A stretch of DNA of 64,000 nt, from assembly GCA_949751835.1 (NCBI GenBank), contig CATKHK010000050.1:282200-346199 (forward strand), written 5' to 3'. This document shows, piece after piece, positions 1-64,000 of the stretch (within the stretch, counting starts at the first letter, position 1; each line of letters begins with the position of its first letter). The position numbers were made by a program, and so were the translations under genes. The notes below the pieces were generated by a model, which saw only the letters and a list, made by a program, of their open reading frames with translations, did not search any database and was not told where the DNA came from. The stretch comes from Blepharisma japonicum. Lineage: Eukaryota > Ciliophora > Heterotrichea > Heterotrichida > Blepharismidae.

Positions 1-2906
1 GGCTTGATGAAGCCAAAAGATGCGATGAGGAAATGTGCCATTTATTGATGGAATTATGAGGTGAAATAGCCTGCAAAAGTCCAGAAATAATAAAACTAAG
101 GAAACTGACTGATAGAGTTTCAGATCTTTCCCGTAATTTAAAAGCACTCTACGGAAATCTTGCAGACAAAAATAAATTTTCTGAGGTTTTAGATTTATAT
201 GGTACCCTTTTGACTAACATTTTTGGAGAGAAATATGAGGGGAATTTAATGCTTAAAAGAAAGCATAATGTTAAAGAATCTATGTGCATGCAAGGGAGTC
301 AAAAAATGCTTGGTACCTACAGTGAAAACCATGGAGTTATGCTGATTTCTCTTGCTCGGGCAACTTTTGGGACTGTTTCTTATATAAATGAAAAAGCTGC
401 TATGATTTTAAAAGTTTCTCAAACTGAAGCAGTGGGTGTAGATCTCACTAATTTTATTCCTTGACCATTTAGTGAGAGGCACAATGATAAATTGTTAAGA
501 TTTTATAACAACTGCACAGAAACTGTGGTAAATAAGCTTTCCTCGCTATATCTATTTGATCATAACCACTTTATTATTGAAATATATATTCTGGTAAGAG
601 TTACAGCGTTTAATGATAAAGCTTATTTTATGGCTTCCTTTACGCCAATTGCGACAACCAGGCAGGCAATTCTTATATCAGAATTTGGGCGTATTTATGC
701 TCACACTGCTCAATTATCATCAATTATATGCTCTGAAAAAATTAATCTCTCAGATATGAATATCTCAGAATTGCCTTTTGGAGTCTCAATGAAAACTTTA
801 AGAGCATTTGAGCCCTACATCCTCAATTTACACAATAGAGAAGTTGTGTTAGCTTATATTACAAAAAATCAGAGAGGGGTAATAATGCATGTGATCTTTT
901 TAATAACAGACCATTATGAAAAAGAAAAATGGAAAAATAGAGAATCTGACGAGCAAATTGAGTATTATACTAATGTTTCACCGATACGTGAAGTGGCTAG
1001 TGGAGTTTATGAAAGAGAAAGCTTCGATAATGATAAAAGCACTCAATTAGAAACATTGATGCCTCCTAAAAATGAAAAAGCTGTCACTATTTATACCACA
1101 AAGCATACTAGTGAAAGCCACGAGGATGATGATGAAGAGGAGGATGCCGATAACGAATCTTTTCAAGGTCCAGTTAGCGCAGGCTCACAAACTTCATCAA
1201 TAAATCGTAAGCTTTATATAGAAATTGCGTTTAAACTCGCAGAAGGAACCAGTTCTGCTATAACCAGATTTCAATGGGTTTTACTGTTTGCTGTAAGCTT
1301 TATTTAGATTATTTCTATGATTGGAACTAATATTGGAATTTTGATATATATAATCGATGACGTAACTCACACTGATGCATTAGAAACTTTTAATCATCTT
1401 GGCCAAATAATGTTTCAAATAGGATCAATAGCTGATCTTGTGAGGTCGATTGATTTAGAATTAAGACAAGGCAAATACAATCTTACAAGAGATTTAGGAT
1501 ACTTAAGCCAAGATATTGATACTTTATCCAGCTTGCAAAGCAGCATATTAAATGATAAATCAACGTGAAAATATTGCAAAGGCTCAGAAATTGTTACTGA
1601 AAATGTGATTCCTTTGTGGAGCTTTGAAGAAAGTGAGCCTAAGCTGAAGAAATATAACCTTTATGATACTGTTAGCTTATTTATTCAATGGGTACGCTTT
1701 ACATAGGAACAAGATTTATTAGAAGATGCTTTGAAAAGAAATAATTATTATCATAATAATATTGAGTGGCTTATGATTAACAGCTTGAGCTTTGCATTTT
1801 CGTTTATAGAAGATGCTTTATCAGACCTCGTTAGTTGCGAACAAAATAGAATCAAGGATACTGGAACTATCATAAATGGTTTACTAATGGTTGGAATTAT
1901 TATTTTAGCTGTTTGCCTAGGAGTGCTTATATATTTTGTAGTTTCACTAAGGATTGTATATGAAAAATTTTGGAGCTTTATAAAAAAATCAGTTGCTATT
2001 AATTATGCATATCTTAAGCAAGCTACCTTGGATCGACTCATATCAATTCATGGAGTTGACTTAGAATTAGACCAGGATAATATCGGCTTACAAAAACCAC
2101 TTGATCTTCACAACTTCCATATAAAAACCACTCTTACTTGAAAATTTAGCGCAAGGTTGAGCTTTTTTGGAGTCATTTCATTATCCTATTATTTATTAAC
2201 AATGTTTTATCTCTACAAAGACTGCGAAGATTACATGTTTTATCGTCCAAAGCTGCTGGAAAATATTAATATACAGAGATCATATCTATCAAGAATAGGC
2301 TTATATGCGAGGGACATTAATAATGATATCAATAAAAAATATTACCCTAACTCCTATAGTTTTGCAAACTCCACAAAAGAGTTTACTTATTTGGTTTCAG
2401 AATATGAAAGTCAATGTGAGATTCTACGCTCAAAGGGAATCTCAAACCTTCTTTCTAAAGAGCTAAAATCCGCACTTTATATCTCATTTGATTCTTCAGC
2501 AAAACTCTTGAAGCAAGGAACGTTTACTGCAGCACATTCAATTATTTTTGATGCCCTTAACATTGGTGGACCTGGGGGAATCCGTTCAGACCAAGAAATT
2601 TCCAATTTTATATCAAATTTCACGATTTTTCAGGATGCTCTAGCTGGGATATTTCATATGGCTGATAAAAGCTCTAAAGATGTGATTTCTTCACAGCTAA
2701 ACTTGATTACTTACACTACTATCCTTTTTTCTGCAGGTCTTGCCTTTCTTTTTTTATTTTATTATTTGCCGTTTATAAAGGCTCAAACCAAATTTTTAAA
2801 GAAAACCCGAATTTTACCCAAAATGATTCCAGCTTCAGCCAACGAGAGAAAGAGTGAAGCCATTTCTTATCAAACAAATGCGCTTAGTTTTGGAGATATA
2901 AAATAA
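1..2906 (+). CDS. TmcB/TmcC-like PAS multi-pass membrane protein, copy 1 (5' end outside window)
   Basis: This is the C-terminal two thirds of the first of five tandem paralogs. The frame opens at base 3 inside the TmcB-type TPR region (LDEAKRCDEE), passes the conserved GNLMLKRKH motif, then a PAS-like region (GTVSYINEKAAMILKVS, NFIPWPF), an acidic linker and the C-terminal membrane block with four hydrophobic helices, ending at TAA 2904-2906. TGA codons inside the frame (57-59, 462-464, 1566-1568, 2139-2141) must be Trp, because copy 2 has Trp or a TGA at the matching places. Three 15-nt introns are inferred: 1207-1221, 1293-1307 and 1692-1706. The first has no stop and could be missed. No catalytic domain is visible. 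A sensory or structural membrane role is inference. It is clearly closest to copy 2, so these two are probably a recent duplication. Confidence 0.82.
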
Positions 2907-4399
2907 AGTAGATGTTAATTTTTGGATTATTATTGGATTATTTGCTATAAATAAAAATTATATAATTTCTTAATCATGATGCGTCTGTTTCATTTCAAGA
3001 TAGTCATTAATTGCAAGCATGAAGTATAATTTAACAATTTGATAAAATCTGTTTTTTAAGGAAATTTTATTTTAAAAATACATGATTAAGGATTATTTTT
3101 ATAAAATAAATATCAATTTAATTAATTTTCTTACTTAGGTGGCGGTGCAAGAAAATTGAGAGCTTGCTTCAAATTTGAAAAATGTTTAACTGGAAAACCT
3201 GTGACTCTATAAGGGTTTTTTTCAAATAGATAATTTGTGGATCAGATATATAATAGATAATTTAAGGATGTATTTGGTAATAATTGGATGGAAATTTCTG
3301 GAGCAATCCCAAAAGTAAAGAGTAGATCACCTTAAACAAATAAAAAGGGAAATGGAACTTAGTTAGTTTCGTTGGGATACAATCTATCAAAATTTTAAAT
3401 TTTTGAAAATCTTTAGTACAATGGTTGGCTGAGTTAAGCTAATATCTAAAACGTACACTAAATTTTGGTAGGCATCATTTATTGATAATATATTAATAAT
3501 AGTTTCTGAGAGACAATCATTATAATTGGCAATATACTAAAATAAATTCATATTTAGTAATCAAATTAGAAAATAAAAAATTATCTATTTTATTGTCTAG
3601 CCTCCCTTAGTAGAATTAATGACTTTTACTAAAATATTGAATTTAGAGTTAAAAAGCAAAAATAATTGCCCATTCTATTTTAATTCCAATATATAAAATG
3701 GTGCTCTAATTCCTGTCCAACAATGTCGGCTTTCTATGTATATTCAGGCTCAAAATGATGGATTCCAACACAAAGCTGTGGCCAAATCTAATAGGAAACG
3801 ATTTAGTAACTATTCTTGCCCGCAATACCCAAGAAATGGTTGCCCGAAATTATTTGCTCAAGCATCTGTGATTGTCTTCACAAATACGCAGAAGAGGTAG
3901 ATATATTTTCTACAACCTTAAAGGGGAAGCAGATTAGACAAATAAAAAGTTAGTCCCTCCTTCTTACTAATTACATGGCAAGAGGTTAAGTTAGAAATGG
4001 TGGTGCCCGATAAAGGTCGTCAACTCAATAGGTAATAACGCTGCTTAGAAATCAGATGCTTGTTCTGGCTCAGATTTACAAGAGGTGAAACCTCCAGTTC
4101 ATTTTGCAACTAGATTGGTTTTATAAATTTGCACGAAATGATACTTAGAAGTAGAAACCTTAGAGACCCATCTAACCTCAATATTAAAATTATTTTAATT
4201 CCAAGATTTACATTACTGATAAACAATTTAAAAAAATTGTTGCTGCCACCCAATTTGTAATCATATATTTTTGTATAGTGATAAGAATTTATTTATTAAA
4301 TTTAGGAGCAAGGATATAACTTAAAATGAAATATGTTTCAATTACTTTCTCGGGCATTTTTGTAAGTAAATTCTGTCTATTTATAAAAAATAACTTTTG
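2907..4399. other. Spacer between array copies 1 and 2
   Basis: This 1.5-kb spacer is AT-rich and holds no intact gene. A stretch at about 3690-4180 is visibly less AT-rich than its flanks and carries short open frames on both strands. It is listed separately as a possible gene relic. Confidence 0.6.
3690..4180. pseudogene. Possible decayed gene or foreign remnant in the spacer
   Basis: The base composition changes from about three quarters AT to a clearly more balanced mix. Using UGA as Trp, a plus-strand frame opens at ATG 3757 (starting MMDSNTKLWPNLIGNDLV) and runs about 59 codons to TAG 3935. On the minus strand, frames of similar length are also open. Neither resembles the TmcB family, and no domain can be named with confidence. 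No complete gene structure or 15-nt intron makes a longer product. It could be a dead gene, a small untranslated RNA locus or a remnant of inserted DNA. Confidence 0.25.
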
Positions 4400-7300
4400 A
4401 TGAATACAAACGCCAAGGAGAATGATCTAAACTCCCATCACCTTATTTCAAGGAAAAGCACCTCTAGCAGTATCGAGGAATTATGGCAATTTTTCTTGAA
4501 CTGTATGATAGAAATATTTGAGACTCAATTTAGAACAGGAACTCCTTACAGAAATCAATTATTTATTGAAGTCGTTAAAAGCATGATAATATTTATTCAG
4601 ATATTATCATTATTTTGGTACCCCAGTATCTCTGTAAGTAATTGGAGTTCTTATTCGACATTTTGGAATTTTTTGTGGTACTTTAATTATGATAGCTTAT
4701 GTATGGAATTAGATATTTTTTCTTATTGCTATATAGGTGAAATTTTTATCATTTGTTATTCAATTTTTATGATAATCCTATACAGCATTTTAAAATTCTC
4801 TGGGTATAAGCTGCCCCAAATATTTCTTTACATAGCTATAGAATTGATATCATTTTTATCTTCAATATCATTCATTCCTTTTTTAACAATTCTACTAGTA
4901 ATTTTTAAATACTCAGCATTTGAATACTCAGAAGCTCAAGAATATTACGATCATGATTTAAGTAAATTAAATTATGGCTGATTAGGGTCAATTTTTTGCC
5001 CAATACTTATAGTATTGCTGATTATACTGGCTTTCATGGATGAGCTTGTAAGAGCTGATATAAGGCACTCCTCATGTCAAAAAAACTTAAGAGCACGATC
5101 TGATTCGACATGGGACTTGCTGTGGATAACTTTTTGTGTTATTCAATGTTTTTTGTATGTTTTTCTGGATAAGTCTGCAGTGCTATTTTATTTAACAATA
5201 CTGTTAATACTAAGCTTATATGTCTTTTGGTGTGGTTTTAGGTATTTGCATTATTACAATCCTGTAGAAAACTCCATACAAAACAGTAAAATCGGCTCTA
5301 TTTCTGTTACTCTTACTATTTTTATACTTGGCTATACAATTGATAATGCTGCTACAATGACATTATTAAGCTTCATTTTGTTACCTTTAGTAGTCGCTTT
5401 TATATTTTATTGGACCAATAAGAAATACTTGAAACTTCAAAGCTATAAAAAGAATTCATTGAATCAATTTTCATTCGAGCATTCTATGAGGCATTTTCTA
5501 ACAAATAAAAACTGCGATAATATTGAAGAAATCATTCGGCTATTCTCAAGTTGCTTTAATCATGATAAATTTAAAAATACATCTCTTTTTGTCATATGAG
5601 AAGTAAACTTTATTCAAAATATCGCTAAAGATGAAAGACTAGCTAGAGTAAGGCTTGTAAGGATAAATAGAGCAGAATTTAGTATTGAGGGAACCCTTCA
5701 AAAATACAGAATTTTAGCAAAATTGAACAGCACGAAATCCAAAAAACTACCAGAAGTTGATTATTTGGAGTATTTAACTGGGCTTGATGAAGCGAAAAGA
5801 TGTGATGAAGAAATTTGCCAAACTCTATTAGATTTATGGACTGAGATTGTATGTAAATCCCCAGAAATTATAAAACTCAGAAATTTGACTGAAAGAGTTG
5901 CTGATCTTTCTTTTAAAATCAAAGAATTATATAGAGATCTTGCAGATAAAAACAAATTTTCAGAAGTTTTTGAATTATATGGATTTTTTTTAATAAATAT
6001 CCTTGGGGAGTCCCAAGAAGGAAACTTAATACTAAAAAGAAAGCATGGATTTAAAGAATTTAGCTCAGCATCAGGAAGCCAAAAAACGCTTGGATCTTAT
6101 AGTGAAACTCAAGGTGTTATGCTGATCTCTACAGATCCTGAATCATTTGGCTCTATTTCATATATTAACGAAAAGGCTGAAATGATTTTGAAAGTTTCAC
6201 AAATCGAAGTGGCAAGTTCTGATTTCAATATATTTGTTCCAAGGCCTTTTAACATCAACCACAACCAAAAATTGAAGCGATTTTATGAGCACTGTACTGA
6301 AACTGTGGTAAATAAACTTTCTTCGTTATATTTATTAGACCATAACGGATTTATTGTAGAATGCTATATACTAGTAAGGATCACAGCATTTAATAACAAA
6401 GCTTATTTTATGGTCTCTTTCTCCCCTGTTATTACTACCAGACAAGCTATTCTTATTTCACAAGATGGACTAATTTACGCTCATTCCATACAATTGCCAT
6501 CTTCAATTGGAATGGAAAGACTGGATTTATCAAATATGAATATTTCAGAACTCCCACTTGGGATTTCTATAAAAAATTTAATTCCATTCGAGCCTTATAT
6601 AGCCAAATTCTATCACAAAGAAGTCGTAATTGTGTATATTACCAAAAATCAGCGAGGGGTAATAATTCATATAATTTTGGTGATAATTGACCATTATGAA
6701 AAAGAAAAATGAAAAAATAGACAATCCGATGAGCAAATTGAATATTACACAAAGGTTTCTCCAATCCGGGAAATAGCTAGTGGAGTATATGAAAGAGAAA
6801 GCTTAGAAATGGATAAAAATACAAATCTTGACTCTCTGATGCCTTCTATCACCGAAAAAACCGTCTTAATAAATACTACTTATGGTGCAACAAGCGAAAT
6901 CCGTGAAGAAGACGATATAGAAAGAACGCCGATCCTAGAAAATAGTAATTCACAAGCCTCCTCAATAGACAGTAAGTTTTAAACAGAAATTGCTTTCAAG
7001 TATGTTGGGGAAACAAGTAATGCTATTATCAGATTTCAATGGGTATTGCTACTAGCTGTATTATTTATGCAGATTATTGCGATGATTGGAACAAATATTG
7101 GGATTTTGATATATATCATAGATGATGTTACTCATACAATTTCTTTAGAAACCTTTAATCATCTCGGACAAATCATGTTTCAAATTGGATCAGTCGCTGA
7201 CCTTGCTAGGTCAATTGATCTTGAAGTCAGTGAGGGAAAATATGACTTGAATAGAGACTTAGGATATCTAAGCCAAGGAATTGACACTTTATCTAAGTTA

Positions 7301-8671
7301 CAAAGTACAATTCTAAGTGATAAATCAATGTGGAGCTACTGCAAAAGTTCAGAAATTGTGACTGAAAAAATGATTCCTTTGTGGGATTTTGGTGGGGGAG
7401 ATCCTAAGCTAGAAAAATTTAACCTTTATGATACTGTTACTTTGTTTATTCAATGGGTATGCCTTACATAGGAACAAAATTTATTAAAAGAAGCTTTAAA
7501 GAAAAATAATTCTTATAAAGACAGTATCAACTGACTAATGATTAATAGTCTGAGTTTTGCGTTTTCCATTATAGAAAATGCTTTGGCAGATTTGGTCAGC
7601 TGTGAGCATAATAGGATTTCAGATACTGGAACTATTATAAATAGTCTTTTAATGCTTGGTGTAATTATTTTGGCTATTTGTTTAGGAGTCCTTGTATATT
7701 TTATAGTTTCGCTTAGAATTGTATATGAGAAATTTTGGAGCTTTATTAAGAAATCAGTAGCTATTAATTATGTATATCTTAAGCAAGCTGCCTGGGATAG
7801 ACTGATATCAGTTCATGGTGTCGAATTGAATCAAGAAAGCAATGGCTTACAGAAACCTGTTGATCTGCACAGTTTTCATATAAAAACTACCCTCACTTGG
7901 AAATTCAGTGCAAGGTTAATATTTTTTGGCGCAATCTCCTTATCATTTTATTTGCTTATCATGCTTTTCCTTTTTAAAAATTGTGAAGATTTAATGAAAA
8001 ATCGGCCTAAGCTACTAGAAACTATTAATTTGCAACGATCTTTGCTGTCAAGAATAGGGTTATATGCAAGAGATATCAATAATGAAGTCAACAAAAAATT
8101 TTATGCAAATTCTTATAGCTTTGCTAACTCCACAAAAGAATTTACGAATTTGATTTCTCTTTATGATTATCAATGCGAATTAATGCGCTCAAGTGGCATT
8201 GCAAACCTTCTTTCTAGCAAACTAAAAGTTGCTCTTTATGAGTCATTTAATTCTTCAGATGATCTTCTCAAATATGGGGCACTTGCTGCAGCAAAGTCAA
8301 TTGTTTTTGATGCTTATAACATTGGTGGTCCTGGAGGGATTCGTTCAGATGAAGAAATTTCTGATTTTGTATCACATTTTACCATTTTTCAGGATGCTTT
8401 AGCTGGGATATTTGATATGGCTGATGCAAGCTCCAAAGATGTAATTTCGTTGCAGCTGGCTTTAATTACCTACACTACTGCTCTTTTTTCAGTTGGCCAA
8501 GCCTTGCTATATTTATTTTATTATTTGCCATTTATAAAGACACAAACCAAATTTTTAAGGAAAACAAAAATTTTGCCAAAAATGATTCCAGTTGCAGCTG
8601 GAGAGAAAAAGGGTGAAGGATTAGCATTTTCTTCTCAAACAAATGCTTTTAGTGTAGGAGATATAAAATAA
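4400..8671 (+). CDS. TmcB/TmcC-like PAS multi-pass membrane protein, copy 2 (intact)
   Basis: Complete paralog of about 1408 residues; start ATG 4400, stop TAA 8669-8671. Order seen: short polar N-terminus; 7-8 hydrophobic helices within about residues 50-340; FEHSMRHFL (about 360) and FVIWEVNF; TmcB/TmcC-type TPR region (about 390-560) ending in GNLILKRKH; PAS-like region (about 575-700) with FGSISYINEKAEMILKVS; linker; then a C-terminal block with helices near 880-905, 1068-1098, 1158-1180 and 1342-1365 and two Cys-containing loops, probably outside the cell. TGA at 4979, 5597, 6710 and 7532 reads as Trp. Three 15-nt introns: 6972-6986, 7058-7072 and 7457-7471; the second has no stop. The TmcB domain is named after Dictyostelium tiny macrocysts proteins. 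The biochemical role is unknown. A signal-sensing membrane protein is inferred from PAS plus membrane blocks. Confidence 0.85.
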
Positions 8672-10253
8672 AGTAATAATAATTGAGTGTTTATCTGAAA
8701 GAGAGAGAAAGGATTTAATTTTAATAAAATAAAACCACAGCATGTATGTGAAAGTATATAAGATAAAATATTGCCTATTAATAGTCATTATAAATGTAAA
8801 TGATTGACGCTCCGTTTCGATTATTTTAAATAAAATTTTATAGAATATTTTAATATTAATATTTAAAAAGATCGTTATAAGCAAAAATTATTCCCATCCT
8901 AGATAAAGCATTTTATTTAAAATTCCTAAAATAAGTTAAAATTAACCTCTATGCTAATCAAAGATTCATATGCCAAAACAAGATTTTAAACTCACGCCCA
9001 CATCAATTCTAGCTATTTTTGATAATTGTGAATATTGGATATTTTTCAATATATTCGTTTCTATGGCTTCAAATGCAATTTATAAGATTATATATACTCA
9101 TTCTCTTTTTATATGAGAATAAATTAAATATAGATAATTAAAACGAGTTGATAAAGAAAACCAGAAACACTTATTATCTGACTTTAAACATGAGTAAATC
9201 TGCCAAACTGATCAACTCAGCAAACTTATGAAATATAAACTCCCTTTCTAGCTATAATTTTGGGCTAATTAGAGCAAGCTAATATTTGAATTGTTTAAAA
9301 CGCTCATAAAAAATTTTTTAAAAAATTTTGAAATATGGAAGTTTTGATCACATATTTATTTAAGACAATCTCTCATCAAAAATATCTACATTTCAGAAGA
9401 AGAACACTATTTTAAATGATAAAATCATTTAGCTAGTAATTAAGAAACTAATAAACATCCCAAATTAAGAAAAATCATTTTTCTATTATTGCAACTGAGA
9501 ATATTGTACCAATATGAAAATTAATTTGGGTGAGTGCTAAAGATACACAATTCAAATGATATTTTTATGCCTATTGTCTTTATAAATTTTATTTGGGATC
9601 AAAAACTTATTAATGATGCAAAAAGCCAAATAGGATACGAGAATGATACTAAATGACCTATGATAAATAGGGTCAGCTTTGCCCTTATATGCATAATAGA
9701 AATAAATAGATATTATGAATTGCTTATTAGCATTACATACTTAATGTAATAATTTGAGAAATTTAGATTAAATTTAATACCTAAAATTCCATTTTTCTTT
9801 TATATAAACACAAATATTCATAGATTAGATATTAAATTTTTATTTATTTTTCAATATTTTTAATTATATATATTTTTAGCGCTCCATTAAATAATTAAGG
9901 TTAAAGATGAGAAATTTTTCTAAAAAATTAGAATAGTGTAAAAATGTGTCCATTAGTAAAATTTTGTATAACATGTATATGATTTAATTTATTCTAAAAA
10001 TTTAAGGATGTAATTTTTATTCTTATTAATTAGATTACCTAATTAATTACGTTATATATATAGCTTATGCCATTTTTAGGATCGGTTTTAGAAGGTAAAA
10101 ATAATTTCAATTTGAACATGATTTTGCCATTTGGTATTGAACAGTTCGGCTAAAAGGCTAAGAGTTCAATTATGCTTTTAAATTTTCATTTACTAATTGG
10201 ATCATCATAAAATAAATAGATAGATGCCATAAGCAGGCGCATCATTAGTAAAT
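8672..10253. other. Spacer between array copies 2 and 3
   Basis: AT-rich spacer without an intact gene. Its middle part, about 9425-9715, is a decayed copy of the array gene (listed separately). In the rest I see nothing beyond A/T runs. Confidence 0.6.
9425..9715 (+). pseudogene. Relic of a sixth TmcB-like copy
   Basis: This stretch aligns collinearly with copy 3 positions of roughly 13110-13400. Clear matches include AATATTGTACCAATATG (9500-9516, copy 3 13191-13207), ATCAAAAAC with a following AT-rich run, AAAAGCCAAATAGGATACGA (copy 3 AAAAGCCGAAAAGGATATGA) and AAATGACCTATGATAAAT (copy 3 AAATGGCTCATGATAAAT). The place of the third intron is still recognisable as 15 nt (9582-9596), but its borders have changed from GT/AG to AT/GG. 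In-frame TAG and TAA codons and a small length change show that it no longer codes. Upstream and downstream parts of the gene are gone or unrecognisable. It is best read as the last remnant of a deleted array member. Confidence 0.72.
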
Positions 10254-13200
10254 ATGAAATTCTTATCAAAAAATGAGGCTGAGAATTTCAGCCAGCGTAT
10301 TTTTAGCCAAAAAACTGGGAATTGGTATCAGATAGGATGAAACTCATTAGTGAGCTACTTAGTTGAAGGTTTTAAGCCTCAATATAGCTGCAAAATGCCA
10401 TATAAAATTCAACTTTTAATAGAGCTAATCAGCAATATCACAGTCGTTTTTCAAATTGTATCTCTTTTCTGATATCCAGTGAAAACACCCAAAAACTGGA
10501 ATGCTCATTCGCTACTTTGAAATGATTTACGTGTATTCAACTACGATTATATATGCAAAGTAAATGGCATTTATAGCTTTTGCTATTATGGACAAATTTT
10601 TGTTATTTTTAGTTCAATCTTTGCCATAATAAGCGCGTGAGCAATTAAAAATACATTAAAAAAGGCTTCGAAAATTTTAATTTACTATGCAAAGATAGTT
10701 ATAGGTATTTTTACTAGGGTTTCATTAATCCCAAGCTTAAAGCTTCTACTTTTGATTTTTAAATATTCAGCATTTGATTTTTCAGAAGTTCAAGAATATG
10801 CAGGCATGAGCCCTGATTATTATGATTATGGATTAATAGGTTCAATATTTTCTATTATTGGGTTCGGATTGCTGCTTATAATAAATTTGGTTTATGAATT
10901 AATCACTGCAGATTTAAGACACTTTAATGCAAAACGAAATATAAGAGCAAGATCTCATTCTTCAATAAATTTATGATGAATTTTTTTTTGTGTAATCGAA
11001 GTGATTTTTTACTTATATCTCGACCATGATAAAATAATTGGTTTTATGATTTTTACATTGATTTCGTCTGCTATTCTATTAGTAAAATTTTTGTATTTTT
11101 TGCCATATTATAATTCAATAGAAAATTCAATCTGAACTAGTAAAATAGTTTCAGTAGCTGCAGGCTCTCTCGCATTTCTGCTTGGCTACCTATATGATGA
11201 TGCTTATATTATTATTTTTATTTTTGTTTTTTTTACTCCCTTTGCTAATATTTTACTTATTATTTATATAATCAAAAACTATTCCAAACTTCAGCTTACA
11301 AAAAATCCTTACTCAAGCCAATATAATTATGAGAAATCTATTAGGCATTTATTGTCTGACAAGCACTGCAAAAATAAAGAAGAAGTTATTGAAATGCTTT
11401 CACATTTTTCTAATAATCAGACCTGCACAATTGATGGACTTTTTGCTATATGGGAATCAAATTTTTATATTGATGTTGCAAAAGATGAAAGATTAGCAAT
11501 GGTAAAACTTGCTCAAATTAATAATATCAAGACTAATTTTGAAGGGTGAATCCAAAAATACAGAATTTCCAAGAAATTTCACCAGAGAGGATTTACAATT
11601 TTAAAAGAAATTGAATACTTACAATATTTAAAAAAGCTTCATTCTGCTAAAAATAAAGACAAAGAGCTTTGCTATAACCTGCTAGATCTTTATGTTGAAA
11701 TTTTATACAAAAATACACGTATTATAAAGCTTCGATATTTAATCTCAAAATTATATTGCCTTGCTAAAGAAACAAAACATTTATATAAATTCCTTGTAGA
11801 AAATTATAAATATCCAGAGTCATTTGAATTTTATGCATATTTTTTAATAAGATTATTAGGACAAACAGATGAAGGAAACATTTTACTAAAAAGAAAACAG
11901 AGTATAAAAGAAGATGTAATTATAGATCAAGGTCAACTAGAGGAATATGGAGAAAGTGTTGGAGTTATTTTTTTATCAACAGAGTGCGATTTATTTGGAA
12001 CAATTGCTTTTATAAATTCAAAAGCCTCAACATTACTTAAAGTGTCATTATTAGATGCTATAGGTAAAAATTTTGATAATTTTATTCCATCACCCTACGC
12101 TTTAAATCATAATGAATATATGAAACAATTTCTAAGATTTGGCACTAAAACAGCAGTTGAAAAACCTTTTACTTTAATTTTACAGGATAATTGTGGATAT
12201 ATTTTTGAGTGCAATATTATGGTTAAGTTGACTGCTTTTAAAGACAAAGCATATTTCTTAATATCTTTTTCCCCTATTTCTTCAAATAGGCAAGTACTTT
12301 TAATATCAGAAGAAGGAGAAATCTACAATCATTCATATCAGCTATCAACTTTACTAGGATACCCAAAAGAAAATATAAAAAGCATGCATTTGCGCAACCT
12401 CGTCAATGGGCTTGAGCTGTCGAATATGGAGCTATACAATCCAACGCTAATTAAGTGCAATAATCGCGATTTAGAATTTATTCATATAACTAAAAAGGTA
12501 AAATCAACTGATATACACTTACTTTTAATCCTTTCAGATAATTATGAAAAAGAATTGTGAAAAAACAAAAAAACGGAAGAGCAGTTGAAATTCAATACAA
12601 AAGATCTATCAACTTGCTCAATGCCTTCAAAAATTAGCAATAAAAGTTTATTTAAAAAAGAAAATGAAACATTTAGCGAAATTAATGAATCCCATAAAGC
12701 ATATTCTAAAATAAAAAATGCATATAAATCAATAGAAGAAAATTTTGAAATCCCAATATCTTTTAATCAAGCAAACAAAAATATTTTGTCTGAGCGTAAT
12801 TTTTATAAAGAAATTGCATATAAAAACAATAAAAGGACAGCGTTTTTACTTCAAAAATTTCAATGAATTTTGTTTTTAACTGTATTTAATATATAGGTTT
12901 TATTATTGATTGCTATAAATATTGGAATTTTAGTCTATATTGTTGATAATGTGGGCAATTCTGATTTATCAACAGTTTTTTCGACTTTAGGCAACATTGA
13001 ATTAAGTATTGGAATACTTTCCATCTTAGGTGAAAATATCAATGATGAAATTTCTCTAGGTAAATTCAATCTTACTCGTGATTTAGGAATTTTATATTGA
13101 ACATATAATCAGCTGAATTTAGCAAAAAGCGAATTAATCGATGATTTTCCAAAATGAAGTAATTGCCCTTGCTCTGATATTGTGACAGAAAATATTGTAC

Positions 13201-14453
13201 CAATATGGGAATTTAATTCAGGAAAAATGCTAAGAAAATATAATCTATATGATACTTTGTCAATGTTTATTGATTATGTATTTGATATTTAGACTCAAAA
13301 ATTAATGAGCGACTCTAAAAGCCGAAAAGGATATGAAGAAGATATTAAATGGCTCATGATAAATGGGTTTAGTTTTTCACTGAGATATGTTCATAAAGCA
13401 TCAAAAGATTTGTTAGAATGTGAAAAAAATACCAAAAGTGATAAAAGCATTGTTATTAATGGTTTATTTATTATTGGAATTTTAATTTGCGCCATTTTTA
13501 TAGCATTACTGATGGGTTTTGCTTATTTTTTAAAAGTCGTTTATGATAAATTTTGGTCAAATTTAAAAAAATCAGTTACTATGAGTTCTGATTTTTTGAA
13601 AGGCACTATTTTTGAAAGGCTTTCGTCAGTCCATAGCCAAGAATCAATTTATTATGATACCTATTATAAAAATTCCAAAAAAATATCGAACTATCATATA
13701 AAAACTACCCTTGCTAAAAGACTATTTTATAGATTAAGCTTGATTATTATTATTTCTCTTTGCTTTTATTTGGTCATGATATTTTATTTGTACAAAAGCT
13801 GTCAAGAATCAATGATAGATAGATCGAGATTATTACAAAATTTCAAATTTAGAAGCATTTTGATATCAAGGCTATCCTTGTATATTAAAGAAATAAATGA
13901 TAATTTATTCTTAAAATATTATCCAGAATCTTATGATTTTGCAAATCCTTATACAGAGTTTTATAAGGTTATTGATGAATATGGCTTGGAATATAAAAAA
14001 TTGCTATCAAGTAAATGAGATTATTTATTATCAAAAGATATCAAAGAAAGTCTTTTTGAGTCTACAAATTATCCTTTGAGCTATATGAAATTTGGGCTTA
14101 TTTCTGCTTCAAATTTGGTTATAGATGATTCATTATTTTTAAGTCAAGTTTACTCAGATAGTCAATATTCGGATTATTATGTAAGCACTATGACATTGCA
14201 AAGTGGCTTATCCAGCAGCTTTAAATTAGCAGATGCAAGCTCAAAAGATTATATTAAAAATCAGCTAAATTCGATGGTATCTCTTACAATCCTTTTTTCA
14301 GCTATTCTTGGGACTTTAAGTTTGTTTTATTATTTACCGTATTTAAGGCAGGAAAAGAAATTTGTTGATAAAGCTTGCTTTTTGCTGGAAATTATTGCTA
14401 GTTCTAAAGAAAATCAAGCAAAACTTCTTTTAAAAAAAAATAATAACTTATAA
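10254..14453 (+). CDS. TmcB/TmcC-like PAS multi-pass membrane protein, copy 3 (intact)
   Basis: Complete paralog of about 1384 residues; start ATG 10254, stop TAA 14451-14453. With UGA as Trp one frame is open throughout. The N-terminal membrane block begins near SLFWYPVKTPKNW. Then come EKSIRHLLSDKHC, the TPR region (IEYLQYLKKLHSAKNKD), GNILLKRKQ, the PAS-like region (GTIAFINSKASTLLKVS, NFIPSPY), a Lys/Glu/Asn-rich linker and the four-helix C-terminal block. Introns of 15 nt: 12796-12810 (stop-free), 12882-12896 and 13278-13292, at the same sites as in the other copies. It uses more TGA for Trp than copies 1 and 2, including a TGATGA pair near 10973. It is more AT-rich and more diverged, closest in feel to copy 4. 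Function is as for copy 2: unknown, inferred sensory. Confidence 0.82.
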
Positions 14454-14477
14454 TTTAAGGAAATTTTAAATAAATAA

Positions 14478-17400
14478 ATGATTACATTACTAAAGGAAGC
14501 ATCATCAAATAGCAGTCGCCAATTTTTAAATAAAAAAGGCTCAAAAGTGCTTGAAAAGACAAAGCAATTTATATTTGACTGTTTGATTAGGATATTTCAG
14601 CCTCAATTTACTCATAGTAAAAATTACCAGACTCAAGTAATTATTGAAATTATTACAAATTTTATAATGTGTCTGCAGGCTGCATCCATATTCTGATACC
14701 CAGGAATGACACTTGATGGCTGAGATAATTATTTTGTTTTCTGAAAATATATATGAATTTTTAATTATGATTGTGTATGTGTTAATTACAATATTTATAT
14801 TTATTGCTTTGCTGGACAAATCTTAGCAATTTTTTATTCCATTTTTACATTTCTATTGTATTTTGCAATAAAGGCATTAAATTGAAAATTCCCAAAAATA
14901 TTTATAGCAATAGCTAAAGAAATAATCAGCTTTTTTGCAACGGTTGGATTAATTCCTTTATTATCATTTTTATTTATCATTTTTAAGTACTCTACGTTTA
15001 AAGTCAGTAGGGTTCAGGAATATTATGAATCTAGCCCTGAATCCTTCGATTATGGGCCTATTGGATCAATAATCTGCATAATCACATTTGGACTTATAAT
15101 TACGATAGCTGCTATTTATGAGCTATTTACTGCTGATCTCAAACATACAAATTCTGATAGAAATTTGAGGGCAAGATCAAATTCAACATTAAGCTTATTA
15201 TGAATTTTATTTTGTGTTATACAAGTGGCACTTTTTATATCTCTTAACGCAAATTTAATTGTGACTTATTTGATTATAATATTGATTATGGCTATATTTT
15301 TATTCATAAAATATATATTTCTTTTACCTTATTACAGCACTTTAGGAAACTCAATTCATGCTGGGAAAATGGCCATCATAGCAACCTATTCTATAGCATT
15401 TATTTTTAGTTACATAAATAACAATGCCCTTGTGCTCACTTTATTGTGTATATTTTTGCCGCCATTTTCAGTAGCTTTAGAGTGAATTGTGGTATCCAAA
15501 AATTATTCCAAGCTTTCAAATACAGAAAATCCTTTATCAAGCCAGTACAGATTCGAGCATTCTATGCGAAATTTTCTTATTAACAAAAATTGCGATAATA
15601 GAGAAGAAGTTATAGAAATAATTTCTCACTACTCAAATAATAAACTTTTCACAAAAAATGGCCTCTTCGTCATATGAGAGGTTAACTTTTTTATCCATGT
15701 TGTTAAAGATGAGAGGATCGGAAGGATAAAACTAACTAAATTCCATTTATACAGGCCAAGTTTAGAAGGGAGTGTGCAAAAACTCAGAATGTCTAAGAAA
15801 TTCGATGAAAAAGAGTTTACACAATTGAATGAAATTGAATATCTGCGCTACTTGACAGATCTTCATAAAGCGAAAAGAAAAGATAGAAAAATCTGTTATG
15901 TAATATTAAATCTTTGGGCTGAAATAGCACGAAAAGCTCCAAAAATTCAAAAACTTAGATTTCTAACAGAAAAATTTTCAGACCTTGCAACACAAACTAA
16001 GCAATTATATAGAATTTTGGCAGAGAAAAACGAATATCCAGAAATCTTTGATTTATATGGAAATTTTTTAATTAATATCCTTGGTGATGTCGATGAAGGA
16101 AATTTAATTCTCAAAAGAAAGTTTAGATTAAAAGAAGATTCAGTCGTTATTGGAGGGCATCATAAGCGGCTAGAAGAATATGGTGAAAAATTTGGGATTA
16201 TTTTATTATCAACGGAGCCCAAAACTATCGGATCAATTTCATTTATAAACGAAAAGGCTGCAATGATGCTAAAAGTTTCTTCTACAGAAATAATTGGAAC
16301 AAGTTTAAATAATTTTATTCCATGGCCCTATTCTATAAATCATAATGAGAAATTAAAGAAGTTTTACAGTGCAGATACCAAAACAACTATAGATAGTATT
16401 CATACATTGATTCTTCAAGACAACTATGGCTATATTTTTGAATGCAATATTTTGATTAAGCTTACAGCGTTCAAGGATAAAGCTTATTTTATGGTTTCTT
16501 TTTCTCCAATTTTTTCTAATAGACAAGTGATTTTGGTGTCAAAAGAAGGAGAAATATATAACCATTCCAGTCATCTCTCTACATTACTAGGATGCTCAAA
16601 GCAAAATATGTCGAAAGAATATGTTTTTGACATTGCGCGTGGACTTGAATGGTTTGATATGAAATTATATGAACCATTCGCAATAAAATGCAATGGTATT
16701 GAATTGTTATTTGTCCATATAATTAGGGCAATAAAATCATCAGAAATTCATTTAGTTTTAGTGGTTAGCAATACAAATGAGATAGAAAAATGAAGGCACA
16801 AAGCATCTGATGAGCAATTAGAATTTTATAATAACAAAACTATGAGTTTCATAGAAATTCCTAAACTAAGCAGCGAAAAAATAGTCTTTGAGGAAAAAAA
16901 CTCTAAAATGAACTCTGGGCTTTATAGCACAATTGATGATCTTATTAAAATAAATTCCCAAATGGAAAGTAATGCTGAAATCCCAGAAAAAAATAGAAGG
17001 CTTTCAGTGTCAATAAATGAAAGCACTGTAAAGCCAACTTGTGATGGTATTTTATATATAGAAACTGCATATAAATCCATTAATTCCCCATTGATTTAGC
17101 TATCAATGCATTTTTTATACTAAGGGAAAAGCTTTTTATTGAAAAATGTTTTATATTAAAATCATTAATAAAGCATTTTTTTAGTATTTTAAATATTTTA
17201 AAGTTTAAATGTTTGAAAGGTTAAACCTAATTTAATTTATGTTTAGGATGTAAACTGTCTAAGCAAACAGAAATGTCAATAATAAGATTTCACTGAATTT
17301 TATTTTTAACTGTAATCTTAATATAGGCTGCTTCAATGATAGGGACGAATATTGGAATTTTAGTTTATATTGTTGAAAGCATTGAAAAGACAAGCTCATC

Positions 17401-18868
17401 TACAATTTTTACAAATTTGGGAGAAATTGAATATTTTTTAGGGACTTTTCCTTTATTGGTTCAAATGATTAATACAGAATTTTCTACAAATAACTCTCAT
17501 TTGTCTAATGATTTAGCAGATTTATATGACATAACTATGCAGCTTAATCTTCTACAAGATAAACTAATGAGTGAATTATCTCAATGAAGCTATTGTGAAA
17601 GTTCTAAAATAGTTTATGAACCTATCATACCTATATGAGAATTTAACACAGATTCTGAACTATTAAAATACAATTTATATGACGTTTTATCTCAGTTCAT
17701 TTATCATGTAGCTTTTATTTAGTCTCAAAAACTGCAAGCCAATATAATCAGTAGAAATGAATACAAAGAGGATGCTAAATGGTTGATGCGAAATGGAATT
17801 AGCTTTGTTTCTCATTTTATTGATAAAACATATAAAAGTCTTTCAGAATGTGAAAAAAATAGAATAAGTGATATCAGCTTTGTAGTTAACACTTTATTAG
17901 CAATTGGGATTATTATTTCTGCATTATGCTTAGCCACCCTTATTTATTTCACATTTTCTCTTAAATTTATATATGAAGAATTTTGACTTAATTTGAAAAA
18001 ATCTGCTATTTCTCATCATACTATGATAAAAAGTATTTCTATTGACCGACTTTTAACAATCCATGGCCATGATTTAACACACGATGGTACTGATTATTTA
18101 AAAGCTCCAAAACCAAGTAATTATTCTATTAAAACGACCCTTGCTAAAGATTTTGTTTTAAGATTAAGCTTACTTATAATATTTTCAGCAAGTTTTTATT
18201 TGCTTATGATTTTTTATTTTTATAGAAATTGCGAAATTTCAATGATAAATCGCCCAAAATTCTTACAAGATTTTAATAAATTTAGAATTTTGCTTTTACA
18301 AAATGAATTTTATATAAAAGAGCACAATGATCAGGGAATACGAAAATATTACCCAGAATCATACTCTATTTGCAATCCTTTGAAAGAATTATCTAACATT
18401 CTAATCGCCTATAAAAATACTCATAATAGCATGCAGTCTCCAGAGCTATCCAATTTAATATCAAAAGATCTAAAAATAGAATTTTATGAGAAAACAACTT
18501 TTCCTAATAATATTATGAGATATGGGCTCATGAATGCATATGAAATGATACTTTTAGATGCATTTTATATTAAAGAAGATTATTCTGAGGATAAATATTT
18601 AGATCATTTGATTAATGTTATTGAATTAGAAAAAATATTATTTTCTAGTGTTAATCTTGTAGATTCTAGTGCTAAAGAAGTTATTGAAGGGCAGCTGAGC
18701 TTAATGATATATCTTACTATTGCATTTTCAGCTATTTTGGGGAGTTTAAATTTATTTTATTATTTGCCATATGTAAGGAGTCAATTAAATTTCATTCGAA
18801 AGGCTTGCTTATTACCTAAAACTCTTATGAATTGAGAAGAAAATAGCAAAGGGGAATTTATTTACTAA
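14478..18868 (+). CDS. TmcB/TmcC-like PAS multi-pass membrane protein, copy 4 (interrupted by candidate IES)
   Basis: Starts at ATG 14478, only 24 nt after the stop of copy 3, and ends at TAA 18866-18868. The N-terminal membrane block, FEHSMRNFL, TPR region, GNLILKRKF, PAS-like region (GSISFINEKAAMMLKVS) and C-terminal four-helix block are all present. The frame is broken once: after the first intron (17047-17061) it hits TAG at 17097 and resumes in another frame near 17260. Taking out 179 bp between two TA dinucleotides restores the frame and the family spacing, giving about 1388 residues. The other 15-nt introns are 17312-17326 and 17708-17722. As the sequence stands here, the protein would end in the linker and lose its C-terminal membrane block. 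Either this copy is non-functional, or the insert is excised in some macronuclear DNA copies. Confidence 0.78.
17081..17259. mobile_element. Candidate retained internal eliminated sequence (IES)
   Basis: A 179-bp AT-rich segment starting with TA (17081) and followed by TA (17260-17261) separates two halves of the copy 4 linker. Its length is not a multiple of three and it contains in-frame stops (TAG 17097). There is no GT dinucleotide between the end of the first intron (17061) and the stop, so a GT-AG intron cannot remove it. Precise TA-to-TA removal gives 19 residues from the intron junction to the conserved Trp, the same as in all four other copies, with the shared Thr at position 10. An alternative equal-length choice, shifted 9 bp upstream (TA 17072 to TA 17251), also restores the frame. 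TA-bounded IESs are known from ciliate germline genomes. That this is one is inference. Confidence 0.6.
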
Positions 18869-19629
18869 CCAAATTTTAGAAGTAGCCTTAAAAAGTTTTA
18901 ACAAGTCTCTCCTTTTATTAATTAGCATTTGTGATTATTATATTTATATATTTGTTTGCTTTAATTTTTAAATTAAATGAAACAGAAATATTTTATCCCT
19001 ATAGCTAGATGAAAAATATATTTAATATTTACTGAATTTTGAATTAATTTAAATGATTTGAAAATAAAGTTGACCTTGGCCTTGAAATTAAAATTTAAAT
19101 GACGAAAAATTTTAAGCATCATAGATGAAACTAATTATTAATATTTTAATAAAAGATTTTCTAATGCAATAATTATTTGTAATGAGTGATTTAAATGATA
19201 GAAAGTATATAAAAATTAATTTTATAAACTAGCAAAAAGTATTTATTCAGCTTAAAGAAATAAGTGAGCCATTATTTTGCAATTCAATCTCCACTAAATA
19301 GAATATAAATATAAAAAACTCAAAATCAAATGCAAATTGAATTATTCAAATTCACTAATTTAATTTAAGAATCTAATCTTACTTGAGGCAAAAAGGTTAA
19401 TATTTTTATAAAATTAAAATAAAACGTTTCAGCTAATTTTTTTATAATTATAAAGAAATTATTTATTTGATAAGCAATAGTATTTCATTTTAGAACTTAT
19501 TATTTCTGTTTCAGTTCTTATTTTTACTATTTAAAGCTTTAATATTTATGAGGTAAATGTCGCCTATTGGGTAAATTCTTTGTTATTTATGCAGAGATAA
19601 ATATTTCAAATAAATATTAATATTTTATA
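18869..19629. other. Spacer between array copies 4 and 5
   Basis: Very AT-rich 760-bp spacer. I see no open frame with coding character, no copy relic and no clear hairpin. Confidence 0.6.
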
Positions 19630-22600
19630 ATGATTGATAATTTAGTGGAAGAATTTGAGGGCATAAACTACAATTTTGCAAGAAAAGAAACACCAAAAGA
19701 CTGAGAAAGACTAAAAGAATGTTTATGTGATTTTTTATCATGTTTCTTTAAACCTCAATTCAACAAAAAAATACAATATAAAAGCCAGTTGTTTATAGAA
19801 ACCATCAAACATGTCATATTATGCACACAAGTAGTATCAATTCTCTGATACCCAAGTATGGAGATCAGAGGCTGAAGCTCATGCTCAATTATATGGAAAT
19901 TTATCTGATTTGTAAATTATGACAGTTTATTTACGCATTTAAGAATTTATCGTATTGGCTTCATAATACAGATTTCAATTATGGGCTATTTATTCATAAC
20001 TTGATTGGTATTTTTCATACTGAAATTTTTCAATCGTAGAATTTCACAGGGATTTGTTTACATGTCAAAAATTATTGTAAGCTTTTTAGGTACAATATCA
20101 TTTATTCCTTCTATTACGATTTTATTGGTAACATTTAAATACTCAACATTTGATTTTAGTGAAGTTCAAGAATATTATGAAAATGATATATCAAGCTTTG
20201 ATTGTAGTATTTATGGAACTATATTGTCTCCTATATTTTTAATATTCTTAATTTTAGTAGCTTTTTTGAATGAATTTTTTACAGCTGATCTTAAACATTC
20301 AAATTCAACAAAAAATATTAGAGCAAGATCGCATTCTACGCTGGATTTATTATGGCTTGCATTTTGCATAATTCAGGTAAATATTTTTATTTTTTTGGAT
20401 CAAAAACAGATGGCTTGATATTGAACTGCTTTATTGACCATTTCGATATATCTGCTTATACAGTTTTGAATAGACTTGCCCTATTACAGCTATATTATGA
20501 ACTCAATACATATAAGTAAATTTAGCGTAATAGCTGTATGCTCAATAGCATTTTTATGTGGATACTGGAATGACGATGCAAGAACTTTAACTGTTTTATG
20601 CATTTTTTTCCCTCCTTCAGTTATATTTCTTTCATTTGCTTTGACATTCAAAAGATATTCGAGATTGAAAACTTATTCAAACTCTCCAAAAAATCAATTT
20701 CATTTTGAAAGATGCCTTCGGCATTATTTAATAGATAAATATTGTGGAGATATAGAAGAAATAATAAAAATATTTTCAGATTGCTTTAATAAGAAAAAAA
20801 TAGATATGGATGGACTATTTGTTATATGAGAAGCAAATTTTTGTATTAATATAGCTAAAAATGAAAGGTTAGGAAGACTAAAATTGACCAAAATTGATTT
20901 AATAAGGAAAAATATAGAAGCAGATCATCAAAGATTTAGAATTTTAAATAAATTGGGGATGAAAAGTTTATCTAAATTATCGGAAATTAAATATATGGAG
21001 TATTTGACAAAGCTTGATGAAGCAAAAAAATATGACAAAAAAATCTGTTACGAGCTATTTAAATTTTGGACAGAAATTTCTTCTAGAAAACCAAAAATTA
21101 GGAAGTTAAAGCCATTGATGGAAAAAATTTCAAATCTTTCTATAAGGGTTAAATTATTATATAAGTCAATTTTGACTAACAATAATTACTCAGAAGCTTG
21201 GGAATTATATGGGCTGTTTCTAAAAAATATACTTGGAGAACATGAGAAAGGGAATTTAATGCTAAAAAGACAGCATGAAAATAAAGAAATGAGCTCAACT
21301 CGAATTCCCAGTTCAAAAATTGAGTATAATGAAAATTTATGTGTTATATTAATATCTTTGGATGCAGACTCATTTGGCAGTATATCATACATAAATAGAA
21401 AAGCTTCGCAAGTCTTGAAAGTTTCTCTTGATGAAGCAATAGGGAGAGATATCAATGACTTTATTCCAAAACCATACTCCTTATTTCACAGTGAAAAAAT
21501 GAAGCAATTTTATAAAAATGGCACAAAAACTAGACTGGAAAGGTTAAATTTTTTAGTGCTACAAGATGGCTATGGGCATATTTTTGAATGTAATTTAATA
21601 ATTGAACTTACTGCATTTAACAATAAGGCATATTTTATGGTTAGATTTATGGAAATCTTGCGCAAAAGACAAGTAATTTTATTATCTAAAGAAGGAGAAA
21701 TCTATAATCATTCAGAAAATTTAGGACCGATTATTGGATATCAGCAAAAAGACTTTAAAAATATAAACATTTCAGATGTCTTTCCAGGAGTCAAGCTAAA
21801 TAAACTGTATTTATTTTTGCCAAAAATAATAATGTCAAATGAAAATAAGCTTGCTTTGGTTCACCTTCAAATAGCTATAAATCTATTCACAATCCATTTA
21901 ATTTTTGTGATAAGTGATAGTTTTGACATCGAAAAATGGCAAAATGAAGAAGCTCCTGAACAAATAGAATTTTTCGGACAAGCTGAATGCCAGATTAATG
22001 AAAACTATGAAGAAATTAGTCACAAAAAGCCTAAAAATACTTTGATATCAATGAATTCTGCCGATCAAATTTCAAAAGCATTTTTAAATGAGGAGCACCT
22101 ATGAGAAACAGCTGCAGATCACAAGGGGAATCAAAATCAAGAAAAGAGCATATCAGCAGACCGTATTTTCTATTTAGAGTTATCCGCTCGATATATAAGA
22201 AGAACCGAATATTCGATCAGAAAATTTTGATGGATTTTACTTTATGCAGTATTTTTCATATAGATTTTAGCAATGATAGGGACAAATATAGGCATTTTGA
22301 TATATATTATCAGCAATGTTAATCATACAACTTCTATGGAAGTGTTTTCAAACCTTGGAAACATTGTTTATCTCATCGGAACATCACCAATTTTAATTAG
22401 AGTCATTGAGCAAGGAGTGTTTAACTTGAATCAAGAAATGCAATATATAAAAGACATTAGAGCATCATTAATTGAGCTTCAAAATTCTCTTAAAAGTGAT
22501 TATTCTGAATGGAGCTATTGCCCTAGCTCTGATATAATAGTTAAAAACATTGTTCCCGTATGGGAGTTTAGTCAAGAGCCTAAACTAAAGTACTATAACT

Positions 22601-23820
22601 TTTACGATTTCGTATCATTGTACATTGATTATGTATTTTTTATGTAGTTGGGAAAATTAATGCAAGGTTTCTCTACAAATATCCCAAACAAAGATGATAT
22701 AAAATGGCTAGAAATAAATTCGATAAGCTATCCTTTCCAGTATTCAAATAAAGCTCTAGAAGATCTTGTGGAGTGCGAAAAGAATAGAATTTATGATAAA
22801 AGCCAAGTCATAATTACTTTGATAACTGTTGGAACAATAATCTGTGGTGCATGCTTGGCATTGCTTATGTATTTCAGCTTTATACTGAAATTTATATATG
22901 ACAAAGCATGAACATATTTAAGAAAATCTGCTATTTTTAACCATATTTTGCTAAAACAAGCTTGCTTAGACAGGCTTTTATCAGTTCATGGTGTTGAAAT
23001 GATGAATGAGCACATATCAAATGAAATAATCCCAAAAAATATGAACTTTAATATGAAAACAACTCTCACAAAAAATTTCTTCATAAGACTCTGCATTTTT
23101 GTTATAATTTCACTATGTTTCTATTTGCTTACTATTTTTTATTCTTATGATATCTGTGAAAATTACATGATAAATAGGCCAAAACTACTACAACTCTTTA
23201 ATAAACAAAGAATATTACTTGGGAGACTTTTGTATTATGCTAAAGAAATAGATGATCAGTCAAGCTTAGATGATTTTCTAAATTCCTATTCTTTTCAAGA
23301 TCCAAGAACTGAATTTGATAAATTAATTGAAGAATATGAAAATTTAGACTCCAGAAAATTGCTTTGAAATAGAATGAGTGAATTTCAATCTGATGAAATT
23401 AAAAGCTATCTTTATGAAGGAACAGATTATTCCGGTGACTATTTGAAGTATGGATTAATCCCTGCAGCGCATTCTTTAATTTTTGATTCTGTTTATATAA
23501 GAGAGACATACAATGAACCAGAGTTCCTTAATCTATTTGCAGAATCCATATATTTGCAATCAGCTATGACAGAGTTTTTACCATTATCGGAAAAACGAAC
23601 AAAAGATGCAATTTTTTATCAGCTAAATATAATTGTATATACAACTGTTATTTTTTCAATAGCTTTGGGAGTTTTGTATCTCTGCTACTATTTGCCTTAT
23701 TTAAAAAGAGAAATTTCTTTTCTCAAAAAGTCAAGAATTTTGCCCAAAATCATTTCAAACTTGACTTCTCATAAGAGTAAGATAGATTATCAGCAAGCTA
23801 TTAATAATTCAGAATTTTAA
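19630..23820 (+). CDS. TmcB/TmcC-like PAS multi-pass membrane protein, copy 5 (intact)
   Basis: Last array member, about 1381 residues; ATG 19630, TAA 23818-23820. It has the same order of parts: SILWYPSMEIRGW in the N-terminal membrane block, FERCLRHYLIDKYC, FVIWEANF, TPR region (IKYMEYLTKLDEAKKYD), GNLMLKRQH, PAS-like region (GSISYINRKASQVLKVS, DFIPKPY), linker and four-helix C-terminal block. In-frame TGA codons (several in the first 300 nt, plus 22102, 22909 and 23365) are Trp. Introns of 15 nt: 22163-22177, 22249-22263 and 22633-22647. The linker is shorter than in copies 1 and 2 and the copy is well diverged, so it is an old member of the array. The role is unknown beyond the inferred membrane sensor. 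Confidence 0.82.
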
Positions 23821-24071
23821 ATATGAGGATGACTCATATAAAATTTTAAGAAAATTACTAAATTCTATATATTTTTTATCTAACTTAAGAGGTTTTTGCA
23901 AGATTATTGAATTTTCCTTAAGCCAATTTGCAGGATTCAAGAAATAATTTCGAAAGATCTCATCAATTTTATAAGTAAGTTAAGCATAATTCTCAAATCA
24001 TTTCTTGGGTATTTATATAAAAAATTCACAAATTATTAATTTTTTTATTCACTGATAATTATTATATTAAT

Positions 24072-25154
24072 CTAATATTTACTGAGAATGTTCAATATTT
24101 CTTTTGTTAGGAACTCTTGTATTTTTTCTGGATCACTAATTACCTTGCAAATGTCTTTTATATCATCAATGGAAGTAGGTATCGTGTCCAGTCCAAAGTC
24201 ATAATCTAGGTTCAATACAAGCTTTTCTTTATTATCCATCAATTCAAAATTTTGTTTTAATTTCTTGACAATTTTTAAATTATGTTGCAGATTTCCTACT
24301 ACTTGATCAATCGAATCTTTAAATTCTGAATTCGTAACATTTTTGAACTCTTCGAATTTCCCCCTTAAGTCTTCAGATATTCGTTGGATCATCTCGATTA
24401 TTTTTTTTTCTGCATTTTCAATGTTATTTTTCATAATTGACTCTCCAAGTCGAGAAACATATTGGGTGATTTCATCATATGATTTTGTCCACACATTTAT
24501 TTGAGCTTCAAGTTTTGATTCTAATTCGCTAAGAAGCTCTTCTTTTTTGCAAATTAGTTCTGAAACCTTCTCAGATTCTAGGTCTATGCAATTATGAAAT
24601 TTATGGCTGAAAAGACATTTTCCACAGCAAAGGGAGGAATGATCTTGGCAAAAGCCTATTAAATATAAGCCATGTTCTGGGCATCTTTTTCGCGAATTAT
24701 CAGCTTCTTGTAGCAGTGCATAATTTATGGGCAAAAATTCTATAAATGAGTTAAATGGTTTTCTGTCATAGGGGCATTGTGCCATACCTATTGTAATTTT
24801 TATTTTTCCTAAGCAAACCCGGCAAAAAGTATGCCCACAAGGTAGACATATGGGTTCTCTTTCAACAGAATTATAAGTATTTAAACATATAGGGCATCTT
24901 TGATAAGAACCCCAGAGATACTTGCCTATCGAGCTATCTCAGCTATATTGGTTTAATTTATCCATCAGCGTTTTTCCACTTTGCATATCCCAAGCAATTT
25001 TATCGAAGGCTGAATCTATCAAGTTGTAGGAAGAAGATGGGAAATGGATGGCACTTGAATATTTCGATTTTCTAGGGTAGGTTTGGTTGCGAGTTGACTC
25101 CTTTTTTGGACTGTAAAGGCTATTTCTGGCCTTTCTTATTCTAAGCTTTACCAT
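24072..25154 (-). CDS. RING and B-box zinc-finger protein with coiled coil (TRIM-like)
   Basis: About 360 residues, start at 25154, stop TAG 24072-24074; the TGA at 24939-24941 is read as Trp. After a basic, Ser-rich N-terminus of about 70 residues comes a C3HC4 RING (CPIC, CGHTFCRVC, CPYD; about residues 90-130). Next is a B-box-like zinc region (CPEH, CQDH, CCGKC, HKFHNC), then a long charged coiled coil. This is the usual order of TRIM-type ubiquitin ligases, but no C-terminal recognition domain is visible. Likely an E3 ubiquitin ligase, possibly self-associating through the coiled coil; the substrate is unknown. The gene converges with array copy 5 across a 251-bp spacer. Two further RING proteins of related layout lie at 46498-47475 and 60944-61888. 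Confidence 0.8.
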
Positions 25155-26062
25155 TATAAATATAAGTTGAAATTAATGATAATAAACAAATAATTTTATT
25201 AATTTAATTGATAAGCAATTGAAGACAGGCACCTATTTGATCATACTTTTTCTGGAAAGTTTATTTTTCATATATTCTCAATTTGACTGCTTCGGGAATA
25301 TTCCATCAGTACCATAATTATTGTCATCTAACTAAAACCAACAATTATGACTTGTTAAATGGAACCACTTAAAGTTTAATTTAAGCAATTTTTAGCAGTA
25401 ATTTCATCAAAAAATTCAACTTTAAAAATACAGGCTTTTTGCTGCAAATTTTTCTATTCGTATATTGAAGATTTTAAAGTAATTAAAAAGCAACTAAAAT
25501 TTTGCAAAATAATTTTTAGAATAGAAACTCTTAAGCCGCAAGCTGGTAAGAGAAATAAAAGACAAATTTAAGGTCATTTTTAATTTTCGTTTAATTATTG
25601 ATTAATAGGGACTAAGATTAGAAGAAAATGTGTGAGGATAATGAAGTAAGATTTATATTTTTGAAATTAAATTTAAAACAATTGTAAAGACAAAAAAGAG
25701 TTGATATAGCTCCAGAAATAATTAGAGGACAAAAATTAGAAATGGAGAGCATTTTTTACAATTCTTTAAATTCATGAAATATTAGATTTTTAGGAACTCT
25801 AATTCATAAAAGTAATTTTCATGAATTCTTTAAGCAAATCTAAGATAAAGAATGAGTATAAATCATAATATAAGTTTATTTATTCTAAAAGCTACTTAAA
25901 ATGCAAAAATTTTTGGCTGTTACATTCTAAGTTGAATTGCTTTAAATTTCTTTTAATTAAATATTGAACCATAGAAAAATTTTCTTATTATAATTATTTA
26001 CACAAATTCATCTGCCATTTCTTGGAGAGATTTTTATTTCTAACTAAATTTAAGTTTTAAAT
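25155..26062. other. AT-rich spacer with one doubtful small ORF
   Basis: About 900 bp between two minus-strand genes. Apart from the doubtful plus-strand small gene at 25628-25843, I see nothing recognisable. Confidence 0.5.
25628..25843 (+). CDS. Doubtful small gene with a possible 15-nt intron
   Basis: From ATG 25628 a frame runs to a TAA at 25685-25687 that sits inside a possible 15-nt GT...AG segment (25684-25698). Removing it gives a 66-residue product ending at TAA 25841, with one TGA as Trp (near 25776). The second half (LEMESIFYNSLNSW) has mixed charged and hydrophobic residues as in a real protein. However, the supposed intron is A-rich, unlike the T-rich GTA...TATAG introns elsewhere in the window, and no family is recognised. 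Treat it as a weak candidate. Confidence 0.2.
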
Positions 26063-26428
26063 TTAATTTTTACGTTTTTTCTCAACAAGCTTCAAAACTT
26101 GAGGCACTTCTTTTGTCTTCACCAAATAATTAATCCCGAGTGACGACAATAAGCATACAACAATTGCAAAATTCTTATATTTTGAAAACACCTTGCAGAG
26201 CGCTGAGAGACTTTCTATTTTACTAGTATATTTTAGCAGGAGTCTGAACAAGATATAGGCATAAATCCCAAGTCTTGTAGACTGTGATATCAGCTTTTTT
26301 AAATCAAAAGCAGCTGAAACTAGTCTTTTGGCTTCCTTTTCTTGATGCTGTTTAAGCATAAACTTCTCATATCCTCCATCGTCACATTCGTAGCACTCGT
26401 CTATTTCAGGTATTTTATCAAGAGCCAT
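26063..26428 (-). CDS. Small hypothetical protein with hydrophobic helices
   Basis: 121 residues, ATG at 26428, stop TAA 26063-26065. The N-terminus is acidic with ECYECDDGGYE, followed by a charged Lys/Glu stretch. Then come two moderately hydrophobic segments (about residues 52-66 and 87-103, FAIVVCLLSSLGINYLV) and a basic tail ending KKRKN. It may be a small membrane-associated protein with a cytosolic basic end. It overlaps no other gene and lies 57 bp upstream of the next minus-strand gene's stop, so it has its own promoter in a short spacer. I do not recognise the family. Confidence 0.55.
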   Translation of the reverse strand: MALDKIPEIDECYECDDGGYEKFMLKQHQEKEAKRLVSAAFDLKKLISQSTRLGIYAYILFRLLLKYTSKIESLSALCKVFSKYKNFAIVVCLLSSLGINYLVKTKEVPQVLKLVEKKRKN

Positions 26429-26485
26429 TTATAATTATAGCGAATTATCTGGTTTAAAATATAGCAATATGAAGCTAGCGTTCTA

Positions 26486-27229
26486 TTATACTAAATAATC
26501 GTGAAGAATTTTATATCGGTCTGATTGATCGCCAGGGTCGTTTCTTCTATAAATTCTTAGCCTTTTTACTGAGGGGATAACATCTGACTGCTGCTGAGGA
26601 ATAATTACTTGTAAATGCTTGACAGGTTTAAATTTCATATCAAGACTTATTTGTGGAATATTTTCAAAGTCAGCTGAGTCAGTTTGTTGGCTTTCATCGA
26701 CAAGCTTTTTGACCTTATTTTTATTTTTAGCAAAAAAGTCCTTTAAAGATTCAGCACCAATTTCATGAACTAGCATTGGAGATCGTAGTTTATATCGGAA
26801 CTCAGGAGATGGCGACCTTGATCCTGGAGTGGGGACTTCACTATATGCAAGAGGTAAATTTCTAAATGATTCTAAGTTGCTTCGATTCATTATAAGTGAA
26901 GCATCAATTTCTCTTCTGTCTGTAGTAGGGATCAAAGGTGGGAGAATTTTTGCTGATTTTTCAGACTTATCAAGCTTTTGACTCAATTTTTCGGAATTTT
27001 GCTTAATCCTAACATAACTTACTGAAATCTTACTTTTAAACATTCCGTTCGGGGATTTTGATATTCTGAATGCAGGTAATTCAGGTCTTTTAATTTTCGG
27101 CACGCTTTCTTGTTTTGCCTTCTCTAAAAAGCTTTTTTCAATTATCCTTCGTTTAGGTGACACGTAAAAGTGGCTATTTTTTTCGATTTTTAGAGGAGTT
27201 AGTGGAGTGAATTTATTTGAAGTTTTCAT
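26486..27229 (-). CDS. Hypothetical basic, low-complexity protein
   Basis: 247 residues, ATG 27229, stop TAA 26486-26488. Rich in Lys, Ser and Pro, with short motifs such as TPLTPLKIEK, GSRSPSPEFRYK and YRRNDPGDQSDRYK. There are no hydrophobic segments, Cys clusters or clear repeats. The composition suggests a largely disordered protein with many possible phosphorylation sites. Such proteins are common among ciliate cytoskeletal and cortical components, but nothing here proves that role. All Trp-free; the frame is open without needing the altered code. Confidence 0.6.
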   Translation of the reverse strand: MKTSNKFTPLTPLKIEKNSHFYVSPKRRIIEKSFLEKAKQESVPKIKRPELPAFRISKSPNGMFKSKISVSYVRIKQNSEKLSQKLDKSEKSAKILPPLIPTTDRREIDASLIMNRSNLESFRNLPLAYSEVPTPGSRSPSPEFRYKLRSPMLVHEIGAESLKDFFAKNKNKVKKLVDESQQTDSADFENIPQISLDMKFKPVKHLQVIIPQQQSDVIPSVKRLRIYRRNDPGDQSDRYKILHDYLV

Positions 27230-27553
27230 TAATGTCGGACATTTAATTTTAATTATTTGGAAATTTAGCTATTATTAATATAAGAATAATTCAAGGCACC
27301 TTATATGGACTTATTATATATGGCTTCAACCAAATTATAATTAGCAATGCTGCTAATATATATTTTAATTTTAATTAACCCTGAGAACTGAATAGACTAT
27401 TTTATTAATACAAATGCATGGTTTTTATCATTAAAAGAAACTAATATATACCAAGGAATAATTTTAATTTGGCATAGGAATTTTAAATCAGTATACCAAA
27501 ATGAGTTTTGATCAGAGCTTTTATTTATTAATAGACTTAGTTGTGAAGAAGAT
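27230..27553. other. Spacer
   Basis: 324 bp of AT-rich DNA between the hypothetical gene and the end of eIF3b. Nothing recognisable seen. Confidence 0.6.
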
Positions 27554-29629
27554 TTATCTAGTCATTTCTTTCTTAACAGACAAAATTTCTTCAACGGGCT
27601 CAACCTTTTCAAACCATCTATTTATTTCTTCCTCATCAGTTCTCTTCAATATCTGTGCTCTTTCATCACGAGTATTAATCCATTTTTCTCTATAAATATG
27701 TATTTGAGCAAAGAACTCGTCTTTCATTTTCATTTCTTTTGCTTTTTGTTCCTCTCTAGCAGCTCGTTTCACCTGCCTATCTTCTTCCTCATACTTCGCC
27801 GCAAGTTCATCTAATTGGTTGACAATTTTATCATAAATTGTTGGGTCGAGGATTGATTTTGGTCTTGGCCTCCAAGAAAACTGATAAAACTTTTCTAGTG
27901 CAGCTTGAGTTACGTCTGTACCTTGGCAAGTGAAAATGACATAGCCAGAGCCTTGCTGTTGTGTAGCTCTCTGTTGAATTCCTTGCAAGCTTCCTACGGA
28001 AATATATCGGCCACTTGGATCCCATTCTAAATAATTCATGTTCATATGAACCCTTTCTTCAATTTGATACAAAGTCTGATTTTTCACGCAGAAAAATTCA
28101 ATCCTGCCTTCGGTGTTATTTTTCGCAGCAAAACTATAAGTCACTAAGTGTCCACCTTGTGGTGCCCAGGCAATAGTTGAGCACTTTGTGTCGCATTGGT
28201 CAATTTTTTTAGTTTCCATCTTTTCCTTCCCTACTTCATAAACAACTAGAGTTTTTGCTGAATGGGCTCCAGAATAAATTAAAGCAAAGCGATTACTGTT
28301 AGGTTCCCAAGAGAAATTACTGACCACGAAATCCAAATTTAAAGACTCAACTGGTATTCCTCTCTTTTTCATATAGAAAATTTCAATGATACTGTTTTTA
28401 GGCTTAGGGTTATTCCTATGCTTTGTAGTGACCATCGAAACCAAGAATTCCCCATTATTCTGCCAAAATGAATAAAACCCAAGGGCTTCATAAACCATCC
28501 TAGTAGCAATCAATTCCCTGCTTGGAATTGCTAATAGTCTAACTTGTGCTGGCTTAGCTTCACTTTCTCTTATATGAAGAGAAATTACATTATCCCCTGT
28601 GCTCCACGAAAATTCAGCAAGCTGTGGCACTGCAATTGGTGCCTTTTTCCCTTCACTGTCTTCAATCATAGCCATAGTTTCTGAGTTATAAACACTTATC
28701 ATCTCATTTCCTTTTTTCGCAACAAATTCTCCATTATAGCTATACAGATAAGTGCCCCAAGGCTCATCGTTTGCTTGGAAAGTTCTGATTTCTTCTCCTT
28801 TTTCTAAGCTCCAATGAATAAATTGTCCTGAAGGCCCTGATGAGTAGGTCATTAAATATCGCTCACAAGGGGAAAACTCGATCTGGCTGACTCCGTAATG
28901 GGAAAGTCTCATAATTTCTTCAAAATTTGGCCCACCCCAAAGGACAATACCACGCTGATGTAAAGTGGCGAGGTATGTGCCTTGGCTTGACCATTTTACA
29001 TATTTGTCAGTCCATACTTTATCTGAAGGGCCAGCTGTAATGAGATCTGGAGTTAATGAAATGGAATCGTTCCAAAATACCTTTGTAAATTCATCATAGC
29101 GGATTACAAATTGGTCTCTTGATCTGCGGTCTGTGAGCCAGCTTTTTAGTTCTTTTTGTGAGAAAACTCTAGGCTCCACATATTCTGAAGGCGTATCCAT
29201 AAGTCTATCGAACTCATCAAATGGCACCACAGTCAGTGAGTGTTTTTTGTCAAAAGCCAGTCCATTACACTTGGCAACTGCTGTTTTCGCTAGTTCTTCG
29301 TCAGGAAAAGTGATGAATGCAAAGCATTGGCTTTTCCCATCAACCATAGGCATATAAACTGCGCTTGGTTCAATTGGAACGACAGCTTTACTGATCACTT
29401 TTGCAAGAACTTTTATTAAAAGATCTTCTTTTTCAGCTGAGACTTCTGGTAAATTATCCACAATAACTCGATTCGTCCAGCGAAGTTCAAATAATGGCTT
29501 AGGCTCCAATAGAGGATCATTTCGCTCTTTTGCTTCACGTTTTTGGTCTTCAATATAAGCTTCATATTCTGGGTGATTTTGTAAAACATCTGAAAAATCG
29601 ATGAGCTCAAGAGGATGCAGATCTTCCAT
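27554..29629 (-). CDS. EIF3B: Eukaryotic translation initiation factor 3 subunit B
   Basis: 691 residues, close to the usual length of plant and animal eIF3b. It is the scaffold subunit of eIF3, which brings the 43S ribosomal complex to mRNA in the cytoplasm. The N-terminus has an RRM-like fold (about residues 55-135; VDNLPEVSAEKEDLL, FAFITFPDEELAKTAV). Next is the Trp-rich beta-propeller region (about 195-580), with typical pieces such as VKWSSQGTYLATLHQRGI, WGGPNF, FSPCERYLMTYS and the near C-terminal LEWDPSGRY and FSWRPRP. The C-terminus is a charged helix (EEEDRQVKRAAREEQKAKE) that in other species binds other eIF3 subunits. ATG at 29629, stop TAA 27554-27556. All 16 Trp codons I count are TGG; no TGA is used. 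Confidence 0.95.
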   Translation of the reverse strand: MEDLHPLELIDFSDVLQNHPEYEAYIEDQKREAKERNDPLLEPKPLFELRWTNRVIVDNLPEVSAEKEDLLIKVLAKVISKAVVPIEPSAVYMPMVDGKSQCFAFITFPDEELAKTAVAKCNGLAFDKKHSLTVVPFDEFDRLMDTPSEYVEPRVFSQKELKSWLTDRRSRDQFVIRYDEFTKVFWNDSISLTPDLITAGPSDKVWTDKYVKWSSQGTYLATLHQRGIVLWGGPNFEEIMRLSHYGVSQIEFSPCERYLMTYSSGPSGQFIHWSLEKGEEIRTFQANDEPWGTYLYSYNGEFVAKKGNEMISVYNSETMAMIEDSEGKKAPIAVPQLAEFSWSTGDNVISLHIRESEAKPAQVRLLAIPSRELIATRMVYEALGFYSFWQNNGEFLVSMVTTKHRNNPKPKNSIIEIFYMKKRGIPVESLNLDFVVSNFSWEPNSNRFALIYSGAHSAKTLVVYEVGKEKMETKKIDQCDTKCSTIAWAPQGGHLVTYSFAAKNNTEGRIEFFCVKNQTLYQIEERVHMNMNYLEWDPSGRYISVGSLQGIQQRATQQQGSGYVIFTCQGTDVTQAALEKFYQFSWRPRPKSILDPTIYDKIVNQLDELAAKYEEEDRQVKRAAREEQKAKEMKMKDEFFAQIHIYREKWINTRDERAQILKRTDEEEINRWFEKVEPVEEILSVKKEMTR

Positions 29630-29756
29630 ATTTATAAGCTCTTAATATACTTAGCCTATTGCTTAATAATCTCTTTAAATGCATAACTTCTGACTAATTT
29701 ACAATTAATAAAATATTATAATAAATAAATTGATAAGGCGAAAAATATAATCAATG

Positions 29757-30851
29757 CTAAAACATTAGAACTAATAATCCACTGATCATAAGTGAGCTTG
29801 AAAATGAAAGGTTGTATTCAGCATCGGGATCTGGGTTGCCGTATTCATCATATTCATCTTTAGAATTCCAAAAATTGGACGTATAAATCTGCATTACGCA
29901 TTCGTCATTATCCTGAATTTGAGAATACATTTGATACCATAGCCTGAAATAGGTATATTCAAGAGCATGCTTAATTGACCAATGTGATTTCACACAAGCT
30001 GGGTTGTCCCTTCTCAGAGAATTGCAAAGTGTGACGTTAACGTTTGAATACCAAGATTTGAGCAGCCCAAAATAATTTGATGCAATAGGATCTCCAGGGA
30101 AAAGGCCACAGTATTTTATACCTCGGAATCCATATGAACACTGGCAGGAGCTCACATAACCAATACCTAGAGCAGGATCGGTTTCTGAAAAGCAGTCTGC
30201 ATCTGAGGTGCACATCATTGGGATAATTGATGCTGAGGGTACCGAACTTCCACAAATGTTTGTTCCATTAATAGTCCCACATAGCGTTGATTCACATAGT
30301 AAATTGTAATGGTTCGCACATTGTGCGACTACATCATCTACCTCAACTGATAGATATCCTACACAATTCCCAGTCCCATCTCCAGTTATGTTACATCCTG
30401 CGTTATTGACACACTCATAATCATTATGACAGCCATCTCCACCAATAGTTATTTGTGTTGCACATTTATTGGTAGTTGTTGAACAATAAAGCCCAGGGTT
30501 GCATTCGCCTGTTTGTGTGCAGGCTGTTCCAACTGCTTTTCCTTGACAAAAGTTATTTTGGCATGTTCCAAAAGCGCAAGTTATGTTTACATTACAAGAT
30601 TCTCCTGGCCAAGCTTGCTGGGGAGTGTTTGGAATGGCTTCACATGAAGAATTGCCTGGAGTTGTAGTTGGAGGACAATATTGATCTTCTGGGCAAACAG
30701 ACAAATAATAAGTGGAAGCTGTAAAATTGAAAATACATTGATCAGGCTCAAATACAACTTTCTGAGGTTTGCATTGGTAGATGTTGCACTGAGCTGATGC
30801 AAGAGATATAAGGGGAAACAAAAATAGCAACATTTTTGTATTTGTCACCAT
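29757..30851 (-). CDS. Cys-rich secreted surface protein with probable GPI anchor
   Basis: 364 residues, ATG 30851, stop TAG 29757-29759. An N-terminal signal peptide is clear (hydrophobic MLLFLFPLISLASA, cleavage likely before QCN). The mature part has many Cys in short spaced pairs (CNITCAFGTCQNNFCQG, CTQTGECNPGLYC, CHNDYECVNNAGC) and many N-glycosylation sites. The C-terminus ends in Ser-rich SFSSSLMI plus a short hydrophobic tail (SGLLVLMF), as in GPI-anchored proteins. Spaced Cys patterns like these are frequent in ciliate surface or extracellular proteins. A cell-surface or pellicle role is inference; the ligand is unknown. Trp is always TGG here. Confidence 0.75.
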   Translation of the reverse strand: MVTNTKMLLFLFPLISLASAQCNIYQCKPQKVVFEPDQCIFNFTASTYYLSVCPEDQYCPPTTTPGNSSCEAIPNTPQQAWPGESCNVNITCAFGTCQNNFCQGKAVGTACTQTGECNPGLYCSTTTNKCATQITIGGDGCHNDYECVNNAGCNITGDGTGNCVGYLSVEVDDVVAQCANHYNLLCESTLCGTINGTNICGSSVPSASIIPMMCTSDADCFSETDPALGIGYVSSCQCSYGFRGIKYCGLFPGDPIASNYFGLLKSWYSNVNVTLCNSLRRDNPACVKSHWSIKHALEYTYFRLWYQMYSQIQDNDECVMQIYTSNFWNSKDEYDEYGNPDPDAEYNLSFSSSLMISGLLVLMF

Positions 30852-31070
30852 GATATAGTAGACTTTAAGATTTAAATAAGATTAGATGCTCATACAAAAT
30901 TAACTGCTAGGCATTGCTATAAAATGAGGAGCTCCTAAATAATATTAAATCATTTAACTTATATAAAACATTCTAATAACAATACTGCTTTTATGAATTT
31001 CAGATAAGAAGAATATTCATTTTAAATTAGCATTTAATAGATTTAAAGAAAATAGTTAAATTTTTAATGA

Positions 31071-32999
31071 CTAAATTCTTGTCTTGAGCTCTATTCTCAG
31101 AAGTAGAAAAAATGCTAGAACTCTTAATACAATGCCTATTAAAATTAGCCCAAGAAAAGCTTCTCATAATGTATCTGTGAACCCCAAAGTTTTTAGAGGA
31201 TCGCAAGGGACACAGTTTGGCTTTCCTTCACAATTTTGGCAGTCAAGCTTTAAGTCTGTGTACTCATTAATTGCAAGAATTTCAAAGCCATACTTGAACG
31301 GTGATATATAAGCAATTCATGAAAAAGCTTCTGTCATAGAATTCAAATTTCCAAACAGTCCTCCAAAAAGCACCAACGGGATTAATATCAGAGGCCCTCC
31401 AGCCATAGCTCCGCTTTCAGTAGAAAATATACTTCCTACAAAATACCCAAAGCCAGTCCCAACAAGATGAAATAAAACCATTCCAACCCAAAATATGAAG
31501 AATTTTGATGCATCGTAATTGTTTAATCCTATCGCCCAATACACCATTAAGCATTGAATCGTTATTGGGATTATAACACTTGGCATTTCTGAAATAGTTT
31601 TTGCTAAGTAATACGGTCCTGACCAATAAACTCTTTGCTGGGTTTCTTTTAAAAAAATAGGTCTCTCACTAGGCAATGCTAATGAGGCATTCTGACTCCC
31701 AAAAGTAATAGAGAGTAAGGAGAGTTCAAATAAGACCCCATTACGGTTCTGAATAGACCTAGCGTTATGCCCTAAATTATTGAAAATCAAGTCTAAAATT
31801 ACTCCCATTCCAATTGCTTGAATGAATTTAATTCTGGTGAAAATAGGATTCCTTACAGCATTAATTGTAGACCTCCTTAAAAGAGTCATAAACTTGTTGT
31901 AAAATCCTATTTTATACTCTCCTTCGTTTAAATTTATATCGCTTTCTTTATATTTTTCATTAGGAGCAATACTTCCTTTTATCTCATTGTATTTTTGCAA
32001 TATTTTCTCATGTTTTATTTTTTCCTTTTCTGTCCAGTCAAATCTATTTTTTATATGCAAAAGTCTCATAAAATAATCGCTTGGATTTACATTGCTTGGG
32101 CAACAAAATCCTAAATCAGCAAAATATTTTCTGGAATTTTTTGCAACACCTTGATACACAATATACCCTTCACTTAATAGAATTAATTTATGAATTTTCC
32201 CGAAAATCGATGTACTTGGCTGATGAAGTGTGCATAATACAGTTTTCCCCTTTTCAGCTTGCCTTAAAAGCAGCCCAAAAACATTTTCAGCTGTCCAAGA
32301 ATCAAGGCCAGATGTTGGCTCATCTAAAATCAAAATATTTGGATCTGTGATTAATTCCATTCCTATGCAAACCCTTCTCCTTTCACCTCCTGAAATTCCT
32401 TTTTTCGTTACTGATCCGATGACGTTTTCAGAAATTTTTTCAAGCATTAAATCAGAAATAATTTTATTTACTCTTTCTTTATGGTCCTTTTTGGTCCCTG
32501 GGCATCTTAGCATGCTTGAGAATAAAAGACTTTCTTTTACAGTAAGGCTTGGTAATAAAATATCATCTTGTGTTACATAGGCTGAGTGGTAGCCATAATT
32601 GATAGTTTTTATATCTTTTCCATTTACTGATACCTTTCCAGAAATTTTACCATTTTTTGGGCTCCTAAACCTTCCTGAAAGGATATTTAATAGCGTTGTT
32701 TTGCCTGCACCTGATGCTCCCATCATGACAGAAACTTCTTTAGGATTCGCGAAGCCTGAGACCCCTTTTAAAATGTCTTGGTGTTTTTCATTAAATTTTA
32801 TAGTGTATTTAATGTCACTTCATTCTAAAAGTAATGATCTTTCATTGGATAAATTGATTTCGGAGAAATTATTATTTTCATTTACGTTGGCTGTAGAGCT
32901 ATGCGGTTCTCTCAAAGAATTGCTTTTATCTGATGAATAACCAGATAATGCGCAATTATCATCAATGCTTGGACTATCTATTAGAGATTTTTCCTCCAT
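31071..32999 (-). CDS. ABC transporter, subfamily G (half transporter)
   Basis: 642 residues when TGA at 31317-31319 and two other places are read as Trp; ATG 32999, TAG 31071-31073. The order is nucleotide-binding domain, then membrane domain, as in ABCG. Walker A is GASGAGKTT (about residue 94), the signature ISGGERRRVCIG follows near 200, Walker B with its Glu is ILILDEPTSGLD, and the His loop is CTLHQPS. The C-terminal half has about six membrane helices, and a Cys-rich outer loop (CQNCEGKPNCVPC) precedes the last one. Half transporters work as dimers and export lipids, sterols or drugs using ATP; the substrate cannot be told from sequence. The N-terminal 50 residues are Ser/Asn-rich. The length matches the family and nothing appears missing. 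Confidence 0.92.
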
Positions 33000-33333
33000 T
33001 ATATTTTAATTTTAATCAGAAATATATCATGCCAAAGAATGTAATTTTCAATAAAGATACATTGGCCTCAAAATTATTGAAAAAATCCTTCCTGAAAGAT
33101 TCTTATTGGAATTTGGCTTTGCAGTGCATGATTTTAATAAAAAATTAATTTTTGTTTAGGCTCTTAATCTCTCCTTAGCCAATTTTGAACAAATATCAAT
33201 ATAAAATTTCTCCATTAAGGCTAATATTCAGCCGATTCCTAATATTTTGAGTTTTATCATATTAATAGTTAAATTATTTTTCTTATCAAATTATTTTAAG
33301 TGTGTTTTCTCTTCATAATGCAATATTAATTTC
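33000..33333. other. Divergent promoter spacer
   Basis: 334 bp between the head-to-head ABCG gene and the next plus-strand gene. No recognisable element beyond AT-rich sequence. Confidence 0.5.
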
Positions 33334-34329
33334 ATGGAATTTATTTCAAATGATCATATGTTTTCTCGAGCAGGGAAATCGTCTACAGAAAAGTTTCGAA
33401 TTTTAAGTGAAAAAGAAAGAATAATTTCAAGAAAAATTCAATTCAAAGCTCCTTCAAAATTTTCATTTAATTCAAAGCAAAAACAAACATATGAATCTAT
33501 AAACAAATTAGCTAAAGAAGAAATAGAAAAGCTTAAAAAAGCTAAGCAAGAAGAAAAACTAATAATAAAGCATCAAACAACTTATAGTTTTAATGTTCAA
33601 TCCAGAGATGACTATTACGAAACCAAAGTATTTTTTATATAGAGAAACAAAGACAAAATCCCTCCTCCGGGCTGATATAATATATCTTACACACTAAAAG
33701 ACCAAAAATATCTCATCCCAAAGCTGCATCCTGAAAAACAAGAAGTTCGAGCCAAAACAACTAATAGCACACCTACAAGATCACCATGAAAGGACAATAG
33801 TTTCCAGCACATAGATCATATTCCCAGTGCAATTGCTTTTCACAAGCAGCAAAGTCGAGAAAGTTACAGTCGAATTTCTAAAAAAATACCTAACGAAAAG
33901 CGCTTTCTAGTAAATAATTTAACACCTACTGTTTGTTCAAAATATAAAAGGAGCAAATACCCTGACATGGCTAAATATTTGCCAAGAGATGATTGTATGT
34001 ATAATGCACCTTGCTATAATCCTCAGTATAACCCTAATAAAGAAGTTGTTATGGAAAATCTAGGAAAAGTCGTAGATTTTGACAAAATGCTGAGAAGACA
34101 AAGTTTATTTGATATAAAAGATATGCCAGACCAATATGATGCGTCATTTGAATATGTAGAACCTCATAAAAAAGTGTTTGATTTTGGAAAATCGCCACCG
34201 AGATTTCATGATGATGTTTCGCCTATGTCATTTACACAGACAGTAAATAAAAGCAGACAAGAATTAACCAGAGGCATTTTTACTACCCAATCAAATCCTG
34301 TGTTTACATTATATAGTAGTTTAACGTAA
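33334..34329 (+). CDS. Hypothetical protein with a PPPGWY motif, possibly axonemal
   Basis: One gene with a 15-nt intron (33628-33642, GTATTTTTTATATAG) and two TGA-Trp codons joins two open stretches into about 326 residues; ATG 33334, TAA 34327-34329. The N-terminus has a Lys/Glu helix (EEIEKLKKAKQEEKL). Right after the intron comes KIPPPGWYNISY, similar to the proline-glycine-tyrosine repeats of sperm-tail PG-rich (STPG/SHIPPO) proteins of cilia. Later parts (NKEVVMENLGKVVDF, FDFGKSPPRFHDD) are also reminiscent of such microtubule-associated proteins. Only one such motif is seen, so a ciliary role is a guess. Confidence 0.6.
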
Positions 34330-34538
34330 AAAATGGTTGCAAATGCATCCTACATTGAGATTTTAATCCAAATCAATTCTATGCTCTAAATAAATGAAAC
34401 AGCATTAAGACTTTAAATTAGCTAAGAATTTCACAATAAATTTTAATATTGATTGAATGGATACTTAAGAACCTCTTCTAATCATAAAATTGCTCAAGAA
34501 TCTAAGCCTATATAATTTTCTTTAAAAATTCCACATTT

Positions 34539-35330
34539 ATGGAAATTACTACAATAAAGATAAACTATAAATTAATGATAAATACATTAGAACAAAATTG
34601 TATCCAAATTTTGGCTGAAGAATCTGATAAGTTGCGTAATGATGCTCGCCCTTGAAGTCAGGAAAAAGCTATAAGTTCTTATGGCACCAAAATTAAATGC
34701 GTCTTAAAATCTCAAGATAAACTTTCCAGTCCTCTACAATTCAAAAAACGAAATTTTTGCATAAATTTTAACAAAGATAGCTTAAAACCTATGAAGCTAA
34801 ATCTCGAGCTTCACCCAAGTCAAGAAGAATCGTTAATCAGGCTTTCAATGTTTCCAAACGCTCTAAAAACAGATAAAAGATTTTCACATAAATCAGACAA
34901 AAAATCTCCAGAATTTAAATGTAAATGCTTATCAATTGACAAAGGAATTTATATAAGCTTCAATATTGAAGACCATTGCGATTCTCCTGACTGTTTAATG
35001 AAGATACATAAACCACCAAAATCAATTTTGTCTTTCCCTAAACGAGATCATGCTAGAATATTATCATATACTCCTAATGCGCACAGGTTTCCAAGCCCGA
35101 AATCAGATTATATATCTTTAAGACGTGCAGGGTGTAGGTCTACAAGCCCCGATTTTGTTATATCAAGGATACCTGCAAGTGGTATTGAAAATCAAATCAT
35201 ATCATCAACCAAAACTGAAATCGATATAAAAAATAAAAGCTCAACTAAGATCCACGGACTTAGAGGAGCAGATCTAACTGCACCAGGTGAGCTAAAGCTT
35301 CCTTTAATATGCAGAAGTCTAATATATTAG
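34539..35330 (+). CDS. Hypothetical protein, Ser/Lys-rich
   Basis: 263 residues if the first ATG (34539) is used and one TGA (34653-34655) is read as Trp; stop TAA or TAG region ends at 35330. Starts at 34575 or 34791 are also possible. The middle has a small Cys-containing stretch (KCKCLSIDKGIY, CDSPDCLMKIH). The rest is polar, with SPK/SPD motifs and a probable disordered character. No membrane helix and no known domain is seen. It is separated from the previous gene by about 210 bp on the same strand. Confidence 0.5.
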
Positions 35331-35578
35331 ATCTATGTCAATTCTCTTAGAATTTTTAATTATCTGCTTTTAAAATCTTCTGAACTTATCTTCTCATGTT
35401 TTTAGATCTTTGCTTGATGAAATGAAAATATACTATTTAGGTCTATAGAATTTTGACTAAAATTTATTTTTATGGCATCATGATAGTGTTAATTTATAAA
35501 GAATACATATCATAATATAAATTATGGAATTAAATAAGATCAAAGCATCAAAAAGTCTTATGTCCTAAAATCAATTAT

Positions 35579-36538
35579 TTAAAGTGCGGCTCCTCTTCCT
35601 TTAAAAGTTGTCATTGCTTGATTGAAGCCTATTAAATGTGAAACATGATCCATCCAAGTTGTAGGGAGAAATGCACGCATATAGTAAATCGAATTAATAG
35701 TTGATGGCATAACCAAAACAGGCTCATTATGTCTTATAGCTTCAACGATTCTTCTCCCTACCCATGCTTCATCAAGTAGTGGGAATAAAAATCTCCAGCT
35801 TAGTTTAACTCCTTCGAACATGCCTGTATTTATGAAATAAGGACACACACAAGTGGTTTTTACCTTTGAATTCTTAAATCTCAGCTCAGACCTTAAAGCT
35901 TCGTCTAAGCCCACAGCAGCATATTTGGAGGCGCAATAATCAACGAGGCCTCCAGTTCCTGACAACCCTGCAGCTGAAGCGATAGTGACGATATGACCTT
36001 TGTCAGCTGCAATCATAGCTGGTAAAAATTCTTTTAGCGTATAAAAGTGAGAAATTACATTGACTTTCATTGTTCTTTCCATAACTTCAATAGAAGTCTC
36101 GGTAAATGATTTTCCTGAGACTATTCCGGCGTTGTTGATTAAAATTGTTGGATCTCCGAATTCTTTTTTAGCTGTTTCGGCTGCTAGGGAGACTGAAGCT
36201 CTGTTGGTGACGTCACAATGGACAGCGATCGTCTGGTATCCTTTGCCATTTAGCTCGTCTCTTAATGCATTTGCAGCCTCTAAGTTGATATCAGCAATAA
36301 TAACTTTGGCCCCCAAAACAGCCAAATTTTTTGCTAGTTGTTTGCCGATTCCAGAAGCTGCTCCCGTTATAAAGGCAATCTCTCCTTTTATAACTTTCCC
36401 TTGCCCTCTGACCACTTTTTTCCCAAACTTATAAATTAATAGTGAGGAAACTGCTCCAGCAGCAATTAATCCTTTAGTCCCCAAAACTTCTTTGGCCTGG
36501 TTGAAAATTTCTTTTGCTTTATTTGTGGCAGCTTCCAT
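35579..36538 (-). CDS. Short-chain dehydrogenase/reductase, membrane-anchored (RDH/17beta-HSD-like)
   Basis: 319 residues, ATG 36538, TAA 35579-35581. An N-terminal hydrophobic segment (about residues 22-37) probably anchors it to the ER or lipid droplets. The Rossmann fold follows with cofactor motif TGAASGIG (58-65), acidic DINLE (favouring NAD(H)), NNAG near 140, Ser near 190 and the catalytic YCASK Tyr-Lys pair near 205. The C-terminal region (SWRFLFPLLDEAWVGRRIVEAI) resembles the SDR16C group (retinol dehydrogenase 10, 17beta-HSD11/13), which oxidise or reduce retinoids, steroids or other lipids. The exact substrate is unknown. No TGA codons are used. Confidence 0.88.
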   Translation of the reverse strand: MEAATNKAKEIFNQAKEVLGTKGLIAAGAVSSLLIYKFGKKVVRGQGKVIKGEIAFITGAASGIGKQLAKNLAVLGAKVIIADINLEAANALRDELNGKGYQTIAVHCDVTNRASVSLAAETAKKEFGDPTILINNAGIVSGKSFTETSIEVMERTMKVNVISHFYTLKEFLPAMIAADKGHIVTIASAAGLSGTGGLVDYCASKYAAVGLDEALRSELRFKNSKVKTTCVCPYFINTGMFEGVKLSWRFLFPLLDEAWVGRRIVEAIRHNEPVLVMPSTINSIYYMRAFLPTTWMDHVSHLIGFNQAMTTFKGRGAAL

Positions 36539-37116
36539 TTATTAATATTACCTCAAATATATTTTATACACATTTTAGGAGATCATTTGATTCGTGCTTT
36601 TCTGAAATATGTTGTTTTAGGGGTTTTTACAAATTTTATTCTGGAATATTGCTTCTTTATTTTAATTCAAATTTTATTATTTTATCTTTCTTTAAACATC
36701 TAACATTGAATAATAGGATTTTTTATATCTTTGCTTTTTTATCCCCTCAAGATCTTCAGTATCTTTCGAATCTTAGGATCTTTCGTATCTTTAGGATCTT
36801 TAATTTCTTTAAAATCTTATTTTTAAGGTCATTGGCTTTAATCAGAAAATAAATTTTCGATTTTATTTAGATTTCTGATAAATAGCTTTATGTATTAAAT
36901 GAATTTTGACTTGTGGAGATCTGAACCGTCTCATTATGTCAAACTTATTTATTTTCCAAAAAATATGCTTTTTGCAAATGGCTTTACCTCTTCAAAAGGT
37001 TTATAGCAGAGTCAATTTCCTATGTAAATAATGTTATGCATGATAAATTTTCAGTTAAGCCACACTAAAATAGAATTTAAAGTTCTTTTTATAGCCATTT
37101 GCATTTTTATTTTAAC
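36539..37116. other. Spacer with a short tandem repeat
   Basis: AT-rich spacer between two minus-strand genes. It holds a short degenerate tandem repeat at about 36748-36820 and nothing else I can name. Confidence 0.5.
36748..36820. repeat. Degenerate 9-bp tandem repeat
   Basis: About seven to eight imperfect copies of a roughly 9-bp unit, on the plus strand like ATCTTTAGG / ATCTTTCGT / GATCTTCAGT. It lies upstream of the SDR gene and outside any coding frame with other support. Confidence 0.55.
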
Positions 37117-37875
37117 TTAAGCATATTTGCTAACAGCATTCAGCTTTGAGCATGTTTCTTCTAGCAGTGACAGCAAAGTTTCTTCAGAAGTCTCTCTGTC
37201 TTTCCTTTCTTGATCAAGCTCTGCTTTTATCCTTGACACCACATCTCTAACCATCGCAAGTAGGGCTTCCTCAGTTTCCTCTCTCGCTTTTCTTTCCATA
37301 CCTAGTGTATTATTCAGTTCTCCTAAATCAATTTGCATTTTTTTCATCAAATTTGCTTCTAATTCTTCTCTTTCCCTCACCGAATTCTCCACAAATTCAT
37401 AAAGTTTCGGCAGATCTTTACTAAAATATAATTTCGCCTCTCTTTCTGCTTCTTCACGCTGGCGAATTTCTCTTAAAAGTTCATTTTTAATGCTCTCTAT
37501 TCTTTCATCTATAAGTCTTTGGGAGCGAATTTCGTTCTCTTTTCGGGAGTTTCCAGCTTTTACAATAATTTCATGCATACGGTTCTGAATTTCTGAAAGT
37601 TCACGTGATTTTACTTCGAAAAAGGCTTCACGTGTCGACCGTTCTTCATCAAGAGCTTTTTGAATTTTTAGGAGGTTATCTTTTAAGGTGCCAAACTTTT
37701 TTGTGCTTTGCTCTTGGGATTCAAAAAGCTGTTCTTCTATTGTTTGGAGTTTTTTATCAATTGAGTCTAACCGAGATGTTCGATCTCCTTCGAGGGATGT
37801 TTGGATTGAGCTGAGCTTGGAAGATAGGCGATGAATACGGTCTCGAAAAGATGATTCTGAATGGTTTTTGCTCAT
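37117..37875 (-). CDS. SF-assemblin (striated fibre coiled-coil protein)
   Basis: 252 residues, ATG 37875, TAA or TAG at the 3' end near 37117. Nearly the whole protein is one alpha-helical coiled coil. A short Ser-rich head (about 25 residues) precedes a rod with regular heptads and repeated patterns such as LDEERSTREAFFEVKSREL, LGMERKAREETEEALLAMV and LDQERKDRETSEETLLSLL. Length and layout fit the SF-assemblin/beta-giardin family, which builds 2-nm filaments of striated microtubule-associated fibres at basal bodies. In a ciliate it would be expected in the ciliary rootlets of the cortex. Ciliates usually have several copies; only one is in this window. Confidence 0.9.
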   Translation of the reverse strand: MSKNHSESSFRDRIHRLSSKLSSIQTSLEGDRTSRLDSIDKKLQTIEEQLFESQEQSTKKFGTLKDNLLKIQKALDEERSTREAFFEVKSRELSEIQNRMHEIIVKAGNSRKENEIRSQRLIDERIESIKNELLREIRQREEAEREAKLYFSKDLPKLYEFVENSVREREELEANLMKKMQIDLGELNNTLGMERKAREETEEALLAMVRDVVSRIKAELDQERKDRETSEETLLSLLEETCSKLNAVSKYA

Positions 37876-38463
37876 ATTTTAAGAAACAGATTGAATAAAT
37901 AGGAGAGATATGATAAAGATAAAATAATTATTTAGGAAGTGGTAAATATTTTGAAATTATTTGAATATTCATTACTCTAAAATTATTGCCTTGAAATTTA
38001 TTTTAAGAATATGGATTGAAAAGTACAATTGCATTTCATTTGCATTTTGGTTATATAGAGATAAAATTGATGATTTAAATTTAATACTAATGAATTAATT
38101 TTAAAAGTTTAGGAAGTTTAGATACTTCTGATTTCAAAAATTAAAAAAAATTATGATGGATAATTTATATGTGCATTTATTTTTCGACTACTTAAAAAGG
38201 TTATATATTTTTTGGAAAATAGCTTCGACAAATTTAAAGTATAACTAATTTCTAATCAGATAAATAAATAACTCGAATTAAATTTTAGCTTCGTATTAGC
38301 TCATACTCATTTGAAAATACAAATACTTTCCTTTAAGAGCTCATTTACTGAATCAATTTGCCTTCTATGGGTTATTAATTTATTTCGTCAGCTATTGAAT
38401 TGTGTGGTGTCTCCATTTTAGTGATCGTTTTTCACACTTTTTTCAACTGATATAATAATTCTA
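37876..38463. other. Divergent spacer
   Basis: About 590 bp of AT-rich DNA between the SF-assemblin gene and the next plus-strand gene. No feature seen. Confidence 0.55.
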
Positions 38464-38955
38464 ATGCAAGATATTGCTCAGTGAATTTCATTTGCGAGTT
38501 TCTTAAGCTCAGGCAAGAATAATTTCTTATCAAATATAGAGCCCCTTAAGGAAACTTTGGTTTCTGTCGAAGAAATGCTATCACAATCAAAAATGAATCT
38601 CAATGCTTTAATGATTTCAGAAAATATCGATGAGTTATACTTACAAAGCCAGATAGAGCATGTTCAGTTATTAGCTAAAATTCTTTTCCGGAAACGAAGA
38701 GCTATGATTTTATGATGTATAAAGAGATGTATCAAGGGCATGCAAAAGTTTGATAGATTTAAACAGAACAAAGAAATCGAAGGGATTTGTAGAGATATTT
38801 TAAATACAATTGACTTTGAAAAAGAAATTCCAAAAACAATTGAAGAAAATGAAAATACAGAAAGACTTAAGAGATGTGCTGAAAAAGTATTAAAACATAT
38901 AAGAAAGGAAAATGATGCAGATAAGAATCAAATTATGATAAAAGTTTCAGCCTAA
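38464..38955 (+). CDS. Hypothetical helical protein
   Basis: 163 residues, ATG 38464, TAA 38953-38955, reading TGA at 38482 and 38713 as Trp. Most of it looks alpha-helical: an amphipathic N-terminal half (LKETLVSVEEMLSQSKMNLN) and a Lys/Glu-rich C-terminal half. There is a basic patch with Cys (RKRRAMILWCIKRCIKG) in the middle that could touch membranes or nucleic acid. No family is recognised. It depends on the altered code, and the clean joining of the open parts in one frame supports it as real. Confidence 0.55.
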
Positions 38956-39270
38956 GCATAGTAAATAAATTGTTATAATAATAGGAGAGTATTTATTCAA
39001 CTATTATTGTACAGGTCTATAAATAAAATAGGATTAAACATGAAAAATAAATTTGTATTTTTCTTGATATCACAAACTAATTCCATAGAAAAATTTTGCA
39101 GCAATGGAATATTTCATCAAAATTATTAGTTTAAGTAAATAGGATTTATTATAAATTTGCATTTCAGCCTTCGGGAATTTTTCTAGATTTTATATCGAAA
39201 TTAACAAAAGTGCTTATTTAAAATAGCATATAGGTATACTGATTATTAAAGCACCATAAAGCTTTCCAAG
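38956..39270. other. Spacer
   Basis: 315 bp, AT-rich; nothing recognisable. Confidence 0.55.
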
Positions 39271-39588
39271 ATGGGTAATTGTGTTGACGACAATAAGACC
39301 AAAATTGAAATTATACCTGAACAAGAAATAGCTCATAATGATTTTAAGCTAGAAATAAAATCATTAGAGCAATACAGCTATAAAGGAGAATCGCAGGGAG
39401 AACTATTTAATTCAATTATTTCAAGTCACTTACTGATGACTCAAGTAATTTTTATACAGAGGGTTGATCAGTTTCGGAATCAATATAAACAATATTGCCG
39501 AAAAAGAAAAACTGTAGAAGCAAAAAAAGCTGAAGAAGACCTTTCAAGGCCAAGCAACTTACTTAAAGTAAAATCTCTTGAATTTTAA
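39271..39588 (+). CDS. Small hypothetical protein with an N-myristoylation/palmitoylation start
   Basis: 105 residues, ATG 39271, TAA 39586-39588. It begins MGNCVDDNK, a good N-myristoylation signal with an adjacent Cys for palmitoylation, so it probably sits on the inner face of a membrane. The rest is charged and helical (FNSIISSHLLMTQVIFIQRVDQ, then a Lys/Arg-rich stretch). No domain recognised. Other genes nearby also start MGN (41315, 45259 and 50602). Confidence 0.55.
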   Translation: MGNCVDDNKTKIEIIPEQEIAHNDFKLEIKSLEQYSYKGESQGELFNSIISSHLLMTQVIFIQRVDQFRNQYKQYCRKRKTVEAKKAEEDLSRPSNLLKVKSLEF

Positions 39589-40057
39589 TTTTAGGGAATA
39601 ACTGTTACTATAATAGTGATCAGAATTTCAAGTAAAATATTCTTCAATACTTAATTTTTAGATAAGTTTTCAGTTTTAAAAATAAATATAAGAAGATATA
39701 ACTTTACTATAGGTCAGAAAAAATATAATAAGAATATGAAGAATAAATTAAAATTAATAAAATTTACATTTAAGTTATTGACCAATTAATTTTAATTTGA
39801 ATTAATATTAAAAAGATTATTATAATTTGCAATTTTATCAATAATATTGAAATATACTTGTTTCATTTGCTTTAAATTCTTTGATTTTCTCCTTATGTTT
39901 GTTTTCTTTTTAAAAATCTAATTTATTAATAAAATTATTCTGTACTCTTAAGATTTCAATTGCTGCTTATAATTTTTATTAATATCTATGCATCTCTTAA
40001 GTGTTTTCATCAAATTTTTCTAATTCTTTTAAGTTTTCACCACTAAAACATATAAAT
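39589..40057. other. Spacer
   Basis: About 470 bp, AT-rich; nothing recognisable. The open frame running from 40001 into the next gene begins with GTG, so I use ATG 40058 as the start. Confidence 0.55.
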
Positions 40058-40741
40058 ATGGACAGGTATCAACTAGCGACTAGTCTCTTAGGTTTATGGG
40101 ACGAGAAAACCTGGATGCCAATCTTTAGAGGTCCCAGATATCGCCGCTATCAATCAATTGACAAGATGATGGATCTCATGGAAATTGCTGGCAAATCAGC
40201 CCCAGTATTCCCTGTTGAAGCAATTCTCTTAAATCCAATGGATGATGAGTGGGATGATCAAATGACTTATATCAATATTAACTACGGCTGGATTTGGAGT
40301 CACATTTTTGTCCACCTCGGCCTTCCATTGAGTGTTTACATATACAACCACAACTTGATTCACTACAACGTTCATTATCGTGCTCTCAAATGGTTCTTAC
40401 CTTTAGTTATGGTCTGGCAATTTGAAAAATGCTATAAATATTATAGAACTCAGCTCACAAAAGGAATTCTATTTGATGAATATGTTCAGGCAAGAGCTGA
40501 CGAGCTAATTGCCCAAAGAGAACACCTTCTTCATACAGACCAAGTTAAAAGATACCTGAATTGGCAAATTGACTTCAAAGAAACGCTCCAGAACATTAAA
40601 AGAGAGCAGACCAACAACCACGCTAGTGACTTCAAGCAGGCAGAACTTGCCTTACAATCTTTTATCAGTAGATGGGTCGACCCTGCTGTCGGAATCAAGT
40701 ACCCAATGGCTGGGCCACGCTACCAATGGGGTGGATTTTAA
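40058..40741 (+). CDS. Conserved-looking polytopic protein, possibly mitochondrial
   Basis: 227 residues from ATG 40058 to TAA 40739-40741. It starts MDRYQLATSLLGLWDEKTW. One strongly hydrophobic segment lies near residues 72-92 (YGWIWSHIFVHLGLPLSVYIY) and a second near 110-122 (WFLPLVMVWQFEK). A long charged helix follows (FDEYVQARADELIAQREHLL), then a Trp/Gly end PRYQWGGF. Codon use is richer in G and C than in its neighbours, and all 10 Trp codons are TGG, which suggests strong expression. The make-up resembles small lineage-specific subunits of ciliate respiratory complexes, but I cannot name it; this is inference only. Confidence 0.6.
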   Translation: MDRYQLATSLLGLWDEKTWMPIFRGPRYRRYQSIDKMMDLMEIAGKSAPVFPVEAILLNPMDDEWDDQMTYININYGWIWSHIFVHLGLPLSVYIYNHNLIHYNVHYRALKWFLPLVMVWQFEKCYKYYRTQLTKGILFDEYVQARADELIAQREHLLHTDQVKRYLNWQIDFKETLQNIKREQTNNHASDFKQAELALQSFISRWVDPAVGIKYPMAGPRYQWGGF

Positions 40742-40814
40742 GAATTTAAGCTTAAGAAATGCTTGGAAATTAGACATTATAAGACTGAATTTAATAGAAA
40801 ACTTGGTTTTGCAG

Positions 40815-41260
40815 TTATCTTAAACTTAAGAAAAGGCGGCTGTACGATTCATCATTTACAGGCCATGGGAGAATATCGATTCCTTCTGAATAGTATTCAT
40901 CCATAGTATCCTCTGGTAGGAATTTACTAAGCGCTTCCAAATTCTTTTTCAAATTATCTTGTATTTTTTCTATTGCTTTATGCCTTTCCTTATGCCTTCC
41001 ACATCCGGTATACTTAACTTTTCTTACATCAGGGTTGGCTCGAACTAAGTATTCAACTTGCTCCATAGACGCATGAATATTTTCATACATTTCGTTGTCT
41101 GTGTTCTCTTCAGTTGAGGATGCATCAGAATTCAGTTCTTCTATGCTTATTTCTCTATTATAATTTTACCTCTTATCCCAGGCGTAAATATTACTTCACT
41201 TTTTTTTGGTTTTTTCACCTTTTTAGCTTGTGGCAATACTTCGATATTTCTTTTCACCAT
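40815..41260 (-). CDS. Small acidic hypothetical protein, possible unusual 17-nt intron
   Basis: The surest part is 91 residues from Met at 41090 to TAA 40815-40817, with motifs VRKVKYTGCGRHKERHKA and ILPWPVNDESYSRLF. The frame stays open upstream into an acidic stretch (ELNSDASSTEENTDNE) without another ATG. A basic start at 41260 (MVKRNIEVLPQAKKVKK) joins it in frame if 17 nt (41153-41169, GT...AG) are removed, giving 142 residues. The usual 15 nt at this spot would give a stop. So either the intron is unusually long by two bases or the protein starts at 41090. If 41260 is right, only 54 bp separate this start from the plus-strand RING gene. No family recognised. Confidence 0.5.
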
Positions 41261-41314
41261 TATATGAAGACTATCATCTCAACCTATGCGTTAAAATACG
41301 CATTTTCTATTAAA

Positions 41315-42823
41315 ATGGGAAATTCAAGCAGCGAAAATTCCCAAAATTCATCATTTGAAGACGACAAGTTTACCCCAGAAACAGTGTGTACACCAGCGAC
41401 TTTTATTCCAGCGTCATCTGGAAATTGGCATACTGTAGGATTAGCTGTCACCAGAAGGTCAAATTATGTTCAACAAGTTGGTTATATGAAATGTGCGAAA
41501 ATTAAAGATCCACCAACTATTAAAGAAATTTATTTTGATTGCCCTAATTGTAAAGTGAAAATATTTGATGGAGGATTATGCAAAAAAGTATATTGTGAAT
41601 GTGGGAAAATTTTTGAAAGAAATGATGAAGATGAAATTTTTGAATCAGAAGGAAATAAAGAAAGGGATTTTAGAGATTTGTTTAAGGAAATTAATAATGT
41701 GCCATCAGTAACGTATATACCTGAGCTGGTTAGTATTTCATTTGGATTATTCCGAGAAGGTGCACCTGCAGAATTTATGATTGGGGGAAGAGCTAATTTT
41801 CCAACAATTTTTACGTATTATTTAGCACCTTTTTTTACTGCACGGCTGAGATGCTTAGGAATTGGTGAATATTTTTCATATGGAGAAGCAAAATTTAAAG
41901 TCCTGGGCTCATTCCCTAGCTTCGGAATTATTACAGAATCAACAGTCATTTACTGCTCAGAAATTTTGACTGAAAACCCAATAAATCGTGTACAGATTTT
42001 GCCAACAGTTTTTTCAACCTTTAATCAAGACATTTCTGGTGAAATTACCAGCATTCTTAAATATAAACATTTACACACTGGAGAATATTTGTTTATTAAT
42101 TCAAATGAATATATAGTCACAGCTTCGCAGCCAACTGATGGAGTAATTGACCCAAGGACGCAGTTTTATTATGAAGGAGATCCTTTAGAACCAATCCAAA
42201 CTGTAAATATGATTCCATATTTAGAAGATTTAACATTTTATTATCAAGCGTTATCTCGCTCACATTTAATTGAAGAAATTTTATGTGATTTTATATTACC
42301 GTGGGCACAAGGTTTCCGACGTGTTATATCAAAAAACCAAATCATTACTATAGATGGGATAGGATTTATGATCAATAATTGTTGACCTGAACGTGGAATT
42401 ATAGTAGATGAAACCCATATTCAATTTGACGGGTCTATGGCTCGTCGATATTCTTCAGACCCACCACAAATAATGTTTTCAGGAGGAAATATTTATGTCA
42501 GAAGAACTCAAATGTCCGAAGATCCTATGGTAGTTTTAGCAAGGCATCTATTAAGTATGCAGCAAGCAATGGGGCAAATGGGAGCTCCTGAGTTAAATGG
42601 TGCAGCTGACGAAAATATACAGAGCTTGCCTACACACATTATGCAAAATCTTCCGCAGGACCCTGAAGCTGCAAAATGCATGGTATGTTTGTGTGGATAT
42701 GAGATAGGAGAAGAAGTAAGAACTTTGCCATGCTTTCATATGTTTCATGTTAGGTGTGTGGATGAATGATTAAGAAGAAGTGCCCTCTGTCCGCTCTGTA
42801 AGACTTCGATAGATACAAATTAA
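41315..42823 (+). CDS. RING-H2 ubiquitin ligase-like protein with p97/Cdc48-N-like modules
   Basis: 502 residues, ATG 41315, TAA 42821-42823, reading TGA at 42383 and 42767 as Trp. It starts MGNSSSEN (N-myristoylation signal), followed by a zinc-ribbon-like stretch (CPNC, then CECGK). Middle segments resemble the N domain of p97/Cdc48: TIFTYYLAPFFTARL, GEYFSYGEAKFKVLG, GIITESTVIYC. A second, weaker unit follows (FILPWAQGFRRVISKNQIITIDGIGFMI, GIIVDETHIQFDG). The C-terminus is a RING-H2 finger: CMVC, CFHMFHVRCVDEW, CPLC. The Trp after the RING helix is encoded by TGA, good evidence for the altered code. Likely a membrane-attached E3 ligase; the p97-like assignment is inference from pattern only. 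Confidence 0.8.
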
Positions 42824-42835
42824 ATAATTTTAAAT

Positions 42836-43672
42836 ATGTCTGCTCAAGAGATTGAAGAATTAAGAAGATCTCTTGAGAATTTAGATGAAAATTCAACCGA
42901 AAGCGTTAAGCAAAAAGCAGAAGAACTAATACCTGTACTTATAACGAGCTTTTTGGAGAGTTTAGAAATGAAAGAATTAGCTGATTATTTTTTACAAATT
43001 TTACGACAACTGATTTTGCATATGAAAGACAGTGTTTTACCTAAGATGAAGGAAGATCCTGATTTTTCAAATGGGCTATATAGATATCTGCTTGAGTCAA
43101 AAAGTTTATCAGGAGATGCTCTAGCTTGCTTAGGCGAAATTTTCAGTCTAGAATTAATTAATGATTGTCAAAGCGTGGAAGACATTACAAATAGACTTCT
43201 TGATTCTTTGGAGACTTCAGAAGAATCAGAATATAAGAATATAATTGAGCTATTAGTTGTTATAGCTACTGAATCATCTCTGAATTTTCTTAATCAATGC
43301 TCATCACATAGAAATTCAAGATATTTTGGAGAAGAGCTTCTTCAGTTACTTAATAGAAGTACTGGGAGTTTAATGGTGAAATATCTAAATTGCATTCAAG
43401 GGCTAATAGAGCATCAAATGTGCTTTTTTTATTCCAATGATCTGAAAATTCTCTGCGACATTATTATACAAGGGCTTGAAAATACTTCTGATTTATCTTT
43501 AAGAAAAAAATTGTTAGATACATATGATGTGCTGGAAATTAATGAAGATTTTTTATCATTGAATCACAGAGTTGAAGAAGCCAAAGAAATTGCTGATTTG
43601 GCAAGGCAGTCTTTGAGTGAAGCTGAGAAAGTAAAAAGACAAAGTATAATTGAAACCTTAATTAATGGTTAA
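42836..43672 (+). CDS. SPIN90/Ldb17 leucine-rich-domain-like protein
   Basis: 278 residues, ATG 42836, TAA 43670-43672, beginning only 12 bp after the stop of the RING-H2 gene. All helical, with HEAT/ARM-like pairs (LADYFLQILRQLILHMK, ALACLGEIFSLELIND). The stretch CFFYSNDLKILCDIIIQGLE near residues 199-218, followed by SLRKKLLDTYDVLEIN, resembles the core of the SPIN90/Ldb17 (DUF2013) domain, where a similar Phe-Tyr-x-Asn-Asp-Leu pattern occurs. In animals and fungi that family activates Arp2/3 to nucleate linear actin. No SH3 or proline-rich end is present. The name is a moderate-confidence suggestion; a general armadillo-like protein is the alternative. Confidence 0.6.
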   Translation: MSAQEIEELRRSLENLDENSTESVKQKAEELIPVLITSFLESLEMKELADYFLQILRQLILHMKDSVLPKMKEDPDFSNGLYRYLLESKSLSGDALACLGEIFSLELINDCQSVEDITNRLLDSLETSEESEYKNIIELLVVIATESSLNFLNQCSSHRNSRYFGEELLQLLNRSTGSLMVKYLNCIQGLIEHQMCFFYSNDLKILCDIIIQGLENTSDLSLRKKLLDTYDVLEINEDFLSLNHRVEEAKEIADLARQSLSEAEKVKRQSIIETLING

Positions 43673-44232
43673 AAAGTCTCTAAATATCTTTGAAATTATA
43701 CATGCCTCTCTTCTGAGTTTATATTCATAATAAATTGCAGATTTTTAGTGCAAGGTAAAATATTCCACTCGCAATTTTATCATAATGCAAAAATATTGCA
43801 TTTTTTCAACTATTTTTCAATTCTTGCTATATTTTAAATATAATGAGTAATTGAACATATAGAAATGCTTCTACTATTAGTTTTGGATAATTTTTAATTA
43901 AGCAATTTTTAAAAAAAATATTTGGCATTTGATTATTTGACTTTTTTATTTGATTTGAATTAGCGTTTAAAATTACAATAAGTTATTACAAAACCTTAAT
44001 TGTAAAAATTTGAATTTAATATTTTTCGTAAAGATTTTTTTTAAATATCTGCCATTTATCTTTTTTCAATGGGTATTATATCAGTAAACACTCCAAACAA
44101 GAATATACCTAGATATATATAATTATATTTATGCTTTTATTACAATAAAATAGCATTATATAATAAATCGCGAAAAAAAGTCTTTTAAAAATGCAAATTA
44201 AATTAATGTGTCAATTAATTTTTTATTTACTT
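43673..44232. other. Spacer
   Basis: 560 bp between converging genes, extremely AT-rich; nothing recognisable. Confidence 0.6.
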
Positions 44233-44670
44233 CTATCTTAAATAATTCAGCGTCTTACTTCGTTGAAACTGTTGATCTTTTGGCCTTATTTCTTGAAAAA
44301 TATTTAGAAGTCCAATTTTCCTCTCAATCCCTGGAGAATCGTCCAATTCTTTTTTAAGATCAGATAAAGCATCATTCACTCCTTCAAACCCAGATTGTGC
44401 ATATATGTAAGGTAGGTATTTAAGTGTTTTTACTACTTTGTGATTGCCTAGATATTCACTTGAAGATCCTATACATGCATTGCAGCTTTCTATCCTAGGC
44501 CGAGTCCTTCTTAAAGGTGGTAACTTGATTTGTTCGGAAAATCGCCTATAGTCATCTTGGATTGATTTTTTAGGAGAAGGGATTTCAACTTTTGGTCTGC
44601 GCTCCATTGCTAAACTTGTGGGAACGCATAAAGTGTAAGACCGAGGTAATTTGAACTTAAGTTCAAGCAT
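44233..44670 (-). CDS. Hypothetical basic protein
   Basis: 145 residues, ATG 44670, stop at 44233-44235. The first 70 residues are basic and Pro-rich (RRPKVEIPSPKKSIQDDYRR, LPPLRRTRPRIESCNAC). The second half looks helical and acidic (GVNDALSDLKKELDDSPG) and ends in LNYLR. No Trp, no membrane helix and no known domain. The reading frame is clean and bounded by AT-rich spacers on both sides. Confidence 0.5.
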   Translation of the reverse strand: MLELKFKLPRSYTLCVPTSLAMERRPKVEIPSPKKSIQDDYRRFSEQIKLPPLRRTRPRIESCNACIGSSSEYLGNHKVVKTLKYLPYIYAQSGFEGVNDALSDLKKELDDSPGIERKIGLLNIFQEIRPKDQQFQRSKTLNYLR

Positions 44671-45258
44671 ATTTAATTGTCACCATGTAATTTGACGATT
44701 TATGACCAAAATAATCAAAATTTTAAAGTAATTCTTGGCTTTATGTTAATGGGATATTGCATTCATATTTTGGAGGTATTTATATTAGTAATTGAGATTA
44801 AGAAATGAAATATAATGAATCGGTGTAATTGCTTACAGTAAACGAAATTTTACACATGAAAATACTTTCCGAAGGTAAAGCCTGCATATTGACTTTTCTT
44901 CTCGTGTGGGAAGTTTTACAAGCATGGAATGATTCTACTCACGTTGCTTCTTATAAGCAAATATTGCAAAAGATTATAAAATTTTAGAAATTGCATAAAG
45001 GAGACGTCATTTATTCAAATCAAAAATTCTGCAAAATAGCCAGAATAAATAAAAATAATATTTTAATCAAATTTGTCGTGTTTCATCAAATAATATTCTT
45101 GGTATTTGCTTTAACTAAAATTTCTTTTATATCTAATTTTTTTATGATTTATTTTAATGTCCTATTTTTTATTTTGCTTAATAAATGCTTTTATCTGACT
45201 CATAGAGCTTCTCCTTGCTAAATTCAAATTGGAATTTATTATATTTTAATCCATTAAG
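44671..45258. other. Divergent spacer
   Basis: About 590 bp before the kinase gene. Only a hydrophobic non-ATG open frame is present (44991-45221), which I do not accept as a gene. Confidence 0.5.
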
Positions 45259-46341
45259 ATGGGAAATTGCAACCTTCGAATGGACAGCTATGATCCTACA
45301 GTTAGCTTAAATCGACAAAATTTTCAATTCCAATATCCAATAGGTAAGGGAGGCTTTGGAAAAGTCTGAAAAGTTATTCAAAAAAAGTCAAAATCATCAT
45401 ATGCATTAAAAGAAATGCTCAAATCTAGAATTATTGCTAAAAGATCTGTTAATTCTGTTATGAATGAAAGACGACTATTGTCAATTCTCAGGCATCCATT
45501 TATAGTCAATATGCAGTATGCATTTCAAGATCGCGAAAATTTATATCTAGTAATGGATTTAATGCCAGGTGGTGACCTTCGTTACCATTTGAGTAGGGTT
45601 CGTAAATTTTCTGAAGAGCAAACAAAATTTTTTGTTGCATGCTTAGTAATAGCATTCGAGTATCTTCACAAAAACAACATAATTCATAGAGATATCAAGC
45701 CAGAAAATATCGTTTTAGATGAAGCAGGATATGCACATTTGACAGATTTTGGGATTGCAAGAGTGTTTCAGCCTGAAAACTCTAATGAAACCTCTGGAAC
45801 TCCTGGATATATGGCTCCAGAAGTATTATGCCGTCAAAATCATGGGTTTGCAGTTGATTATTTTGCTTTAGGTGTTCTTGCATATGAATTTATGACTGGA
45901 AAAAGACCCTATTTAGGAAAAGATAGAAAGGAAATAAGGGATGCAATTTTAGCAAGGCAGGTTCAGCTAAAAAGGAGCGATATCCCTGAAGGCTGATCTA
46001 TTGAAGCTATTGATTTTATTAATAAACTAATACAACGAAAACCTCAAAATAGGCTAGGATCACTGGGTATCGAAGAGGTTAAAGAACATGCATGACTCAG
46101 AGATGTGCAATGGGATAAATTGTTTGATAAAAATATAAAAATACCATACACACCGCCTGATGCTGATAATTTCGATAGCAGGCAAGTTATGAATGGATGA
46201 AAAGATGATATTTCTAATGGTGCTAGAGAGAATTCTAATCAAAATTTATTTAATGGATATTTTTATGACATGAATTTGCATAGTGAAGGAATTAATCTTA
46301 CAACTGATTCTTCAAAGATCGAGAAACAAATAAAATTATAG
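45259..46341 (+). CDS. AGC-family Ser/Thr protein kinase, STK32/YANK-like
   Basis: 360 residues, ATG 45259, TAG 46339-46341, with four or more TGA codons as Trp (45368 right after the Gly loop, 45994, 46093, 46198). It starts MGNCNLRM, a myristoylation/palmitoylation signal also typical of YANK kinases. Kinase parts: Gly loop GKGGFGKVW (29-37), ALKEM Lys near 50, GGDLRYHL after the hinge, catalytic HRDIKPEN (about 142), DFGIAR (about 160), GTPGYMAPEV and a conserved Arg in the C lobe (NRLGS). The GGDLRYHL plus HLTDFGIA combination is characteristic of STK32. The tail (PYTPPDADNFDSR) resembles an AGC C-tail without a clear hydrophobic motif. It probably acts at membranes; targets unknown. Confidence 0.88.
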
Positions 46342-46497
46342 ATAGCTGTGGGAAATTTTATGACAAGGAGTACAAATATGAATTTAAATAAATATTAAAA
46401 CAAATTAGAGAAATGAAATAAATAAAACTAATGAAATTCCTAATAAATAAGGAATTGAGAGGTAATAATTATAAATGAGTTACTCTATTAAAATTAA

Positions 46498-47475
46498 TTA
46501 TTTCGCTAAATAATTAATTTCTCTAAGAATGTCAATTATATAATTTTTGGGCTTTTCAGATTCTTCAATAAATTTTTGATTTATATCATCAAATTCTTTT
46601 GCATCTAAACTCGGATCATAATTATTTTTTCATGCTAATTTTTGAAGAAGATTAGCCTTTTCAAATCTCTCTTTTTCTTCAGTAAATTTTTTATACTTTT
46701 CATCTGCTTCTATAATAGCTTTGTTTACTATATCCAGGACTTCTTGGCTTTTTATAACTTTTTCATCATGCTGCTCAATAATATTTTTTGATATTTTTTT
46801 CATCGCATTATCGACTGCCTTTTGAATTTTTATTCTTGCATCTTTATAACCTTTAATATGTTTTTCTCTTAGTTCACCAATTCTTTCTATATCTCATTGT
46901 ATTTGGCTAAAAATTGCTTCGTAATTAGATATACAGGTGGTTAATTTAAATTCAATTTCACTCATTGTTTTAGTTTTTTCACCGACAATAGTAGCAATTT
47001 GTCAATCAGAAAGTGAATAAAACTCATGGTTTATATGGGATTTTATACAGTCGAAACATAATAGAATATGATCTGTTTTACAGTAAAGTCCTGCTTCTCT
47101 ATTATGAAGCTCACAAAATTCAACGTGCTTATAAGCTTTATTCACTTCATATATAGCAAAATTAGTGGGAATATTGAATATTGATCTTCTTTCTTGTTTT
47201 TTACACAGAGGGCATGTCATTGATCCTAGGTTGTTAATGCTCTGCAAGCAAGAGTTACAAAGTGTATGGCCGCAACTTAAGATTTTAGGGATAAAATCTT
47301 GCTCATCATAAGCATTTAAGCAGACAGGGCAAGATATTTTTGATGTAAAAACTATTTGGGTTTTTGTATTCAAGTCTGTATTAGCAAAAACTGGTATTTT
47401 ATTCTGTTCTGGTGCCATCTGGTGTATATCAAAATCAGAGTTTTGCGGAGAGACTATTGAAATTTCATTATTCAT
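46498..47475 (-). CDS. RING and B-box-like zinc-finger protein with coiled coil
   Basis: 325 residues, ATG 47475, TAA 46498-46500, reading three or more TGA codons as Trp (47002-47004, 46894-46896, 46630-46632). After about 45 residues comes a C3HC4 RING (CPVCLNAYDEQD, CGHTLCNSC, CPLCKKQ). Then a B-box-like motif (FCELHNREAGLYCKTDHILLC, CIKSHINHEFYSL), and a long coiled coil (EIEFKLTTCISNYEAIFSQI, KAVDNAMKKISKNI). This is the same layout as the gene at 24072-25154, so the two are probably paralogs of a ciliate TRIM-like family. Likely a ubiquitin ligase; substrate unknown. Confidence 0.8.
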
Positions 47476-47923
47476 GCTACATTGTAAACCTTCATCTATT
47501 TGTTCCCTTCAGTTTGTGAGATTGCATCTACTTTGAAATTGAAGAGCACAGAATGCATTTGATCAGCTTGCATTTTTTAAGTATAAAAAAATACATTCAT
47601 CCCCCAATTTAATAATTTTGAAGAAAAGAGCTGTTGCTAAAGCTTTTATAATAAACTTATAAATTTATTTAAAATTAATCTAGCATTTTATTGATGTAGA
47701 CAAAATTGCTTTTTTAAATTAATATAAAACATAATTTTTATTTGATTTTTTCTCCGATGCATTAAATTCAATTCATTTATTTTAACTTTTTGTAAGCAAT
47801 CGTTATCTTTTATCATCATTTTTGATTTTGATTTCAAGATTCAGCAAAAATGGCTATTCATACAATTTTTAATGGAATCAGACATTTTTGGTTCAAAAAT
47901 AAAAGGATTTTCGGATATAAATA
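47476..47923. other. Divergent spacer
   Basis: About 450 bp, AT-rich; nothing recognisable. Confidence 0.55.
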
Positions 47924-48163
47924 ATGGCTATTAGAAATCAGATACTGATATCGGCCTTTTTTGTGATTTTGCTAACAAATTATTTAGTGTATTCGGAGGA
48001 ATTCGAAGATGTAGAAGAGCCTATTTACGCTGCCACGACGAACAGCACAAATGGGACTCTCGGAAATTCTTCAACTGGAAATTTGACTTCAAGCACCTCT
48101 TTTGCTCTAGCATTAATACCTCCTCTTATCAATCTCATTATTGGACTCTTATTTTTAAATTAA
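47924..48163 (+). CDS. Small secreted or GPI-anchored hypothetical protein
   Basis: 79 residues, ATG 47924, TAA 48161-48163. Clear signal peptide (hydrophobic LISAFFVILLTNYLVYS, cleavage likely after Ser24), a short acidic piece (EEFEDVEEPIYA), a Thr/Ser/Asn-rich middle with several N-glycosylation sites (TTNSTNGTLGNSSTGNLTSS) and a hydrophobic C-terminus (LALIPPLINLIIGLLFLN). The pattern fits a mini GPI-anchored surface peptide, or a type I membrane peptide. No family recognised. Confidence 0.55.
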   Translation: MAIRNQILISAFFVILLTNYLVYSEEFEDVEEPIYAATTNSTNGTLGNSSTGNLTSSTSFALALIPPLINLIIGLLFLN

Positions 48164-48349
48164 GATAGAGAAATTACTAATAGGTATTTGCCCATGTATT
48201 TGATAATCCTGTTATATCCTTTAAATTCATTTTAATAATGATATAAAAATGATATGATTATGGCAAAGTTTCATTAAAAATAAGAAAGTGCTGATTGTAT
48301 AAATTAAATTATTAAGTAAGCATCTCTAATTATGAATTTTCCGTTTTTA

Positions 48350-49840
48350 TTATATCATTTGAAGAAGCTCGACCATCACTTTTTTAGATAAATTTTCAAA
48401 ATTCGGTAGCTTTACCACAATTTCAAAATGCTCCATCGCATATTCCATGCACACCCTCTTCAACTCAGTAGCATGATGTATTTCCGACAAACAAATAAAG
48501 TCAATCAGATTTTCCAACGAAATAATCTGTGCCATATAGTTTTCACACAAATTTTTAAGCCTTTTCAACAAAAACATATTTGCAGCTTCCAGCAATCTCG
48601 GAGCTAAGTCATCATCTAGATCAACCCAATCAGTATAAATAAACACAAGAACCGCCTTAAAAACTTCATAAGAAATATTAGGTATTTCTATAACAGACTC
48701 TATAGACTCTCTTAATCCACTAGTAAGCATTACTTTAAAATGTTCACATCGTGTATATAAAATATTTTTATGAGCTTTTATTTCTCTTCCTTCTACAATA
48801 AAAGTAATATCCGAAAATGTCGGGGAATCTAATAAATTTTTCATATTTTGGACTAGTTCGCTTTCCCTTATATTTGTTTGGCGTTCCATAATAGGAAGGA
48901 TATGTAAATCATTGAAACTTCTGTCACAGTCATTTCCACCAAACACAATGATTTTTCCTTGGTAAAAATTTGAAGTGTGTCGGCATCTAGGTTCTGGGAC
49001 TTCTCCTTCATATGAAATTTCTGGAATAATTCACTGCTGAGTTGCAGTGTCAAATGAGCAAGTATCATTTAGCCATTCTGTACCATCATATCCTCCAAAA
49101 AAATAGATGGCTTTATTGATAAGACAGCTTGTAGTAGAAACTCTAGGAGAAGGAGGTAGCATGCATCCATGAAAATTTATTTGTTTTCAGTTATAAATTT
49201 TTGTATCTAGAACATACATATCATTAAGCTGGCGATGTCTGTCTGGTTCTCCACCAAAAACATATATAAATCTACCTACACTTATAGCAGTATGCTGCAA
49301 TCTTCCTGGAGGAATATGTCCTGAAGCCTGGCATGACCTTCATTCTAGTGTGTTTAAGTCTAAATAGCTTAGATCATTAAGTCATAATTTTCCATCACCC
49401 CCTCCAAAAACAAACATCTTTGTTCCTATTACATTTGCAGTGTGAAATTGGCGCCGCGTTGCTTCACCTCTTGGCTTTATTTCTTGCCATTCAGGATTTC
49501 TGATTCCCTCTGATAGATCTAGGAAATGAGCATCATTCAAAAGTTTGGAGCCATTCCAGCCTCCATAAATGATAATAAGTTTTCCATATAAAGCAGCTGT
49601 ATGTCCGGTACGTGGCTCAGGGGCATTTCCTCTAATTTGTATATCAGTCAGCCATTCTTTATTTTCTAGATCTAACGCATGAAAATCATTTACAAGGCGT
49701 TTATGCCCTTCTCCTTCTTTTCCTCCAAAAATAATCAGATAGTGATTAAAAATAGTCGATGTATGGCAATTTCGGGTGCTTGGTGGGGTTCCTTTTACCT
49801 CAGTCCAAAGCTTCCACTGTTTTGATTTATTTGTAATCAT
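48350..49840 (-). CDS. Kelch-repeat protein with C-terminal BTB domain
   Basis: 496 residues, ATG 49840, stop at 48350-48352. Several TGA codons are Trp, among them the Trp of the kelch repeats (LNTLEW, YNWKQ, TQQWIIP). The N-terminal 330 residues hold about six kelch repeats (NHYLIIFGGKEGEG, GKLIIIYGGWNG, GTKMFVFGGGDG, GRFIYVFGGEPD, NKAIYFFGGYDG, QGKIIVFGGND), forming a beta-propeller. A BTB/POZ domain follows at about 350-460 (FSDITFIVEGREIKAHKNIL). Kelch-first, BTB-last is the order of LZTR1/rngB-type proteins rather than the animal KLHL order. BTB proteins often bind Cullin3 and present substrates for ubiquitination; here that is inference. Confidence 0.88.
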
Positions 49841-50057
49841 GCTTTCTAATATGAATAAAATTAATTTATTTTAGTTACCTAGCTATTTAAATAATTCAAA
49901 TTTATTTTTAATTAAATAAAACAAATATTCAAATGCAAACAACCATTATTTGCCTTCATAATAATTTAATGACGTTCGATCTGAGCAATTCCAGCATAGG
50001 ATTATTCCATTTCATACCCCTAACATTTCATTTCGATAGCAAATAATAATATAAATT

Positions 50058-50510
50058 ATGGCGAGCTTGAATAGAAGAATCCAAAAAGAAACTGAACGCT
50101 TGACAAATGACCCAGTCATCGGAATATCAGCTCACGCAGACCCTGCGAATCCAAGATATTTCCACATCCAAATTGCAGGCCCTGTCTCTTCTCCCTATGA
50201 AGGAGGCATTTTTGAGCTCGAGCTCTTCTTACCTGACGAGTACCCCATGTGTCCTCCGAAAGTCCGCTTTTTGACCAAAATCTATCACCCCAACGTGGAC
50301 AGGCTTGGAAGAATTTGCTTGGACATTCTCAAGGACAAATGGTCTCCAGCACTTCAAATAAGATCTGTTCTACTGAGCATTCAAGCCTTAATGAGCTCTC
50401 CAAATCCTGATGATCCTTTAGATCCTCAAATTGCAAGACACTGGGTCGAAGATGAGGCTGGAGCACTGAGAGTCGCAACAGACTGGTGCAGACAATATGC
50501 TCGCGGATAA
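50058..50510 (+). CDS. UBC13: Ubiquitin-conjugating enzyme E2 N (Ubc13)
   Basis: 150 residues, ATG 50058, TAA 50508-50510; the family usually has about 150. The active-site Cys is C87 in [16 protein letters not shown], as in human UBE2N and yeast Ubc13. The HPN motif (YHPNVD) lies about ten residues before it, and [10 protein letters not shown] follows the active site. Ubc13 pairs with a Uev protein to make Lys63-linked ubiquitin chains for DNA-damage tolerance and signalling. No Uev gene is in the window. The N-terminus [16 protein letters not shown] matches the helix that contacts E1 and RING partners. G/C-richer codons, all three Trp codons being TGG, suggest high expression. Confidence 0.96.
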
Positions 50511-50601
50511 GCTAATAAAACAATAAATAATTTCTTTAAAGAGATGAGGTAAGCTTATTTTGCTGATTTTGTTTTTCCAAAAATGGTAAGTGTTAATAAG
50601 C

Positions 50602-53600
50602 ATGGGAAATAATTATCTTTTCATTAATTGTAAAAAAATGAGCACAGAAAGAACTCAATCAAAAACTCTCCCCATCCAGTTGAAAATCCCTCGACTAAAA
50701 ATAGGAATAATAGAGAAAAAGATGAAAGAAGAAATAGACTTAAATGAAAGTGATCTTTTGAAAAAAAGTGGCCATCCACAATCTCCAACTGATTTTTCAA
50801 GCTTTTCACAGAGTAGTAAAACTCTTAGGTCTGTTAACAGAATTAATAGAGAACATTTAAAAGATTTTTTGTCTGCAGATCGAAAAAGAAATCTAATCAT
50901 TGCAAAAACGTGTAGAGATATTTCACATTTAAAGGATAAACACCAGATAATAAAAAATATAGTTAAGCTTCCAGATCTATCTGGAGGTAGGCCAGCTACT
51001 CAGGTTTTACCGATTTCTCCAGAACATTTAAAAAAGTTCATATATTCAGTAGAGAAGTTAGGACTCCCAGCTGCAAGTCCTAGAGGTATTATGACGGGAC
51101 TGGGCTGTTCAAAAGAAAAATGCTTAGAAAAAGTTGTCCCAACAAATATAAACAATGTTTCGTTTCAAGAAAGCTTGGAGCAGTTTAAATTAAAATTAAA
51201 AACTGATCCAACCAATGTTACAGCCCCCAAAACTCCTCAGCCAAAGTTTCTTGATACAATTTTGGCAGAGAAAAAAACTGTAGAACAAGAAGATCCATTT
51301 GTTTACCTAGGCTCTCCAACTGGGCGGCAAGAAGTCCAAAACTTAAAAGAGTGGTTTGCTTATATGCAGGAAAACCATTTAAATAAACTTCTAGATCAGA
51401 AATTATTAAGCGAAATCGAAGAAGACGAAAAAGCTGATAAATTTGAAATTGCTGATGTAATTTTAAAGACTGGGCTAAGAGAAATTGTCAGACAGGTTTC
51501 TGTGTATTGTGTAGAAAGAGGCGAATTATTATCAATTATTGTTGAAAGATATTTGGATTATTGAAAAATCTGCTGCTCATTATTAGAAGATGATATTAAA
51601 CGACTAAAAGAAGAGTACACTAAAGAAATTGAGAGACTTACAGCAATTGGGAAAGACAAAGATAAAGCTTACAATACAAAAATACTCGAGCTAGGTAAAG
51701 AAAATGCAATAATTATAGCAGCTTCTAATTCAAAAGATATAGAAATAAGCCGCCTAAGAGAAAACATAAGAAGATTTAAAGCAGAGCGTGCTTACAGAAT
51801 GAAAAAAGATTTTGAACACTATACAAACGCCATAAGAAAATTCCAAGAAGAGTTGAAAGAGTCAGATCTTAACCCAGAAAATGTGAAAACAGGAAAATCC
51901 AAAGTCTTTATTATGCAGAAATTAGATGAGGCACAAAGGATTGTATCAAAACTAAAATTAAAAAAAGAGTATAACGACGCATTGACTATTGTTGATAGTG
52001 AAGAAAACGTGGCTTGAATTGATCAAGATATGATTGATGATGATATAGAAGAGCCTTATAAAGATGAAGAAGTCCAAGTAGAAATCGTCAAAGAAACGGA
52101 AGAAAAAGGAACTATGTTTTTTAGATGCGTATTAGATAAATCAATGGAAACAGACGAAATTGACTATGGATACCATACTGACTCACAGGAAATTCTTGTT
52201 CTAGGTGACGAGAATAACTATAGTTTTGTAGCAGATGGCCAAGAAAATCATTCTGATTCTGTAATGCTAGATGAATTAAAACCAAACTTAGAAACAGGAA
52301 ACACAGAAGCAGAAGACAGTCAGGATTCTTCTGTATCTTCTTCGTCACTTATAAAGAGCAAAAAGACCAAAAAAAAGAAAAAATCAATTATCGTTGATAA
52401 AGATACTCTGAATGTGCTTTCTTCGAAAACCCAGCCTTTTATAAGAACTGGGCATGAAAGAAGGTCCTTATCAGTTATTCCTTCAAATCAGCCGAATCCA
52501 GGCAATGATAACATTATGCAAGTTGATACATCTCATGACATAAGCACTAAAAGCAGAGAAACCCCAACTCTAGGATATGTACATCCTTCAGAGAAAAAAA
52601 ATTGGAATTCTGAAAAAAGAAAAAGAAAGAATAGAGAAAGCCAAACTGAAGGGCTTTTAGAAGAAGAAATGAAAAATAAAGAAATTATGGAACTCATGAT
52701 AAATGATAGAGAGGAGTATTTAAGTGCTGTTCAAAAAGAAATTATGCTTCAAAAAAACGAAATAAATAAACTAAAACTTGAAGCAGACAGATACAGAACT
52801 TTTATCCATGAAATAAGCCAGCAAAATCCTGAAGAAGCAAAACATTTATATGAAAAAATTGAAAAAGATGTCGAGAAATTAAAAGAAAAGGGTTATGTCC
52901 CAGCTGATGTAGATTTCAATGCATGGAAAGCAGGATATTACACAGGCTTTGACAATGGGCACTTTGAAGGGAAAATTCTTGGTGAAGAAATAGGCTTCGA
53001 GCGAGGAATGCTAGAAAGTGGGATAAACCCTCAACTGCATTCAAGCACCCTTGATATATCTAACTCTACTGAAGGAAACGAAGTTCCCAAGGACGTACTC
53101 AAAGTCAAAGAGAGAAAAACCAAAAGAAGACCATCAATCATGATAACTGATGAAGGTGATGGAAGAAAAGCCAAAAGAACAGTCACAAAAATAATGGAAT
53201 TTAATTTCCAAAAGCGAGAGCCAAAAACGCAACCTGAGAAGAAAATCCATATGGGCCCGAAACTTCTTCAGCACTTCTTACACAAATCAATGGACTATGT
53301 GAAGAATTTCGGGAAAATCAGCCGAAAAATGCTTGTTAAGAGCATTTCATATATATATTCTTGTGCCATAGCTAAATATAAGACTGGAGAACTTGTAGAC
53401 TCACTAGCAGAATTTGCATATGATGAGCTATTTAGCAAGTATGGGCTGAAAAAAGTAGCTGATAAAAAATATTTGGAAATTATTTCTACTGTGCTTAAAT
53501 ATCCTGAATCAATAAAAATCAGCATTTTTACACGATTGCTTGGAATTGGGAATAAAATTGGTCTTACTGATTTTGTCAAACCCAAGCTGTCCTTGATGTT

Positions 53601-54420
53601 TTATATATCAAGCATTGTGATAATACTTAAGTCAAAGGTTGGAATTGTAGTAGGTTTCGATGATACTTCTGAGTATCAAATGATCCCGACTATTAGGGCA
53701 ACTGAATGTATTCGTGAAAAATTCAATGATTTAGTCTCGCAGAACCAAATTCAAAGGATAATTTCATTAATAGAAAAACAGTCACAGCCAGACCCTAAAA
53801 AAGTCAATAAAAATGGAGTGATTGACCAGGATATTTTGCTAGATATCATGCTTTCAGAATATGAAAAATATCAGGCTGGGATCGTCAGCGCTTTAAATGT
53901 CGTTTTTGATGGATTTTCCATTATCAGCAAAGTTGTGTATATAAATAAGCTAGATTTGGTTTTGATAACTAGGTACATTTCTCCTCACAAATTTAGCTTA
54001 TTAGTATATAAAGACGAAAATAATAAAGAAATATTTACACCAGCTTTTATAAGTCTATGCCAAAATGAAGATGAGGAAGAAGAGGAAGAAATTCATATAG
54101 AAAAAGTTATCAATTTTTGCATAGAAAAAGCCATTTGCACCCCAGCTGATTTAGAAAATTATTTAGGAGGAGAGGTCTCCAAAAATAGGCTGTTTAATTT
54201 TGTTGATCAAAGCAAAGCAGAAAATACAAAAATTCTGATGAAAATCTTAAAAAATAAATCTTCATCAGAGATGCCAAGCTCTTTTGAAAGAAATTGACTT
54301 GAGCGGATGCAATATTTCACTGATCAAATTGATCAAAAACAGCCAAAAGCTTTATACTGTTCTTGGAAGCTGATAACAGATGAGCTTTCAAGGCTAAACA
54401 GCGAGTTGCCCAAACTGTAA
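50602..54420 (+). CDS. Large coiled-coil hypothetical protein
   Basis: 1272 residues in one frame when TGA (51562, 52015, 54295 and nearby) is Trp; ATG 50602 (MGNNYLF) or 50638 (MSTERTQ), TAA 54418-54420. Parts seen: a basic N-terminal region; a helical region near residues 230-330; coiled coil around 330-430 (EEYTKEIERLTAIGKDKDKA); an acidic low-complexity zone with SKKTKKKKKS; a second coiled coil near 680-770; the Gly-rich turn FNAWKAGYYTGFDNGHFEGKI... near 775-810; a basic patch; then a folded C-terminal half with an acidic loop (EDEEEEEEI). No known catalytic domain. Size, coiled coils and Lys-rich zones suggest a cytoskeletal or basal-body scaffold, which is a guess. Confidence 0.75.
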
Positions 54421-54551
54421 GAAAATAATCCCATTAAACCTATCTTTTTCAATCTCTTTTCCCATAAAGCTCTATAATCCTTAATAACCTTGATTATTCC
54501 TTTATCCAGCAATATACAAAACAGAATTTGTGATTAATTAGGTTTATAAAT

Positions 54552-55922
54552 ATGAATTTTATTCTTCTAATATTGCTCTTTTCTAACTTAACATACGCTG
54601 AAAAGTGCGTTAAAGACGTGGATTGCAGCTCGTTAAGTCATTGCGTTGATAACAAGTGTGAACACAAGTCTTTATTTCCTCTTGCAGGCATCGAGTATTT
54701 TGGGACTTTCATGACAATTTTAGTAAGTGCCCTTTCAAATGCAGCTGGCATTGGTGGAGGACCACTTAATACGATGACTTTCCAGTTCTTTTTCTTATTT
54801 GACACTTTTGATTCAATACCCCTATCGCAGATTGTCATTTTTGGAGGTAGCCTGATGTCAGTCGCGCTAAAAATACCTGCAAGACACCCTACTAAGGATC
54901 GCCCACTGATAGACTATGAATTAGTAGCTTATTTGCTAACTCCGCTTTTGGCCGGGACTACAATTGGGGTTATTTTTCACTTATCTTTTCCAGATTGGCT
55001 TACAATTTTACTTCTCAGTATTCTTATGAGTTATTTAACATATCAAACCACTAAAAAAGGGGCGAGGCTATTTCATCGAGAAACAATAATTAAAAACAGT
55101 TCTCACAGCATCGCAAGATTAATTGATGCTTTTCAAAATGACTTAAGAACCCCTCACACAGACAAAACCGATGTGCAGATAGAAAGGGACCGAGGCATCT
55201 TGGAAAAAATTATAGAAGAAGAAAATAAATTGGTCCCTTTGCATCCTGCTGTCACTATTGCTATGATTTTAGGAATAGTCATGGTGGCTGCTTTTATTAA
55301 AGGCGGAAATGGCTTTGACTCTATATTAGGGCTTGCTCAATGTGGGGCAGGGTATTGGATTTTTATTTTCTTTTATTTTGTAGGGTTAATGATGCTGACT
55401 TATCATAACGGTAAATATATTATTGAAAAAACAGCCTTGATGATAAATATTGGGTATATTTTTGACCCATCAGACGTCAAATGAAATAAATATAAAGCTA
55501 TAAAAATAGGGGCTGTTACCTTTTTTGCTGGGGTTGCATCAGGCGCTTTGGGTATTGGAGGAGGGTCTATTATGAACCCTTTTTTGTTGTCCATTGGAGT
55601 TAGGCCTGAAGTTTCTACAGCCTGCTCGACATTTATGGTGCTTTTTAGCTCTTCTGTTGGGGTTTTACAGTTTATGATTGGAGGAGTTATCAGTTATGAT
55701 TATGGAGCATGAGTCTTCATATGGGCTGTGATTGGGTCAGCCCTAGGGTATTTCGTTATCAAAAGAATCATTGAGATGATGAACAGACCTTCAATCATAG
55801 TTTTGTTGCTTGCATTTATGATGATTGCAAGCTTAGTAGGAAGCTTAGTCATAGGAATTTTCAAAATTTCAAGTAAGATAAGCGATGGGACAATGGAGTA
55901 TGGGTTCTCAAGTTTATGCTAA
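54552..55922 (+). CDS. TauE/SafE-like membrane transporter
   Basis: 456 residues, ATG 54552, TAA 55920-55922, with TGA as Trp at 55482 and 55710. A signal peptide (MNFILLILLFSNLTYA) is followed by a small Cys-rich lumenal piece (CVKDVDCSSLSHCVDNKC). Two homologous halves of about four membrane helices each follow, both marked by a Gly-rich motif (NAAGIGGGPLN near residue 75 and SGALGIGGGSIMNP near 335). A charged cytosolic loop (about 180-235) joins them. This is the TauE/SafE layout found in bacterial sulfite/sulfoacetate exporters and in plant and protist relatives. The substrate in ciliates is unknown; an organic or sulfur anion is the family-based guess. Confidence 0.87.
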
Positions 55923-56083
55923 AGCATGAGTAGGAGTAGTTTTTTGAGTGTATTTCGATTATAGATATTGAATAATCTCTATTATCATAATATAAAATGC
56001 CTAGTTAAAATATAATAGCCTGACTAATCAAATGAATACTCTATCAGGAAATTATTCCTCTATTTAATCAAATAACGGAAACA

Positions 56084-56737
56084 TTATTTTAATATATCAT
56101 AAGCACCTTGATCTCTATGTCCTTCATACCTGATCCTAAACTTGATTTGATCAAAAAACTCCTTATACTCATTTGGATCAATATTCGGACATCATATGTC
56201 ACACATCTCGAAAAGCGCATCATATAGCGCCTCTCTCGTCATTTTATCTTGTCCTTTTGCATCTTTATTCCAATCTTCATCAAGCAATTTCTTTTTCTCA
56301 ATAGGATCAAGGCCAGGTCTAAGGACTCCACATAATTTATTGTAAATTCTTTCAAATTCTCGCTTATTTATGCTTCCAGTTGAATCCATCTGATATAAAT
56401 TCATAAAATCGTTAATACTTTCAGCTACAATTGCGTCAGACTTTAACCCAAGTCTTCTTGCAATTGCGGTTTCTGTATACATAGAAGTGTCGCCATCTAA
56501 ATGGTATGGCTTAACTCCGTCTCGCATAGGACTAAAAATAAATCCAAGCTCAGGTGTTGCGAGTTGGGCTGGCTTTTCTTCTATTAATGGTTGCTCAGAT
56601 GGGATAGCTGATAACTTTTTTGCAGGAGATCTTGGCTCATTTGACAAATTTGACGTAGGTTTCACAGGCCTTGCTAAAGTATTTAAATTGGATTCTGAGC
56701 CTGTACTTCTATGAGAGTGTTCTGGATACGAATTCAT
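56084..56737 (-). CDS. EF-hand-like protein
   Basis: 217 residues, ATG 56737, TAA 56084-56086; TGA at 56192-56194 is Trp. The first 85 residues are Ser/Pro-rich and probably disordered. A helical part follows with one EF-hand-like loop (MDSTGSINKREFERIYNKL, about residues 117-135) and a second, weaker one (DWNKDAKGQDKMTREALYDAL). In the first loop the Asp-x-Thr-Gly-Ser-x-x-x-x-Glu spacing fits calcium binding only partly. A regulatory or structural calcium-binding role is inferred. It is head-to-head with the Rab gene, 203 bp apart. Confidence 0.65.
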
Positions 56738-56940
56738 GTCTTTATTGTTGAAAATTAATAAATCTTATAGCTAATTATTACATTAAAAGGTTTTAGCATG
56801 CTTATTATAATTTTGTAGGCAGAAGCCGATTTACTCAACAAAAATAAAATTGCGTGCCCAGATACTTTATAAAACCTATTGATAGTATAAATGGACTAGG
56901 AATAAATATGACTGTCTTTTAAATTGATAAAGTTCGTCTA

Positions 56941-57543
56941 ATGGAAAAAGATCAATATAAAATAGTTCTACTAGGCGACCAAGGTGTTGGAAAATCAAGC
57001 ATTGTCCTTCGCTTTGTAAAAGACGACTATAACGAAGAACAAAACGCAACTGTCGGTGCATCTTACACTGGAAAAATTTTGCAAGTCAATGATAAAATCA
57101 TTAAATTCAACATTTGGGACACAGCGGGCCAGGAAAGATATCAGAGCTTAGCCAAAATGTATTATAGAGACGCAAATGCAGCGATTATGGTCTATGATAT
57201 TACCAAGAGAGGCAGCTTTGAAGGGATCTTAAGGTGGTATAAAGAGCTTAAAGAATTCGGGCCGAAGAATATTGTGATTTGTATTGCAGGGAATAAAGAA
57301 GATTTAGTTGAAATGGAAGACATCCAGCCATCAGAAGTTAAAGAACTTGCAAAAAGCATTGGTGCGATATATAGGAAAGTTAGCGCAAAGACGAGTTATG
57401 GGGTTGAACAAATGTTTAAAGACCTTTCTGTTAGGCTGGAAACTGGAACAGATGCTCCCTCTCCAACGAAAAACGCAAGTCAGTCAGTTTTCCTTACCGA
57501 AAAATCGACACCTGATACAAAGAAAAAGAAAAAATGCTGCTAA
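56941..57543 (+). CDS. Rab-family small GTPase (Rab5/21/22-like)
   Basis: 200 residues, ATG 56941, TAA 57541-57543. Complete G motifs: P-loop GDQGVGKS (12-19), Thr of switch I in NATVGASYTGK, WDTAGQE (about 60-66), GNKEDL (about 118) and SAKTS (about 148). The C-terminus ends KKKKKCC, a double-Cys prenylation signal that places it on vesicle membranes. AGQERYQSLAKMYYRDANAAIMVYDIT is closest to the Rab5/Rab21/Rab22 early-endosome group, so a role in endocytic traffic is likely but the exact subgroup is uncertain. Codon use is G/C-rich and both Trp codons are TGG. Length is normal. Confidence 0.93.
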   Translation: MEKDQYKIVLLGDQGVGKSSIVLRFVKDDYNEEQNATVGASYTGKILQVNDKIIKFNIWDTAGQERYQSLAKMYYRDANAAIMVYDITKRGSFEGILRWYKELKEFGPKNIVICIAGNKEDLVEMEDIQPSEVKELAKSIGAIYRKVSAKTSYGVEQMFKDLSVRLETGTDAPSPTKNASQSVFLTEKSTPDTKKKKKCC

Positions 57544-57561
57544 TTGCGTTAATTAAACAGT

Positions 57562-58344
57562 TTAATTAAGATATTTAGGGTGGTACTGATGCATTGGACT
57601 GTCTTCTTCTTGGCTATTGCTTTCAGAAATGCAGTCCGGAATATGGATTGCTGTGTCCTCGCCTATTTGGTCTGTTTGAATTTCAATTGTGGTGTGAGAT
57701 TTCTCTGGATATTTGAAAGACTTTACAAATGTCGAGTTTTTTATGTCTGAAGTAAATTTTTTTATATTTAAAGAGCAGCATTTGATGTTTTCGTCGTTGC
57801 ATGTGGCTTTCTGTGAAAGTAAAAGATTTTTAGCTTTTTTAAGCCTTTGCTTCAAAGGTGTATCTCGATTATTTGTTGAATATTTGCTGGGAAGGCTGAT
57901 TTTTTCATTACGGAGCCGAAAAACTTCTTTTGAACTGTTATTTTCTTTTGCTTTTGGCTGTTTTTTATTGTAATCACAAAGCAGTCAAGCCAAGCTTGGC
58001 TCTTGCAAAGTATCATTATGTTTGTAAAGCGAAAGCTTATCTAAAAGTCCAAGACTCTCTTTTTCTCTTATCGGCTTTGTATCATTAAAGATTTGGGATG
58101 CTCTTTCTCGAGGGACACTTTTGCAGCTGCTACGGTCATGGTTTCGCCGATTATGAAATGACGTATGAGGTCTATCGTTAATCTCTTGTGGTCTATTTTC
58201 GATTGGTATGGATTCAAATCTTAGCTTATCACCCTTATTAAAGTAATTTGACTGAGGTGAATTTGATCTTCGGTGGCGAAAATTGTGCTGAGCAAATGGT
58301 CTACATTTTGTATTTTCCAATAGCTTTGGAAGCTGTATTATCAT
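57562..58344 (-). CDS. Hypothetical Lys/Ser-rich protein
   Basis: 260 residues, ATG 58344, TAA or TAG at 57562-57564, joined across a TGA-Trp codon at 57985-57987. It is basic and polar throughout (NFRHRRSNSPQSNYFNKGD, TPLKQRLKKAKNLLLSQK), with an acidic C-terminal part (GEDTAIHIPDCISESNSQEED). No membrane helix or known domain. The stop lies only 18 bp from that of the converging Rab gene, so the two transcripts' 3' ends must overlap or be very short. Confidence 0.55.
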
Positions 58345-58840
58345 ATTTTACATCCATTTTTAACGATATAGACTAAGGAAAAGCAGTAAGCTTCTCTATT
58401 ATTTTGCTGATACTACCATATTTTGAAAATTGCTTTATATTGAAGTAAGTCTATAACTCGTCTATAAAATTTAGATTAATTCTTATAGCATTTTTTATAA
58501 TATATTTATATAATTTTATAGCCTTTAAATTATTTCTTTAACCTCCTCCCTGCCTTTCTTGGCTTGGCTGCTATCGGAAAAAATCAATTTCTCTGTTTAC
58601 AGATAATAGTTTATAAGCCTTAATAAAATAAATTATTTATCAAAAAAAACATAAAAATATGATGGATCTTAAATGTCCTTAAGACCCTACCTTCAGTAAT
58701 CCACCAACATGAAAATGATAAAATCCTACTTTCCATTACAAATTTCTCTGGTTCCATATTCATTCTTTTGACCTAAAATTTAAAAATGCTTTTCCCTCAT
58801 ATAAGAAATGAAATTTTGTCACCAAATAATATAATAATTA
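58345..58840. other. Divergent spacer
   Basis: About 500 bp. Mostly AT-rich with one short pyrimidine-rich, G/C-richer patch near 58545-58600; no gene or clear structure seen. Confidence 0.5.
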
Positions 58841-59158
58841 ATGTGCTTTTCTTTCTTGAGCTGCACCAAAAAGAAAAAGAAGCATTTAGCCTCCACAATA
58901 GCTATTGCTCCAATGAATATTCAAATTTTTGAAGATCCTGAATCCTCTGACTCATTAGAGTCCTTAAGAGCTTCTATTGGAGAAATGGGAATCCCAGTAG
59001 CCAAGGAAAGATTTTATGACAATATTGGAGGAGTATTAGTATTCAAAAACGAATCTCTAAAAGATTCTTCTTGAAGTCGTATAAACAAGTATAGATTAAC
59101 AAAAGTACCATTAGAATCACGGATAAAAATGGCCAGAGATAGATTAATGAACGTATAA
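58841..59158 (+). CDS. Small hypothetical protein with Cys/Lys-rich start
   Basis: 105 residues, ATG 58841, TAA 59156-59158, TGA at 59072-59074 as Trp. It begins MCFSFLSCTKKKKK, where the Cys pair next to a basic run could be palmitoylated. The middle is acidic (FEDPESSDSLESLRASIGEMG) and the end basic (WSRINKYRLTKV, SRIKMARDRLM). No domain recognised. A small membrane-tethered regulator is possible but unproven. Confidence 0.5.
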
Positions 59159-59900
59159 TTTAAACACATAATTTTTATTTCAATTTTATGTATAATGATT
59201 AAGTTATCAGAAAGGGCAAACCATTTTTTTTCAAATTTTTGAGATAATCAAAAGTAAAGAAATTCAGAACTTATATATTTCCTCCTATAATTTATAATTA
59301 TATATACAAAATAATTCTTACAATTTTATTTTGTTTCTTCAGTTACCAATTTTAAAGTTGATTTCTATAATAAATTAACTAGTAACTATCGAAATAATAC
59401 TTTGTAGCTTATACTTGATACATTTCCTCTTTTTAGATAAGCCAAGCTTTAAGTTTTAAATAATCCTTGCCAATAAAATTATGGAAAGGTATTTATTGGT
59501 TTCAAGCTATCAAATTCAAAATGAAGCCTTGGCTTGATAATTCTGAAAAGGGCTTTATCTATAACATATGTTTATATAGAAGTTTTATCAGTTATTTTAT
59601 AAGTCTTTACCCTTAATCAATAACTTCTATAAACCAAAATACGCTTTCTCTGCTCAATTCAGTTTAAAAACATCAGCCTCATTTAAAGGGGTAGAGAGAA
59701 AGCGTTTCGAGTGTAACTCTTAAGAAAATATTGGCTTCACATTGTTTGGTATTAAAATATTTTTACAAAATGAATTAGCTATAGTTTGAACAATTTTTAG
59801 CGACTGAATTTATCACAGCTTAACAAAAGCATTGCTAGCTTATTTAAAATCTTTCCACCCTACAGAAATCACAAAAAAAATTTAAAATTAATTATTTTAG
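59159..59900. other. Spacer holding a candidate structured RNA
   Basis: About 740 bp between converging genes. Outside the two-hairpin element at 59575-59705 I see only AT-rich sequence. Confidence 0.5.
59575..59705 (+). ncRNA. Candidate structured RNA with two hairpins
   Basis: Two perfect inverted repeats stand in tandem in a spacer: TATAGAAGTT (59575-59584) with AACTTCTATA (59622-59631), and ACGCTTTCTCT (59641-59651) with AGAGAAAGCGT (59695-59705). Inside the second loop two TTTAAA blocks can pair. The hinge between the hairpins (59632-59640) holds H-box-like ANANNA words on the plus strand, as in H/ACA guide RNAs. However, no ACA is found just after the second hairpin, so that class is not established. 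The strand is chosen for the hinge only. Confidence 0.35.
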
Positions 59901-60110
59901 CTAGCCTTGAGTATCCAAACTAATCTGTGCAGCATTTATGCTTGAATTTTCAGGTTTACGATATGGCTTTCTTACAATAGAAAATACATATACAGCAATA
60001 CCCAATAAAACAACAAAAAAAGAACCCAAAAAAATTCCTAAATTTTCTTCTTTATAAGCATAGGTCCCATTAGTCAAGACACCTAAAATCAAAAAGTATT
60101 TTATTTGCAT
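59901..60110 (-). CDS. Small single-pass membrane protein
   Basis: 69 residues, ATG 60110, TAG 59901-59903. A signal peptide (YFLILGVLTNGTYA), a very short outer part (YKEENLG), one transmembrane helix (about 27-45, FLGSFFVVLLGIAVYVFSI) and a basic then polar inner tail (VRKPYRKPENSS). A type I mini membrane protein; family not recognised. It lies 35 bp downstream of the cyclophilin gene on the same strand. Confidence 0.5.
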   Translation of the reverse strand: MQIKYFLILGVLTNGTYAYKEENLGIFLGSFFVVLLGIAVYVFSIVRKPYRKPENSSINAAQISLDTQG

Positions 60111-60145
60111 TTTATGACATATTCAAGATGACTTTAGTTAATAAT

Positions 60146-60709
60146 TTATTCCTCTTTTTTCTTTTCTTCTTCCTGTCCACAATTAACAATGGTCACTCTT
60201 TTCTTTGGGGTCCCGTTCTGTGTGCCTTGTGCTTCAATTGTTTTGAGGACTTCGAAGCCTTCAACTAATTTTCCGAAAACCACATGCTTGCCATCAAGCC
60301 AAGGACAAGGGACTGTAGTGATAAAGAACTGAGATCCATTAGTATGAGGACCAGAATTAGCCATACTTAAGACTCCCGGCTCTGTGTGCTTTAATGTAAA
60401 GTTTTCATCATTAAACTTAGCACCATAAATAGACACTCCGCCAGTCCCATTACCTCTCGTAAAATCTCCTGACTGACACATGAAGCCTGGGATTATTCGG
60501 TGGAACTTTACCCCTTTGAAATGAAGTGGCTGGCCTGTCTCAGCTTTTCCATAGCCTCCTGTGCAGAGTCCTTTGAAGTTTTCAGCTGTTTTTGGAACCA
60601 CATCGGCTCTGAGCTCAAATAACATTCGACCTACTGGCTCTCCTTCAACTGCAATGTCGAGAAATACACGAGGGTTTTTGGTTGAGAAGTATCTAAGTAT
60701 GCGGAACAT
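60146..60709 (-). CDS. Cyclophilin-type peptidyl-prolyl isomerase, probably mitochondrial
   Basis: 187 residues, ATG 60709, TAA 60146-60148. After a short basic start ([12 protein letters not shown]), likely a mitochondrial targeting sequence, comes a full CypA-like domain. Active-site pieces are present: [15 protein letters not shown] with the catalytic Arg, GSQFFITT, and [10 protein letters not shown] with the Trp and His that bind cyclosporin. The enzyme isomerises X-Pro bonds and helps protein folding. The C-terminus adds an acidic/basic tail ([11 protein letters not shown]). Codons are G/C-rich and the single Trp codon is TGG. The targeting call is inference; a cytosolic form is possible. 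Confidence 0.93.
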
Positions 60710-60943
60710 TTATTTGTGGTATTTAATTATAAAATCTATGTAAGAAAATGATTGATAGATTAAGGAAATATCAGAGATAATTTCATTAAATCTGGGCAAT
60801 AAAAATAACTAATATTACATTAAGGCATTTTTATATGAAATTGCAAGAAATGTTAAATATAATAGATATGGATAATATTGAGATAGCCGATTAATGCTAA
60901 ATAATGTTTATATTCAAAGATATTTATCTTATCACAATTATAA

Positions 60944-61888
60944 TTACTTGCTAACAACTCCTTTATGATACTCATTGCAAAACTCACAATGGTTTGGCAA
61001 TTTTCGATAATCCTGCTCTTTTTCACAAAACATACAGACCATCCTATTTGCATAGGCCCAAGGATGGGATTCTCTCTTGTCATGGCATTTATTGCAGCAA
61101 TAATATTGTGAGCAGCAACCTGGGACCATCCAATAAGTAACATTGGTATAATTATCACACTCTATCGGCGCAGAAACACTCCATTTTCCTATTTTCCCAA
61201 TATGTTTAATAAAATGTTCAGCATTTTCTAAATCAATTACAAATTTCAACTTCATATCTACAGTCGGAAGATCAGGAAATTGAGATATTGGTTTCACGTC
61301 TTCATTGACTATATTTTCTTCTGTTGCATTTATTAAGTGCTCAATTGTGATATTTGCGCCATCAAACAGCTCTTGAGTCTCATTTTTAACCTCTTCAAAT
61401 TTCTCTATTTCTTCAGCAGCTATATTCATAACTTCAGCTTCTAAGCTATGCTGACGATCTTCTAAAGCTTGCTTCCAAGCATTAAAAGAGTCATGAATAT
61501 CTGATAAAGTTTTTGCCTTTTTTTCACGAATTTCTTCGATTCTTGTAGTTACCAAACCGATGTGGTCTTTACATTTTTCAAGGTTTTCTTCTGCTTGTTT
61601 TTGCATTGCAATAAGTCTTTCAGATGGAGGCAGCTTGAGGTATTTTAAAGTTTGGGACATGTCAGAGATGTGTTCTATTAAATCTAGGATATGGAATGAG
61701 TGAGAAATTTGCTGGATTTGACGATTGTCGGGCTTACGATCGAGGGGACAGGTAATTTTCCCTGTTGTTTTGTGCAAATTTGTAGCACAGAGCTTGCAAA
61801 GAGTGTGGCCGCATATTAATACTAAGGGGAGATGGCCAGATCTGTCATATTGCTCAGCACAGATAGGGCACTCTAGAATTCCTTCCAT
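60944..61888 (-). CDS. RING, coiled-coil and CHY-like zinc protein
   Basis: 314 residues, ATG 61888, TAA 60944-60946. N-terminal C3HC4 RING (CPICAEQYDRSG, CGHTLCKLC, CPLDRK; about 8-52), a long coiled coil (about 95-200; EENLEKCKDHIGLVTTRIEE, KTLSDIHDSFNAWKQALED), then a C-terminal Cys/His cluster from about 255 on: CCSQYYCCNKCHDKRESHPW, VCMFCEKEQDY, CEFCNEYH. The cluster resembles the core of a CHY zinc finger (CxxCHD followed by CxxC pairs), known from RCHY1/PIRH2-type ubiquitin ligases. There the CHY finger comes first and the RING after it; here the order is reversed. Likely an E3 ligase. Confidence 0.8.
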   Translation of the reverse strand: MEGILECPICAEQYDRSGHLPLVLICGHTLCKLCATNLHKTTGKITCPLDRKPDNRQIQQISHSFHILDLIEHISDMSQTLKYLKLPPSERLIAMQKQAEENLEKCKDHIGLVTTRIEEIREKKAKTLSDIHDSFNAWKQALEDRQHSLEAEVMNIAAEEIEKFEEVKNETQELFDGANITIEHLINATEENIVNEDVKPISQFPDLPTVDMKLKFVIDLENAEHFIKHIGKIGKWSVSAPIECDNYTNVTYWMVPGCCSQYYCCNKCHDKRESHPWAYANRMVCMFCEKEQDYRKLPNHCEFCNEYHKGVVSK

Positions 61889-62573
61889 AGTTATTGTTTA
61901 TATTAAATGACAAAAAAATCATAAAAATCCTTATCAATTTTCTGCAAGTATTAGGGGACAGCAGAAATATAGAGATTCATATAATGCTCTTCAGAAGTTC
62001 TTATAGGTTTTTCAGCCGCCTATTTAAGCTATGTTGTGTCAATATTTGCCACTTCTATTTCTACTTCCTTTATTATTAAACTCGCTTGCGCAGGATCTTA
62101 GTTCATTTGTGTGAAGTACCTTTATTGCAAAGTCTAAGCTACTACTTGACTAGAATCTCTCCTCTTTTCTCATATCCTTTGTAGAATTTTGATCGTTTTT
62201 GTCTAAAAACACTTACAATAAAATATACCATGATTTTGTTAACAAAAATTAAAACTATAATTTTGCAAATTCTCCCATTTTCAAGATATGATTATTCATA
62301 TTTTGATACAAGATAAAATAACTAATTATTTTTATCTGAATATGACGAGTAAAGATTTATTTCGCATTTTTTGATAATTTTTATTTAATAAACCTTATAA
62401 AATAGTCTACAGTTACTTGATATTTATATTTAATTTTCATATTCAATTTTTCTCAAATTTGAAAATTAATAAATAGGCTTTTTAAAACCTAAAAATAATA
62501 AAATCCCTATTTTTCTCTTTTCAAGCTATTGAATTTATTATCCATTTTGAAATTTCTCTGACATGGCAATTAA
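61889..62573. other. Divergent spacer
   Basis: About 685 bp between the RING gene and the phospholipase D gene. AT-rich; no gene or clear structure seen. Confidence 0.55.
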
Positions 62574-64000
62574 ATGGACATTGCTAATCAGCCTGATCCA
62601 TACGATATAACTTGGAACCAGTTTCCAATAATTGAGACATGGCTGCCAAAAACCATAGAAACTCCAAAAGAACTCTTAAGCTACTTTGAATTTACAATTA
62701 CTTGCAGAGCTAATTTTCGCAATTATAGATGGCCCATCGAATTTTCTTTCTCCTCCTACCAAAGCATTAGGAAAACCTTAGAAAACAAGCTGGATAGAGA
62801 GCCAGAACTTCCTAAGATTAAAAGCAGTGAGTTCGAGAAAAAAGGGATTTATGAAAAGCTTGATTTCCTTAAGTCCATTCTAGAAACGCTAATTCTCTAT
62901 TATTTCACCCATGATGAAGTTAGAGAAATCTTCGAAATATCAAGAACCTCATTCGTTTCAGCTGAAAAAGCTAAAGAAGGTTTCGTTGAAAAGCAAGTTT
63001 TTGGAAAAATATTCCAAAATACTGAAAAAGCTTGGTTCCATATAAATGGAGATTGACTAGACTTTTATAAGGACCAAAATACTTCAGTACCTTATGATAC
63101 CCTAGCCTTCAGTAAAGATTTTACCATAAAGACTTCACGTGGGAATAAAATTGATTTTACCTCAAATCAATATGAAATTTATATAGAAACTAAAAGTTCG
63201 TTAGACCAAGCCTTATGGGAAGCTGCCCTTAAAGATGCTCTACATAAGTCAGAACGCTATAATTATGTGCCAAGATATGAGTCTTCTTTCCCAGTTAGAC
63301 AAGGGAATATTGTCAGACCTTATGTTGATGGGGTTGACTATTACTCCGATCTTTATGATCATTTCAAGTCAGCCAGAAAAGCAATCTGTATATCGGACTG
63401 GTGGTTCAGCGCCAAAATGTATCTAAAACGACCAAAAGATCTAAATACAGACTCAAGACTGGACAGACTTCTTATTGAAGCAAATAGTAGAAATGTCATG
63501 GTCTACATTATTCTTTGGCAAGAAATTAGAGGCACATCTTACAATAATGCTAACGATGCGCTGGAGCTATTTAAACCTTATCCAAACATCAAAGTTCTCA
63601 CTCATCCATGGCATTTCTTGCCAGAACTTAAAGAATGACTTGGCTACGCATACTGAACCCATCATGAAAAAATGGCTATCATCGATAATGAAATCGTCTT
63701 TATAGGTGGCCTAGACTTATGTCTAGGAAGATGGGATACTCACGATCATACTCTTAAAGACGTTGAAAAACCTTACCTTTGGACCAGCTGAGACTACTCT
63801 AATCCAAGAGTTAAAGACTTTTCAAAAGGGTGGGAAAATGACGAATCAGAAACTCCAATAGACAGAAACGTGATCCCAAGAATGCCTTGGCATGACATAG
63901 CCATGTCTGTAAAAGGACCAATTGTAAAAGACATTGTATTCCACTTTAGAGATAGATGGAATTTCATTGACAATGATACTTTATCAAAATATGATGCCAT
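62574..64000 (+). CDS. Phospholipase D (PLD1/2 type), 5' part
   Basis: At least 475 residues, ATG 62574, running off the window end. TGA codons at 63054, 63636, 63654 and 63789 are Trp. The N-terminal part (YFEFTITCRANFRNYRWPIEF, FSSYQSIRKTL) resembles a PX-like phosphoinositide-binding region. Then comes the first PLD half: ISDWWFSAKMYLKRP, VMVYIILWQEIRGTSYNN and the first HKD motif HEKMAIID in WTHHEKMAIIDNEIVFIGGLDLCLGRWDTHDH (catalytic His near residue 363). The second HKD motif should lie beyond the window. The enzyme cuts phosphatidylcholine into phosphatidic acid and choline in membrane traffic and signalling. The eukaryotic PLD1/2 form fits better than the plant C2 form. Confidence 0.92.

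Follow-up and report, generated by a model that had tools for sequence, protein, structure and literature searches.

A TA-bounded 179-bp insert in an exon of a TmcB/PAS-type array gene of Blepharisma japonicum, a possible unexcised IES

The TmcB/PAS-type array and its fourth copy

The window analyzed here, a stretch of 64,000 nucleotides of a Blepharisma japonicum contig (CATKHK010000050.1, positions 282,200 to 346,199), carries a tandem array of genes for TmcB/PAS-type membrane proteins: copy 1, which is cut at its 5' end (to 2906), copy 2 (4400-8671), copy 3 (10254-14453, locus L012), copy 4 (14478-18868) and copy 5 (19630-23820). The stop of copy 3 and the first ATG of copy 4 are separated by a gap of only 24 bp (14454-14477). 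Searches of the assembly (45.2 Mb in 224 contigs) returned 124 matches at E <= 0.01 and at least 150 scored matches in each of three further searches, which puts the family at more than 100 members. This TmcB-like, PAS-containing family is very large and partly tandem, with many apparent membrane spans, and is found on contigs C50, C58, C56, C40, C38 and C57. Contig C165 has two copies (L038 and L041) closely related to L037 on C50, with upstream terminal branches of about 0.1; either a duplication has recently reached a second contig, or C165 carries a piece of the C50 array that was left unmerged. Partial matches at C50:244675-245010 (minus strand) and at C58:114655-114954 and 115249-115428 (minus strand), the first two of the three with an in-frame TAA, are perhaps relics of further copies.

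Two other members of the family are visibly broken. Locus L035 (C50:257862-263500) carries a frameshift of 1 bp near its position 2600-2700, within the PAS region; here the hits of the PAS probe are split between two frames (C50:260260-260466 and C50:260460-260660). Locus L055 (C118:84950-87700, minus strand) is interrupted by a 1.1-kb insertion, about 0.77-1.89 kb into the reverse strand, which is flanked by a 15-bp duplication (GACTCTTTTGCTGAA) and comprises an open segment with many IEPEIEP repeats, one stretch of which we take to be reminiscent of a UBA domain, two small hairpins and a TAGA tail. Relatives of this insertion, with 69-88% identity, are found on C123 (three places), C46 and C89, and its tail shows 81% identity with C25 and C161; to judge from these sequences, it resembles an element that was retroposed or mobilised by a LINE and now sits in a somatic gene. 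Since insertions left in somatic genes thus occur in this family, any insert in copy 4 must be judged against them.

Copy 4 lies on the forward strand. Exon 1 (14478-17046) is an open frame, with TGA read as tryptophan, that encodes the N-terminal membrane part and the TmcB TPR-like and PAS-like regions. It is followed by intron 1 (17047-17061, 15 nt, GTATTTTATATATAG), with a profile score of 15.2 against a median of 14.4 for the 44 called introns of this length, and by the start of exon 2 (17062-17080), which encodes the linker residues ETAYKSI, shares its first codon with 17046 and its last with 17260, and is identical to copy 3 in 13 of the 14 nucleotides after the intron. Then comes the insert of 179 bp, placed at 17081-17259 or 17072-17250 and bounded by TA dinucleotides at 17081/17260 or 17072/17251, respectively. 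The remainder of exon 2 (17260-17311), with the linker from K8 onwards and the Trp, aligns in register with the paralogs. Intron 2 (17312-17326, 15 nt, GTAATCTTAATATAG, score 15.0), exon 3 of the gene model (17327-17707), intron 3 (17708-17722, 15 nt, GTAGCTTTTATTTAG, score 14.4) and exon 4 (17723-18868, open to the stop, with zero internal stops) complete the gene; the coordinates of introns 1 and 2 given here correct the original prediction. According to Pfam, copy 4 has a TPR_TmcB domain above the cut-off (E 2.6e-11) and PAS_9 below it (E 6.3e-4), while in copy 3 PAS_9 is above the cut-off and the TmcB TPR below it.

As assembled, and with intron 1 spliced, the frame of copy 4 ends after 868 codons at the TAG at 17097-17099, and the homologous frame is back on by 17260, as had been predicted. 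The truncated product would be devoid of the second membrane/sensor part. Removal of the 179 bp between either pair of TA dinucleotides, together with the three 15-nt introns, restores the frame, in agreement with the prediction, and gives 1388 residues with a single terminal stop; the other 22 complete gene models encode 1367-1414 residues.

In this assembly TGA is found where paralogs have TGG, frames are ended by TAA or TAG, and CCCTAACA telomere repeats are present at or near contig ends. Translation of TGA as tryptophan, introns of 15-16 nt and CCCTAACA telomeres are published traits of the Blepharisma macronuclear genome, which in B. stoltei ATCC 30299 amounts to 41 Mb (PMC9942806).

A discrete 179-bp insertion and its ends

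Without the insert, 19 residues separate intron 1 from the Trp, with Thr at position 10, which bears out the original prediction. The same spacing, with a 15/16-nt intron at the same place, is found in 23 of the 29 other paralog loci (21 directly, L027 and L031 once the aligned Trp is shifted by five codons); the remaining six (L021, L022, L023, L024, L032 and L034) have no such intron. Among the 21 loci, position 10 of the linker is Thr in 14 and position 19 is Trp in 16, the others having Leu, Lys or Tyr. Intron 1 of copy 3 ends in AAG, and read-through is also possible there.

In 97 of 99 paralog pairs examined, the matches of a PAS probe and those of the membrane domain lie 421-550 bp apart. 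In copy 4 the distance is 660 bp, i.e. 481 + 179; the only other outlier, at 1628 bp, is L055 with its different kind of insertion. For the adjacent downstream interval, in which intron 3 lies, the value is 148-178 bp in all 96 pairs found among the 99 examined. These surveys covered 99 of the 124 matches in the first search and 99 and 97 of at least 150 in two of the others, mostly the better-scoring ones; three matches of the first search have no partner in the survey, and one of them, C20:364418, does pair in the fuller set (C20:363830-364228). Judged by the 99 pairs, the size excess of copy 4 is far from chance. The linker spacing and the narrow distance ranges taken together firmly support a precise insertion of 179 bp into copy 4, with the target left intact.

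The two TA pairs, 17072/17251 and 17081/17260, are each exactly 179 bp apart, and removal of the insert at either pair leaves one copy of the TA. The direct repeats at the ends are TAAA (17072/17251) and TAA (17081/17260), and none longer than 4 bp was found at the 179-bp spacing. Elements of the hAT, Mutator and LINE types generate target duplications of 8-9 bp or about 15 bp, with a range of several to about 15 bp for LINE and retroposed sequences; the lack of any direct repeat above 4 bp means that no such duplication is present here, and a LINE or retroposed insert was therefore rejected. In copy 3, which is insert-free, the corresponding sites read TATAAA and AATAAA; both TA targets thus exist in the empty site, and the next nearest relative in the family tree, L019/L044, has the second target only.

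Taken alone, the TA bounding is weak evidence. For random pairs of 14-bp windows in the copy 4 gene, the frequency of one or more TA pairs in register is 15% and that of two or more 0.9%; with 36-bp windows the former value is 33%, and of 340 other spacings taken from this stretch, 100 also give at least one TA pair. The ends at the 17072 pair read TAAATCC and, inverted, TACATCC (TANATCC, four of five positions after the TA), a similarity expected by chance at about 0.034 for one pair, where two pairs were examined; the 17081 pair has no similarity adjoining the TA. Within the window, the left-end pattern has four matches, itself included, against 3.7 expected.

The GC content of the insert is 0.201, compared to 0.26-0.31 in the coding parts, and is akin to that of intergenic DNA (0.19-0.28 in the three longer spacers measured). 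A search of the assembly with the insert (E <= 10, simple repeats and very common words skipped) returned a single match, the insert itself, and neither a source of the 179 bp nor an insert-free form of the copy 4 locus was found there. Against the 176 kb of the window plus 20 family loci nothing stood out beyond shuffled controls, 40 of 60 Markov shuffles being equal or better. A single match in the assembly and no wider similarity are as expected for germline-limited DNA. Folded as DNA, the region 17072-17261 has a z-score of -1.8, with 7 of 200 shuffles folding as well, and forms no end-to-end stem; the internal repeats of the insert are AT-rich and imperfect. The short non-coding BogoMITE/MITIES elements of B. 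stoltei, as described in PMC9942856, resemble the insert in having TA-containing (TAA) direct repeats, here the TAA at 17081/17260, but the insert is devoid of their C-rich inverted repeat of about 30 bp, and a BogoMITE was rejected on this ground. The core of this repeat has no match in the assembly at up to one mismatch, which by itself is not diagnostic of the nucleus.

Unexcised IES or ordinary insertion

The best-supported reading, to which we give about even odds, is that the insert is TA-bounded DNA of the IES class, left unexcised in the assembled somatic copy of a gene, within exon 2 of copy 4. In its favour, removal of the 179 bp restores the frame, the length and the 19-residue linker exactly, and two TA pairs at the 179-bp spacing fall within the zone to which homology limits the insertion. 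Under this reading, the insert would belong to a germline-limited class of IESs or MITEs, would have originated either by insertion of a TA-duplicating element or as an IES from the outset, and its excision at the copy 4 site would fail or be partial during macronuclear development; molecules from which it had been removed, if any, would encode the full 1388-residue protein. Of the original prediction of a retained TA-flanked IES, the precise insertion and its TA ends stand, while the identity as an IES is plausible and goes no further, given how often a TA pair arises by chance, the marginal similarity of the ends and the low GC content. An IES is defined by its presence in germline DNA and its absence from most somatic DNA, and development-specific small RNAs of 24 nt map to it. 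Filing the insert as an IES is not warranted, as it is known here from one assembled form.

The closest comparison is with the IESs of B. stoltei (Seah et al. 2023, PMC9942856), of which 39,799 have been reported, three quarters of them TA-bound and about 70% intragenic, with a mean GC content of 33.3% and a median length of 255 bp; above 115 bp the lengths are non-periodic, with isolated peaks at 153, 174, 228 and 389 bp, and terminal inverted repeats are common, though not universal. The copy 4 insert is like the TA-bound ones in its TA ends, its exonic location, its non-coding sequence, its length in the non-periodic range and the restoration of the frame that precise removal would bring. 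It differs from them in being present in assembled somatic sequence, in its GC content of 20%, which is far below 33.3% and speaks against an IES, in lying off the reported length peaks and in that no member of a repeat family was seen. The published retention of IESs in macronuclear DNA is at most 0.02 (PMC9942856), hence an assembled retained IES would be unusual. At the B. stoltei density of about one per kb, some 60 germline IESs would be expected in the two surveyed intervals (together about 660 bp per paralog, for 99 paralogs); with one IES-like insert seen, this estimate, which assumes that density, indicates that the assembly is somatic and the case rare.

Relations of two further kinds can be drawn. 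In the somatic assembly, the insertion in L055 is a second one that breaks a gene of the same family, but it differs from the copy 4 insert in its length of 1.1 kb, its 15-bp target duplication and its related copies elsewhere. In Paramecium, retained or excision-defective IESs with changed TA ends have been found in alleles of surface-antigen genes, and both forms, as well as the causal end mutation, have been shown by experiment. There, as may be the case in copy 4, the frame of a somatic gene is lost to an IES that stayed in place; copy 4 differs in that one form is seen and both ends are still TA.

The main rival to the IES reading, possible if somewhat doubtful, is an ordinary insertion from an unknown source, e.g. 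filler DNA at a repaired break, which is not cut out at any stage and has recently turned copy 4 into a pseudogene. In a large family whose members are partly redundant, broken copies are tolerated, as the frameshifted L035 and the interrupted L055 exemplify, and the low GC content, similar to that of intergenic DNA, fits such an origin. On the other hand, no source for the 179 bp is found in the assembly, the target is undeleted and there is a TA at each end. The fate of the gene downstream of the insert bears on both readings. In a fixed tree of 23 sequences, from which L035 with its frameshift and copy 1 with its cut 5' end were left out, the terminal branch of copy 4 is 1.62 times as long for the downstream as for the upstream part, the second highest ratio of the 23 and thus higher than in 21 of the 22 other copies; over 40 bootstraps this ratio ranks between first and fifth and exceeds the median of the others by a factor of 1.5-2.3. 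Within its 12-member clade, copy 4 keeps 62 of the 68 downstream sites common to all others, the third lowest number of the twelve. These values speak for some relaxation of the downstream part after the insertion, as far as can be told from the sequences, and fast evolution there fits a copy losing its function better than one cleanly restored in each generation. Nevertheless, of 73 downstream sites on which at least 80% of the other 22 members agree, copy 4 retains 68, no stop has arisen in 1575 sites downstream of the insert, there is no frameshift, and the introns score normally, which counts for the IES reading and against a plain insertion. Either the insertion is recent (younger than about 4% neutral divergence, a 95% bound that applies without rescue), or partial rescue of the gene continues.

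A narrower version of the IES reading, in which an exonic IES is variably excised in the soma, so that copies of this receptor-like gene would switch between truncated and full-length forms and a young IES would be in the process of being gained or lost within a conserved exon, appears to us improbable. It is consistent with copy 3, where the empty site persists, and with the lack of such an insert in the other members examined.

Splicing, gene fission and the meaning of the insert

Removal of the insert at the level of RNA is unlikely, although it has more to recommend it than had been assumed. The original prediction correctly stated that no GT occurs between intron 1 and the stop (none is present in 17062-17099), but the conclusion drawn from it, that no GT-AG intron can explain the insert, was too strong, because it presumed that intron 1 must end at 17061 and missed the reuse of its donor. 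An intron of 200 nt from the donor at 17047 to the AG at 17246 (TAG, 17244-17246) restores the frame, and so does, by the same arithmetic of coordinates, a pair of introns, one of 53 nt (17047-17099) and one of 63 nt (17184-17246), which would leave a new exon of 84 nt and a linker longer by 26 residues. The donors at 17047 and 17184 both score 6.8, against a median of 6.5 for called introns, and the acceptor at 17099 scores 5.3.

The remaining evidence points the other way. Published Blepharisma introns are predominantly of 15 and 16 bp (PMC9942806). In the window and 20 further loci our calls comprise 48 introns, 44 with a length of 15 nt and 4 with 16 nt, the only two lengths permitted by our intron finder; introns of 15/16 nt alone nevertheless suffice to close 22 of the 23 complete family genes, the exception being L035 with its 1-bp frameshift. 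Among the paralogs, the narrow distances in 97 of 99 and 96 of 96 pairs leave no place for long introns in the intervals of introns 1 and 3. An A at -6 is present in 43 of the 44 15-nt introns and is replaced by G at the acceptor 17246, which has a score of 3.1, a value that only one of the 44 called introns equals or undercuts and that 13% of the 147 AGs in exon 1 reach. The 200-nt splice would also produce a linker of 17 residues, from which the conserved x-A-Y/F-K stretch is dropped. The possibility that the insert ends as an intron of the usual kind (15-16 nt, GTA...A at -6 or -7...AG) was rejected, as the AG at 17246 has an A at neither position, and no GT-AG intron of 15 or 16 nt was found between 17062 and 17311.

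It is quite improbable that the gene has undergone fission, with the insert serving as an intergenic spacer between one gene that ends at the TAG at 17097 and another that starts at the in-frame ATG at 17273 (MSIIRFHW...), just downstream of the insert. Local spacers are AT-rich and sometimes very short, such as the 24 bp between copies 3 and 4, and the 20% GC of the insert is alike, but the spacing is unmatched among the 99 paralog pairs, save the one with the 1.1-kb insertion, and the position of intron 2 is retained. An assembly artefact, which nothing favours beyond the rarity of such an insert, is hardly credible in view of the unique sequence, the precise junctions and the single form of the locus in the assembly.

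The significance of the TA-bounded insert, which we prefer to regard as a candidate IES, depends on the forms in which it exists. If it is always present, copy 4 is simply a pseudogene, and its case cautions against relying on nothing but TA ends, which constitute weak evidence in AT-rich genomes. If both forms are present, it would provide a paralog-controlled example of the gain or loss of an IES within a coding exon of an early-branching ciliate, a group in which the steps that lead from a mobile element to excised DNA have so far been mostly inferred.
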